DNA from: Lysobacteraceae bacterium
GTDB taxonomy: Bacteria > Pseudomonadota > Gammaproteobacteria > Xanthomonadales > Xanthomonadaceae
Direction of reading: 5' to 3'
Assembly: GCA_003241895.1 (NCBI GenBank)
Contig: QBLY01000021.1
Location: 1 to 47,794, forward strand
DNA: 47,794 nucleotides
The number at the start of each line of letters is the position of its first letter. Within the stretch, counting starts at the first letter, position 1. Shown piece after piece: positions 1-47,794 of this stretch. The notes under the pieces are model-generated. The model worked only from the letters and a program-made list of their open reading frames with translations, was not told the origin of the DNA and did no database searches. The position numbers and the translations under genes were made by a program.

Positions 1-1290
1 GAAAGCGTCGACACCGCGGCCGAGCGCGTCGCCGCCACCCCGCGTCGCCCCACCGCCACGCCCGATGGTCGCCTTGAGATCGTGCCGCCCTCGGGCGCCG
101 ACAGCGCCGCGCGCGGCGTGCAGTCGGGCGCCAGTGGCGCCGGCACCGGCAGCGAACTGCGCGCCGAGCTTACCCAGACCCGCGAAGACCTCGCGGCCCG
201 CGAAGCCGAAGTGTCCGAGCTGCGCTCGCAGCTGGCCGAACTGGATCAGCAGCAGGCCGACAGCCAGCGCCTGATCCAGATGCAGGACAGCCAGATGAAG
301 GCCCTGCAGGATCGCCTTGGCCAGCCGGCCCCGGCCCCGCCCCCCGCGCCCGAAGCCACCGCCAGTGCCGCAGCGGTGGCAGCCGGTACGGCGCCTGCCG
401 CCGAAGACGTGTCCAAGCCCTGGTATCTCAATCCGCTGGTCTGGGGCGGCGGTGGCCTGGTGCTGGTGCTTGCGGGCCTGGTGCTGGCGTTGCGCGGACG
501 CCGCACCGCCAGCCCGATGCCGCTGCCCGGACGCCGCATTTCCGACGACGATGCCCTGCACGCCAGCCTGGCCAGCAGCCACAGCGAGTCCGCGGTTGCC
601 GATCAGGCACAAGCAGAGGAAGAAGAAGCTACGCCGGTCGATGGCGACCAGACCCGATTGGAGGAGGCCGTTGCCTCCCGTCCAGACGACCTGGAAACCC
701 ACATCAGCCTGCTTCGCCACCTCTACGCGCGCGGCGACAAGGCCCGGTACGATGCCGCGGCACAGGCCATGCGGGACCGCGTCCGCAGCACGCTCGACCC
801 GCGCTGGCGCGAAGCGGTGGTGATGGGCGTGGCCATCTCGCCCGCGAATCCGCTGTTCAGCCAGGCCGGTTGGAATTCGCCCCGCTTCGGCGACACCGGT
901 GTGATGCCGGCGGCACCGCCCACGGCGGCGGCAGCGGTGGACATCCCGGATCTGGACGATCCCGATCCCGTCGTGGCGGCAGCCCCTGCCCCGGCAGTCG
1001 AGGACCAGGACGACGACTGGGATCGACTGACGCTGGCTGCCTCGGGCGTCACCACCAGTGCAGCCGACCCGGAGCCGGACCTCTACGACGCCGTGACCCT
1101 GGAGCCGGTAGCCACCGAAGCCGCCGCGGCGGACGGCGACGACGGCAGCGACACCAAGATCGAACTGGCCAAGGCCTACCTGGACATCGGCGACATCGAA
1201 GGGGCCAAGGGCATGCTCGAGGAGGTCATCGCCGAGGCCGGCCCGTCGGGTCGCACCGAGGCCGAGCGGTTGCTGAAGGAAATTGGCTAA
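1..1290 (+). CDS. fimV: FimV family pilus-assembly/polar hub protein, C-terminal part (5' end outside window)
   Basis: The frame is open from base 1, so only the last 429 residues are present. In order they show a heptad-rich coiled coil (about bases 160-320), an Ala/Pro-rich linker, one transmembrane helix (about bases 435-505, starting [10 protein letters not shown]), a basic stop-transfer run, a long acidic cytoplasmic region with a TPR-like stretch (about bases 660-850), and the terminal FimV module with [20 protein letters not shown] followed by AERLLKEIG. FimV is an inner-membrane protein with a periplasmic LysM region (not in the window) that organises the cell pole and is needed for type IV pili and twitching. 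The family call rests on the terminal module and on truA starting inside its last codons, the usual Xanthomonadaceae and Pseudomonas neighbour. Confidence 0.93.
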
Positions 1291-2122
1291 GCCCGCGCTT
1301 CCCGCCAACGCTGCGGACACGGGGCCGGGGCAACCCGGCCCCGCTGTTTCCAGCCTGCGCTTTGCGCTGGGCATCGAATACGACGGCAGCGCCTTCCAGG
1401 GCTGGCAGCGCCTCTCGCACGGGCCTTCGGTGCAGGCGGCCGTGGAATCGGCGCTGTCCTTCGTGGCCAACCATCCACTGGACGTGGTCTGCGCCGGTCG
1501 TACCGACAGCGGCGTGCATGCGCGCTGCCAGGTGGTCCACCTGGACACCGCGTCCGGCCGTACGGCCTTCGCGCTGCAGCAGGGCGGCAACAGCCGCCTG
1601 CCCGGAAGCGTTGCGATCCTGTGGTGCCAGCCGGTGCCGCAGGACTTCCATGCGCGCTACGCGGCGCGCGCACGCCGGTACCGCTACACCTTGCTCAACC
1701 GGCGCACCCGCCCGGCCATCCACCGCGACACCCTGACCTGGGAGCGGCACCCGCTGGACGCCGAGGCGATGCACCGCGCCGCCCAGGCCCTGGTGGGTGA
1801 GCATGATTTCTCCGCCTTTCGCACGGTGCACTGCCAGGCGCCGCACCCCAACCGCAACGTCCACGAGATCAGCGTGCGCCGTGAAGACGACCGGGTGGTG
1901 ATCGAAGTGCAGGCCAACGCCTTCCTGCACCACATGGTCCGCAACTTCGTGGGCAGCCTGCTGCCCGTGGGGCGCGGCGAACAGCCCGAGGGCTGGCCCG
2001 GCGAACTGCTGCGGGGCCGCGACCGCGCGGTGGCCGGCCCGACCGCGCCGTCCAGCGGCTTGGTATTCCTTGGCCCGCGCTACCCGGCGTCGTGGTCCCT
2101 GCCCGGCGAGGTCACGCTCTGA
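1283..2122 (+). CDS. truA: tRNA pseudouridine(38-40) synthase TruA
   Basis: TruA makes pseudouridine at positions 38-40 in the anticodon stem-loop of many tRNAs. The core starts at residue 28 ([16 protein letters not shown]) and the catalytic Asp is D75 in [10 protein letters not shown]. Later conserved blocks are [17 protein letters not shown] and [10 protein letters not shown]. The encoded length of 279 residues includes a 25-residue Ala/Pro-rich leader. The only standard in-frame start before the core is TTG at 1283, which overlaps the end of fimV by 8 bases and implies translational coupling. A shorter protein from the CTG at 1355 cannot be excluded. Confidence 0.95.
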
Positions 2123-2167
2123 GCGTTTGTTTCATCGCGCCTGCACAGCAAACACACGCGCAGCGCC

Positions 2168-2173
2168 TACAAT
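2168..2173 (+). promoter_or_regulatory. Possible -10 element for trpF
   Basis: TACAAT lies only 5 bases before the trpF ATG. No convincing -35 is seen 16-18 bases upstream. If used, transcription would start at or within a few bases of the ATG and give a nearly leaderless mRNA. No tryptophan leader peptide or attenuator is visible in the 56-base truA-trpF gap. Confidence 0.3.
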
Positions 2174-2178
2174 AAGCC

Positions 2179-2814
2179 ATGAGAACAAGGATCAAATTCT
2201 GCGGCCTCACCCGTCCCGGCGACGTCCGGCTGGCGGTCGAGCTGGGCGTGGACGCGCTGGGCTTCGTGTTCGCGACCGCCAGCCCGCGCCGGTTGGTGCC
2301 TGAACAGGTGGAATCGCTTCGGCAGGCCGTGCCGCCGCTGGTGGACGTGGTGGCCTTGTTCATGGACAACCCGGGCAGCGACGTGGTCGCCGCCATCCGC
2401 GTGCTCAGGCCCAGCGTGCTGCAGTTCCACGGCGGCGAAGACGACGCGTTCTGCCGCAGCTTCGGGCTGCCCTTCATCAAGACCGTGGCGATGGGGCAGG
2501 GCGCCGCCGATGCGGTGCTGGCGCGGAAACGCTACCCTTCGGCCAGCGCTTTCCTGCTTGACGGCCACGGCCCCGGACAGCCCGGTGGCCGAGGCGAAAG
2601 CTTCGACTGGAACATCATCCCGCCGCTCGGCCGGCCGGTGTTCCTGGCCGGCGGCCTGGCGCCCGGCAACGTCGGCCAGGCCATCCGCGCAGCCAATCCC
2701 TACGCCGTGGACGTGTCCAGCGGCATCGAGAGCGTGCCGGGCACCAAGGACGGCGAAAAAATGCAGCAGTTCGTAGACGAGGTTAGACGTGCAGACCGCA
2801 ATGCCCAGCAATGA
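2179..2814 (+). CDS. trpF: Phosphoribosylanthranilate isomerase TrpF
   Basis: TrpF converts N-(5-phosphoribosyl)anthranilate to CdRP, the third step of tryptophan synthesis, in the cytoplasm. The 211-residue protein is a single TIM barrel. The N-terminal KFCGLTRP carries the catalytic Cys (C8). The general acid Asp is D128 in [10 protein letters not shown], and the phosphate-binding ends of the barrel are [11 protein letters not shown] and [10 protein letters not shown]. The family usually has 200-215 residues. The 3' end overlaps the start of trpB, so the two are coupled. trpC and trpD, which supply and use neighbouring intermediates, are not in the window; split trp genes are normal in this family of bacteria. 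Confidence 0.97.
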
Positions 2815-4036
2815 CATCCCCAAGGCCGCCGACATCGCCGATTTCGGCGCCTGGCCGGACGCCGCGGGACACTTCGGCCGCTACGGCGGCGTGTTCGTTT
2901 CCGAAACCCTGATCGGTCCGCTGCGCGAACTCGAGACGGCCTACGACAAGTACAGCAAGGACCCGCAGTTCCTGGCCGAGCTGCGCCACGACTACCGGCA
3001 TTACGTCGGCCGCCCCAGCCCGATCTATGAAGCGGTGCGGCTGTCGGAATACGTGGGCGGCGCGCGCATCCTGCTCAAGCGCGAAGACCTCAACCACACC
3101 GGCGCGCACAAGATCAACAACACCATCGGCCAGGGCATGCTGGCCAAGCGCATGGGCAAGACCCGCATCATCGCCGAGACCGGTGCCGGCCAGCACGGCG
3201 TCGCCAGCGCCACGGTGGCCGCGCGGCTGGGCCTGGAATGCGTGGTGTACATGGGCTCCACCGACGTCGAGCGCCAGGCGCCGAACGTGTTCCGCATGAA
3301 GCTGCTGGGCGCCACCGTGGTGCCGGTCACTTCGGGCTCCAAGACGCTCAAGGACGCGCTCAACGAGGCCATGCGCGACTGGGTGACCAACGTGCACGAC
3401 ACCTTCTACATCATCGGTACCGTGGCCGGTCCGCATCCCTATCCCAAGCTGGTGCGCGACTTCAACGCGGTGGTGGGCAAGGAAGCGCGCGCGCAGATGC
3501 TCGAGCAATACGGTCGCCTGCCTGACGCCATCACCGCCTGCGTGGGCGGCGGCAGCAACGCCATCGGCATGTTCCATGCGTTCCTCAACGACCCCGGCGT
3601 GGCCATCATCGGCGCCGAGGCCGCGGGCGACGGCATCGAGACCGGCCGTCATTCGGCGTCGCTGGTCGCCGGTCGCCCGGGCGTGCTGCACGGCAACCGC
3701 ACCTACGTGATCTGCGACGACGACGGCCAGATCACCGAAACCCATTCCATCTCGGCCGGCCTGGACTATCCGGGCGTCGGCCCTGAGCACGCCTTCCTCA
3801 AGGACAGCGGTCGCGCCAGTTACGTCGGCGTCACCGACGACGAGGCGATGGAAGCCTTCCACCTGCTGGCGCGCAAGGAGGGCATCCTGGCGGCGCTGGA
3901 GTCGGCCCACGCCATCGCCCAGGCGATGAAGATCGCCCGCGGCATGCCCAAGGACGGCCTGGTGCTGTGCAATCTTTCGGGCCGCGGTGACAAAGACATC
4001 TTCACCATCGCCAAGCGCGAAGGGATTGTTCTTTGA
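2789..4036 (+). CDS. trpB: Tryptophan synthase beta chain
   Basis: TrpB condenses indole with L-serine using pyridoxal phosphate, as the beta subunit of the alpha2-beta2 complex. The PLP Schiff-base lysine is K108 in [12 protein letters not shown]. The catalytic Glu is E130 in [11 protein letters not shown]. The phosphate loop is [10 protein letters not shown]. The C-terminal [11 protein letters not shown] is also typical. The length is 415 residues. The start GTG at 2789 has GAGG about 6 bases upstream (2779-2782); the ATG at 2801 is the alternative and would shorten the protein by four residues. The gene overlaps trpF by 26 bases. A 75-90 base gap separates it from trpA. Confidence 0.97.
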
Positions 4037-4043
4037 ACGATTG

Positions 4044-4095
4044 GCGCGGATGCGCTTACCTTCGCCTTTGACTCCTTCATCCGCTCTTATCCGCG
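4044..4095 (+). repeat. Inverted GCGGAT/ATCCGC repeats in the trpB-trpA gap
   Basis: GCGCGGAT at 4044-4051 is complementary to ATCCGC at 4079-4084 and to ATCCGCG at 4089-4095, so the leader of trpA can fold into either of two overlapping hairpins. There is no T-run behind them. This could be an mRNA stability or attenuation element, or a degenerate dispersed repeat. Confidence 0.35.
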
Positions 4096-4126
4096 TCTTC
4101 CATGCAAATCCGTGGCCAAAATGAAA

Positions 4127-4933
4127 ATGTCCAGAATCGACGCCAAGTTCGCCCAGCTCGCCGCCCTCAAGCGCAAGGCCCTCGTGCCGTTCATCACCGC
4201 CGGCGATCCGTCGCTGGAGGCCACCGTGCCGGTGATGCACGCGCTGGTGCAGGCCGGCGCCGACGTGATCGAGCTGGGCGTGCCGTTTTCCGACCCGATG
4301 GCCGACGGCCCGGTGATCCAGCGCAGCTCCGAGCGTGCTATCGAGCGCGGCGCCGGCCTGCGCTACCTGTTCGAAACGGTGGCCAGGTTCCGTCGCGACG
4401 ACGCCACCACGCCCGTGGTGCTGATGGGTTACCTGAACCCGGTCGAGATGCGCGGCGCCGAGGCTTTCGCCAAGGCGGCCGCGGAAGCGGGCGTTGACGG
4501 CGTGCTGCTGGTGGACCTGCCGCCGGAAGAGGCCGGCCCCACCCGCGAGGCCTTCAATGCGGCAGGCCTGCAGCTGATCTCGCTGGCCGCGCCAACCACT
4601 ACGCCCGACCGGCTGGCGCGCCTGGCCACGCAGTCGCAGGGCTACCTGTACTACGTTTCCTTTGCCGGCGTCACCGGTGGCGGCCAGCTCGACACGGCGG
4701 CGGTGCTGATCAAGGCCGGCGACCTGCGTGCGATGGCGAACGTACCGGTGCTGGTGGGTTTCGGAATCCGCGACGCGGCCTCGGCGGCGGCGCTGGCGCC
4801 GGCGGCCGATGGCGTGGTGGTGGGCAGTGCGCTGGTGGATGCCCTGTCTGCCGCCACCGACCCGGAAGACGCCGCCAGGCGCGCCGCCGCCTTCCTCGCC
4901 CCGCTGCGTGCCGCGTTGGACCAGGTGGCCTGA
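4127..4933 (+). CDS. trpA: Tryptophan synthase alpha chain
   Basis: TrpA cleaves indole-3-glycerol phosphate to indole and glyceraldehyde 3-phosphate; the indole is channelled to TrpB. The N-terminal barrel has the block PFITAGDPSLEAT and the catalytic residues E49 (VIELGVPFSDP) and D60 (MADGPVIQ). Counting from the ATG at 4127 puts these at exactly the positions of the enterobacterial enzyme, which is why this start was chosen over ATG 4121 or GTG 4112. YYVSFAGVTGG and VLVGFGIRDAASA are the later loop and phosphate-binding motifs. The length is 268 residues. No strong ribosome binding site is visible. The gene is followed by a 96-base gap before accD. Confidence 0.96.
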   Translation: MSRIDAKFAQLAALKRKALVPFITAGDPSLEATVPVMHALVQAGADVIELGVPFSDPMADGPVIQRSSERAIERGAGLRYLFETVARFRRDDATTPVVLMGYLNPVEMRGAEAFAKAAAEAGVDGVLLVDLPPEEAGPTREAFNAAGLQLISLAAPTTTPDRLARLATQSQGYLYYVSFAGVTGGGQLDTAAVLIKAGDLRAMANVPVLVGFGIRDAASAAALAPAADGVVVGSALVDALSAATDPEDAARRAAAFLAPLRAALDQVA

Positions 4934-4995
4934 GCGCGGCACGGGCGGTGCCGGGGTTCGCCGGGGCGGGCACTTCCCACCCCGGCCTTTCGGGC

Positions 4996-5001
4996 TAAAC
5001 T
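4996..5001 (+). promoter_or_regulatory. Possible -10 element for accD
   Basis: TAAACT lies 28 bases before the accD ATG in an otherwise GC-rich gap. No good -35 hexamer is evident, so this is a weak call. Confidence 0.25.
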
Positions 5002-5029
5002 CCACGACCCGAACAAGACCGGTGGCTCA

Positions 5030-5917
5030 ATGAGCTGGCTGACCAAATTGATGCCGTCGCGCATCCGCACCGAGGGCGGCGGCAAGCGCGCCGTGCCCGA
5101 GGGACTGTGGGAAAAGTGCGACCGCTGCGGGGCCGCGCTGTATGGCCCCGAGCTCGAGAAGAACCTGCGCGTGTGCCCCAAGTGCAACCACCACATGAGC
5201 ATCGGCGCGCGCGAGCGCCTGGTGGCCTTCCTGGACGACGAGGACGGCGAGGAAATCGGCGCCGCGCTGGGGCCGGTGGACGCACTGCACTTCAAGGACC
5301 AGAAGAAGTACTCCGAGCGCATCAAGGCGGCGCAGAAAGCCACCGGCGAGCGCGACGCGATGGTCGCCGTGCAGGGCAAGCTCAAGGGCCACCCGGTTTG
5401 CGTGGCGGCGTTCGAGTTCCGCTACATGGGCGGTTCGATGGGTTCGGTGGTGGGCGAGAAGTTCACCTTGGCGGCCGAGCGCGCGCTGGAAGTGGGCTGT
5501 CCCCTGGTGTGCTTCTCGGCCACCGGCGGTGCCCGCATGCAGGAAGGCCTGTTCTCGCTGATGCAGATGGCCAAGACCTCGGCGGCCCTGGGCCGGCTGC
5601 GTGCGGCGGGCCTGCCGTTCGTGTCGGTGCTCACGCACCCGACCACCGGCGGCGTTTCGGCCTCGCTGGGCATGCTGGGCGACATCAACGTGGGCGAACC
5701 GCACGCGCTGATCGGCTTCGCCGGCCCGCGCGTGATCGAACAGACCGTGCGCGAGACCTTGCCCGAGGGCTTCCAGCGCTCGGAGTTCCTGGTCGAACAT
5801 GGCGCCGTGGACCTGATCATCGACCGCCGCCAGATGCGCGAGAAACTCGGCGCGCTGCTGGCGCTGATGATGCGCCAGCCGATGCCGGCGCACGATCCCG
5901 CGCCCAGCGCCGATTGA
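5030..5917 (+). CDS. accD: Acetyl-CoA carboxylase carboxyltransferase subunit beta
   Basis: AccD with AccA forms the carboxyltransferase that moves CO2 from biotin to acetyl-CoA, giving malonyl-CoA for fatty acid synthesis. The N-terminal zinc ribbon is complete, with C30, C33, C49 and C52. The crotonase-fold core follows with [49 protein letters not shown] and [12 protein letters not shown]. The length of 295 residues is typical. In many Xanthomonadaceae folC and a SPOR-domain gene follow accD; here glmM starts 7 bases after the stop, so the local order is rearranged or shortened. Confidence 0.97.
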
Positions 5918-5924
5918 GCCGCCC

Positions 5925-7268
5925 GTGAGCACACGCAAGTATTTCGGTACCGACGGTATCCGCGGCCGGGTCGGTGATTTCCCGATCTCCGCCGATTTCA
6001 TGTTGCGCCTGGGCGCCGCGGCCGGCCAAGTGCTGGTGGGCGAGGGCAACGACCACGCTACCGTGGTCATCGGCAAGGACACGCGCATCTCGGGCTACAT
6101 GTTCGAGGCCGCGCTGGAGGCGGGGCTGGTGGCGGCCGGTGCCGACGTGCGCATGCTGGGCCCGATGCCGACCCCGGCCGTGGCCTACCTGACGCGTTCG
6201 CTGCGCGCCGACGCCGGCATCGTCATCAGCGCATCGCACAACCCGCACTACGACAACGGCATCAAGTTCTTTTCCGCGCAGGGCGAGAAGCTCGCCGACG
6301 CCATCGAAGCCGCGATCGAGGCCGAGCTCGACCAGCCATTCCGCACGCGACCCTCCGAACAGTTGGGCAAGGCCTCGCGCGTCACCGACGCGCTGGCCCG
6401 CTACGCCGAGTTCTGCAAGACCACGGTGCCCGAGGACTTCGCGCTGTCGGGCATGAAGATCGTGATCGACTGCGCCCACGGCGCGACCTACCAGGTGGCG
6501 CCGCGCGTGTTCTCCGAACTGGGCGCGCAGGTGGACGAGATCGGCACCGAGCCCAACGGCCTGAACATCAACGACGGCGTCGGCTCGACGCATCCGGAAG
6601 CCTTGATCGCCCGCGTTCGCGAGACCGGCGCCGACCTTGGCATCGCCTTCGACGGCGACGGCGACCGCGTGATGATGGTGGACGGCGACGGCCGCCTGGT
6701 GGACGGCGACGGCCTGGTCTACCTGCTGGCCCGCGACTGGCACGCTTCGGGCCGCCTGTGCGGACCGGTGGTGGGCACGCTGATGACCAACTATGCGATG
6801 GAGCGCTCGCTGGGCGAGGGCGGCATCGATTTCCTGCGCGCCAAGGTCGGCGACCGCTTCGTGCACCAGGCCTTGGTGAAAGGCGGCGGCGTGCTGGGCG
6901 GGGAAGCCTCGGGCCACCTGCTGTGCCTGGACCGCGCCAGCACGGGTGACGCCATCGTCAGCGCGCTGCAGGTGCTGGAAGTGCTGCGTCGCACCGGGCA
7001 GACGCTGGCGCAGTCGCAGGCCGGCTATGTGCCGCTGCCCCAGCAGACCGTCAATGTGCGGATAGCGCCCGGCGCCCGGCCGCTGGAGGACGCCAGCGTG
7101 CAGCTGGCCCAGGCCGAGGCCGAAGCCGCCTTGCGCGGCCGTGGCCGCCTGGTGCTGCGCCCGTCCGGCACCGAGCCGGTGGTGCGTGTCACAGTGGAGG
7201 CGGACGACGAGGCGCTGATGAACCAGGTCCTGGATCGCCTGGCCAGCGTCGTGCGCGCGGCGACTTGA
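5925..7268 (+). CDS. glmM: Phosphoglucosamine mutase
   Basis: GlmM isomerises glucosamine-6-phosphate to glucosamine-1-phosphate on the way to UDP-GlcNAc for peptidoglycan and LPS. The N-terminus is the canonical [14 protein letters not shown]. The serine that must be phosphorylated is S104 in [12 protein letters not shown]. The Mg2+ site is D243, D245 and D247 in AFDGDGDRV. The sugar-binding GGEASGH and phosphate-binding [11 protein letters not shown] complete the four domains. The length is 447 residues. The start is GTG, 7 bases after accD, so the two are probably co-transcribed. Its stop overlaps the longest possible start of the next oxygenase gene. Confidence 0.97.
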
Positions 7269-7336
7269 GCCGCGTCAACGCCGCGCCCACCGTTCCGCCC
7301 TTAGACTCGCCCCCTTCACTGACCCGGACGACCGCC

Positions 7337-8275
7337 TTGACCGCCAGCATCCCGACCCTCGACATCCAGCGTTTTGACACCGACCGCGACGCCTTCGTCG
7401 CCGATCTCGGCGCCGCTTACCGCGAGTGGGGCTTCGCCGGCATCCGCAACCACGGCATCCCGCAGGCGCAGATCGACGCCGCCTACGATGTTTTCCAACG
7501 CTTCTTCGCCCTGCCCGAGCCAACCAAGCGCCAGTACCACGTGCCCGGCAGCGGCGGCGCCCGCGGCTATACGCCGTTCGGCATCGAGACCGCCAAGGGC
7601 GCCCAGTACTCCGACCTCAAGGAGTTCTGGCACGTGGGCCGCGAGATCCCGCGCGATTCCAAGTACGCCGACGTGATGCCGGCCAACCTGTGGCCCGCCG
7701 AAATCCCCGAGTTCAAGGGCGTGGCCTACGGCCTGTTCCAGGCCCTGGACCAGTTGGGCTCGCGGGTACTGTGCGCGCTCGCGCTGCATATCGGCCTGCC
7801 GGTGGACTACTTCGCCGACAAGACCCACTTCGGCAACTCGATCCTGCGCCCGATCCACTACCCGCCGATCACCGCCGAGGACGTACCCAACGTGCGCGCC
7901 GGCGCGCACGAGGACATCAACTTCATCACCCTGCTGGTGGGCGCCAGCGCCGCCGGTCTGGAAGTGCTGTCCCGGAAGGGCGATTGGGTGGCGTTCACCG
8001 CCGACGCCGACACCATCGTGGTCAACATCGGCGACATGCTGCAGCGCCTGAGCAACCACGTTTATCCGTCCACTACCCACCGGGTGGTGAACCCGCCGGG
8101 CGAGGCGGCGCGCAAGCCGCGCTACTCCACGCCGTACTTCCTGCACCCCAACCCGGACTTCGTCATCAAGACCCTGCCGGGCTGCATCAGCGCTCAAAAC
8201 CCGGACCGCTATCCCACGTCCATCACCTCGCACGAGTACCTGATGGAGCGGCTGCGCGAGATCAAGCTGGCCTGA
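7337..8275 (+). CDS. 2-oxoglutarate/Fe(II)-dependent oxygenase, isopenicillin N synthase-like
   Basis: The fold is the double-stranded beta-helix dioxygenase of the IPNS/flavonol-synthase superfamily. The N-terminal DIOX_N block contains EWGFAGIRNHGIP. The C-terminal 2OG-FeII_Oxy domain carries the iron ligands H191 and D193 (GAHEDINFITLL) and H248 (STTHRVVNPP), with R262 of RYSTPYF placed to bind 2-oxoglutarate. The frame extends upstream to TTG 7265 (336 residues). The TTG at 7337 was chosen because the protein then begins just before the conserved region (ASIPTLDIQRF); the upstream part is Pro/Thr-rich and lacks family resemblance. The substrate is not predictable. Close homologues are common in proteobacteria as uncharacterised single-copy genes. 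Confidence 0.85.
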   Translation: MTASIPTLDIQRFDTDRDAFVADLGAAYREWGFAGIRNHGIPQAQIDAAYDVFQRFFALPEPTKRQYHVPGSGGARGYTPFGIETAKGAQYSDLKEFWHVGREIPRDSKYADVMPANLWPAEIPEFKGVAYGLFQALDQLGSRVLCALALHIGLPVDYFADKTHFGNSILRPIHYPPITAEDVPNVRAGAHEDINFITLLVGASAAGLEVLSRKGDWVAFTADADTIVVNIGDMLQRLSNHVYPSTTHRVVNPPGEAARKPRYSTPYFLHPNPDFVIKTLPGCISAQNPDRYPTSITSHEYLMERLREIKLA

Positions 8276-8296
8276 GGTTTGCGCTGGACCGCGCGG

Positions 8297-9103
8297 TCAG
8301 TCGGCGTCGCGGAAATCCTTCGACCGCGACCCGATCAGGGCCCGCGCCACGCCCTCGGGCAGGTATTTCCCCAGCGTGGCGATGATGCGGTTGGCGCGCC
8401 CGGTCACGACGCGCGGCTTGCCGGCCTCCACCGCGTCCACGCCCAGCCGGGCCACGGCTTCGCTGCTGAGCCAGATGCCCTTGGGCAACTTGGCGACCTT
8501 GTCGCGCATGCCGTTGACGTCGTGGAATTCGCTGTAGGTCATGCCCGGGCACAGCGCGGTGACGTGCACGCCGCGCGACCGTGATTCCTGGTCCAGCGAC
8601 TCCGAGAAGCGGATCAGCCACAGCTTGGTGGCGCCGTACAGGGTGTGCCCGGCGCTGGCCGGCACCAGGCCTGCCAGCGAGGCCACGTTCAGGATCCGGC
8701 CGTAGCCGGCGGCTTCCATCGCCGGCAGGTAACGGTGGGTGAGTTCGGCCACCGAGGTCATCAGCACCTGCAGGAAGTCGGCGTGGGTCTTCCAGTCGGC
8801 GGAAAGATAGCGGCCGGGGACGCCATAGCCGGCGTTGTTCACCAGCGTGGCGATGAACAGGCCGCGGGCCTGGGTCTGTTCGAACAGCCGCGCCGGCGTG
8901 GCGGGATCGGCCAGGTCGGCGGCGATAACGACGCAGTCCACCAGCGGCGAGAGCTCGGCCGCCAGCGCCTCGAGCCGGTCGGCGCGGCGCGCCACCAGCA
9001 CCAGCGGTACGCCGCGACCGGCGTATTCGCGGGCCAGGGCGGCGCCGATGCCGCTGGAGGCGCCGGTGATGAGGGCGTAGCCACGGGGAAGGGGTGGGGT
9101 CAT
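8297..9103 (-). CDS. Short-chain dehydrogenase/reductase (SDR family)
   Basis: This is a classical NAD(P)-dependent SDR of 268 residues. The Rossmann motif TGASSGIG is at 13-20, the structural NNAG at 89-92, the catalytic serine at S142 (NVASLAG), and the YxxxK pair at Y156 and K160 (LYGATK). ARRADRLE after beta-2 suggests NADP(H) preference. The LCPGMTYSEFH loop and C-terminal GRANRIIATLGKYLP resemble the DltE/YqjQ-like branch that acts on lipophilic carbonyls, but the substrate is not known. ATG 9103 is preferred to the upstream ATG at 9142 because the core begins six codons later. It converges with the oxygenase gene and diverges from tpiA. Confidence 0.9.
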   Translation of the reverse strand: MTPPLPRGYALITGASSGIGAALAREYAGRGVPLVLVARRADRLEALAAELSPLVDCVVIAADLADPATPARLFEQTQARGLFIATLVNNAGYGVPGRYLSADWKTHADFLQVLMTSVAELTHRYLPAMEAAGYGRILNVASLAGLVPASAGHTLYGATKLWLIRFSESLDQESRSRGVHVTALCPGMTYSEFHDVNGMRDKVAKLPKGIWLSSEAVARLGVDAVEAGKPRVVTGRANRIIATLGKYLPEGVARALIGSRSKDFRDAD

Positions 9104-9213
9104 GGTCGCAAGCTCGGGTGGCCGGGTGATGGGCATTATCACCGGTGCGGCCTCCGGGTCGTCAGTCCAGGGCGGGCGCGGTATCCTTCACGCCTGATTC
9201 CGAGGACACCCCC

Positions 9214-9966
9214 ATGCGCCCGAAGATAGTGGCCGGCAACTGGAAACTGCACGGGGACCGCGCCTTCGCGCGCGCCCTGATGGACGCCCTGGTGGCGGCG
9301 CCGCGCGCGGCCGGGGTGGAACTGGTGATCCTGCCGCCCACGCCATACCTGGGCGAGCTGGCCGACCGCTACTCCCGCGACGGCGTGGCCTTCGGGGGCC
9401 AGGACCTGGACGTGAACGACCAGGGCGCCTACACCGGCGAAACCTCGGGCCGCATGCTGCGCGACGTGGGCGGGCAGTACGTGCTGGTGGGCCATTCCGA
9501 GCGCCGGCAGTACCACGAAGAGGACAGCCAGCAGGTCGCCGAGAAGTTCGTCGCCGCCCAGAAGGCCGGCCTCACGCCCATCCTGTGCGTGGGCGAGACC
9601 CTGGGCCAGCGCGAGGCGGGGCACACCGAATGGGCCCTCCAGCGCCAGCTCGAGCCGGTGCTGGCGCTGGCGGGCATCGCGGCCTTCGAGCGCGCCGTCC
9701 TGGCCTATGAGCCGGTCTGGGCCATCGGCACCGGCCGGACCGCCAGCCCGGACCAGGTCCAGGAAGTCCATGCCTTCCTGCGTGGCGAACTTCGTGCACA
9801 CGATGCTAGAATCGCCGGCTCGCTGCCCCTGCTTTACGGCGGCAGCGTCAAACCCGCCAACGCGGCCGAGCTGTTTTCCCAGCCCGACGTCGACGGCGGC
9901 CTCATCGGGGGCGCGTCCCTCGTGGCCCAGGATTTCCTGGCAATCGCTGCCGCGGCGGCGAGGTAA
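9214..9966 (+). CDS. tpiA: Triose-phosphate isomerase
   Basis: TpiA interconverts dihydroxyacetone phosphate and glyceraldehyde 3-phosphate in glycolysis and gluconeogenesis. All active-site residues are present: N9 and K11 (GNWKLHG), H94 (LVGHSERR) and the base E166 (AYEPVWAIGTG). The phosphate loops are LLYGGSVKP and GLIGGASL. The length is 250 residues, normal for bacteria. The ATG at 9214 gives the standard N-terminus RPKIVAGNWK; upstream in-frame codons do not match the family. secG follows after 11 bases, a pairing conserved in many proteobacteria. Confidence 0.98.
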   Translation: MRPKIVAGNWKLHGDRAFARALMDALVAAPRAAGVELVILPPTPYLGELADRYSRDGVAFGGQDLDVNDQGAYTGETSGRMLRDVGGQYVLVGHSERRQYHEEDSQQVAEKFVAAQKAGLTPILCVGETLGQREAGHTEWALQRQLEPVLALAGIAAFERAVLAYEPVWAIGTGRTASPDQVQEVHAFLRGELRAHDARIAGSLPLLYGGSVKPANAAELFSQPDVDGGLIGGASLVAQDFLAIAAAAAR

Positions 9967-9977
9967 ACGTACCCACC

Positions 9978-10445
9978 ATGCTGCTCACCATCATCAGTGT
10001 CACCTATGTGCTGGTCGCGATCTCGATGATCGTGCTCATCCTCATGCAGCGCGGCTCCGGTGCCGCCGCAGGTTCCGGCTTCGGCGGCGGTGCCTCGGCC
10101 ACGGTGTTCGGCGCGCGCGGCTCGGCCAACTTCCTGTCCACGGCCACCAAGTGGCTTGCCGTCCTGTTCTTCGCGATGAGCCTGGGCATGGCGTGGAACG
10201 CCACCCGCAGCACGGCCAGGCTCGCCCCGGTGGAAGACATCGGCGTAATGTCCGAAGTGCCCGCCGCGGCTTCGGCCACCCCCGCTCCGGCGGCTGGCGG
10301 TGACGTTCCGGTGATTCCGGCGGCCCCGGCTCCCGCAGCCGGCGCCACCGGGGAAGCACCGGCTGCGCCGGTTGAAACCACCGAAGCGGAGCCGGCCGCG
10401 CCCGCGCCCGCGCAGGGTGATGAAAAGGGCAGCCAGGAAGGCTGA
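9978..10445 (+). CDS. secG: Protein-export membrane protein SecG
   Basis: SecG is the auxiliary subunit of the SecYEG translocon. The first about 75 residues match the family: a first membrane helix (residues 1-23), then LMQRGSGAAAGSGFGGGAS and ATVFGARGSANFL, then a second helix (about 56-73). The remaining about 80 residues form an Ala/Pro/Glu-rich tail without a recognisable domain, which makes the protein (155 residues) longer than the 110-residue E. coli SecG. Such tails are common in Xanthomonadaceae and vary in length. The gene runs directly after tpiA and ends about 55 bases before tRNA-Leu. Confidence 0.95.
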   Translation: MLLTIISVTYVLVAISMIVLILMQRGSGAAAGSGFGGGASATVFGARGSANFLSTATKWLAVLFFAMSLGMAWNATRSTARLAPVEDIGVMSEVPAAASATPAPAAGGDVPVIPAAPAPAAGATGEAPAAPVETTEAEPAAPAPAQGDEKGSQEG

Positions 10446-10450
10446 TCCGC

Positions 10451-10459
10451 TGCTATAAT
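10451..10459 (+). promoter_or_regulatory. Extended -10 promoter of tRNA-Leu (and possibly of the nuo operon)
   Basis: TGCTATAAT, an extended -10 with the TGn element and a perfect TATAAT at 10454-10459, lies 41 bases before the mature tRNA. No consensus -35 is present at the usual distance, which fits an extended -10 promoter. Confidence 0.55.
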
Positions 10460-10500
10460 TTGCCGCCTCCACTCATGCGTTGATCGAGTGGGGCACACCT

Positions 10501-10585
10501 GCCCGGGTGGCGGAATTGGTAGACGCACTACCTTGAGGTGGTAACGGCTTAGGTCGTGGGGGTTCGAGTCCCCCCTCGGGCACCA
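10501..10585 (+). tRNA. tRNA-Leu(GAG)
   Basis: A class II tRNA with encoded CCA. The acceptor GCCCGGG pairs with CTCGGGC (one G-U). The D-arm is GCG...CGC, the anticodon loop TTGAGGT reads GAG (leucine CUC/CUU), the long variable arm folds as CGGC/GTCG, and the T-arm is GGGGG-TTCGAGT-CCCCC. The lowest anticodon-stem pair appears to be C27-A43, a mismatch. It lies between secG and nuoA, the same place as in other Xanthomonadaceae. Confidence 0.96.
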
Positions 10586-10666
10586 AATTGTTGTACGGGC
10601 TGCCGCCCGGCGAAGCTGGAGCGGCGGCACGAACGCGCCCAAGGGCGCAAGGGTGAGGACGCGCGC

Positions 10667-11023
10667 GTGCTGGGCGAATATCTGCCGATCCTGCTTTTCC
10701 TTTTCGTGTCCACCGGTCTGGGCATCGTCCTGCTGGTGTTGGGTTGGGGCCTGGGCCCGAGGCGACCCACGAGCGAAAAACTCTCGCCGTACGAATGCGG
10801 CTTCGAGGCCTTCGAGGACGCGCGCATGCAGTTCGACGTGCGCTATTACCTCATCGCCATCCAGTTCATCATCTTCGACCTGGAAATCGCCTTCGTGTTC
10901 CCGTGGGCGGTCAATTTCCGCAACCTCGGCATCGTCGGCCTCACCGAGATGGGCATCTTCATCGGCCTGCTGCTGCTGGGCTACATCTACGTCTGGAAGA
11001 AGGGAGCGCTGGAATGGGAGTGA
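10667..11023 (+). CDS. nuoA: NADH-quinone oxidoreductase subunit A
   Basis: NuoA is a small membrane subunit of complex I near the quinone-access region. The 118 residues contain three predicted membrane helices. The family signature [20 protein letters not shown] is in the first loop, and [15 protein letters not shown] in helix 2. The GTG at 10667 has GAGG at 10655-10658, about 8 bases upstream, which decides the start; in-frame codons further up run back into the tRNA. It is the first gene of the nuo operon, only 81 bases after tRNA-Leu. Confidence 0.96.
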
Positions 11024-11568
11024 CGTCCGCGATCGCGCGCGTGATGAACAACCCCGAGCCGATCGGGGTGGTGGACGACATCCTGCGCCCCGAGGGCGAC
11101 AACCCCCTGATCGAGCGCGGCTTCGTCACCACCAACGTGGACACGCTGGTCAATTGGGCGCGCACGGGTTCGATGTGGCCGATGACGTTCGGCTTGGCCT
11201 GCTGCGCCGTGGAAATGATGCATGCGGGCGCCGCGCGCCTGGACCTCGACCGGTTCGGCGTGATCTTCCGCCCGTCCCCGCGCCAGTCCGACGTGATGAT
11301 CGTCGCCGGCACCCTGGTCAACAAGATGGCGCCGGCGCTGCGCAAGGTCTATGACCAGATGCCCGAGCCCAAGTGGGTGATCTCGATGGGCAGCTGCGCC
11401 AACGGCGGCGGCTACTACCACTACTCGTATTCGGTGGTCCGTGGCTGCGACCGCGTGGTGCCGGTGGACATCTACGTGCCGGGCTGCCCGCCGACGGCCG
11501 AGGCGCTCATCTACGGCATCCTGCAGCTGCAGAAGAAAATCCGCCGCACCAACACCATCGCCCGCTAA
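11014..11568 (+). CDS. nuoB: NADH-quinone oxidoreductase subunit B
   Basis: NuoB carries the terminal 4Fe-4S cluster N2, which reduces quinone at the interface between the peripheral and membrane arms. The four ligands are C63 and C64 ([11 protein letters not shown]), C128 (MGSCANGGG) and C158 ([11 protein letters not shown]). The length is 184 residues. The ATG lies within the last codons of nuoA (10-base overlap), a sign of translational coupling. Confidence 0.98.
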
Positions 11569-11584
11569 GGACCCAGCCGACGCC

Positions 11585-12316
11585 ATGGTCGAAACCACCA
11601 CGAGTTTCATCGAACGCCTGAAGGCTCGCCTCGCCGAGCGCGTGGTGTCGGTGCGCGAAGCGCTGGGCGAAACCACGCTGGAAGTCACGCCCGACTCCTG
11701 GTTCGAGTCGGCGCGCATCCTGCGCGACGAGCCCGAGTTCGGGTTCGAGCAACTGGTGGACCTTTGCGGCGTTGACTTCCTGGGCTATGGCGACGACGAG
11801 TGGGAAACCACCGACGTCTCCAACGAAGGTTTCTCGCGTGGCGTCGACGGTGCCGGCCCGGGCCGCTTCACCTGGGAAAACCGCCCGCGCGGCAACGGCC
11901 CTGATCGTCGCTTCTCGGTGGTGGTGCACCTGCTGTCGGTGCGCAACAACCGGCGTTTGAGGCTTCGTTGTTTCGCGGCGGACAACAGCCTGCCCACGGT
12001 TTCGTCACTGGTGGATGTCTACCCTGTGGCCAATTGGTTCGAACGTGAGTGCTTCGACCTGTTCGGCATCCTCTTCGAGGGGCATCCGGACCTGCGCCGC
12101 ATCCTGACCGACTACGGCTTCGTCGGCCATCCGTTCCGCAAGGATTTCCCGCTGTCCGGCAACGTCGAGGTCCGCTACGACGCCGAGCGCCGGCGCGTGG
12201 TGTACGAACCCGTTTCGATCGAGCCGCGCGTCGGAGTGCCGCGCGTCGTGCGCGAGGACTCGCGCTGGCAGCAGGCCGCCAGCGAGCATCCGCGAAAGGA
12301 TCCGGCCACGCCATGA
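11585..12316 (+). CDS. nuoC: NADH-quinone oxidoreductase subunit C
   Basis: This is the 30-kDa hydrophilic subunit. The family signature near residues 155-195 is present: [19 protein letters not shown] and [12 protein letters not shown]. The length is 243 residues, with a basic C-terminal tail. NuoC and NuoD are separate here, unlike the fused NuoCD of E. coli. The ATG at 11585 follows nuoB by 16 bases, and the TGA overlaps the nuoD ATG (ATGA). Confidence 0.97.
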
Positions 12317-13569
12317 CCCAGGAAATCCGCAACTACACCCTCAACTTCGGGCCCCAGCACCCGGCTGCCCACGGCGTGCTGCGCCTGGTGCTGGAGATGG
12401 ACGGCGAGGTGGTGCAGCGCGCCGACCCGCACGTGGGCCTGCTGCACCGGGGCACCGAAAAGCTGGCTGAATCCAAGCCCTACAACCATTCCATCGGCTA
12501 CATGGACCGGCTCGACTACGTCTCGATGATGTGCAACGAGCACGCCTACGTGCTGGCCATCGAGAAGCTGCTGGGCGTCGAGGCGCCGATCCGCGCCCAG
12601 TACATCCGTACGATGTTCGACGAGATCACCCGCATCCTGAACCACCTGATGTGGATCGGTTCCAACGGCCTCGACCTTGGCGCGATGGCGGTGTTCCTCT
12701 ACGCCTTCCGCGAGCGCGAAGAGCTGATGGACTGCTACGAGGCGGTGTCGGGCGCGCGCCTGCATGCCACTTACTACCGCCCGGGCGGCGTGTTCCGCGA
12801 CCTGCCCGACGCCATGCCCAAGTACCGTGAATCGCCGTGGCGCAAGGGCGTGGACCTCAAGCGCGCGAATGAATGGCGCGAGGGTTCGCTGCTCGACTAC
12901 CTGGACGCCTTCACCAGCGACTTCCCGCAGCGCGTGGATGAGTACGAGACCCTGCTCACCGACAACCGCATCTGGAAGCAGCGCACCGTCGGCATCGGCG
13001 TGGTGCCGGTGGACATGGCGCTGGCCTGGGGCATGACCGGCCCGATGCTGCGCGGCTCGGGCCTGGCCTGGGACTTGCGCAAGAAGCAGCCCTACGCCGC
13101 CTACGACAAGGTCGACTTCGACATTCCCGTGGGCGTGCAGGGCGACTGCTACGACCGCTACCTGGTGCGCGTCGAGGAAATGCGCCAGTCCAACCGAATC
13201 ATCAGGCAGTGCGTCCAGTGGCTTCGCGCCAACCCGGGCCCGGTGATGGTGAAGAACTTCAAGGTGGCGCCGCCGTCGCGCGCCGAGATGAAGGACGACA
13301 TGGAAGCGATGATCCACCACTTCAAGCTCTTCACCGAGGGCTACTGCACCCCCGCCGGCGAAGCGTACGCCGCGGTCGAGGCGCCCAAGGGCGAATTCGG
13401 CGCGTACATCGTCTCCGACGGCGCCAACAAGCCCTTCCGCCTGAAGCTGCGCGCGCCTGGTTTTGCCCACTTGTCTTCCATGGACACGATCGTGCGTGGC
13501 CACATGCTGCCCGACGTCGTCGCCATGATCGGCACCTACGACATCGTCTTCGGCGAGATCGATCGCTAA
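12313..13569 (+). CDS. nuoD: NADH-quinone oxidoreductase subunit D
   Basis: This is the 49-kDa subunit, which forms most of the quinone-binding cavity with NuoB and descends from the NiFe-hydrogenase large subunit. The N-terminal [14 protein letters not shown] contains the quinone-site histidines. [25 protein letters not shown], and the C-terminal [13 protein letters not shown] and DIVFGEIDR are all intact. The length is 418 residues. Hydrogenase metal-ligand cysteines are absent, as expected. Confidence 0.98.
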
Positions 13570-13583
13570 GGATTGTTTGACCG

Positions 13584-14111
13584 ATGAAAGCCACAGGAAA
13601 TTTCGCCGCCTGCCAGGACATCGACCCGATGGTTGCGTTGAGCGGCGCCACGCGCGCGCACATCGACCATTGGGCGGCCAAGTTCCCGGCCGACCGCAAG
13701 CGTTCGGCCGTGATCCAGGGCCTGATGGCCGCCCAGGAACAGAACGGCGGCTGGCTGAGCGACGAGATCATCGCCGCCACCGCCCTGTACCTGGGCCTGC
13801 CGCCGGTGTGGGCCTATGAAGTAGCCACGTTCTATTCGATGTTCGACCTGGCCCCGGTGGGCCGGCACAAGGTCGCCATCTGCACCAACATCAGCTGCTG
13901 GCTCAACGGCGCCGAAGGCATCGTCAGCCACTGCGAGAAAAAGCTCGGCATCAAGCACGGTGAAAGCACGCCGGACGGCCGCATTTTCCTCAAGATCGAG
14001 GAAGAATGCCTGGCCGCCTGCTCGGCGGCGCCGATGATGGTGATCGACGGTCATTACCACGAGCGGCTCACCACTGAAGCAGTGGACGCCCTGCTCGACG
14101 GACTGGAGTAA
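13584..14111 (+). CDS. nuoE: NADH-quinone oxidoreductase subunit E
   Basis: The 24-kDa subunit of the NADH-dehydrogenase module has a thioredoxin-like fold and binds the 2Fe-2S cluster N1a. The ligands are C100, C105 (ICTNISC), C142 and C146 (ECLAAC). The preceding helical part has [14 protein letters not shown]. The length is 175 residues. The start ATG 13584 is 14 bases after nuoD. Confidence 0.97.
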
Positions 14112-14119
14112 GCAAGGCC

Positions 14120-15480
<1,361 letters not shown>

Positions 15481-15484
<4 letters not shown>

Positions 15485-17784
15485 GCGCCGTTCCCACCGC
15501 TCCCAACATCGCGCCCGACGTGGTGAACATCGAGATCAACGGCGTGGCCATGACCGCGCCCAAGGGCTCGATGATCATCCAGGCCGCCGACAAGGCCGGC
15601 ATCCCGGTGCCGCGCTTCTGCTACCACGAGAAGCTGCCGATCGCCGCCAACTGCCGCATGTGCCTGGTGGACGTGGAGAAGATGCCCAAGCCCGCGCCGG
15701 CATGCGCCACGCCGGTCATGGAAGGCATGCGCGTCACCACCCAGACCAAGCGCGCGCTCGATGCGCAGCGCAACGTCATGGAGTTCCTGCTGATCAACCA
15801 CCCGCTGGACTGCCCGATCTGCGACCAGGGCGGCGAGTGCGAGCTGCAGGACGTGGCGATGGGCTATGGCCGCTCGGTCTCGCGCTACGTCGACCGCAAG
15901 CGCGTGGTCGCCGACGAGGACCTGGGTTCGCTGGTCGCCACCGACATGACCCGCTGCATCCAGTGCACGCGCTGCATCCGCTTCACCGCCGACATCGCCG
16001 GCACCTTCGAGCTGGGCGGCATGTACCGCGGCGAAGACCTGCAGATCGGCACCTACGACGGCAAGCCGCTGATGACCGAACTCTCGGGCAACGTGATTGA
16101 CGTCTGCCCGGTCGGCGCGCTGACCAACAAGGTTTTCCGCTACCGCGCCCGCGCCTGGGAACTGGTGGCCCGCGAGAGCATCGGCTACCACGACGCGCTC
16201 GGATCCAACCTCTACCTGCACGCCCGCCGCGGCGACGTTCTGCGCACCGTGCCGCGCGACAACGAAGCGGTGAACGAGTGCTGGCTGTCCGACCGCGACC
16301 GCTATTCGCACCAGGGCCTGGCCGCCGCCGATCGCGCCACCCGGCCGCTGGTCCGCGAGGGTGACACCTGGCGCGAAGCAAGCTGGGACGAGGCGCTGCC
16401 GCTGGCTGCCAAGCTGCTCAAGGACGCCGGCGAATCGCTGGGCGTGCTGGCGCATCCGGCCACGTCCAACGAAGAGGGTGGCCTGCTGGCCTCGCTGGCC
16501 AAGGGCCTGGGCACCGGCCACGCCGACCATCGCCTGTCGGCGCTGGACTTCGCCGACGACGCCTTCGCTGAAACCTTCCAGATGCCGGCCGCCGAACTCG
16601 AGCGTGCCGACGTGGTGCTGCTGGTGGGCTGCAACCTGCGCCACGAACTGCCCCTGCTGCACCAGCGCCTGCACAAGGCCGGCAAGGCCGGCGCCAAGGT
16701 GTTTGCCATCAACCCGGTGGACTACGAATTCACGTTCGCCATCGCCGGCAAGCGCATCGTCGCGCCGTCGCAGCTGCCGGGCGCACTGGCCGCGGTGGCC
16801 AAGGCCGCCGGAGCATCGCTGGCGGCCGCCATCGCCGTGCACGAACATGACGGCGCCAAGGCAATCGCCGACGCTCTCAAGAACGCCGGCAACGCCGTGG
16901 TGATCCTGGGTGAAACCGCCGAGAACCACGCCCATGCGTCCTGGCTGCGCGCCGCCGCGCGTGCCCTGGCCACGGCCACCGGCGCGCGCCTGAACCGTAT
17001 TCCCCAGGGTGCCAACGCCATCGGCCTGGCCCACCACGGCCTGCGGCCGGTGGGGCAGGGCAAGCATGCCGGCGCGATGCTGGCGCAGCCGCTGCCGGCC
17101 TACCTGCTTTACGGCATCGAGCCGCAGTTCGACTTCGCCCATGGCGCCCAGGCGGTCAAGGCGCTGTCGGGTGCCAAGGTGGTGGCGTTCGCCGCGTTCG
17201 CGTCCGACGAGATCAAGAAGCTTGCGCACGTGATCCTGCCGATCGGCCTGTTGCCGGAAATCGAAGCCACGCTGACCAACCTCGACGGCACCAACCAGTC
17301 CACCCAGGCTGGCGGAAAATTGCCCGGCGAGGCCCGCTCCGGCTGGCGCGTGCTGCGCGCGCTGGGCGGAAGCCTGGGCTTGCCCGGCTTCGAGTTCACC
17401 GACCTGCATGGCCTGCGGGCCGGCCTGGCGCCGGAAGCTCCGGCCCAGGGCCAGGGCCTTTCCGAACCGGGCAAGCACGACGCCGGGCTGGAGCGCATCA
17501 CCAGCACGCCGATCTATCGCGGCGACGCGGTGCTGCGTCGCGCTGCCGCGCTCAATGCCCATCCGCTCACCCACGGCCCGCGCCTGGTGCTGCATCCGGA
17601 GGAGGCGCTGGCACGCGGCCTGTCCGACGGCGGCGTGGCCAAGGTGGGCGACGGCGTTGGCAGCGCGGCGCTGCCGGTGGCGGTCAGCGCCCGCGTGCCC
17701 AAGGGCGCGGTCTGGATCGAATCGGGTTACGACGCCACGGCGCCGATGTCGCCGGTGGCGCGGCTTGCGGTGGTAGGGGCCTGA
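15481..17784 (+). CDS. nuoG: NADH-quinone oxidoreductase subunit G
   Basis: The 75-kDa electron-wire subunit. The N-terminal ferredoxin-like domain has the 2Fe-2S N1b ligands C47, C58, C61 and C75. The His-ligated cluster N5 is H107, C111, C114 and C120, and N4 is C159, C162, C165 and C209. The remaining two thirds form a molybdopterin-oxidoreductase-like domain without cofactor motifs. The cysteines of the extra cluster N7 seen in E. coli are absent: the segment after residue 220 has no CxxC. The length is 767 residues. The C-terminal 150 residues are Ala-rich and poorly conserved. Confidence 0.97.
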
Positions 17785-17785
17785 G

Positions 17786-18844
17786 ATGATCGAAGCGATG
17801 CGCGAGTTTTTCCTCAGCTTCGGCGACCCGGGCCTGGTCATCTGGACCCTGGTCAAGATCATCGCCATCGTGCTGCCGATCACCATCGGCGTGGCCTTCT
17901 ACACGCTGGCCGAGCGCAAGGTGATCGGCTGGATGCACGTGCGCCACGGGCCCCAGTTCATCGGCGGCTTCATGGGCGTGGGCGTCGTGCAGGCCTTTGC
18001 CGACGTGTTCAAGATGCTGTTCAAGGAACTGGTGATCCCCAGTTCGGCAAGCCCGACGCTGTTCCGCCTGGCACCGCTGCTGGCGCTGGCACCGGCGTTG
18101 GCGGCCTGGGCGGTCATCCCGTTCGACGACGGCGTGGTGCTGGCCGACGTCAACGCCGGCCTGCTGGTGCTGCTCGCCCTGACCTCGATGGGCGTGTACG
18201 GCATCATCATTGCCGGCTGGGCGTCCAACTCCAAGTACGCCATCCTGGGCGCGATGCGATCCGCGGCGCAGGTGATCAGCTACGAAATCGCCATGGGCTT
18301 CGCCCTGGTGGGCGTGCTGGTGGCGTCGGGCACCATGAACCTCAGTGGCATCGTCAACGCGCAGGCGGGTGACCTTGGCCTGCTGGAATGGTTCTGGCTG
18401 CCGCTGTTCCCGCTGTTCATCATCTACATCATCTCCGGCGTGGCCGAAACCAACCGCGCCCCGTTCGACGTCGCCGAAGGCGAATCGGAAATCGTCGCCG
18501 GCTTCCACGTGGAGTACTCGGGTTCGGCCTTCGCGATCTTCTTCCTGGCCGAATACGCCAACATGATGCTGATCAGCCTGCTGACGCCCCTGCTGTTCCT
18601 GGGCGGCTGGCTGTCGCCGTTCCCGGCGTCGTGGGGTTTCCTGGGCGAGCCGGGCTGGTGGTGGCTGGCGCTGAAGTTCCTGTTCTTCGCCTTCACCTTC
18701 CTGTGGTTCCGCGCCACCTTCCCGCGCTATCGCTACGACCAGATCATGCGCCTGGGCTGGAAGGTGTTCATCCCGATCACGATCTTCTGGATCTTCGTGA
18801 CCGCCATCATGGCCTACAACAACTGGTTCACGGTCGGGGCCTGA
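17786..18844 (+). CDS. nuoH: NADH-quinone oxidoreductase subunit H
   Basis: NuoH connects the peripheral arm to the proton-pumping arm and forms the quinone entry. The 352 residues contain about eight membrane helices. The diagnostic loops are [19 protein letters not shown] near the N-terminus and [19 protein letters not shown] followed by FHVEYSG near residue 225. The start is 1 base after the nuoG stop. Confidence 0.98.
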
Positions 18845-18851
18845 GACGCAT

Positions 18852-19340
18852 ATGAACGCAATCGCGAACTACCTCAAGAGCCTGATGCTGCTGGAGCTTC
18901 TGGCTGGCATGAAGCTCACGCTGAGCTACCTGTTCAAGCCCAAGTACACCGTGAACTACCCGTTCGAGAAGATCCCGCAGTCGGGGCGTTTCCGCGGCCT
19001 GCATGCGCTGCGTCGCTATCCCAACGGTGAAGAGCGCTGCATCGCGTGCAAGCTTTGCGAAGCGGTTTGCCCGGCGCTGGCGATCACCATCGATTCCGAG
19101 CCGCGTGCCGACGGTTCGCGCCGCACCACCCGCTACGACATCGACCTGTTCAAGTGCATCTACTGCGGCTTCTGCGAGGAAAGCTGCCCGGTGGACTCGA
19201 TCGTCGAGACCCATATCCACGAATACCACTTCGAGAAGCGCGGTGAGAACATCGTCAGCAAGCAGCAGCTGCTCGCCATTGGCGACCGCTTCGAAGACGA
19301 GATCGCGCAGCGACGGGCCGCTGATGCGGCCTACCGTTGA
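18852..19340 (+). CDS. nuoI: NADH-quinone oxidoreductase subunit I
   Basis: A ferredoxin-like subunit with two 4Fe-4S clusters (N6a, N6b) leading electrons to N2. The motifs are [12 protein letters not shown] (C63, C66, C69, C73) and [12 protein letters not shown] (C102, C105, C108, C112), each with the trailing Pro. The N-terminal amphipathic stretch (residues 1-30) anchors it to the membrane. The length is 162 residues. Confidence 0.98.
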
Positions 19341-19358
19341 GGCAGGGGACCCACTGAC

Positions 19359-19976
19359 ATGACCTACGAACTCGCCGCCTTCTGGGCTTTCGCCACCGTC
19401 ACCGTGATCTCCGCGCTGGGCGTCATCCTGGCCCGCAACCCGGTACACGCGGTGCTGACCCTGGTGCTGTGCTTCTTCTCCACCGCCTGCCTGTGGCTGC
19501 TGCTCCAGGCCGAGTTCCTCGGGGTGGTGCTGGTGCTGGTGTACATCGGCGCCGTGATGGTGCTGTTCCTGTTCGTGGTGATGATGCTGGACGTCAACAC
19601 CGCGCCCCAGCGCGAGGGATTCACCCGCCACCTGCCGCTGACCGGCGCCGTGGTGGTGGTGATGGCGGCCGAGATGATGATGCTGATCGGCAGCAAGCGC
19701 TTCGAAGTCACGCTGCCGGCCAGCGACCCGGCCGCCGCGCTCGGCAAGTCCAACATCGAATGGATCGGCGAAACGCTGTTCAGCAAATACATCCTGCCCT
19801 TCGAGATCGCCGCGGTCATCCTCACCGTGGCCCTGATCGTGGCCGTGATGCTGACGCTGCGGCGCCGTCCCGGCACCAAGCACCAGGACGCCAGCCGCCA
19901 GGTGGTGGTGAAGCGCGATGACCGCGTCCGCCTGGTCAAGGTGGCCTCCGAACCCCGCCAGGAGCGCAACCCGTGA
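19359..19976 (+). CDS. nuoJ: NADH-quinone oxidoreductase subunit J
   Basis: A membrane subunit with five predicted helices, including the conserved [20 protein letters not shown] block, which contains the pi-bulge helix linked to conformational coupling. The length is 205 residues, with a basic cytoplasmic tail of about 35 residues. The TGA overlaps the nuoK GTG by 4 bases. Confidence 0.96.
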
Positions 19977-20278
19977 TCACCCTCGGTCATTTCCTCGCGC
20001 TGGGCGCAGTGCTGTTCTGCATCAGCGTCGCCGGCATCTTCATCAACCGCAAGAACGTCATCGTGCTGCTGATGTGCATCGAGTTGATGCTGCTGGCGGT
20101 GAACATCAACTTCGTGGCGTTCTCGCGCTTCCTGGGCGACGTGTCGGGCCAGATCTTCGTGTTCTTCATCCTGACCGTGGCCGCCGCCGAGGCCGCCATC
20201 GGCCTGGCCATCCTGGTGACGCTGTTCCGCAATACGCGGACCATCAACGTCGCCGAACTCGATTCGCTGAAGGGCTGA
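19973..20278 (+). CDS. nuoK: NADH-quinone oxidoreductase subunit K
   Basis: A 101-residue, three-helix proton-channel subunit related to MrpC. The essential membrane glutamate lies in [13 protein letters not shown], and a second conserved glutamate in [12 protein letters not shown]. The start is a GTG overlapping the end of nuoJ. Confidence 0.97.
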
Positions 20279-20285
20279 GCACGCG

Positions 20286-22427
20286 ATGATCTCCTTGAAC
20301 ACGCTGCTGGTCATCGCGCTGGCGCCCCTGCTGGGCAGTATCATCGCCGGTTTCTTCGGCAAGCAGGTCGGCCGCGCCGGCGCCCATTGGGTCACCATCG
20401 CCGGCGTCGCGGTCAGCTGCGCGTTGTCCATGCAGGTGCTGTGGCAGCTGGTGGTGCAGCACGCCGATCCGTTCAACCAGAACATCTACACCTTCTTCCA
20501 GGTGGGCGGCTACTCCGCGCACGTGGGCTTCATGGTCGACAACCTGTCCGCGATGATGATGGTGGTGGTCACCTTCGTGTCGCTGCTGGTGCACGTCTAC
20601 ACCATCGGCTACATGGCCGACGACCCGGCCTACCAGCGCTTCTTCAGCTACATCTCGCTGTTCACCTTCAGCATGCTGATGCTGGTGATGAGCAACAACT
20701 TCCTGCAGCTGTTCTTCGGCTGGGAGGCGGTGGGACTGGTGTCCTACCTGCTGATCGGCTTCTGGTACAAGCGGCCGACGGCCATCGTCGCCAACCTCAA
20801 GGCCTTCCTGGTCAATCGCGTGGGCGACTTCGGCTTCCTGCTGGGCATTGCCGGCGTGCTGGCCTGGATCGGCACGCTCGACTACGCAACGGCGTTCACG
20901 CACGCGTCCAATGCCGAGCTGACCGGCACCTTCAGCCTGTGGTCGGGGCAGATCAGCCTGTTCGGCCACACCTGGCAGGTGATGTCCTCGGCCGTGGAAG
21001 TGCAGGTCATCAGCTTCATCTGCATCTGCCTGTTCATCGGCGCGATGGGCAAGTCGGCCCAGGTGCCGCTGCACGTCTGGCTTCCCGATTCCATGGAAGG
21101 CCCGACGCCGATCTCGGCCCTGATCCATGCCGCCACCATGGTCACGGCCGGCATCTTCATGGTGGCGCGCATGTCGCCGCTGTTCGAACAGAGCGAGGCG
21201 GCACTGGGCTTCGTGCTGTTCATCGGCGCCACCACGGCGCTGTTCACCGGCTTCATCGGCATCGTGCAGAACGACATCAAGCGCGTGGTCGCGTACTCCA
21301 CGCTGTCCCAGCTGGGCTACATGACGGTGGCGCTGGGCGTGTCGGCGTATTCGGCCGCGGTGTTCCACCTGATGACCCACGCCTTCTTCAAGGCGCTACT
21401 GTTCCTGGCGGCCGGCTCGGTGATCATCGGCATGCACCACCAGCAGGACATGCGAAAGATGGGCGGCCTGCGCAAGTACATGCCCATCACCTACATCACC
21501 AGCCTGATCGGCACGCTGGCGCTGGTGGGCACGCCGTTCTTCTCGGGCTACTACTCCAAGGACACCATCATCGTGGCCGCGGGCGAAGCGGCCAAGACCG
21601 GCGGCTGGGTGCAGGCCTACGGCTACTGGGCGGTGATGCTGGGCGTGTTCGTGACCGCCTTCTACAGCTTCCGCCTGCTGTACCTGACCTTCCACGGCAA
21701 GGAGCGCTTCCGCGAGGTCGCCGCGCACGACGAGGGCCACGGCCACGACGCGCATGCCGATGCCCACCACGGCGACGCGCATGACGACCACGGCCACGGC
21801 CACCACGGCCCGGTCGAGCCGCATGAATCGCCCAAGGTGGTGACCATCCCGCTCATCCTGCTGGCCATCCCGTCCGTCCTGATCGGCTTCGTGACGGTCG
21901 GGCCGATGCTGTTCGGCGACTTCTTCCGTGGCGCCATCGAGGTGCTGCCGGCGCACGACACGGTCGCGGCGGCCGCCGCCGAGCTCTGGCATGACCACGA
22001 CGGCTGGGTTGTTGCAGCGGCCAAGTTCGGCGCCCACTTCTACGCCTCGCCGGTATTCTGGCTGGCGTTCTCGGGCTTCGCGTTGGCGACGTTCCTCTAC
22101 CTGTTCCGCCCCGACCTGGCCGCGCGCATGCGCGCCAGCAAGGTCGGCGCCTTCTTCACCCGCATCCTCGAGAACAAGTACGGCTTCGACGACCTGTGGA
22201 TGAAGGGCTTCGCCGGCGGCGGCATCAAGCTGGGCAAGTTCTCCTGGAAACGTGGCGACATCGGCCTGATCGATGGCGTGCTGGTGAACGGTTCGGTCGT
22301 GGTGATCGACCGCGTGGCCGGCCTGCTGCGCCAGATCCAGACCGGACGCCTCTACAACTATGCCTTCGCCATGATCCTCGGCCTCATCGTCCTGTTGGCG
22401 GTGCTGGTGAAGACGGTCGGCGCCTGA
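20286..22427 (+). CDS. nuoL: NADH-quinone oxidoreductase subunit L
   Basis: The largest antiporter-like proton-pumping subunit, with 14 core helices plus the long lateral helix near the C-terminus. The core motifs include LFFGWEAVGLVSYLLIGFWY, VPLHVWLPDSMEGPTPISA and LIHAATMVTAG. The length is 713 residues. A strongly His-rich hydrophilic loop (about residues 480-515, bases 21725-21830) contains many HGH, HDxH and DDHG units. This loop could bind metal but is more likely a solvent-exposed, rapidly varying insert. Confidence 0.97.
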   Translation: MISLNTLLVIALAPLLGSIIAGFFGKQVGRAGAHWVTIAGVAVSCALSMQVLWQLVVQHADPFNQNIYTFFQVGGYSAHVGFMVDNLSAMMMVVVTFVSLLVHVYTIGYMADDPAYQRFFSYISLFTFSMLMLVMSNNFLQLFFGWEAVGLVSYLLIGFWYKRPTAIVANLKAFLVNRVGDFGFLLGIAGVLAWIGTLDYATAFTHASNAELTGTFSLWSGQISLFGHTWQVMSSAVEVQVISFICICLFIGAMGKSAQVPLHVWLPDSMEGPTPISALIHAATMVTAGIFMVARMSPLFEQSEAALGFVLFIGATTALFTGFIGIVQNDIKRVVAYSTLSQLGYMTVALGVSAYSAAVFHLMTHAFFKALLFLAAGSVIIGMHHQQDMRKMGGLRKYMPITYITSLIGTLALVGTPFFSGYYSKDTIIVAAGEAAKTGGWVQAYGYWAVMLGVFVTAFYSFRLLYLTFHGKERFREVAAHDEGHGHDAHADAHHGDAHDDHGHGHHGPVEPHESPKVVTIPLILLAIPSVLIGFVTVGPMLFGDFFRGAIEVLPAHDTVAAAAAELWHDHDGWVVAAAKFGAHFYASPVFWLAFSGFALATFLYLFRPDLAARMRASKVGAFFTRILENKYGFDDLWMKGFAGGGIKLGKFSWKRGDIGLIDGVLVNGSVVVIDRVAGLLRQIQTGRLYNYAFAMILGLIVLLAVLVKTVGA

Positions 22428-22446
22428 GACAGACAAGGAAGACCTG

Positions 22447-23976
22447 ATGGAAGCCAACTTCCCCCTGCTTAGCGTGCTGATCTGGCTGCCGATCCTCGGC
22501 GGCCTGCTCACGCTGGCGTTTGGCGACACCCGTGCCCAGCAGGGCAAGGTGTTCGCCTTGGCGGTGGCGGTGGCCACCTTCGCCGCCAGCCTGATGCTGT
22601 TCGCCGGCCACGACGTGTCGTCGCCGGCCATGCGCTTCGTCGAGGACCGCGCCTGGATCCCCAGCTTCGACATCCGCTATGCCCTGGGCGTGGACGGCCT
22701 GTCGATCGCGCTGATTGCACTCACCACGCTCACCACCGCGCTGGTGCTGGTGGGCTCGTGGACGTCGGTGGAACGTCGCGCGCACCAGTACTTCGCCGCT
22801 TTCCTGATCCTCGAGGGACTGATGGTGGGCGTGTTCTGCGCCCTGGACGCGATGCTGTTCTACGTGTTCTTCGAAGGCATGCTGATCCCGATGTTCATCA
22901 TCATCGGCGTGTGGGGCGGCCCCAAGCGCGTGTACGCGTCGGTGAAGTTCTTCCTGTACACGTTCCTGGGCTCGGTGTTCATGCTGGTGGGCCTGGTGTA
23001 CCTGTACCTGCGCACGGTGGAGGCGGGCAACCCCAGCTTCCTGCTGGCCGACTTCTACCAGCTCAAGCTGACGATGGCCGAGCAGACCTGGCTGTTCTTC
23101 GCCTTCCTGGCGGCGTTCGCGGTCAAGGTGCCGATGTTCCCGGTGCACACGTGGTTGCCCGACGCCCACGTCGAGGCGCCCACCGGCGGCTCGGTGATCC
23201 TGGCCGCCATCATGCTCAAGATCGGCGGCTACGGCTTCCTGCGCTTCACCCTGCCGATCGTGCCGGACGCGGGGCAGGAGTGGGCCTGGCTGGTGATCGG
23301 GCTGTCGCTGGCCGCCGTGATCTACATCGGCCTGGTGGCGCTGGTGCAGGAAGACATGAAGAAGTTGATCGCCTATTCGTCGATCGCGCACATGGGCTTC
23401 GTTACGCTAGGCACCTTCATCGCCTTCGCGCTGGTGCGCGAACTGGGCAACACCGACGCCGCGCAGCTGGGCCTGCAGGGCGCGATGGTGCAGATGATCT
23501 CGCACGGCTTCATCTCGGGCGCGATGTTCAGCTGCGTGGGCGTGGTGTACGACCGGATGCACAGCCGGATGATCCGCGACTACGGCGGCGTGGCCAACAC
23601 CATGCCGTGGTTCGCCGCGTTCTTCGTCTTCTTCGCGATGGCCAACGCCGGCCTGCCGGGCACGTCGGGCTTCGTCGGTGAATTCATGGTCATCCTGGCC
23701 GCCTTCCAGCACAACGTCTGGGTTGCGTTCGGCGCCGGCTTCACGCTGATCCTGGGCGCGGCCTACACGCTTTGGATGGTCAAGCGCGTGATCTACGGCG
23801 AAGTGGCCAACCACCACGTGGCCGAGCTGACCGACATCAACGGCCGCGAGGCCTTCGTGCTGGGCGTGTTCGCGCTGGGTACGCTGGCGCTGGGCGTTTA
23901 CCCCAAGCCGCTGATCGACCTCATGGAAGCACCGATCGCGCAGCTGCTCGTGCAGCTCGCCGCCACCAAGCTGTAA
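22447..23976 (+). CDS. nuoM: NADH-quinone oxidoreductase subunit M
   Basis: The second antiporter-like subunit. The channel glutamate is in FFEGMLIPMFIIIG, the lysine in AFAVKVPMFPVHTWLPDAH, and the loop motif is EAPTGGSVILA. The length is 509 residues with about 14 helices. It starts 19 bases after nuoL, with AAGGAAG as the ribosome binding site (22435-22441). Confidence 0.98.
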   Translation: MEANFPLLSVLIWLPILGGLLTLAFGDTRAQQGKVFALAVAVATFAASLMLFAGHDVSSPAMRFVEDRAWIPSFDIRYALGVDGLSIALIALTTLTTALVLVGSWTSVERRAHQYFAAFLILEGLMVGVFCALDAMLFYVFFEGMLIPMFIIIGVWGGPKRVYASVKFFLYTFLGSVFMLVGLVYLYLRTVEAGNPSFLLADFYQLKLTMAEQTWLFFAFLAAFAVKVPMFPVHTWLPDAHVEAPTGGSVILAAIMLKIGGYGFLRFTLPIVPDAGQEWAWLVIGLSLAAVIYIGLVALVQEDMKKLIAYSSIAHMGFVTLGTFIAFALVRELGNTDAAQLGLQGAMVQMISHGFISGAMFSCVGVVYDRMHSRMIRDYGGVANTMPWFAAFFVFFAMANAGLPGTSGFVGEFMVILAAFQHNVWVAFGAGFTLILGAAYTLWMVKRVIYGEVANHHVAELTDINGREAFVLGVFALGTLALGVYPKPLIDLMEAPIAQLLVQLAATKL

Positions 23977-23986
23977 GGGAATAAGA

Positions 23987-25435
23987 ATGGCCTTGCCGAT
24001 GCCGACACTTGCCGACCTGGTGCCCCTGGGACCGGAAATCTTCGTCTGCAGCGCCGCGTTCGCGCTGCTGATGGTCGACCTTTTCCTGTCCGAGCAGCGG
24101 CGCGGCCTGACCCATTTCCTGGCGCTGTTCATCCTGGCCACGGCCGCGGTGCTGACCGCCCGCGACATGGCGATGGAGCCGGTGTACGGCTTCGCCAACC
24201 TGTTCGTGCGCGACACCGCCAGCGACGTGCTCAAGATCGGCGTGTACCTGGTGGCCGGCGCCTCCTTCGTTTACGCCAAGCCCTACCTGCAGGACCGCGG
24301 CCTGTTCAAGGGCGAGTTCTACGTGCTGGGCCTGTTCGCCGTGCTGGGCATGATGCTGATGATTTCCTCGGGCAGCATGCTCACCCTTTACCTGGGGCTG
24401 GAACTGCTGGCGCTGAGTTCCTACGGCCTGGTCGGGATGGACCGCGACAACCCGCGCTCGTCCGAAGCGGCGATGAAGTACTTCGTGTTGGGCTCGCTGG
24501 CCTCGGGCATGCTGCTTTACGGCATGTCCATGGTGTACGGCGCCACCGGCAGCCTGCAGCTGGGCGAGATCCACGCGGCCGCGGCCAGCGTCGGCGACCG
24601 CACGCTGCTGCTGTTCGGCGTGGTGTTCATGCTGGTGGGCATCGCCTTCAAGTTCGGCGCGGCACCGTTCCACATGTGGCTACCCGACGTCTACACCGGC
24701 GCCCCGACGGCCATTACGCTGTTCATCAGTTCGGCCCCCAAGATGGCCGCGTTCGGCATGGCCTATCGGCTGCTCGAGTCGGGCGTGGGCCCGCTGGACG
24801 CCTACTGGCAGGACATGGTGGCTTGGCTGGCGGCACTGTCGCTGGTAATCGGCAACCTGGTGGCGCTGGTGCAGACCAACCTCAAGCGCATGCTGGCCTA
24901 CTCGACCATCTCGCACGTGGGCTTCCTGTTCATGGGCATCGCCCAGGGCGGGCAGGCGGGCTATTCGGCGGCGATGTTCTACGCCATCAGCTACGCCATC
25001 ATGTCCACCGCCGCGTTCGGCGCCATCATCCTGCTGTCGCGCAAGGGTTTCGAGGCCGAGGACATCGCCGACTTCCGCGGGCTGTGGTCGCGCAACCCGG
25101 TGCAGGCCATGCTGGTGCTGTTCGTGATGGCGTCCCTGGCCGGCGTGCCGCCGTTCCTGGGCTTCTGGGCCAAGCTTGAAGTGCTGCGCGCGGCGCTAGA
25201 CGCCGGCCTGCTGTGGCTGGCCATCGTGGGCGTGGTGTGCGCGGTTATCGGCGCCTTCTACTACCTGCGCGTGATCAAGGTGATGTTCTTCGACGAGCCG
25301 GAAGGCGAGGGCGCCAAGATCCATCCCGACGGCCACCTGCGCCTGATCTTCACCGTCAACGCCTCGGCGCTGCTGGTGCTGGGCCTGTTCGCCGAGTGGA
25401 TCATGGGCTGGTGCCGCCTGGCCTTCCCGGTCTGA
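23987..25435 (+). CDS. nuoN: NADH-quinone oxidoreductase subunit N
   Basis: The third antiporter-like subunit and last gene of the operon. The channel glutamate is in YLGLELLALSSYGLVGM, the channel lysine in IAFKFGAAPFHMWLPDVY, and TGAPTAITLFIS follows. The length is 482 residues. AAGGGAATAAG precedes the ATG. A perfect stem-loop 35 bases beyond the stop closes the transcription unit. Confidence 0.98.
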   Translation: MALPMPTLADLVPLGPEIFVCSAAFALLMVDLFLSEQRRGLTHFLALFILATAAVLTARDMAMEPVYGFANLFVRDTASDVLKIGVYLVAGASFVYAKPYLQDRGLFKGEFYVLGLFAVLGMMLMISSGSMLTLYLGLELLALSSYGLVGMDRDNPRSSEAAMKYFVLGSLASGMLLYGMSMVYGATGSLQLGEIHAAAASVGDRTLLLFGVVFMLVGIAFKFGAAPFHMWLPDVYTGAPTAITLFISSAPKMAAFGMAYRLLESGVGPLDAYWQDMVAWLAALSLVIGNLVALVQTNLKRMLAYSTISHVGFLFMGIAQGGQAGYSAAMFYAISYAIMSTAAFGAIILLSRKGFEAEDIADFRGLWSRNPVQAMLVLFVMASLAGVPPFLGFWAKLEVLRAALDAGLLWLAIVGVVCAVIGAFYYLRVIKVMFFDEPEGEGAKIHPDGHLRLIFTVNASALLVLGLFAEWIMGWCRLAFPV

Positions 25436-25469
25436 CCCACCGCTGCACGCCGTTGCATTAACACCCGCC

Positions 25470-25498
25470 AAGGGCCGATTCGTCGGCCCTTCGCTTTT
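25470..25498 (+). terminator. Terminator of the nuo operon
   Basis: Nine perfect pairs (AAGGGCCGA at 25470-25478 with TCGGCCCTT at 25483-25491) close a TTCG tetraloop and are followed by CGCTTTT. This has the geometry of an intrinsic terminator, with a short, imperfect T-run. The next 100 bases (25500-25594) hold nothing recognisable. Confidence 0.8.
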
Positions 25499-25594
25499 GG
25501 CTCCGCCGGCGCTGCGATGCAGTCGGGGTGTGCGGCTTTGGGATGGCCTGAGTGACCGGTAGAGACTGGCCTGAGGCCTCGGTGAACATCGGGC

Positions 25595-25624
25595 TTGCGC
25601 CGGCCGCCGGTCGGCCCCTATAAT
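25595..25624 (+). promoter_or_regulatory. Promoter of the initiator tRNA
   Basis: TTGCGC at 25595-25600, an 18-base spacer and a perfect TATAAT at 25619-25624. The predicted start is about 7 bases later, shortly before the mature tRNA, and a GCGCGTCT discriminator suggests stringent control as for other stable RNAs. Confidence 0.7.
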
Positions 25625-25637
25625 GCGCGTCTACTGC

Positions 25638-25714
25638 TGCGGGGTGGAGCAGTCTGGCAGCTCGTCGGGCTCATAACCCGAAGGTCGCAGGTTCAAATCC
25701 TGCCCCCGCTACCA
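25638..25714 (+). tRNA. Initiator tRNA-fMet(CAT)
   Basis: A 77-base tRNA with encoded CCA. The anticodon arm has the three consecutive G-C pairs (TCGGG-CTCATAA-CCCGA) that mark initiator tRNAs. The acceptor TGCGGGG pairs with CCCCGCT except at 1-72, which is T-T rather than the C-A mismatch of E. coli. Lack of a Watson-Crick 1-72 pair is the formylation determinant. It stands directly upstream of rimP-nusA-infB, like metY in E. coli. Confidence 0.96.
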
Positions 25715-25812
25715 GTTTCTGGCTTTGGATCCGAAAGGAATCATTGCACAGGCTTTTTCCCTCGGGTTGGCCCTCATGGCAGCCCCGGGAAGCCGGAACC
25801 TGGATGTACCGG

Positions 25813-25840
25813 AAAAGGGCCTTATGGCCCTTTTTTGTTT
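25813..25840 (+). terminator. Intrinsic terminator between tRNA-fMet and rimP
   Basis: AAAAGGGCC (25813-25821), a TTAT loop and GGCCCTTTT (25826-25834) give a 9-pair stem running into TTTTTTGTTTT. It ends the tRNA transcript and lies 39 bases before rimP. Read-through, as known for the E. coli metY-nusA operon, would feed rimP-nusA and could be set by NusA. Confidence 0.88.
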
Positions 25841-25878
25841 TCGAAATTCCGTAAACGCACGAGGCGAACCTCCAAACG

Positions 25879-26415
25879 ATGTCCGGCAAGGCGACTGAAA
25901 TCATCGAACTGCTCTCGCCCACGGTCGTGGCGCTGGGGCTTGAGCTGCTGGGCGTGGAGTTCTCTCCCACCGGCAACAGCGCGATGCTGCGCCTGTACAT
26001 CGACGCGCCGGGCCGGCTGGTGGCGATCGAGGACTGCGAGGCGGTGAGCCGCGAAGTGGCGGCCGTGCTCGACGTCAACGACCCGATCACCTCGGCCTAC
26101 ACGCTGGAAGTGTCTTCGCCGGGCATCGACCGCCCGCTGTTCACGGCCGAACAGTTCGGCCGCTTCATCGGCGAACAGGCCCGCGTCACGCTGCGCATGG
26201 CCCAGGACGGCCGCCGTCGCTTCCAGGCCCGCATCACCGGCGTGGAAGGCGATGACGTGCTGTTGGCCCACGAAGCCGGCGACATGCGCATCGCGCACGA
26301 CAACATCGAGAAGGCGCGCCTGGTCCCCGACCTGGTTGCCCTGGGCCTCGCGGCCCAGCCCAAACCCTCCGGCCCGGGCGGCACCCGCCGCAAGACGCCG
26401 AAAGACGAATCCTGA
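25879..26415 (+). CDS. rimP: Ribosome maturation factor RimP
   Basis: RimP is a cytoplasmic factor for 30S subunit maturation. The 178 residues contain the N-terminal alpha/beta domain (LELLGVEFSPTGNSAMLRLY, then DCEAVSREV), the conserved TLEVSSPGIDRPLF near residues 75-88, and an SH3-like C-terminal domain. A Pro/Lys-rich tail of about 20 residues follows. The gene is the first of the nusA operon. No separate strong promoter is visible between the terminator and the ATG. Confidence 0.96.
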   Translation: MSGKATEIIELLSPTVVALGLELLGVEFSPTGNSAMLRLYIDAPGRLVAIEDCEAVSREVAAVLDVNDPITSAYTLEVSSPGIDRPLFTAEQFGRFIGEQARVTLRMAQDGRRRFQARITGVEGDDVLLAHEAGDMRIAHDNIEKARLVPDLVALGLAAQPKPSGPGGTRRKTPKDES

Positions 26416-26424
26416 TCAACCCCG

Positions 26425-26441
26425 AGGCGGCCAGGCCGCCT
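26425..26441 (+). other. Small hairpin between rimP and nusA
   Basis: AGGCGG and CCGCCT pair around a 5-base loop, with TTTGA after. It has no real T-run, so termination is doubtful. It could slow transcription or mark an RNase cut site. Confidence 0.35.
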
Positions 26442-26459
26442 TTGACGGAGCTGTAGACG

Positions 26460-27947
26460 ATGAGCAAGGAACTGTTGCTGGTGATGGAAGCGGTGGCCAA
26501 CGAGAAAGGCGTGCCGCGCGCCGTGATCATCGAAGCGATGGAGGCCGCGCTGGCTTCCGCCGCCAAGAAGCGCTACCACGAGCAGGACGTGTCCGTGCGC
26601 GTGGCCATCGACCCCAAGGACGGCAGCTACGAAACCTTCCGCCGCTGGGAAGTGGTGGCTGATGACGTGGTGATGGAATCGCCCGAGCGCCAGATCCGCA
26701 TGATGGATGCGGTGGACGAGAAGGAAGGCGCCGAGATCGGCGACTTCGTCGAGGAACAGGTGGACAACGCCGAGTTCGGCCGCATCGCCGCCCAGGCCGC
26801 CAAGCAGGTGATCGTGCAGCGCGTGCGCGAGGCCGAGCGTGCGCAGGTGCTGGACGCCTGGCGCGACCGCATCGGCGAGCTGGTCAACGGCATCGTCAAG
26901 CGCGTCGAGCGTGGCAACGTGTTCGTGGACCTTGGCGGCAATGCCGAAGCGTTCATCCCCAAGGACAAGGCCATCCCGCGCGACGTGCTGCGCCCGGGTG
27001 ACCGCGTGCGCGGCTACCTGCTGGACGTGCGCGCCGAGGCCCGTGGCCCGCAGCTGTTCATCAGCCGCACCGCGCCCGAGTTCATGATGGAACTGTTCAA
27101 GCTCGAAGTGCCGGAAGTGGGCCAGGGCCTGGTGGAGATCAAGGCCGCCGCGCGTGACCCGGGCGACCGCGCCAAGATCGCCGTGCTGGCGCACGACCAC
27201 CGCACCGATCCGATCGGCGCCTGCATCGGCATGCGCGGTTCGCGCGTGCAGGCCGTCAGCAACGAGCTCAACGGCGAGCGCATCGACATCGTGCTGTGGT
27301 CGGACAACCCGGCGCAGTTCGTCATCAACGCGATGGCGCCGGCTGAAGTGCAGTCGATCATCGTTGACGAAGAAAAGCATTCCATGGACCTCGCGGTCGC
27401 CGAGGACAAGCTCGCCCAGGCCATCGGCAAGGGCGGCCAGAACGTGCGCCTCGCCAGCCGCCTGACCGGCTGGCAGCTCAACGTCATGACCCAGGACCAG
27501 GTCACCGCCAAGTCCGAGGGTGAGCAGTCCACCGCGCGCCAGCTGTTCATGGACAAGCTGGAAGTGGACGAGGAAATCGCCGGCATCCTGGTGGCCGAGG
27601 GCTTCAGCACGGTCGAGGAAATCGCCTACGTGCCGGCCGCCGAGCTGCTGGCGGTGGAAGGCTTCGACGACGACATCGTCGAGGAACTGCGCGCCCGCGC
27701 CCGCGACGCGCTGCTCAACGAAGCGCTGGCCGCCGAGGAAGAGATCGAGGAGCACAAGCCGGCCGACGACCTGCTGTCGCTCGACGGCATGGACGAGGCC
27801 CTGGCCTACACCCTGGCCGGCCGCGGCGTCGTCACCCGTGACGACCTGGCCGACCTGGCCACCGACGAGATCACCGACATCGAAGGCATGGATGCCGACC
27901 GCGCCGCCAAGCTGATCATGGCCGCGCGCCAGCATTGGTTCGAATAA
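26460..27947 (+). CDS. nusA: Transcription termination/antitermination factor NusA
   Basis: NusA binds RNA polymerase and nascent RNA and controls pausing, termination and rRNA antitermination. The domains in order are the RNAP-binding N-terminal domain (1-130), S1 (about 138-200, [20 protein letters not shown]), KH1 and KH2 (about 205-345, with [15 protein letters not shown] and [18 protein letters not shown]), and two acidic C-terminal repeats (about 365-490) as in other gammaproteobacteria. The length is 495 residues, equal to E. coli. The GGAGC ribosome binding site lies 8 bases upstream. Confidence 0.98.
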
Positions 27948-27982
27948 GGCAGTCGCTACAAGCCGTTACAAGACTCACCATA

Positions 27983-28000
27983 GCGCGCCGTCCGGCGCGC
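27983..28000 (+). other. GC-rich hairpin between nusA and infB
   Basis: GCGCGCC (27983-27989), loop GTCC and GGCGCGC (27994-28000). No T-run follows and the operon clearly continues, so it is more likely an RNA-stability or processing element than a terminator. Confidence 0.45.
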
Positions 28001-28022
28001 AGCCCCAAGGAATCACCTAACA

Positions 28023-30716
28023 ATGTCTGAAGTCACCGTAGCTTCGCTGGCCAAAGTGCTGGGTATGCCCTCCGAGAAGCTGCTCGTTCAGCTGGCCGGT
28101 GCCGGCATGACCTTCAGCGGGCCGGATCAGGTGGTCAGCAGCACCGAGAAGATGAAGCTGCTCGGCTTCCTTCGCCGTACCCACGGCAAGGACGACCAGC
28201 CGGCGGAAGCCACGGTGCCCAAGAAGATCACGCTGCAGCGCCGCAAGCAGGAAGAGCTGACCGTCAGCGCCGGCAAGACCAAGTCCACGGTCACCGTCGA
28301 AGTGCGCCAGAAGCGCACCTACGTCAAGCGCGACGACGCCGATGCGCCGGTGGTGACCGACGAGCGCCAGGACGCCCTGCGCAAGCTCGAGGAATCCAGG
28401 GCCAAGAACGACGCCGAGCTGGCCGCGCTGAGCGAGTCCGATCGCAAGCGCAAGATCGAGCGCGACGCGGCCGAACTGGCCCGCATCGAAGCGCTGAAGC
28501 CGCCGGTGGTGGTGGCGCCCGTGGAAGAGATGGTCGAGGTGATCGAGCAGGTGCCGGCGCCGGCTCGCCCGCGCATCCAGGAAGTCGAGCGCGCAGCGCC
28601 CGGCGCCATCGTCATCCACGAGCCGCGCAAGGCCCGCATGGAGCCCAAGGCGCCCGAGCGCAAGCCCGGCCCGATGGCGCGCCCGACCCCGGGTGGCCCG
28701 AACCGTCCGCCCGCCGCCGGCGCCAACAAGGTGCCGCCGAAGAAGAACACGGTGCGCGGCTCGAATTCGATGGTGGACAACGAGGGTGAAGAGGGCCAGG
28801 CGCAGCGTTTCGCCGCCGGCCAGCTGCACCTGACCGAGTCCGAGCGGGCCCGCCGCGGCGCCGCCGGGAATCGCAAGAAGCCCAAGATGCGCGGTCCCGA
28901 GCCGTCCCGTACGGCCAGCGGCCAGCACGGGTTCTCGCGCCCGACCGCGCCGATCGTGCGCGACGTCTACATCGGTGAGTCCATCACCGTCGCCGACCTG
29001 GCCGTCAAGCTGGCCATGAAGGGCGGCGAAGTAGTGCGGTCACTGTTCAAGATGGGCGTCATGGCGACCATCAACCAGCTGATCGACCACGACACCGCCG
29101 TGCTGGTGGTGGAAGAACTTGGCCACCGCGCCAGCAAGGCCAGCGACGACGACGATGCCGAGATCGCCTTGGTTGCACACCAGGACGTGGTGCAGGGCGA
29201 GCGCACGACGCGGCCGCCGGTGGTCACCATCATGGGCCACGTCGACCACGGCAAGACCTCGCTGCTCGACTACATCCGCCGCACCAAGGTGGCCACCGGC
29301 GAAGCCGGCGGCATCACCCAGCACATCGGCGCCTACCATGTCGAAACCGAAAAGGGCGTCATCAGCTTCCTCGACACCCCGGGCCATTCGGCGTTCTCCG
29401 CCATGCGTGCCCGCGGCGCCAAGCTCACCGACATCGTGGTGCTGGTGGTCGCGGCCGACGACGGCGTGATGCCGCAGACCATCGAAGCGGTGAACCACGC
29501 GCGCGCCGCCAAGGTGCCGCTGCTGATCGCGGTCAACAAGATGGACAAGCCCGAAGCCAACCCCGACAACGTAAAGCAGGGCCTGGTGAAGCTTGAAGTG
29601 GTGCCCGAAGAGTGGGGCGGCGACGTGCAGTTCGTGCCGATCTCGGCCAAGACCGGCATGGGCGTGGACGCCCTGCTGGAGGCGATCGCGATCCAGGCCG
29701 AGGTGATGGAGCTCACCGCCGTGTACGACGCCCGCGCCACCGGCGTGGTGATCGAATCGGCGCTCGACAAGGGCCGCGGCCCGGTCGCCACCGTGCTGGT
29801 GCAGCAGGGCACGCTCAAGAAGAGCGACTACCTGGTGTGCGGCGTGCACTACGGTCGCGTCCGCGCCCTGTTCGACGAGAACGGCAAGCAGGTGGACCAG
29901 GCCCAGCCGTCGATCCCGGTGCAGGTGCTCGGCCTTTCCGGCGTGCCCGATGCCGGCGACGATTTCGTGGTCGTGGCCGACGAGCGGTTGGCCAAGGAAG
30001 TGGCCCAGCAGCGCGACATCAAGCGCCGCGAGTCGCGCCTGGTCACCACCGCCGGTTCGCGCATGGAAGACATCATGGCGTCCATGGGCCAGAACCTCGG
30101 CCAGGCCAACCTCAACCTGCTGGTGAAGGCCGACGTCCAGGGCTCCGTCGAGGCGCTGCGCCAGTCGCTGGTGGCGCTGTCGAACGACCTGATCAAGATC
30201 AACGTCATCAGCTCCGGCGTGGGCGGCATCACCGAATCCGACGCCACGCTGGCGGCCACGTCCAAGGCCGTCATTATCGGCTTCAACGTGCGCGCCGACG
30301 CCAGCGCCCGCCGCATCATCGAGACCAATGGCCTCGACCTGCGCTACTTCTCGATCATCTACGACGTCATCGACCAGGTGAAGCAGGTCGCTTCTGGCCT
30401 GCTGGGCGTGGAGATCCGAGAGGAAATCCTCGGCATCGCCGAAGTGCGCGACGTGTTCCGCAGCTCCAAGTTCGGTGCGGTCGCCGGTTCGCTGGTCACC
30501 GAGGGCACGGTCAAGAAGTCCAAGCCCATCCGCGTGCTGCGCAATTCTGTGGTGGTGTTCGAGGGCGAACTGGAGTCGCTGCGTCGCTTCAAGGACAACG
30601 TCGAGGAAGTCCGCAGCGGCGTCGAGTGCGGTATCGCCGTGAAGGCCTACAACGACGTGCAGCCGGGCGACCAGATCGAGTGCTTCGAGCGCATCGAGGT
30701 CCAGCGCACGCTGTAA
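28023..30716 (+). CDS. infB: Translation initiation factor IF-2
   Basis: IF-2 is the GTPase that places fMet-tRNA on the 30S subunit and drives subunit joining. The N-terminal IF2 module is at 1-50, followed by a charged linker (about 60-300). The G domain has G1 GHVDHGKT (405-412), G2 GGITQHIG, G3 DTPGH, G4 NKMD and G5 SAK. Domains II and III, and the fMet-binding C-terminal domain ([18 protein letters not shown]), complete it. The length is 897 residues. An in-frame internal start for a shorter isoform, as in E. coli, was not resolved. It cooperates with the initiator tRNA encoded upstream. Confidence 0.98.
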
Positions 30717-30731
30717 GGCGAGGGCAAACCC

Positions 30732-31094
30732 ATGGCTACCAGAAGTTTCCATCGCACCGACCGCGTCTCGGCCCAGCTGCGGCGCGACATCGGCCTGATC
30801 GTGCACCAGGCGGTGCGCGAATACGGCCTGCCTTCGGTCAGCGTGTCGGACGTCGAGGTCACCCGCGACCTCGCGCACGCCAAGGTGTTCGTCACCGCGC
30901 TGTTGGCCGAACAGGGCCCGGCGGCGGTGAAGGCGCTCAAGGAAATCGCGCCCGAGCTGCGCTACCGGCTGGGCCAGGCGGTGCGCATGCGCCACGTGCC
31001 CGAGATCCACTTCCACTACGACGACTCGGTCGACAAGGGCGAGCGCATCGACCAACTGCTGCGCGACAACCCGCCCAGCGAATCCACCGACTGA
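30732..31094 (+). CDS. rbfA: 30S ribosome-binding factor RbfA
   Basis: RbfA is a KH-like cold-shock protein that binds the immature 30S subunit and helps 16S rRNA 5' processing. The 120 residues contain [38 protein letters not shown] and the C-terminal [21 protein letters not shown]. It is 15 bases after infB with GGCGAGGG as a likely ribosome binding site. Confidence 0.97.
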
Positions 31095-31108
31095 GCCACG
31101 GCCTGCCC

Positions 31109-32119
31109 GTGGCCAAGACCTTCTTCCGGCCGCTCGACGGCATCGTGCTGCTCGACAAACCCGCCGGCTACAGCTCCAACCAGGCCCTGCAGGACGTGCG
31201 GCGGCTGTTCCGCGCGGAGAAGGGCGGCCACACTGGCGCGCTTGATCCGCTCGCCACCGGCCTGCTGCCGCTGTGCCTGGGCGAAACCACCAAGATCGCC
31301 GGCCTGCTGCTCGGTGGCCGCAAGGCCTACCAGGCGCGCGTACGACTGGGCACCACCACCGACACCGATGATTCCGACGGCGTGGTGCTGCGCGAGCGCG
31401 CCGTGCCTGCGCTGGATCGGGCGACGGTCGAGGCGGCGCTGCGCCCCTTCGTTGGCCGCATCCGCCAGCGTCCGCCGATCTATTCGGCGCTCAAGCAGGG
31501 CGGCGAGCCGCTGTACACCAAGGCGCGCCGCGGCGAAGCCATCGACGTGCCCGAGCGCGAGGTCGAGGTGGAGGCCATTGAACTGCTCGAGCTCGATGGC
31601 GACCAGCTGAGCCTGGTGGTGACCTGCGGCTCGGGCACCTACATCCGCAGCCTGGCCCGGGACCTGGGCGAGGCGCTGAGCTGCGGCGGCCACATCACGG
31701 CGCTGCGCCGGACCTGGGTTGAGCCGTTCCGTGAGGCGCGCGCCTACACCTTGGGCGAACTGCAGACGGTTGCCGAGACCCAGGGCGAGGCGGCGCTGGA
31801 AGCCCTGCTGCTGCCGGTGGAGGCGGGGCTGGCCCATTGGCCGACGGTGGTGGTGGACGCGGAGCAGGCGCGGCGCCTGGGGATGGGGCAGCGGGTTGAG
31901 GTGGGCGAAGCGGGCCTGGAGTCCCTCCCGCGGGGGGTTGCCAGCGTTGTCGGCCCCTCCGGGCCCGTCCTCACGACCCCCGCGGCCCTTGGTTCAGGCC
32001 CGACGGTCCTGGCCGTGAACCTGCTGGACGCCACCGGCCGATCCCTCGGCCTGGGCGAACTCTCGGACGACGGCAAACTCCGGGCCAAACGCCTGTTCCG
32101 CTGGGCGGCGGCCGGCTGA
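31109..32119 (+). CDS. truB: tRNA pseudouridine(55) synthase TruB
   Basis: TruB makes pseudouridine 55 in the T-loop of nearly all elongator tRNAs. [19 protein letters not shown] starts the fold, and the catalytic Asp is D46 in [38 protein letters not shown] and [15 protein letters not shown] follow. The GTG at 31109 is the first plausible start after rbfA (14 bases). The length is 336 residues. Near the C-terminus, about residues 268-297 (bases 31910-32000) form a Pro/Gly/Ser-rich stretch that does not look like the usual PUA-like domain and is encoded by an inverted repeat. The domain resumes at [14 protein letters not shown]. Confidence 0.96.
31928..31985 (+). repeat. Inverted repeat inside the 3' part of truB
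   Basis: CCGCGGGGG at 31928-31936 is a perfect complement of CCCCCGCGG at 31977-31985, with a smaller GGCCC/GGGCC hairpin between. It coincides with the low-complexity segment of TruB and may be a small inserted palindromic element. Confidence 0.4.
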
Positions 32120-32143
32120 ATCGCGCCCGCTGCGCTGCGTGCC

Positions 32144-32172
32144 TTGTCCGGACAGACCCGGGCAGCTATAAT
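32144..32172 (+). promoter_or_regulatory. Promoter of rpsO
   Basis: TTGTCC (32144-32149), a 17-base spacer and a perfect TATAAT (32167-32172). Transcription would start near 32179 and leave a leader of about 95 bases before rpsO. In E. coli the rpsO leader folds into a pseudoknot for S15 autoregulation; whether this one does cannot be seen by eye. Confidence 0.78.
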
Positions 32173-32273
32173 TTTGCGGCTTTCACAAGCACATCCCAAC
32201 CGGCGAGCCACGCGGTGCGGCGTCAATAATGGCGACGTTCCTGCAGGCTGCGCATCACACAGAAGAGAACATC

Positions 32274-32534
32274 ATGTCCGTCGATTCCGCCAAGATCATC
32301 GAAGAGTTCAAGCGCGTCCCCAACGACACCGGTTCCCCGGAAGTCCAGGTGGCCCTGCTCTCCGCCCGCATCGACCACCTCACCGACCACTTCAAGGCCC
32401 ACAAGCAGGACCACCATTCCCGCCGCGGCCTCCTGAAGATGGTCAACCAGCGCCGCAGCCTGCTTGGCTACCTCAAGAAGAAGGATTCCAAGCGCTACCA
32501 GACCCTGATCGAGCGTCTGGGCCTGCGCCGCTAA
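32274..32534 (+). CDS. rpsO: 30S ribosomal protein S15
   Basis: S15 binds the central domain of 16S rRNA early in 30S assembly and bridges to the 50S subunit. The 86-residue sequence has the full signature: [35 protein letters not shown] and [17 protein letters not shown]. The ATG at 32274 gives the family N-terminus ([13 protein letters not shown]); an in-frame ATG at 32229 would add 15 unconserved residues. AGAAGAGAA precedes the start. pnp follows, as in most bacteria. Confidence 0.97.
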
Positions 32535-32545
32535 GACAAGTAAAC

Positions 32546-32573
32546 CAACGCGGCGCAGAAATGCGCCGCGTTG
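32546..32573 (+). terminator. Stem-loop downstream of rpsO (terminator or RNase III site)
   Basis: A perfect 12-pair stem, CAACGCGGCGCA (32546-32557) with TGCGCCGCGTTG (32562-32573), is capped by a GAAA tetraloop and followed by CATTTGG. The T-run is weak, so partial termination with read-through to pnp is likely. In E. coli this region is cut by RNase III. Confidence 0.65.
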
Positions 32574-32580
32574 CATTTGG

Positions 32581-32624
32581 GGCCCCGGTACCTGCCGGGG
32601 CCAAACCGCCGGGCAGGGTGCCCG
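32581..32624 (+). promoter_or_regulatory. Two further hairpins in the pnp leader
   Basis: GGCCCCGG (32581-32588) pairs with CCGGGGCC (32595-32602), and CGGGCA (32610-32615) pairs with TGCCCG (32619-32624). With the stem before them they make three hairpins in 80 bases, ending about 30 bases before the pnp GTG. In E. coli the pnp leader is double-stranded and serves PNPase autocontrol; a similar role is inferred. Confidence 0.5.
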
Positions 32625-32656
32625 CCGGATCGAATCCGAAGACGAGGAATTAAATC

Positions 32657-34756
<2,100 letters not shown>

Positions 34757-34783
34757 GCCCCCGCTGCAATTCGCACGATCCGG

Positions 34784-34815
34784 AAAAGCGGGCTTCGGCC
34801 CGCTTTTTCTTTTTC
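34784..34815 (+). terminator. Intrinsic terminator of pnp
   Basis: AAAAGCGGGC (34784-34793), a TTCG tetraloop and GCCCGCTTTT (34798-34807), then TCTTTTT. It is a textbook rho-independent terminator 28 bases after the pnp stop. Confidence 0.93.
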
Positions 34816-34888
34816 GACTTCGCCCACTGTTTCGCCCACGGCCGGGCAACTGGTAGATTCATGGCCAGTCCACTACAGGCAGAAGCTG

Positions 34889-35533
34889 ATGGCATCGGGA
34901 ACCCAGGACATCGATCTTTTCGTCCGCGAAGCCCTGGCGAAAGGGTGTTCGCGCGAGTCCATCGAGCAGGCGCTGGCCGCCGCCGGCTGGCCGCCCGAGC
35001 AGTCGCGCAGCGCGCTGGCGGTCTATGCGGACGTCGCCTTCGCCTTGCCCGTGCCCAAGCCGCGGCCCTACCTCTCGGCGCGCGAAGCTTTCCTGTACCT
35101 GCTGCTGTTCGTGGCGCTCTATATCTCCGCCTTCCATTTCGGCAGGATGGTCTTCGACTTGATTTCGGTGGCGCTGCCCGATCCGGCCGAACCGGGCTAC
35201 CAGAACGACCAATTGATGGGTTCCATCCGCTGGTCGATCGCGTCGGTGGTCATCGCCTTCCCGCTTTACCTGTTCATCGCCAGCTTCCTGGGCAAGGAAA
35301 TGACCCACAGCCCGGTCAAGCGCCTGTCCGCCGTGCGGCGCTGGCTGACGTACCTCACGCTTTTCATCGCAGCCACGGTGCTGATGGCCGACATGATCAC
35401 GCTGGTGAACGGCGTGCTGGCCGGCGAGCTCACGCTGCGCTTCGTGCTGAAGGTGGTCGTTGCCGCGGTGATCGCGGGTGGCATCTTCGGTTATTACCTT
35501 TGGGACCTTCGGCGTGAGGAGAAAGAGCCGTGA
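34889..35533 (+). CDS. Membrane protein of the DUF5671 type
   Basis: The 214-residue protein has a soluble N-terminal helical module (residues 1-55, IDLFVREALAKGCSRESIEQ, resembling a UBA-like three-helix bundle) and four membrane helices (about 66-90, 107-132, 150-172, 182-204). REAFLYLLLFVALYISAFHFG is the characteristic segment of DUF5671 proteins. The function is unknown. The gene starts just after the pnp terminator, with TAGATT (34854-34859) as a possible -10. Its stop overlaps the GTG of the next gene, so the two are expressed together. Confidence 0.8.
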   Translation: MASGTQDIDLFVREALAKGCSRESIEQALAAAGWPPEQSRSALAVYADVAFALPVPKPRPYLSAREAFLYLLLFVALYISAFHFGRMVFDLISVALPDPAEPGYQNDQLMGSIRWSIASVVIAFPLYLFIASFLGKEMTHSPVKRLSAVRRWLTYLTLFIAATVLMADMITLVNGVLAGELTLRFVLKVVVAAVIAGGIFGYYLWDLRREEKEP

Positions 35534-35958
35534 GCTCCGGCCCCGGCAAGCTTCTTTTGGTACTGGCCAGCCTGACGGTGGTGGCGGTGTTGGCGATCGC
35601 TCTGTGGGTCGTAGGCTCGCCCGCCGCTCAGCGTGACGCTAGGCTGGACCAGCGTCGAACCGAGGATCTTCAGCGGGTGGAGCGGGCGGTTGTTGCCCAT
35701 TGGGAGGCCAATGGATCGCTGCCTGCCGACCTGGCCGCTTTGGCGCGCGTACCGGGGCAGTCCCTGCCCTTGAACGATCCTGCGGGAGGCCCGGCCTATT
35801 CCTACGAGCCCACGGGATCACGCACATTCCGTCTGTGTGCCAGCTTCGTCACCGACACCGCCGATGATCCACGAACGCGCCGTGGCGCCAACGAAGATTG
35901 GCTGCATGCCGTCGGCCCGAAGTGCTTCGACCGACAGATCCGTGATAGTCAAGACTGA
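35530..35958 (+). CDS. Hypothetical single-pass protein, pseudopilin-like
   Basis: A 142-residue protein with a positively charged start, one N-terminal membrane helix (about residues 8-28) and a helical then beta-rich periplasmic domain. The part LERAV-like helix, LPADLAAL, and GPAYSYEPTGSRTFRLCASF resemble the minor-pilin fold, but a GFTxxE prepilin cleavage site is not present. Two cysteines (C106 and C134) could form a disulfide. It overlaps the DUF5671 gene by 4 bases. A joint envelope role is inferred; the function is unknown. Confidence 0.75.
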   Translation: MSSGPGKLLLVLASLTVVAVLAIALWVVGSPAAQRDARLDQRRTEDLQRVERAVVAHWEANGSLPADLAALARVPGQSLPLNDPAGGPAYSYEPTGSRTFRLCASFVTDTADDPRTRRGANEDWLHAVGPKCFDRQIRDSQD

Positions 35959-35976
35959 GGCCACTGGAGTACTGCC

Positions 35977-36588
35977 ATGAAGCGCCATTTCTCGATGCTG
36001 CGTGAGTTCCACCTCGCGGACTGGTTCACGCTGGCCAACGCCTTTTGCGGCACCGGTGCGGTGTTCGCGGCGATGCGCTTCCTGCAGGAGGGGCGCACGT
36101 CCGACCTGCTCTGGGGCATGGCACTGATCCCGCTGGCCTTCATCTTCGACGCACTCGACGGCAAGATCGCGCGCTGGCGGCACACGGCTTCCACGCTGGG
36201 CCGCGAACTCGATTCGCTGTCGGACGTGATCTCGTTCGGCGTGGCGCCCGCCGCGCTGGCCTACGCCTGCGGCATGCAGGGCGGCTGGGACTGGCTGGTG
36301 CTGTCGTACTTCGTGTGCTGCGGCGTAAGCCGCCTGGCGCGCTACAACGTCACGGCCGAGGCCATGACCGGCGACGAGGGCAAGGTGAAGTACTTCGAGG
36401 GCACGCCCATCCCCACCAGCCTGGCCCTGGTGGTCGTGCTGGCCATCGCCACCTGGCAGGGCAGCATCGGCGACGCGCTGTGGTTTGGCAGCGTGGACCT
36501 GGGTTGGGAACTGCATCCGCTGGTGCTGATGTTCGCGCTTTCAGGTTCACTGATGATCAGCAAGACCCTGCACGTGCCCAAACCCTGA
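35977..36588 (+). CDS. pssA: CDP-alcohol phosphatidyltransferase, probable phosphatidylserine synthase
   Basis: The enzyme joins CDP-diacylglycerol and an alcohol, here probably L-serine, at the inner membrane, leading to phosphatidylethanolamine. The catalytic motif DG-x2-AR-x8-G-x3-D-x3-D is complete: D61, G62, A65, R66, G75, D79 and D83. Several membrane helices span the 203 residues, and YFEGTPIPTS (residues 139-148) is typical of the type II PssA subfamily. The C-terminal domain of longer bacterial PssA proteins is absent. The serine specificity is inferred from family resemblance. It is 18 bases after the preceding gene and possibly co-transcribed with it. Confidence 0.85.
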   Translation: MKRHFSMLREFHLADWFTLANAFCGTGAVFAAMRFLQEGRTSDLLWGMALIPLAFIFDALDGKIARWRHTASTLGRELDSLSDVISFGVAPAALAYACGMQGGWDWLVLSYFVCCGVSRLARYNVTAEAMTGDEGKVKYFEGTPIPTSLALVVVLAIATWQGSIGDALWFGSVDLGWELHPLVLMFALSGSLMISKTLHVPKP

Positions 36589-36663
36589 GGCTTTCCCGCA
36601 CAAGCTGAACCGCTGCCACTCCGGCGGGGCGCGGCTCCCGGCGCATTCAGGGCCGGACTGCTA

Positions 36664-37338
36664 TTAACGATGCACGCGGCCTCGTGCGCGCCGGAGCCGG
36701 CTCCTCGACCGGAGGCACCAAGGAGTCGCCCCATGTCGTTCGCCCTGTTCCTGATTGGTCTGGCCCTGCTCGTCGGCGGAATCGCCTGGGGCATGGTCAC
36801 CGCCGGTGTCGCCCCGCTGTATGTCGGCATCACCTGCATCATCGTGCTGGGCATCGGCATCATGACCGCCGTGTCGCGGACGCGTACCAAGGACTAGCCG
36901 TGGCCGGGCGGTTCGGGCCATGTGGTCATGCCACCCTTGTTTCCTGGGATCGATGCCGACCCACGCATAGCCCAGGAACACCACCAGCAGGCTGACGAAA
37001 TACCGCAGGTAGCGAATGATCGCCCCGCCGATGGATATGCCCTGGCCGGTGTTCGCGTCTACCACGCGTGCTCCGATCGCCATCTTCCCCGGGGTCTGGC
37101 CCAACCAGACCCAGAGCCCGATGGTCGTCACCGCCGGGAACAGATGGGCGATCAGGAAGTCGGCAGGACCCCGGATGAACGTCTGGTCCGTCCAATAGAC
37201 CATTCCGTAGTTCACCGTCAGCAGCGGGAATGTGATGGCGACCACCACGATCGCATCGATGATCGAAGCACCGACCCGCGGCCAGAAGCCCACGTATTCC
37301 ATGTCCGGTCGTTCCATCGCCGGGTCCTGCGTGGTCAT
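36664..37338 (-). CDS. RDD-family membrane protein with run-on C-terminus
   Basis: The first about 143 residues are a standard RDD protein: GFWPRVGASIIDAIVVV (R21, D28), three membrane helices, GQTPGKMAIGARVVDANTG, and the closing GIDPRKQGWHDHM. RDD proteins usually end a few residues later. Here the frame continues for about 80 more Arg/Gly/Asp/His-rich residues to TAA at 36664, antisense through the 54-residue gene. One base less after about 36914 would end the protein at TAG 36894-36896. A frameshift (true or sequencing) is suspected. The ATG overlaps the stop of the upstream small gene (ATGA). RDD proteins have been proposed as transporters; the function is not settled. Confidence 0.7.
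   Translation of the reverse strand: MTTQDPAMERPDMEYVGFWPRVGASIIDAIVVVAITFPLLTVNYGMVYWTDQTFIRGPADFLIAHLFPAVTTIGLWVWLGQTPGKMAIGARVVDANTGQGISIGGAIIRYLRYFVSLLVVFLGYAWVGIDPRKQGWHDHMARTARPRLVLGTRPRHGGHDADAQHDDAGDADIQRGDTGGDHAPGDSADEQGQTNQEQGERHGATPWCLRSRSRLRRARGRVHR
36733..36897 (+). CDS. Small two-helix membrane protein (54 residues)
   Basis: The protein is almost wholly hydrophobic: two membrane helices (residues 2-23 and 27-46) joined by a short loop, with the basic tail SRTRTKD. AAGGAG at 36719-36724 is an optimal ribosome binding site 8 bases before the ATG, which argues that it is real. No family was recognised. A gap of 144 bases with only a weak TATTAA (36662-36667) lies upstream. The reverse strand here carries the extended 3' end of the RDD gene; both cannot easily be constrained coding sequences. 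Confidence 0.7.
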   Translation: MSFALFLIGLALLVGGIAWGMVTAGVAPLYVGITCIIVLGIGIMTAVSRTRTKD

Positions 37339-37586
37339 GCGGAATGCTCCCGGGTCTTCGGGGCTTTCGCCGCGCGAAACGATTGAATGGCGGTGGGCAG
37401 CAACAGCAGTCCCGCCACGAAACACGCCAGCGACCCGATCAGGATCGCCGGGCCGACCCAGGCCGGCGTGGTGCCGAGGGCATTGACGTAGAGGCGGCCG
37501 ACGAAGGAGCCGGCCAGGCCGCACGCCATGAAGAACGCAACGGTGGCGAGCGCGCGGAAGCGGGACACGGGGGCGGGGGCAGTCAT
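37335..37586 (-). CDS. Small membrane protein (83 residues)
   Basis: Two membrane helices (about residues 12-32 and 42-66) with a short extracytoplasmic loop and a basic C-terminal tail (RAAKAPKTREHSA). No known family was recognised. The start is the ATG complementary to 37584-37586; the stop overlaps the RDD start, so the two are coupled. It lies 86 bases downstream of the GntP-family permease on the same strand. Confidence 0.7.
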   Translation of the reverse strand: MTAPAPVSRFRALATVAFFMACGLAGSFVGRLYVNALGTTPAWVGPAILIGSLACFVAGLLLLPTAIQSFRAAKAPKTREHSA

Positions 37587-37672
37587 CGCTTGATTCTGCG
37601 TGATCGCGCCGATATGGCAACGCCGCGAAGCGCCTGCCGTCGCCGCGGGTTCCGGCGACTGCGCGAGATCCC

Positions 37673-39070
37673 TTAAACCCAGCCGGTGGCGTAGTAGACG
37701 CCGATGATCACGAACACCGCCAGCGTCTTGATGATGGTGATGGCGAAGATGTCCTTGTAGGACTGGCGGTGCGTCAGTCCCGTCACCGCCAGCAGGGTGA
37801 TCACCGCGCCGTTGTGCGGCAGCGTATCCATGCCGCCGCTGGCCATCGACGCCACCCGGTGCAGCACTTCCATCGGGATGTTGGCGGCGTTGGCATTGGC
37901 GATGAAGGTGTCGGCCATCGCCGCCAGCGCGATCGACATGCCGCCCGACGCCGAGCCGGTGATGCCGGCCAGCGCGGTCACGGTTACCGCTTCGTTGATC
38001 AGCGGGTCGGGGATCGCGCCCAGCGCGTTGGCCACGATCAGGAAGCCGGGCAGGGCGGCGATGACGGCGCCGAATCCGTACTCGGACGCGGTGTTCATGG
38101 CCGCCAGCAGCGCGCCGCCGATCGCCGGCTTGGTGCTTTCGGCGAAGTGCGTGCTGACGGTGCGCCACGCGAGCAACAGCACCGCCAGGATGCCCACCAG
38201 CAGCGCGGCCTCGACCGCCCAGATGGCGGCGATCTTCGATATTTCCTGCACCACCGGCGCCGGGCTGCCGACCACCGAGGGCACGAACGAATGGCTGTCG
38301 CCGTAGGCCTGCGGGATCAGCACGGTGAACACCTTGTTCGACACGCCCACCAGCACCAGCGGCAGCAGCGCCACCCAGGCGTTGGCGAGGCGGTCGCCGG
38401 CGAAGGGTGCGGGCTCGTTGAGCAGCTCGGTGCCGTAGCCTTCGCCCGCGGTGCGCGCGACGCGCCGGCGCCACTCCAGGTAGCTCAGGCCCAGCGCCAG
38501 GATGAAGATGCCGCCGATGGTGCCCAGCACCGGCGCCGCCCAGGTGTCGGTGCCGAAGAACGAGGCCGGGATGATGTTCTGGATCTGCGGGGTGCCCGGC
38601 AGCGCATCCATGGTGAAGGTGAAGGCGCCCAGGGCGATGGTGCCGGGGATCAGGCGCTTGGGGATGTCGCTCTGGCGGAACAGTTCGGCCGCGAACGGAT
38701 ACACCGCGAACACCACCACGAACAGCGACACGCCGCCGTAGGTCAGCACCGCGCACACGGCCACGATCGACAGCATGGCGCGATCGGGCCCGAACAGCCG
38801 GATGACCGCCGCCACGATGGACTTGGAGAAGCCCGACACCTCGATGAGCTTGCCGAAGATCGCGCCCAGCAGGAACACCGGGAAGTACAGCTTCAGGAAC
38901 CCGACCATCTTGTCCATGAACAGGCCGGTGAACATCGGCGCCACCAGGGTGGGGTCGGTCAGCAGCACCGCGCCCATCGCCGCCACCGGTGCGAACAGGA
39001 TGACGCTGTAGCCGCGGTAGGCCACCAGCATCAGGAACACCAACGCACCAAGCACGATCAGGAAGGACAT
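37673..39070 (-). CDS. GntP-family permease
   Basis: A 465-residue inner-membrane symporter with about 12-14 helices. The family signature is visible in YGGVSLFVVVFAVYPFAAEL, FTMDALPGTPQIQNIIP, and MNTASEYGFGAVIAALPGF. GntP proteins move small carboxylates such as gluconate, and in some species D-3-hydroxybutyrate. The ATG at 39070 is preceded by ACGAAGGC; the frame is open further upstream into the receptor gene but without conserved sequence. It diverges from the TonB receptor across a 156-base promoter region. Given the neighbouring PHB-degrading enzymes, 3-hydroxybutyrate is a plausible substrate (inference). Confidence 0.9.
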   Translation of the reverse strand: MSFLIVLGALVFLMLVAYRGYSVILFAPVAAMGAVLLTDPTLVAPMFTGLFMDKMVGFLKLYFPVFLLGAIFGKLIEVSGFSKSIVAAVIRLFGPDRAMLSIVAVCAVLTYGGVSLFVVVFAVYPFAAELFRQSDIPKRLIPGTIALGAFTFTMDALPGTPQIQNIIPASFFGTDTWAAPVLGTIGGIFILALGLSYLEWRRRVARTAGEGYGTELLNEPAPFAGDRLANAWVALLPLVLVGVSNKVFTVLIPQAYGDSHSFVPSVVGSPAPVVQEISKIAAIWAVEAALLVGILAVLLLAWRTVSTHFAESTKPAIGGALLAAMNTASEYGFGAVIAALPGFLIVANALGAIPDPLINEAVTVTALAGITGSASGGMSIALAAMADTFIANANAANIPMEVLHRVASMASGGMDTLPHNGAVITLLAVTGLTHRQSYKDIFAITIIKTLAVFVIIGVYYATGWV

Positions 39071-39129
39071 GCCTTCGTTTCCCCGGGGAATACAGGCAGG
39101 CAGTGTCCGCAGCCCCGGGCCTTCGGGCC

Positions 39130-39149
39130 ACCTGTACCAAGGTACAGGT
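39130..39149. promoter_or_regulatory. Perfect 20-base inverted repeat, probable operator in the divergent promoter
   Basis: ACCTGTACC and GGTACAGGT are exact complements separated by AA. It sits between the start of the GntP permease (39070) and the receptor (39227). A possible receptor -10, CATAAT (39170-39175), places the repeat over the -35 region, as expected for a repressor or an activator docking there. The size fits a dimeric GntR, LacI or TetR-type regulator; the regulator gene is not in the window. Confidence 0.6.
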
Positions 39150-39169
39150 ACCCGCGGTAAGCCCACCGT

Positions 39170-39175
39170 CATAAT
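39170..39175 (+). promoter_or_regulatory. Possible -10 element of the TonB receptor
   Basis: CATAAT, 51 bases before the ATG. The -35 position is occupied by the inverted repeat and is not close to TTGACA, which suits a regulated promoter. Confidence 0.35.
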
Positions 39176-39226
39176 CTGCGTGGCAAGCGGCCATCCGGCC
39201 ATCCACACGCGTCGCAAGGGGACCAC

Positions 39227-41434
39227 ATGAAGCGCAACCACCTAAGCCTGGCCATCGGCCTCACCCTCTCCCTGGCCGCCGTGCAGGTGCACGCCCAGGA
39301 TGCCGCCGCGCCCTCCGAGGATGGCTCCGAGGCCGTGACGCTCGACGCCGTGCAGGTTACCGCCCGAAAGCGCGAAGAGACCCTGCAGGAGGTCCCGGTC
39401 GCCGTGACGGCGTTCACCGCCGAAACGCTCGACAAGCTCAACATCCGCGACATCAGCGACCTTGACGCCCAGGTGCCCAACCTCACCATTTACGCTGCGC
39501 GCGGCTCCAGCAGCACCGTGACCGCCTACATCCGCGGCGTCGGCCAGTCCGATCCGCTCTGGGGCGTTGATCCGGGCGTGGGCATCTACCTGGACGACGT
39601 CTATATCGCCCGCCCGCAGGGTGCGCTGCTGGACGTGTTCGACGTTGAGCGCATCGAAGTGCTGCGCGGCCCGCAGGGCACGCTGTACGGCAAGAACACC
39701 GTTGGCGGCGCCATCAAGTACATCTCGCGCGGCCTGCCGACTGAAACCGCAGGCAACGCCTCCGTGACGGTCGGCAACTACGGCCAGATGGACGTGAAGG
39801 CGGCCATCGGTGGCTCGCTCGACGAGCGTGACACGCTGCGCGGTCGCATCGCCGTGGCCAGCCTCAGCCGCGACGGCTTCGGCGAGAACACCATCACCAG
39901 GCAGGACGTCAGCGACAAGGAAATTCTGGCCTTGCGCGGCCAGCTCGGCGCGTACGTCACCGACGACGTGAACTTCCAGTTCGCCTTCGACTGGATGGAA
40001 GACCAGTCCGGCGTGCGCGGCGCCCAGATGCTTGCGCCCAACCGCTTCACGCCGCTCTACCCGCCGCTGGACAGCCGCTACGACGTCCGCAACGGCATGC
40101 CCAACATCAACGACACCACCCTCAAGGGCGTTTCGGCCACCGCCAACTGGCGCGTCAACGACAGCTGGGCGCTGAAGTTCGTTACCGCCAAGCGCGAGTC
40201 CAACACCGAAACCAACATCGACTTCGACACCACCCCGCAGACCATCGCGGACGTGAAGGCCTTCTACCGCGACCAGCAGGTCAGCAACGAGCTGCAGCTC
40301 AACTTCGACGGCGGCGACCGCCACCGCGGCGTGTTCGGCCTGTACAAGTTCAATGGCGAAGCCGGCGGCCAGGTCCGCAACAACTTCTTCGGCTTCCTGT
40401 TCGGTGATACGCAGGGAACCGTGTATACCGACAGCGTCGCGGTTTACGGCGACTGGAGCTTCGACATCACCGACCAGTTCAACCTGGACGTTGGCCTGCG
40501 TTACACCGACGAGGACAAGCGTGCCGACGTACTCAACCGCGGCTACACCAACGGCACCTACACGGTGCCCACCAACACCGTTGCCGACTTCGACAAGACC
40601 ATCAACTTCACCAACCTCGCGCCCAAGGTTTCGCTGGGCTACCAGCTCAACGACGACATCCTGATCTACGGCCTGGCCACCCGCGGCTTCAAGTCGGGCG
40701 GCTACAACATCCGTGCCCAGGCCACGGCAGTGCCGCGCTCGGCCGAGCCGTTCGACGACGAGGTGGTGGACAGCTTCGAAGCCGGCGCCAAGATGTCGTT
40801 CCTCGACCAGCGCCTGTTCCTGAACGTTTCGGCCTTCCACAACAAGTACGAGGACATCCAGCTGTCGGTGTTCACGTCCTTCGACAGCGACGGCAACGGT
40901 TCGCTCGATTCCTTCTTCGGTGACTTCACCAACGCCGGCTCGGGCACCGTGAACGGGCTGGAGATCGAGTACCAGTGGCTGCCGACCCGCAACTGGCTGA
41001 TCAGCGGCAACTTCGCATTCCTGGACGCCAAGTACGACGAATTCATCTACCGGGGCGAGAATATCGCCGACGAGCAGGAGTTCACCAACGCCCCCGAGTT
41101 CTCGGGCGCCATCAACGTCGAGTACCGCACCGACCTGGCCAATGGCGGCAACCTCTCCGCCCGCGTCGGCTACAGCTACCAGGACGACGTGGTGGCCACG
41201 ACCGAAATCGTTCGTACCGGCGCGCGGCCGATCACGCAGGATGCCTATGGCCTGCTCAACGCCGGCGTCATCTGGAACACCGGCGGCGCCTGGTCGTTCT
41301 CGCTGCAGGGCTCCAACCTCGCCGACGAGGAATACCGCACCACCGGCTACAACATCAGCGCGGCGCTGGGCGTCCTGACCGGCTTCTACGGTGCGCCGCG
41401 CCAGTACAGCCTGACGGCGCGCTACGAGTTCTGA
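39227..41434 (+). CDS. TonB-dependent outer-membrane receptor
   Basis: A 735-residue gated beta-barrel. A signal peptide (residues 1-24, cleavage after VHA) is followed by a TonB-box region (LDAVQVTARKREE) and the plug (about 50-165, with VAVTAFTAETLDKLNI, and ERIEVLRGPQGTLYGKNTVG). The 22-strand barrel ends in the terminal Phe (SLTARYEF). The substrate is not readable from sequence; siderophore, sugar and polymer receptors share this form. It overlaps the PHB depolymerase gene (TGATG) and diverges from the GntP permease, suggesting uptake of ester oligomers rather than iron (inference). Confidence 0.95.
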   Translation: MKRNHLSLAIGLTLSLAAVQVHAQDAAAPSEDGSEAVTLDAVQVTARKREETLQEVPVAVTAFTAETLDKLNIRDISDLDAQVPNLTIYAARGSSSTVTAYIRGVGQSDPLWGVDPGVGIYLDDVYIARPQGALLDVFDVERIEVLRGPQGTLYGKNTVGGAIKYISRGLPTETAGNASVTVGNYGQMDVKAAIGGSLDERDTLRGRIAVASLSRDGFGENTITRQDVSDKEILALRGQLGAYVTDDVNFQFAFDWMEDQSGVRGAQMLAPNRFTPLYPPLDSRYDVRNGMPNINDTTLKGVSATANWRVNDSWALKFVTAKRESNTETNIDFDTTPQTIADVKAFYRDQQVSNELQLNFDGGDRHRGVFGLYKFNGEAGGQVRNNFFGFLFGDTQGTVYTDSVAVYGDWSFDITDQFNLDVGLRYTDEDKRADVLNRGYTNGTYTVPTNTVADFDKTINFTNLAPKVSLGYQLNDDILIYGLATRGFKSGGYNIRAQATAVPRSAEPFDDEVVDSFEAGAKMSFLDQRLFLNVSAFHNKYEDIQLSVFTSFDSDGNGSLDSFFGDFTNAGSGTVNGLEIEYQWLPTRNWLISGNFAFLDAKYDEFIYRGENIADEQEFTNAPEFSGAINVEYRTDLANGGNLSARVGYSYQDDVVATTEIVRTGARPITQDAYGLLNAGVIWNTGGAWSFSLQGSNLADEEYRTTGYNISAALGVLTGFYGAPRQYSLTARYEF

Positions 41435-42501
41435 TGGCCAGAGTTCCCCGGGAACTTTCCCAACGGGCCGCGCAAGCGGCCCGTGTTTTTATCCCCGCCG
41501 CCCTGGCGCTGGCGCTGCTGGCCTGTGCCGGCGATGTGCCACCGCCGCTGCCGCGGATCGAGGTCGATCCCGACCGGGTCGCCGTGGCCGGGCTGTCGTC
41601 GGGCGCCTACATGGCCACCCAGGCGCACTTCGCCTGGTCGGACCGGCTGCGTGGCGCGGCCCTGATTGCCGGCGGACCTTATGGCTGCGCGGGCGGCTCG
41701 CTCGATATCGCGTTGGGCCTGTGCATGACCGGCGCACCGGATGCGTCGCGCTTGGCCGGCAAGCTCCGGCAGCGCGCCGCCAGCGGCGCCTTGGCGCCGC
41801 TGGCGGGCCTGGCCGGGGACCGCGTGTACGTGCTGCACGGTAAAGACGACGCCACGGTTTCCGAGCCGGTGAGCCGGGCCGGCGAGTCAGTCTATGCGGC
41901 GCTTGCGGACGGGGTCGGCGGCATCGCCCTGCGTTGGGACGGTGGCCGTGACTTCGGGCATGTGATGCCGACCACGGACGTGGGCGTGGACTGCCGAGTG
42001 GGTGGCAGCCCCTATCTGGGCGCCTGCGGCTTCGATGCGGCCGGCGAAGCCATGGCCTGGCTGTTCGGCGACCCATCCGGGGCGGCGAACGCGGCTACCG
42101 GCGAACTGCTCGCCTTCGACCAGGATGCCCTGCTGTCCGACGGCGAGGACGCACAGTTGGCCGACCGCGGCTGGCTTTACCTGCCCACGGCGTGCCGCGA
42201 CGGCAAGGCCTGCGGCGTGCTGGTGGTCTTCCACGGTTGCCAGCAGAACGCCGACGCCATCGGTGATGTCTTCGCGCGCGACGCAGGGTTCAACCGCTGG
42301 GCCGACGTACACCAGGTGGCCGTGCTGTATCCTCAAACGCGATCAAGCTATCTGCCGTTGAATCCAAAAGCATGCTGGGACTGGTGGGGCTATTCGGGAC
42401 CGGACTACGACACCCGGCGCGGCGTGCAGCAGCGCTGGCTGGCCGCGGCCATGGCCGCCCTGGGCGCGCCGCTGGACGGGCCCGCCGCCGCAGTGAACTG
42501 A
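41434..42501 (+). CDS. PHB depolymerase-like lipoprotein, permuted (type II) catalytic domain
   Basis: A 355-residue esterase of the polyhydroxybutyrate depolymerase family. The lipobox LLAC puts the lipidated Cys at C31. The lipase box GLSSGAYM has the nucleophile S55; the acid is probably D138 or D139 (LHGKDDATV) and the base H176 (DFGHVMP). The oxyanion segment VFHGCQQNADAIGD comes after these, at 265-278. That order (Ser, Asp, His, oxyanion His) is the type II, circularly permuted domain known from Comamonas, Acidovorax and Penicillium PHB depolymerases. No substrate-binding domain follows, so it probably cuts amorphous polymer or oligomers at the cell surface or in the periplasm. The ATG lies in the TGATG overlap with the receptor. 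An intrinsic terminator falls in codons 10-19. Confidence 0.87.
   Translation: MARVPRELSQRAAQAARVFIPAALALALLACAGDVPPPLPRIEVDPDRVAVAGLSSGAYMATQAHFAWSDRLRGAALIAGGPYGCAGGSLDIALGLCMTGAPDASRLAGKLRQRAASGALAPLAGLAGDRVYVLHGKDDATVSEPVSRAGESVYAALADGVGGIALRWDGGRDFGHVMPTTDVGVDCRVGGSPYLGACGFDAAGEAMAWLFGDPSGAANAATGELLAFDQDALLSDGEDAQLADRGWLYLPTACRDGKACGVLVVFHGCQQNADAIGDVFARDAGFNRWADVHQVAVLYPQTRSSYLPLNPKACWDWWGYSGPDYDTRRGVQQRWLAAAMAALGAPLDGPAAAVN
41463..41490 (+). terminator. Intrinsic terminator within the depolymerase signal-peptide codons
   Basis: ACGGGCCGC (41463-41471), a GCAA tetraloop and GCGGCCCGT (41476-41484), followed by GTTTTTAT. It is 28 bases after the receptor stop, where a receptor terminator is expected, yet inside the next reading frame. 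A second palindrome, AGTTCCC/GGGAACT (41442-41456), lies just before it. Confidence 0.72.
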
Positions 42502-42517
42502 GCAGGGGCCGGTCCAC

Positions 42518-45500
42518 GTGCTGACCGACGCGCTGGTCATTGGCGCGGGCCTGCTTTGGCTGGGCATGCTGTTCGGCACCGCGCTGTGGGCGGAACGACG
42601 GCCGACGCTGCTGGCGCGTCAGTGGCCGGTGGTTTACAGCCTGTCGCTGGCGGTCTACTGCACGTCGTGGACCTTCTACGGCACGGTCACCCAGGCGCAG
42701 CGTTCGGGCTGGCCCATACCGCCGACCTTCATCGGCACCATCCTTCTTTACGTGCTGGGCTTCGGCTTCCTGCTCAAGCTGCTGCGGCTGGCGCGCGAGC
42801 AGAACGCCACCTCGCTGGCCGACCTGGTGGCAACGCGCCTGGGCAAGAACTCCTGGCTGGCGGCGGTGGTGACCTTCGTCGCGGTGATCGGCATCGTTCC
42901 CTACATCGCGCTGCAGCTCAAGGCGGTGGCCATGAGCTACGGCCTGCTCACGCGCGCCTCCGAAGCGTCGCCGCCGGCGTGGCAGGACAGCGCGCTTTAC
43001 GTGGCGCTGGCGATGGCGCTGTTCGCGATGCTGTTCGGCACGCGGCGCGCTTCGGCGGCCGAACACAACCGCGGCCTGGTGCTGGCGATGGCGGTGGAAT
43101 CGCTGCTCAAGCTGGGCGCGATGCTGGCGTTGGGCGCGTTCGTCTGGTTGGGCCTGGACCTGCCGGACGTGCCGCGGGTGCCGCCGCCGCCCGACGGGGC
43201 TTCGGGCTTCCCGGCGCTGGTGCTGTTGGGCGCGCTGGCGATGTTCACGCTGCCCCACCAGTTCCACGTTGGCATCGTGGAGTGCCGCGACGAATCCCAC
43301 CTGCGCACCGCGCGCTGGCTGTTCCCGCTTTACATGCTGCTGATCGCACTGCCGATCCTGCCGCTGGCGCGCGCCGGTGACGCGCTGTTGGCGCCGATGG
43401 GCGTGCCGTCCGACCTGTACGTGCTGGCGCTGCCGCTGGCGCAGGGGCACGAGGCGCTGGCTCTGCTGGCTTTCCTGGGTGGCCTGAGCGCCGCCACCGG
43501 CATGGTGATCCTTTCCACGCTGGCGCTCAGCGTGATGATCGGCAACCACTGGCTGGCCCCGCTGCTGGTGCGCGGGCCCTGGGCCACGCGCGGCGGCAGG
43601 GCCGCCGACCTGCGCGGCGCCGTGCTGCTGCAGCGACGCGTCGGCATCCTGGCGGTGGTGCTGCTGGCCTGGCTTTACAGTCGTGCCATCGCCGGCAGCG
43701 ATGCGCTGGCCGACATCGGCGCGCTGTCGTTCTCGGGGCTGGCGACGCTGGCACCCGCGGTCGGATTCGCGGTGTGGCGCCCGCAGACGCCGGCACGCGC
43801 GGTGTTGGTGGGCGTCCTGGCGGCCGCGGCGGTGTGGGCGTGGGTGCTGCTGGTGCCCGCACTGGCCGAAGCCAGTGGCTACAGCGGCGCCTGGCTTACG
43901 CGCGGACCCTTCGCGCTGGCCTGGCTGTCGCCCGACGGCATGCTGGGCCTGGCCGAATGGAGCCGGCTGGGCCGCGCCACGGCGTTGAGCCTGGCCACCG
44001 GCGCGCTGGTGACGTGGCTGCTGGCCTTGCAGCTGGACGTGTCTCCTGATCGCGGCGACGGCGCCACGCTGTCGGCCCGCGGCCTGCGCGAAGTCGCCGC
44101 GCGTTTCCTTTCGCGCCAGAAGGTGGACGAAGTGCTGGCCGACGCACCCGCCGAGGGCGCGGTGTCCGCCGAGCTGCAGCAGCGCGTGGAGCGCGAGCTG
44201 GCTGCGGTGCTGGGCGCCGCGTCGTCGCGGTTGCTGCTGGACGCCGCGCGGCGCGAACAGGGCCGCGACCTCGACACCGTGGCCACCATCGTCGGCGAAG
44301 CCTCGCAGGCGCTGCGCTTCAACCAGCGCGTTCTCGAGGCGGCGCTGGAGAACATGACCCAGGGCATCAGCGTGGTGGACGCCGAGCTGCGCCTGGTGGC
44401 CTGGAATCGGCGCTACGCCGAACTTTTCGACTACCCGCCGTCACTGCTGCAGGTGGGCATGCCGGTGGCGCGGCTGGTCGAGCACAACCTGCATCGCGGT
44501 CACCCCGGCGCGGGCCGGATGGACAGCGAGGTAGCGAAGCGCCTGCAGCACATGCGCGCCGGCACGCCCTACGTCGCCGAGCGGCGCTTCGGAGACATGG
44601 TGGTGGAAATCCGCGGCAGCCCGATGCCCGGCGGCGGCTTCGTGGCCACGTTCACCGACGTCACCGACTTCCGGCGTAGCGAGTCCGAGCTCAAGGTGGT
44701 GGCTGAAACGCTGGAACAGCGGGTGGCGGATCGCACCGCCGAACTGGCCGGCGCCAAGGCCGAGGCCGAACGCGCCAACCGCGCCAAGACCCGCTTCCTG
44801 GCGGCGGTGAGCCATGACTTGGCGCAGCCGCTCAACGCGGCGCACCTGTTCGTGCACGCGCTGTCGCCGCAGCTGTCGCTGACGCCACACCGCGAAGCCT
44901 TGGCCAATATCGATGGCGCCCTGGGGTCGGCCGAATCGCTGCTGTCGGGGCTGCTGGATATTTCGCGGCTGGATGCGGGCGGCATGGAGCCCAAGCGGCA
45001 GGTGCTGCGCATCAACGACCTGCTGCAGCCGCTGGTCGCCGAGTTCCGTGTGCTGGCCGCGCAAAAGGGCCTGCCGCTGGACTGCATCCCGAGTTCAGCC
45101 TGGGTGGTCACCGACCCGCAGCTGCTGCGCCGCGTGCTGCAGAATTTCCTGGGCAATGCCGTGCGCTACACGGCGCGCGGACGCATCCTGGTGGGCTGCC
45201 GTCGCCGCGGCGATGTCCTGGCCATCGAGGTGTGGGACACCGGCCTGGGCATCGAACAGGCCGACCAGATCGTGATCTTCGAGGAGTTCCGGCGGCTCGA
45301 CAGCGGCGGACAGGGCCTGGGCCTGGGGCTGGCGATCGCCGAGCGCGTGTCACGCCTGCTCGGGCATCCGCTGCGGCTGCGGTCGTGGCCCGGGCGCGGC
45401 ACGGTGTTCGCCATCGAGGTGCCGCGCGCCGCGCCGGCGCCGGCCGTGGCCACGGTGCCCGAGCCCAGTGCCCCCGAGCCGCCGCGCAGCCGCGTGCTGG

Positions 45501-45853
45501 TGGTGGACAACGACCCCGCCGTGCTGCGCGGCATGCAGGCCCTGCTGACGGGCTGGCAGTGCGAAGTGCTGGCCGCGCGCGACGCCGACGAAGCCCTGCG
45601 TCTGGTGGCGCTTGGCACGCCCGACCTGCTGCTGCTGGACTACCACCTCGACGGTGGCCAGACCGGCCTGGGACTGCGCGAACGCCTGGCCGCTGCGATG
45701 CCGCCGCGGCCCTGCGTGATCATCACCGCCGACCATTCGACCGAAGTGCGCGACGCCGCGGCGGCCGCGGGCTGCACCTTGCTGCACAAGCCGCTGAAGC
45801 CGCTTGCGCTGAAGTCCGTGATGGCCCGTCTGCTCGCCGCCCAGCCTCGCTAG
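42518..45853 (+). CDS. Hybrid sensor histidine kinase with sodium/solute symporter domain (CrbS/MxtR-like)
   Basis: An 1111-residue inner-membrane sensor. Residues about 1-510 form a 12-13 helix SSS (PutP-like) domain (VYCTSWTFYGTV, then FGFLLKLLRLAREQNATSLA). A PAS domain follows at about 600-710 (LENMTQGISVVDAELRLVAW) and a short coiled coil. The HisKA domain carries H766 (AAVSHDLAQPLN), and the ATPase domain has N880 (LQNFLGNAVRYT), DTGLGIE and GQGLGLGLAI. The C-terminal receiver has the phosphoacceptor D1041 (LLLLDYHLD). This architecture is that of CrbS (Vibrio) and MxtR (Pseudomonas), which control acetate/C2 metabolism with a separate LuxR-type regulator. No such regulator is in the window. 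The start GTG is 16 bases after the depolymerase stop. Confidence 0.94.
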   Translation: MLTDALVIGAGLLWLGMLFGTALWAERRPTLLARQWPVVYSLSLAVYCTSWTFYGTVTQAQRSGWPIPPTFIGTILLYVLGFGFLLKLLRLAREQNATSLADLVATRLGKNSWLAAVVTFVAVIGIVPYIALQLKAVAMSYGLLTRASEASPPAWQDSALYVALAMALFAMLFGTRRASAAEHNRGLVLAMAVESLLKLGAMLALGAFVWLGLDLPDVPRVPPPPDGASGFPALVLLGALAMFTLPHQFHVGIVECRDESHLRTARWLFPLYMLLIALPILPLARAGDALLAPMGVPSDLYVLALPLAQGHEALALLAFLGGLSAATGMVILSTLALSVMIGNHWLAPLLVRGPWATRGGRAADLRGAVLLQRRVGILAVVLLAWLYSRAIAGSDALADIGALSFSGLATLAPAVGFAVWRPQTPARAVLVGVLAAAAVWAWVLLVPALAEASGYSGAWLTRGPFALAWLSPDGMLGLAEWSRLGRATALSLATGALVTWLLALQLDVSPDRGDGATLSARGLREVAARFLSRQKVDEVLADAPAEGAVSAELQQRVERELAAVLGAASSRLLLDAARREQGRDLDTVATIVGEASQALRFNQRVLEAALENMTQGISVVDAELRLVAWNRRYAELFDYPPSLLQVGMPVARLVEHNLHRGHPGAGRMDSEVAKRLQHMRAGTPYVAERRFGDMVVEIRGSPMPGGGFVATFTDVTDFRRSESELKVVAETLEQRVADRTAELAGAKAEAERANRAKTRFLAAVSHDLAQPLNAAHLFVHALSPQLSLTPHREALANIDGALGSAESLLSGLLDISRLDAGGMEPKRQVLRINDLLQPLVAEFRVLAAQKGLPLDCIPSSAWVVTDPQLLRRVLQNFLGNAVRYTARGRILVGCRRRGDVLAIEVWDTGLGIEQADQIVIFEEFRRLDSGGQGLGLGLAIAERVSRLLGHPLRLRSWPGRGTVFAIEVPRAAPAPAVATVPEPSAPEPPRSRVLVVDNDPAVLRGMQALLTGWQCEVLAARDADEALRLVALGTPDLLLLDYHLDGGQTGLGLRERLAAAMPPRPCVIITADHSTEVRDAAAAAGCTLLHKPLKPLALKSVMARLLAAQPR

Positions 45854-45860
45854 GAAGATC

Positions 45861-47657
45861 TCAGGGCAGGGTGCCGAGGTTGTCCGCAGTGAGCGGCGCG
45901 AGTGCGCCGTTGGCGAAAACGCGCGGCGTGGTGCGTATGCGCGCGTCGCCCGGCAGCGGTGCGCCTTCGGCTACGTGATTCCAGACCGCATCCAGGGCGC
46001 GGTAGCCGTAGGGCATCATCGGCACGTAGCGCATGCCCAGCGCGGGCAGGCCCAGGAAAGCGTCGAAGTGCTGCGCGTTTTCCACCGCCCAGTAGCTCAC
46101 GGGGCGGCCATTCGCCTTGGCCCACGGCGCGTAGGCGCCACCGCTGAAGGCTTCGGGTATGAGGCCGTCGTCCACGCCGTGCACCACGATCACCGGCAGG
46201 CCCGCGCGCGGCAGCCCTGCGGTGGTGGCGGCGACGCTGGCGCGCACCGGTCCTGCCCGGTCGTCCCACAGCGCGTGCAGGCAGCGCAGGCCGGGCAGGT
46301 GCGGGTCGCTGCCGGCAGCCATCGTGTCCACGATGCCCACGCCGGCACCGGGCGCAATGCCGCTGCCGTCGCTCCACCAGGCGCTGCGTTCGGCGGCGGT
46401 GGTTGCGCGCGGTGAACCGTCGGGCGCCAGCGCCGCGAAGCGATAGCCGCAGGGCATGTCGCCCGGGCCGGTTCGCGCGTAGGCAGAGGCGTAGGTCACG
46501 TTGACCGCGCGCCACAGGTCGAAGGCCGTGCTGATGGACCCGGCCGCCAGCGAGGCGTCGGTCCAGCCTTGTGCGTTCAATTTGCGGTGCGCCTCTTCGG
46601 CCTGCGCCTGCGGCTCGGAAGCGGCGATGTCGCCGTCGGCATGCAGCGAGGCGCAGCGGGCCACGCCCGCCGGGTTCTTCGTGCCACCCGGCCGCGCCAG
46701 CAGCACGCCGTCGAAGGCCGACGCATTGAGCGCGCAGCCCATCCACAGCGCGGCCTCGGTGGTGTAGTCGTACAGCGCGCGGCCGCCGGTGGCCGGCAGC
46801 ACGTTCGGAGACACCGCCACGGCGGCGTCAAGCCAGTCGCCCGGCAGCTCTGCAGCGCGCAGCACGGCGCCACCGCCGTTGGACACGCCCACGGCGATCA
46901 CGCGCGTGCTGGCAGAGGTCCACGGTGCGCCCTGCGGCCTGGCCTGCTTGAGCACCTGCAGCGCGAACTGCGCGGCCTGCTGCATGTGCCGGCCCCAGTC
47001 GGCTTCGGGGTTGTCGCCCGAGTGCGCGTGCTTGAACGCGATCGGCGCCACGCCCGACGACGGCCCAGCGCTGGCGCTGAACTCCACCGTCGCACCGGCC
47101 TGGGCGCGGCGGCCGTCCAGGCCGATGCCCACGCCGTCGGTGGTGTCCACGTAGCCGGTGCCGGTGCCCTTGTCGGTGTAGGCCACCGCGCAGCCGCGCG
47201 GCAGGCCCCAGGCGCCGGCGAGGGCGATGGAACCGTAGATGCCTCGCGATCCCGACGAGGCGGTTACGATCACGCAGCGCTTGGCCAGGTCGAAGTCGTC
47301 GGGCAGCTGCACCAGCACGCGGTGCGGCTGGCGGCGGCCGGGCAGGGTGGCGAAGGCGGTGTATTCGCGCCCCGGCACCGGCGCCAGGGTGCCGTAGACG
47401 CTGGCGTAGCCACCGCCGGGCGCCAGGTCGGCGATGCCGCGCCAGTTGGTCCAGAACGCCCGGCGCCGCAGTTCCTGGGCGGTGGGTTGGTCGGGGTTGG
47501 CGAAGGGCGGTGGCGTCGCGCTGCGCAGCCCGGCTTCACCCAGCCCGGCGGTCAGCAAATCGTCCGCTCCGGTGTGGTCGGTGATTGCGATGCCGGTGAT
47601 CGCCGGGGCGATTTCCGCGCTGCGTGAGTCCACGCCCGCGCAGCCGGCGATGGCCAT
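45861..47657 (-). CDS. D-(-)-3-hydroxybutyrate oligomer hydrolase, lipoprotein-like (N-terminus uncertain)
   Basis: A member of the 3HB-oligomer hydrolase family, which releases 3-hydroxybutyrate monomers from soluble PHB oligomers. The family blocks are SSGSRGIYGSIALAGAWGL, GCAVAYTDKGTGTGY, and the active-site GVSNGGGA (S259). Likely partners are the Asp in VHGVDDGLIP and the His in ENAQHFDAF. The first Met (47657) begins MAIAGC, but the in-frame codons upstream read KKCIALCALSSA, which with MAIAGC form a lipoprotein signal peptide. No ATG, GTG or TTG precedes it in frame up to the window edge (47794). The true start may use another codon, lie beyond the window, or be hidden by an indel. It converges with the kinase gene (7-base gap). 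Confidence 0.88.
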   Translation of the reverse strand: MAIAGCAGVDSRSAEIAPAITGIAITDHTGADDLLTAGLGEAGLRSATPPPFANPDQPTAQELRRRAFWTNWRGIADLAPGGGYASVYGTLAPVPGREYTAFATLPGRRQPHRVLVQLPDDFDLAKRCVIVTASSGSRGIYGSIALAGAWGLPRGCAVAYTDKGTGTGYVDTTDGVGIGLDGRRAQAGATVEFSASAGPSSGVAPIAFKHAHSGDNPEADWGRHMQQAAQFALQVLKQARPQGAPWTSASTRVIAVGVSNGGGAVLRAAELPGDWLDAAVAVSPNVLPATGGRALYDYTTEAALWMGCALNASAFDGVLLARPGGTKNPAGVARCASLHADGDIAASEPQAQAEEAHRKLNAQGWTDASLAAGSISTAFDLWRAVNVTYASAYARTGPGDMPCGYRFAALAPDGSPRATTAAERSAWWSDGSGIAPGAGVGIVDTMAAGSDPHLPGLRCLHALWDDRAGPVRASVAATTAGLPRAGLPVIVVHGVDDGLIPEAFSGGAYAPWAKANGRPVSYWAVENAQHFDAFLGLPALGMRYVPMMPYGYRALDAVWNHVAEGAPLPGDARIRTTPRVFANGALAPLTADNLGTLP

Positions 47658-47794
47658 GGCCGACGACAGCGCACAAAGCGCGATGCACTTTTTCCTTGGC
47701 CGGACGGGCTTGGCTGCCGCAGGCGGCGGAGCGGCGCCGGCAGGGCGGGTGCGGCGGTCCCAGGCGGGCTGGGGGCGTTCGGGCGTCTCGGGGG

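Follow-up and report, generated by a model that had tools for sequence, protein, structure and literature searches.

The window, a stretch of 47,794 nucleotides of Lysobacteraceae DNA, carries at its end genes for a permease, a TonB-dependent receptor (TBDR), a sensor kinase and two predicted hydrolases of polyhydroxybutyrate (PHB) or of 3-hydroxybutyrate (3HB) oligomers (Table 1). The arrangement described in the first-pass annotation, with permease and TBDR divergent, the depolymerase overlapping the TBDR, the kinase downstream and the oligomer hydrolase convergent, is borne out by coordinates and gene families. The TBDR stop and the depolymerase start share one base (TGATG), the gap between depolymerase and kinase is 16 bases, and the oligomer hydrolase gene, with its 3' end at 45861, converges on the kinase gene. 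Because the same order recurs in dozens of genomes, the arrangement is not a product of chance. The contig breaks inside the locus, and the remainder continues on contig C38, whose end equals that of the window over 31 bases with one mismatch. The oligomer hydrolase frame is open up to the contig end at 47794. Its earlier assigned start at 47657 was a mechanical pick and is incorrect: the frame runs on past this position, and the start, as in locus L010 (MTQTP), is located on C38.

Table 1. Features of the locus in the window and on the overlapping contig (C38) of the same genome.
Feature	Position	Strand	Remarks
GntP-like inner-membrane permease	37673-39070	-	likely 3HB/acetoacetate uptake
Divergent promoter, permease/TBDR			156 bases
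Palindrome TGTACCAAGGTACA	39133-39146	+	in divergent promoter; probably the operator used by the linked two-component system
TonB-dependent receptor (TBDR) with plug	39227-41434	+	PF07715, PF00593; likely 3HB-oligomer importer
Type 2 short-chain PHA depolymerase, lipoprotein	41434-42501	+	NF050059, PDB 2d80, lipobox LLAC
Transporter-domain hybrid histidine kinase, CrbS/MxtR type	42518-45853	+	PAS, kinase, receiver
3HB-oligomer hydrolase (3HBOH)	45861-47794	-	PF10605, lipobox IAGC; 5' end lost at contig end
LuxR-type response regulator, CrbR/ErdR-like	C38:2671-3330		overlapping contig
FAD oxidoreductase	C38:3373-4581		overlapping contig
3HB dehydrogenase	C38:4760-5566		overlapping contig

The depolymerase exceeds the cut-offs of NF050059 (306.4 bits, cut-off 280) and PF10503 (30 bits, cut-off 23) and matches the PHB depolymerase of PDB 2d80 (7e-41), with residues 40-337 of 356 aligned. 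The alignment pairs the active serine with that of 2d80 and spans GLSSG, GKDD and GHVMP; the Asp and His of the latter two are presumably the catalytic partners of the serine, giving the predicted Ser-Asp-His set of a type 2 PHA depolymerase. The sequences of 2d80 and 2d81 are unlike at the active serine. With 2d80 the window protein has the catalytic domain, the active serine and a CWDW motif in common; it differs in being a lipoprotein coupled to a TBDR. GxSxG is kept in 96 of 97 depolymerase homologues, and family membership predicts hydrolysis of PHB. Looser motif patterns, which matched the Asp box in 61 and the His box in 67 of 97 sequences and the oligomer-hydrolase serine in 34/43, were too crude for use. 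The oligomer hydrolase itself matches PF10605 with 427 bits (cut-off 27) over profile positions 5-664 of 688. That both hydrolases are lipoproteins, as first annotated, agrees with their lipoboxes. Among 69 TBDR-linked depolymerases, counted without L053 and without weak or N-terminally short matches, 19 had no visible lipobox.

Pfam and NCBIfam models matched no separate substrate-binding domain in the depolymerase. This would fit enzymes whose main substrate is a different short-chain polyester, or oligo-esters that other cells shed, PHB being of minor importance; loci that lack the depolymerase would likewise depend on oligomers from other organisms. Membership of NF050059 and PF10605 and the linked 3HB dehydrogenase point instead to 3HB units, as does the extent of the 2d80 alignment, and we consider a different ester unlikely as the main substrate.

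A further question is whether the PHB could be the cell's own. The first-pass annotation had taken the lack of nearby storage genes as a sign of scavenging. No phaC (PhaC_N) match was found in the whole genome of the window, which is 99.65% complete, but absence is usual in the order (phaC in 39/398 genomes) and unlinked to the depolymerase: phaC occurred in 14/109 depolymerase-positive and 25/289 negative genomes (Fisher p 0.26), which shows no tie between depolymerase presence and phaC absence. Recycling of the cell's own storage polymer would be in line with two distant relatives, G171 and G200, in which no more than about 4 kb separates phaC from the depolymerase. It is nevertheless largely excluded by the missing PhaC_N match here and in 95 of the 109 genomes with a depolymerase match, together with the lipoprotein export signals on both hydrolases.

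The TBDR has a signal peptide, recognised by eye, and scores above the Pfam cut-offs for plug (PF07715, 70 bits) and barrel (PF00593, 135 bits). These were the only Pfam domains, with no additional N-terminal signalling domain. All 24 NCBIfam scores were below the respective cut-offs, including that of the siderophore receptor model TIGR01783 (153 bits, cut-off 223.5). The SusCD-like logic suggested earlier stands as a functional analogy but not in its components, since no SusD family member was found among eight scanned window proteins and the SusC/RagA-type model TIGR04056 reached 32.9 bits against a cut-off of 368. In a tree with reading frames set by tblastn, 103 locus TBDRs and their relatives formed a group that included neither E. 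coli FhuA, FepA or BtuB nor any of six paralogous TBDRs of the window's genome. The expected separation from siderophore and glycan receptors is thus borne out in part, for the three E. coli receptors and six paralogues compared. A separate TBDR tree, whose paralogue set included antisense frames, gave two receptor types (A and B) that hold the same position beside the same partners. Seven loci were skipped in these trees, and further ones were dropped for length or stop codons.

The top-scoring NCBIfam models and many PDB matches of the TBDR are siderophore or haem receptors, and four relatives with 42-52% identity (L144, L160, L161, L163) have no locus genes within 7-9 kb on either side; a fifth, L159, has none on its 6.9-kb contig. 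The receptor might then import another nutrient, such as a different ester, a siderophore or haem, and merely be co-regulated with acetate/3HB metabolism. The sub-threshold NCBIfam scores, the position of the locus TBDRs in the tree and the shared location of two receptor types next to a common set of partners make this quite improbable. We favour import of 3HB oligomers, as the partner genes suggest.

The first-pass annotation had called for a check of neighbourhood conservation, and the genes are indeed found together in relatives. Among 80 depolymerase loci, 51 contained a related TBDR (match of 100 bits or more), always on the same strand and within 1 kb in 50; in the remaining one, L018, the TBDR match is split by a frameshift. 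The distance was 250 bases or less in 46 of the 51, and in most the genes overlap or abut. Across 398 genomes of the order (Lysobacterales), a TBDR match was present in 107/109 depolymerase-positive and 135/289 depolymerase-negative genomes, relatedness being ignored; two positive genomes lacked it. The system also occurs in Kangiella-type relatives (L054, L056). In 28 depolymerase loci, none labelled Lysobacterales in the record, the stretch examined held no related TBDR, so the depolymerase can do without the receptor.

Such tight pairing, and the small size of short 3HB oligomers, which might pass porins, would also suit a TBDR that anchors or displays the depolymerase or senses at the surface, with oligomers and 3HB entering via porins. 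However, 20 TBDR loci were found in 19 depolymerase-negative genomes, with the permease in 20/20, the kinase in 19/20, the regulator in 15/20 and the oligomer hydrolase in 14/20. As the TBDR is kept without the depolymerase, anchoring is not its sole task; the plug-and-barrel architecture also speaks against signalling, and we hold this alternative to be improbable. Since depolymerase-free loci retain permease, kinase and mostly hydrolase, the TBDR tracks oligomer use. Permease, sensor and oligomer hydrolase are the steady partners of the TBDR, and the depolymerase is a dispensable front end. The likelihoods given to the four alternatives are not mutually exclusive.

No Pfam model matched the window permease, and a profile search gave no convincing solved relative. 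Counting matches at E up to 1, 29 aligned relatives included nine with PF02447 GntP (best 4e-10) and eight with PF03600 CitMHS (best 7e-12). Of the best 15 plasmid homologues, seven (69-76% identical) are annotated as GntP family permease and eight have no listed gene there. In Azospirillum lipoferum a homologue belongs to the same operon as CoA-transferase A/B and 3HB dehydrogenase, and on a Klebsiella plasmid another adjoins a 3HB dehydrogenase. Of the 51 TBDR-depolymerase loci, 18 have a linked 3HB dehydrogenase, which is also linked in lineages with another inner-membrane carrier; the window's genome contains it and a CoA-transferase pair. The earlier proposal of 3HB as substrate is supported by this linked dehydrogenase, by the lack of a phaC match in the genome and by the permease homologues in 3HB/acetoacetate operons.

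The kinase has the domain order PAS-HisKA-HATPase-receiver, with residues 751-1106 matching NF041832 (407 bits, cut-off 400). A profile of its N-terminus matched PDB 10ed, a 'histidine kinase' (1.2e-71); because no Pfam transporter model matched this region, its SLC5 fold is assigned purely by homology. The transporter-like N-terminus followed by PAS, kinase and receiver domains suggests a CrbS/MxtR-type sensor. According to PMC5715377, the CrbS/CrbR (MxtR/ErdR) acetate system comprises a transporter-domain hybrid kinase and a LuxR-type regulator. The pair of this locus has the same make-up and a similar operator core (ACYAANGT), but is a paralogue tied to the 3HB locus, another copy of the kinase being located by acs on contig C44. 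A LuxR-type regulator is linked in 24/51 loci; for the L010 copy the best model was ErdR (206 bits, under the cut-off of 390). The kinase may sense C2/C4 compounds.

The palindrome TGTACSAAGGTACAAG in the divergent promoter has 96 exact sites in the 398 genomes. Of these, 74 are upstream of a related TBDR (51 at most 600 bases from a listed TBDR and 23 between permease and TBDR) and 22 lie one TBDR length upstream of a depolymerase; no exact site was found elsewhere in these genomes. A reversed-pattern control had no exact site among the matches listed. With up to two mismatches the palindrome is not rare in a single genome, the reversed control giving 3+2 matches in G000. It is upstream of permease or TBDR in only 59/90 TBDR loci, distant families being without it. 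The palindrome moderately resembles the CrbR ACTU motif, and the acs promoter on C44 carries TAGACCAATGTCTA, which departs from the locus palindrome at 5 of 14 bases. With an ACTU weight matrix built from five published sites, the permease-TBDR promoter had a median best rank of 5.5 against 43 for random windows and was in the top ten in 50/72 loci, against 223/1368 control windows. In several loci, the window's included, another promoter site scores above the palindrome, so this ranking is only supporting evidence. The linked regulator probably binds the palindrome.

Taking together the gene families, their linkage, the optional depolymerase, the palindrome and the absent phaC match, all read from sequence, we judge that the locus is probably a self-contained system for using environmental PHB and its fragments. 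The depolymerase lipoprotein, probably exposed on the cell surface, would cut PHB into soluble 3HB oligomers, which the TBDR would bind and draw into the periplasm with TonB energy. There, the lipoprotein oligomer hydrolase would release 3HB, the GntP-like permease would move it inward, and 3HB dehydrogenase and CoA-transferase would turn it into acetyl-CoA. Control would lie with a dedicated CrbS/R-type pair, which would sense a small organic acid and switch both divergent promoters via the locus-specific palindrome. Degraders would carry the depolymerase; oligomer-feeders would lack it and live on fragments released by other organisms.

As a storage polymer PHB is widespread, and it is also sold as a biodegradable plastic. 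The known substrates of TBDRs are iron carriers, vitamins, sugars and a few other compounds, and among the papers listed by full-text searches of open-licence literature none was recognised as treating TonB-dependent import of PHB or 3HB oligomers. It seems reasonably likely that TonB-driven outer-membrane import of polyester (3HB) oligomers is a new substrate class, with a dedicated CrbSR-type sensor and its own operator, widespread in Lysobacterales and Kangiella-type relatives in degrader and oligomer-feeder forms. If so, TonB-dependent uptake extends to polyesters. The locus names a testable receptor, operator and sensor, and provides a genomic marker for polyester scavengers that separates degraders from fragment-feeders.

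SusC/SusD polysaccharide utilisation loci bring together a TBDR, lipoprotein hydrolases, a carrier in the inner membrane and a dedicated regulator, and TBDR-centred carbohydrate scavenging reportedly occurs in Xanthomonas. The window locus groups TBDR, hydrolases, carrier and regulator in the same way; unlike these systems, its predicted substrate is a polyester, no SusD was found and the carrier is GntP-like. Another related system is DdvT, described in PMC6874591 as a TBDR for a lignin-derived biphenyl, likewise a small organic carbon source and not an iron carrier, vitamin or sugar. Whereas the DdvT substrate is aromatic, that of the window TBDR would be a polyester fragment.

The five genes named by the first-pass annotation, a GntP-like permease, a TonB-dependent receptor (TBDR), a PHB depolymerase, a hybrid kinase and a 3-hydroxybutyrate (3HB) oligomer hydrolase, were all found in place, and curated family models confirm that reading for all but the permease. 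The claimed TBDR/depolymerase overlap is borne out by one base common to stop and start (TGATG), and the depolymerase-kinase gap is 16 bases, as described. The TBDR matched PF07715 and PF00593, the depolymerase NF050059 (306 bits, cut-off 280) and PF10503, and the oligomer hydrolase PF10605 (427 bits, cut-off 27); the kinase domain order is PAS-HisKA-HATPase-receiver. Depolymerase residues 40-337 align with PDB 2d80 'PHB depolymerase' (7e-41), including the serine that distinguishes 2d80 from 2d81. The permease and the kinase N-terminus were divergent from the models in the Pfam scan and were assigned via relatives. Among 29 aligned permease relatives, 9 matched PF02447 (GntP) and 8 PF03600 (CitMHS); of the best 15 plasmid homologues, 7 are annotated as GntP family permease (69-76% identical) and 8 have no gene listed at the match position. 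The kinase N-terminus matches PDB 10ed 'histidine kinase' (1.2e-71). Upstream of the locus, 28023-34756 is presumably a translation and RNA housekeeping block (infB, rbfA, truB, rpsO and pnp, named from translations).

The contig ends at 47794, inside the locus, with the oligomer-hydrolase frame still open. In relatives, a 3HB dehydrogenase and a LuxR-type response regulator come after this gene, and in the window's own genome both lie on contig C38 (5718 bases), with the dehydrogenase start 152 bases from the contig end. The two contig ends have 31 bases in common with one mismatch (an exact-match comparison gave 0), and the oligomer-hydrolase start, as in the related locus L010, is present on C38. 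Because the ends overlap and C38 carries this start, the full order can be read as permease < > receptor - depolymerase - kinase > < oligomer hydrolase / 3HB dehydrogenase > oxidoreductase > regulator >. The L010 dehydrogenase, 88% identical to the copy on C38, passes one 3HB-dehydrogenase model (276, cut-off 258) and falls short of two others (284 vs 307, 229 vs 340).

Coordinates of features in the window's genome and in related genomes (G) and loci (L)
Feature	Location	Context
FAD-dependent oxidoreductase (PF01266)	L094:3373-4581 (window's genome, C38)	between 3HB dehydrogenase and regulator
Transporter-domain hybrid kinase (L174)	window's genome, C44:81521-84904	LuxR-type regulator nearby; pair near acs
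Transporter-domain hybrid kinase (L175)	window's genome, C11:50497-53877	LuxR-type regulator nearby
PhaC (PHB synthase)	L132:14706-16400 (G171, distant family)	about 0.4 kb from depolymerase
Depolymerase	L132:13294-14292 (G171)	
Palindrome, twice	G173 C10:43852-43916	opposite strands, one promoter region
Palindrome, twice	G109 C61:22723-22813 (L178)	opposite strands, one promoter region
Second receptor copy (52% identity)	L160:8633-11798	adjoins alpha/beta hydrolase, outside locus

Conservation of the neighbourhood, the check proposed in the first-pass annotation, was observed: in the best 80 of 88 depolymerase loci fetched from relatives, a related TBDR (at least 100 bits) was present in 51, always on the same strand, within 250 bases in 46 and within 1 kb in 50; in the remaining one, L018, a frameshift splits the match. 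Of these 51, 45 have the kinase at a distance of up to 700 bases and 44 have the permease no farther than 4.5 kb away, with several contigs too short for a verdict; oligomer hydrolase (25/51), regulator (24/51) and dehydrogenase (18/51) were also present. The other 29 lacked a TBDR in a search that covered only receptors similar to the window's; one (L053) is cut by a contig end, and the record titles of 28 name other groups, e.g., Duganella, Denitromonas and Halomonas. Two receptor types occupy the same position: one shares 52-92% identity with the window's TBDR, the other about 32-37%. The arrangement differs in L054 (Kangiellaceae MAG) and L056 (Aliikangiella): the kinase flanks the permease on its other side and the hydrolase comes after the depolymerase. 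Among more distant families, depolymerase and a TBDR shared a fragment in 13 of 15 loci, and another carrier adjoined depolymerase or TBDR in L138 (MFS) and L130 (sodium:solute symporter). Permease, TBDR, depolymerase and kinase stood together in four further loci (L140-L143). A lipobox, called by a simple rule, is present in 50/69 TBDR-linked vs 8/30 unlinked depolymerases, and in 36/45 linked and 3/3 unlinked oligomer hydrolases. In L018 (Arenimonas daejeonensis), not only the receptor match but also the permease match breaks into two pieces in different frames, reflecting sequencing error or decay. L013, titled Rhizobium sp. MAG, has a locus of Arenimonas type, its proteins 68-92% identical to those of the window, which suggests a mislabelled or mixed bin.

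Across 398 genomes of the order, the depolymerase (E <= 1e-30) matched in 109 and the TBDR (E <= 1e-70) in 242, and 107 of the 109 also had the TBDR (exceptions G122 and G157; Fisher p 7e-26, relatedness ignored). The most telling result is that without the depolymerase the receptor still stands beside oligomer hydrolase, permease and sensor: among 20 TBDR loci from 19 genomes below the depolymerase threshold, permease was present in 20, kinase in 19, regulator in 15 and oligomer hydrolase in 14. A second set of 20 loci, mostly with more distant TBDRs (one genome, G176, has a depolymerase match elsewhere), gave permease 15, kinase 11, hydrolase 4 and dehydrogenase 4, several contigs being short. 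Since its partners persist, the pattern fits a TBDR that would import oligomers rather than merely anchor the depolymerase. Counting against import are L144, L160, L161 and L163, where TBDR relatives have no locus genes in their vicinity; L159 has none on its 6.9-kb contig. The second receptor copy in L160 and its neighboring hydrolase are perhaps a related ester uptake pair.

A palindrome, TGTACYAAGGTACA, occurs with at most 2 mismatches in 40 of 44 permease-receptor intergenic regions (exact in 23). In the window's genome this 14-mer was found, at the same tolerance, in just two places, which are the locus's two promoters (permease-TBDR and oligomer hydrolase/3HB dehydrogenase); the reversed pattern gave 3+2 matches, so rarity alone proves little. 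Among 90 TBDR loci, it lies 5' of permease or TBDR in 59 and at hydrolase, dehydrogenase or regulator in 14, and is absent from the distant families. Two genomes carry it twice in one promoter region (Table). The exact 16-mer TGTACSAAGGTACAAG, which the window's own copy does not match because other bases follow, gave 96 sites in 93 of the 398 genomes, its reversed control 0 among the matches listed. Of these sites, 51 precede a listed TBDR by at most 600 bases (median 90). Another 22 precede a listed depolymerase by 2-4.5 kb, a spacing that would correspond to a TBDR's length, and the last 23 (22 places, fetched) all lie between permease and TBDR. Locus matches are expected, since the pattern was derived there; the weight lies in the absence of off-locus sites among the 96.

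The palindrome has the core ACYAANGT in common with the ACTU motif, which PMC5715377 describes as required by CrbR of the acetate system CrbS/CrbR (MxtR/ErdR). The window's genome holds three transporter-domain hybrid kinases, each near a LuxR-type regulator, the window's being on the overlapping contig. Because the C44 pair lies beside acs, whose promoter carries TAGACCAATGTCTA, it is probably CrbS/R proper; the window's pair is probably a paralogue with a related operator of its own, and we infer that the locus-linked regulator binds the palindrome.

Judged from gene content, 3HB as the likely substrate is supported by the two hydrolase families, the linked 3HB dehydrogenase and the operons of permease homologues. 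In two of 103 plasmid records with a permease match, the homologue lies inside a CoA-transferase/3HB-dehydrogenase operon (Azospirillum lipoferum) or adjoins a 3HB dehydrogenase (Klebsiella). A CoA-transferase pair is present in the window's genome. The lack of phaC, previously taken to suit scavenging, extends to the whole genome, where PhaC_N had no match, and fits that reading; it is not special to the locus, because phaC is rare in the order (39/398 genomes) and no link with the depolymerase was found (14/109 with vs 25/289 without). PhaC lies near the depolymerase in G171 and about 3.8 kb from it in G200, so genes for storage and for scavenging can occur close together.

None of the siderophore, haem, B12 or SusC models gave the TBDR a score above its cut-off. 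A 112-sequence tree united the 103 locus TBDRs and relatives in one group (support 0.998) that leaves out E. coli FhuA, FepA and BtuB and six paralogues from the window's genome; with an outgroup that is small and lacks glycan receptors, it is quite possible that other TBDRs belong to this group as well. The proposed polyester scavenging is supported with three adjustments: the depolymerase is optional, the likeness to SusCD is one of logic only, and the absence of phaC is not distinctive. Full-text searches of open-licence papers turned up no account of PHB or 3HB oligomers being taken up in a TonB-dependent way, a substrate class that may therefore be new; PMC12542648 treats PHB storage control, unrelated to the locus. 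TBDR-centred nutrient scavenging is itself a known kind of system. A rubber-fragment import model includes TBDRs (PMC5979037), and a TBDR for a lignin biphenyl was shown in a paper that also cites chitin, cellulose oligomers and dioxin as suggested TBDR substrates (PMC6874591).
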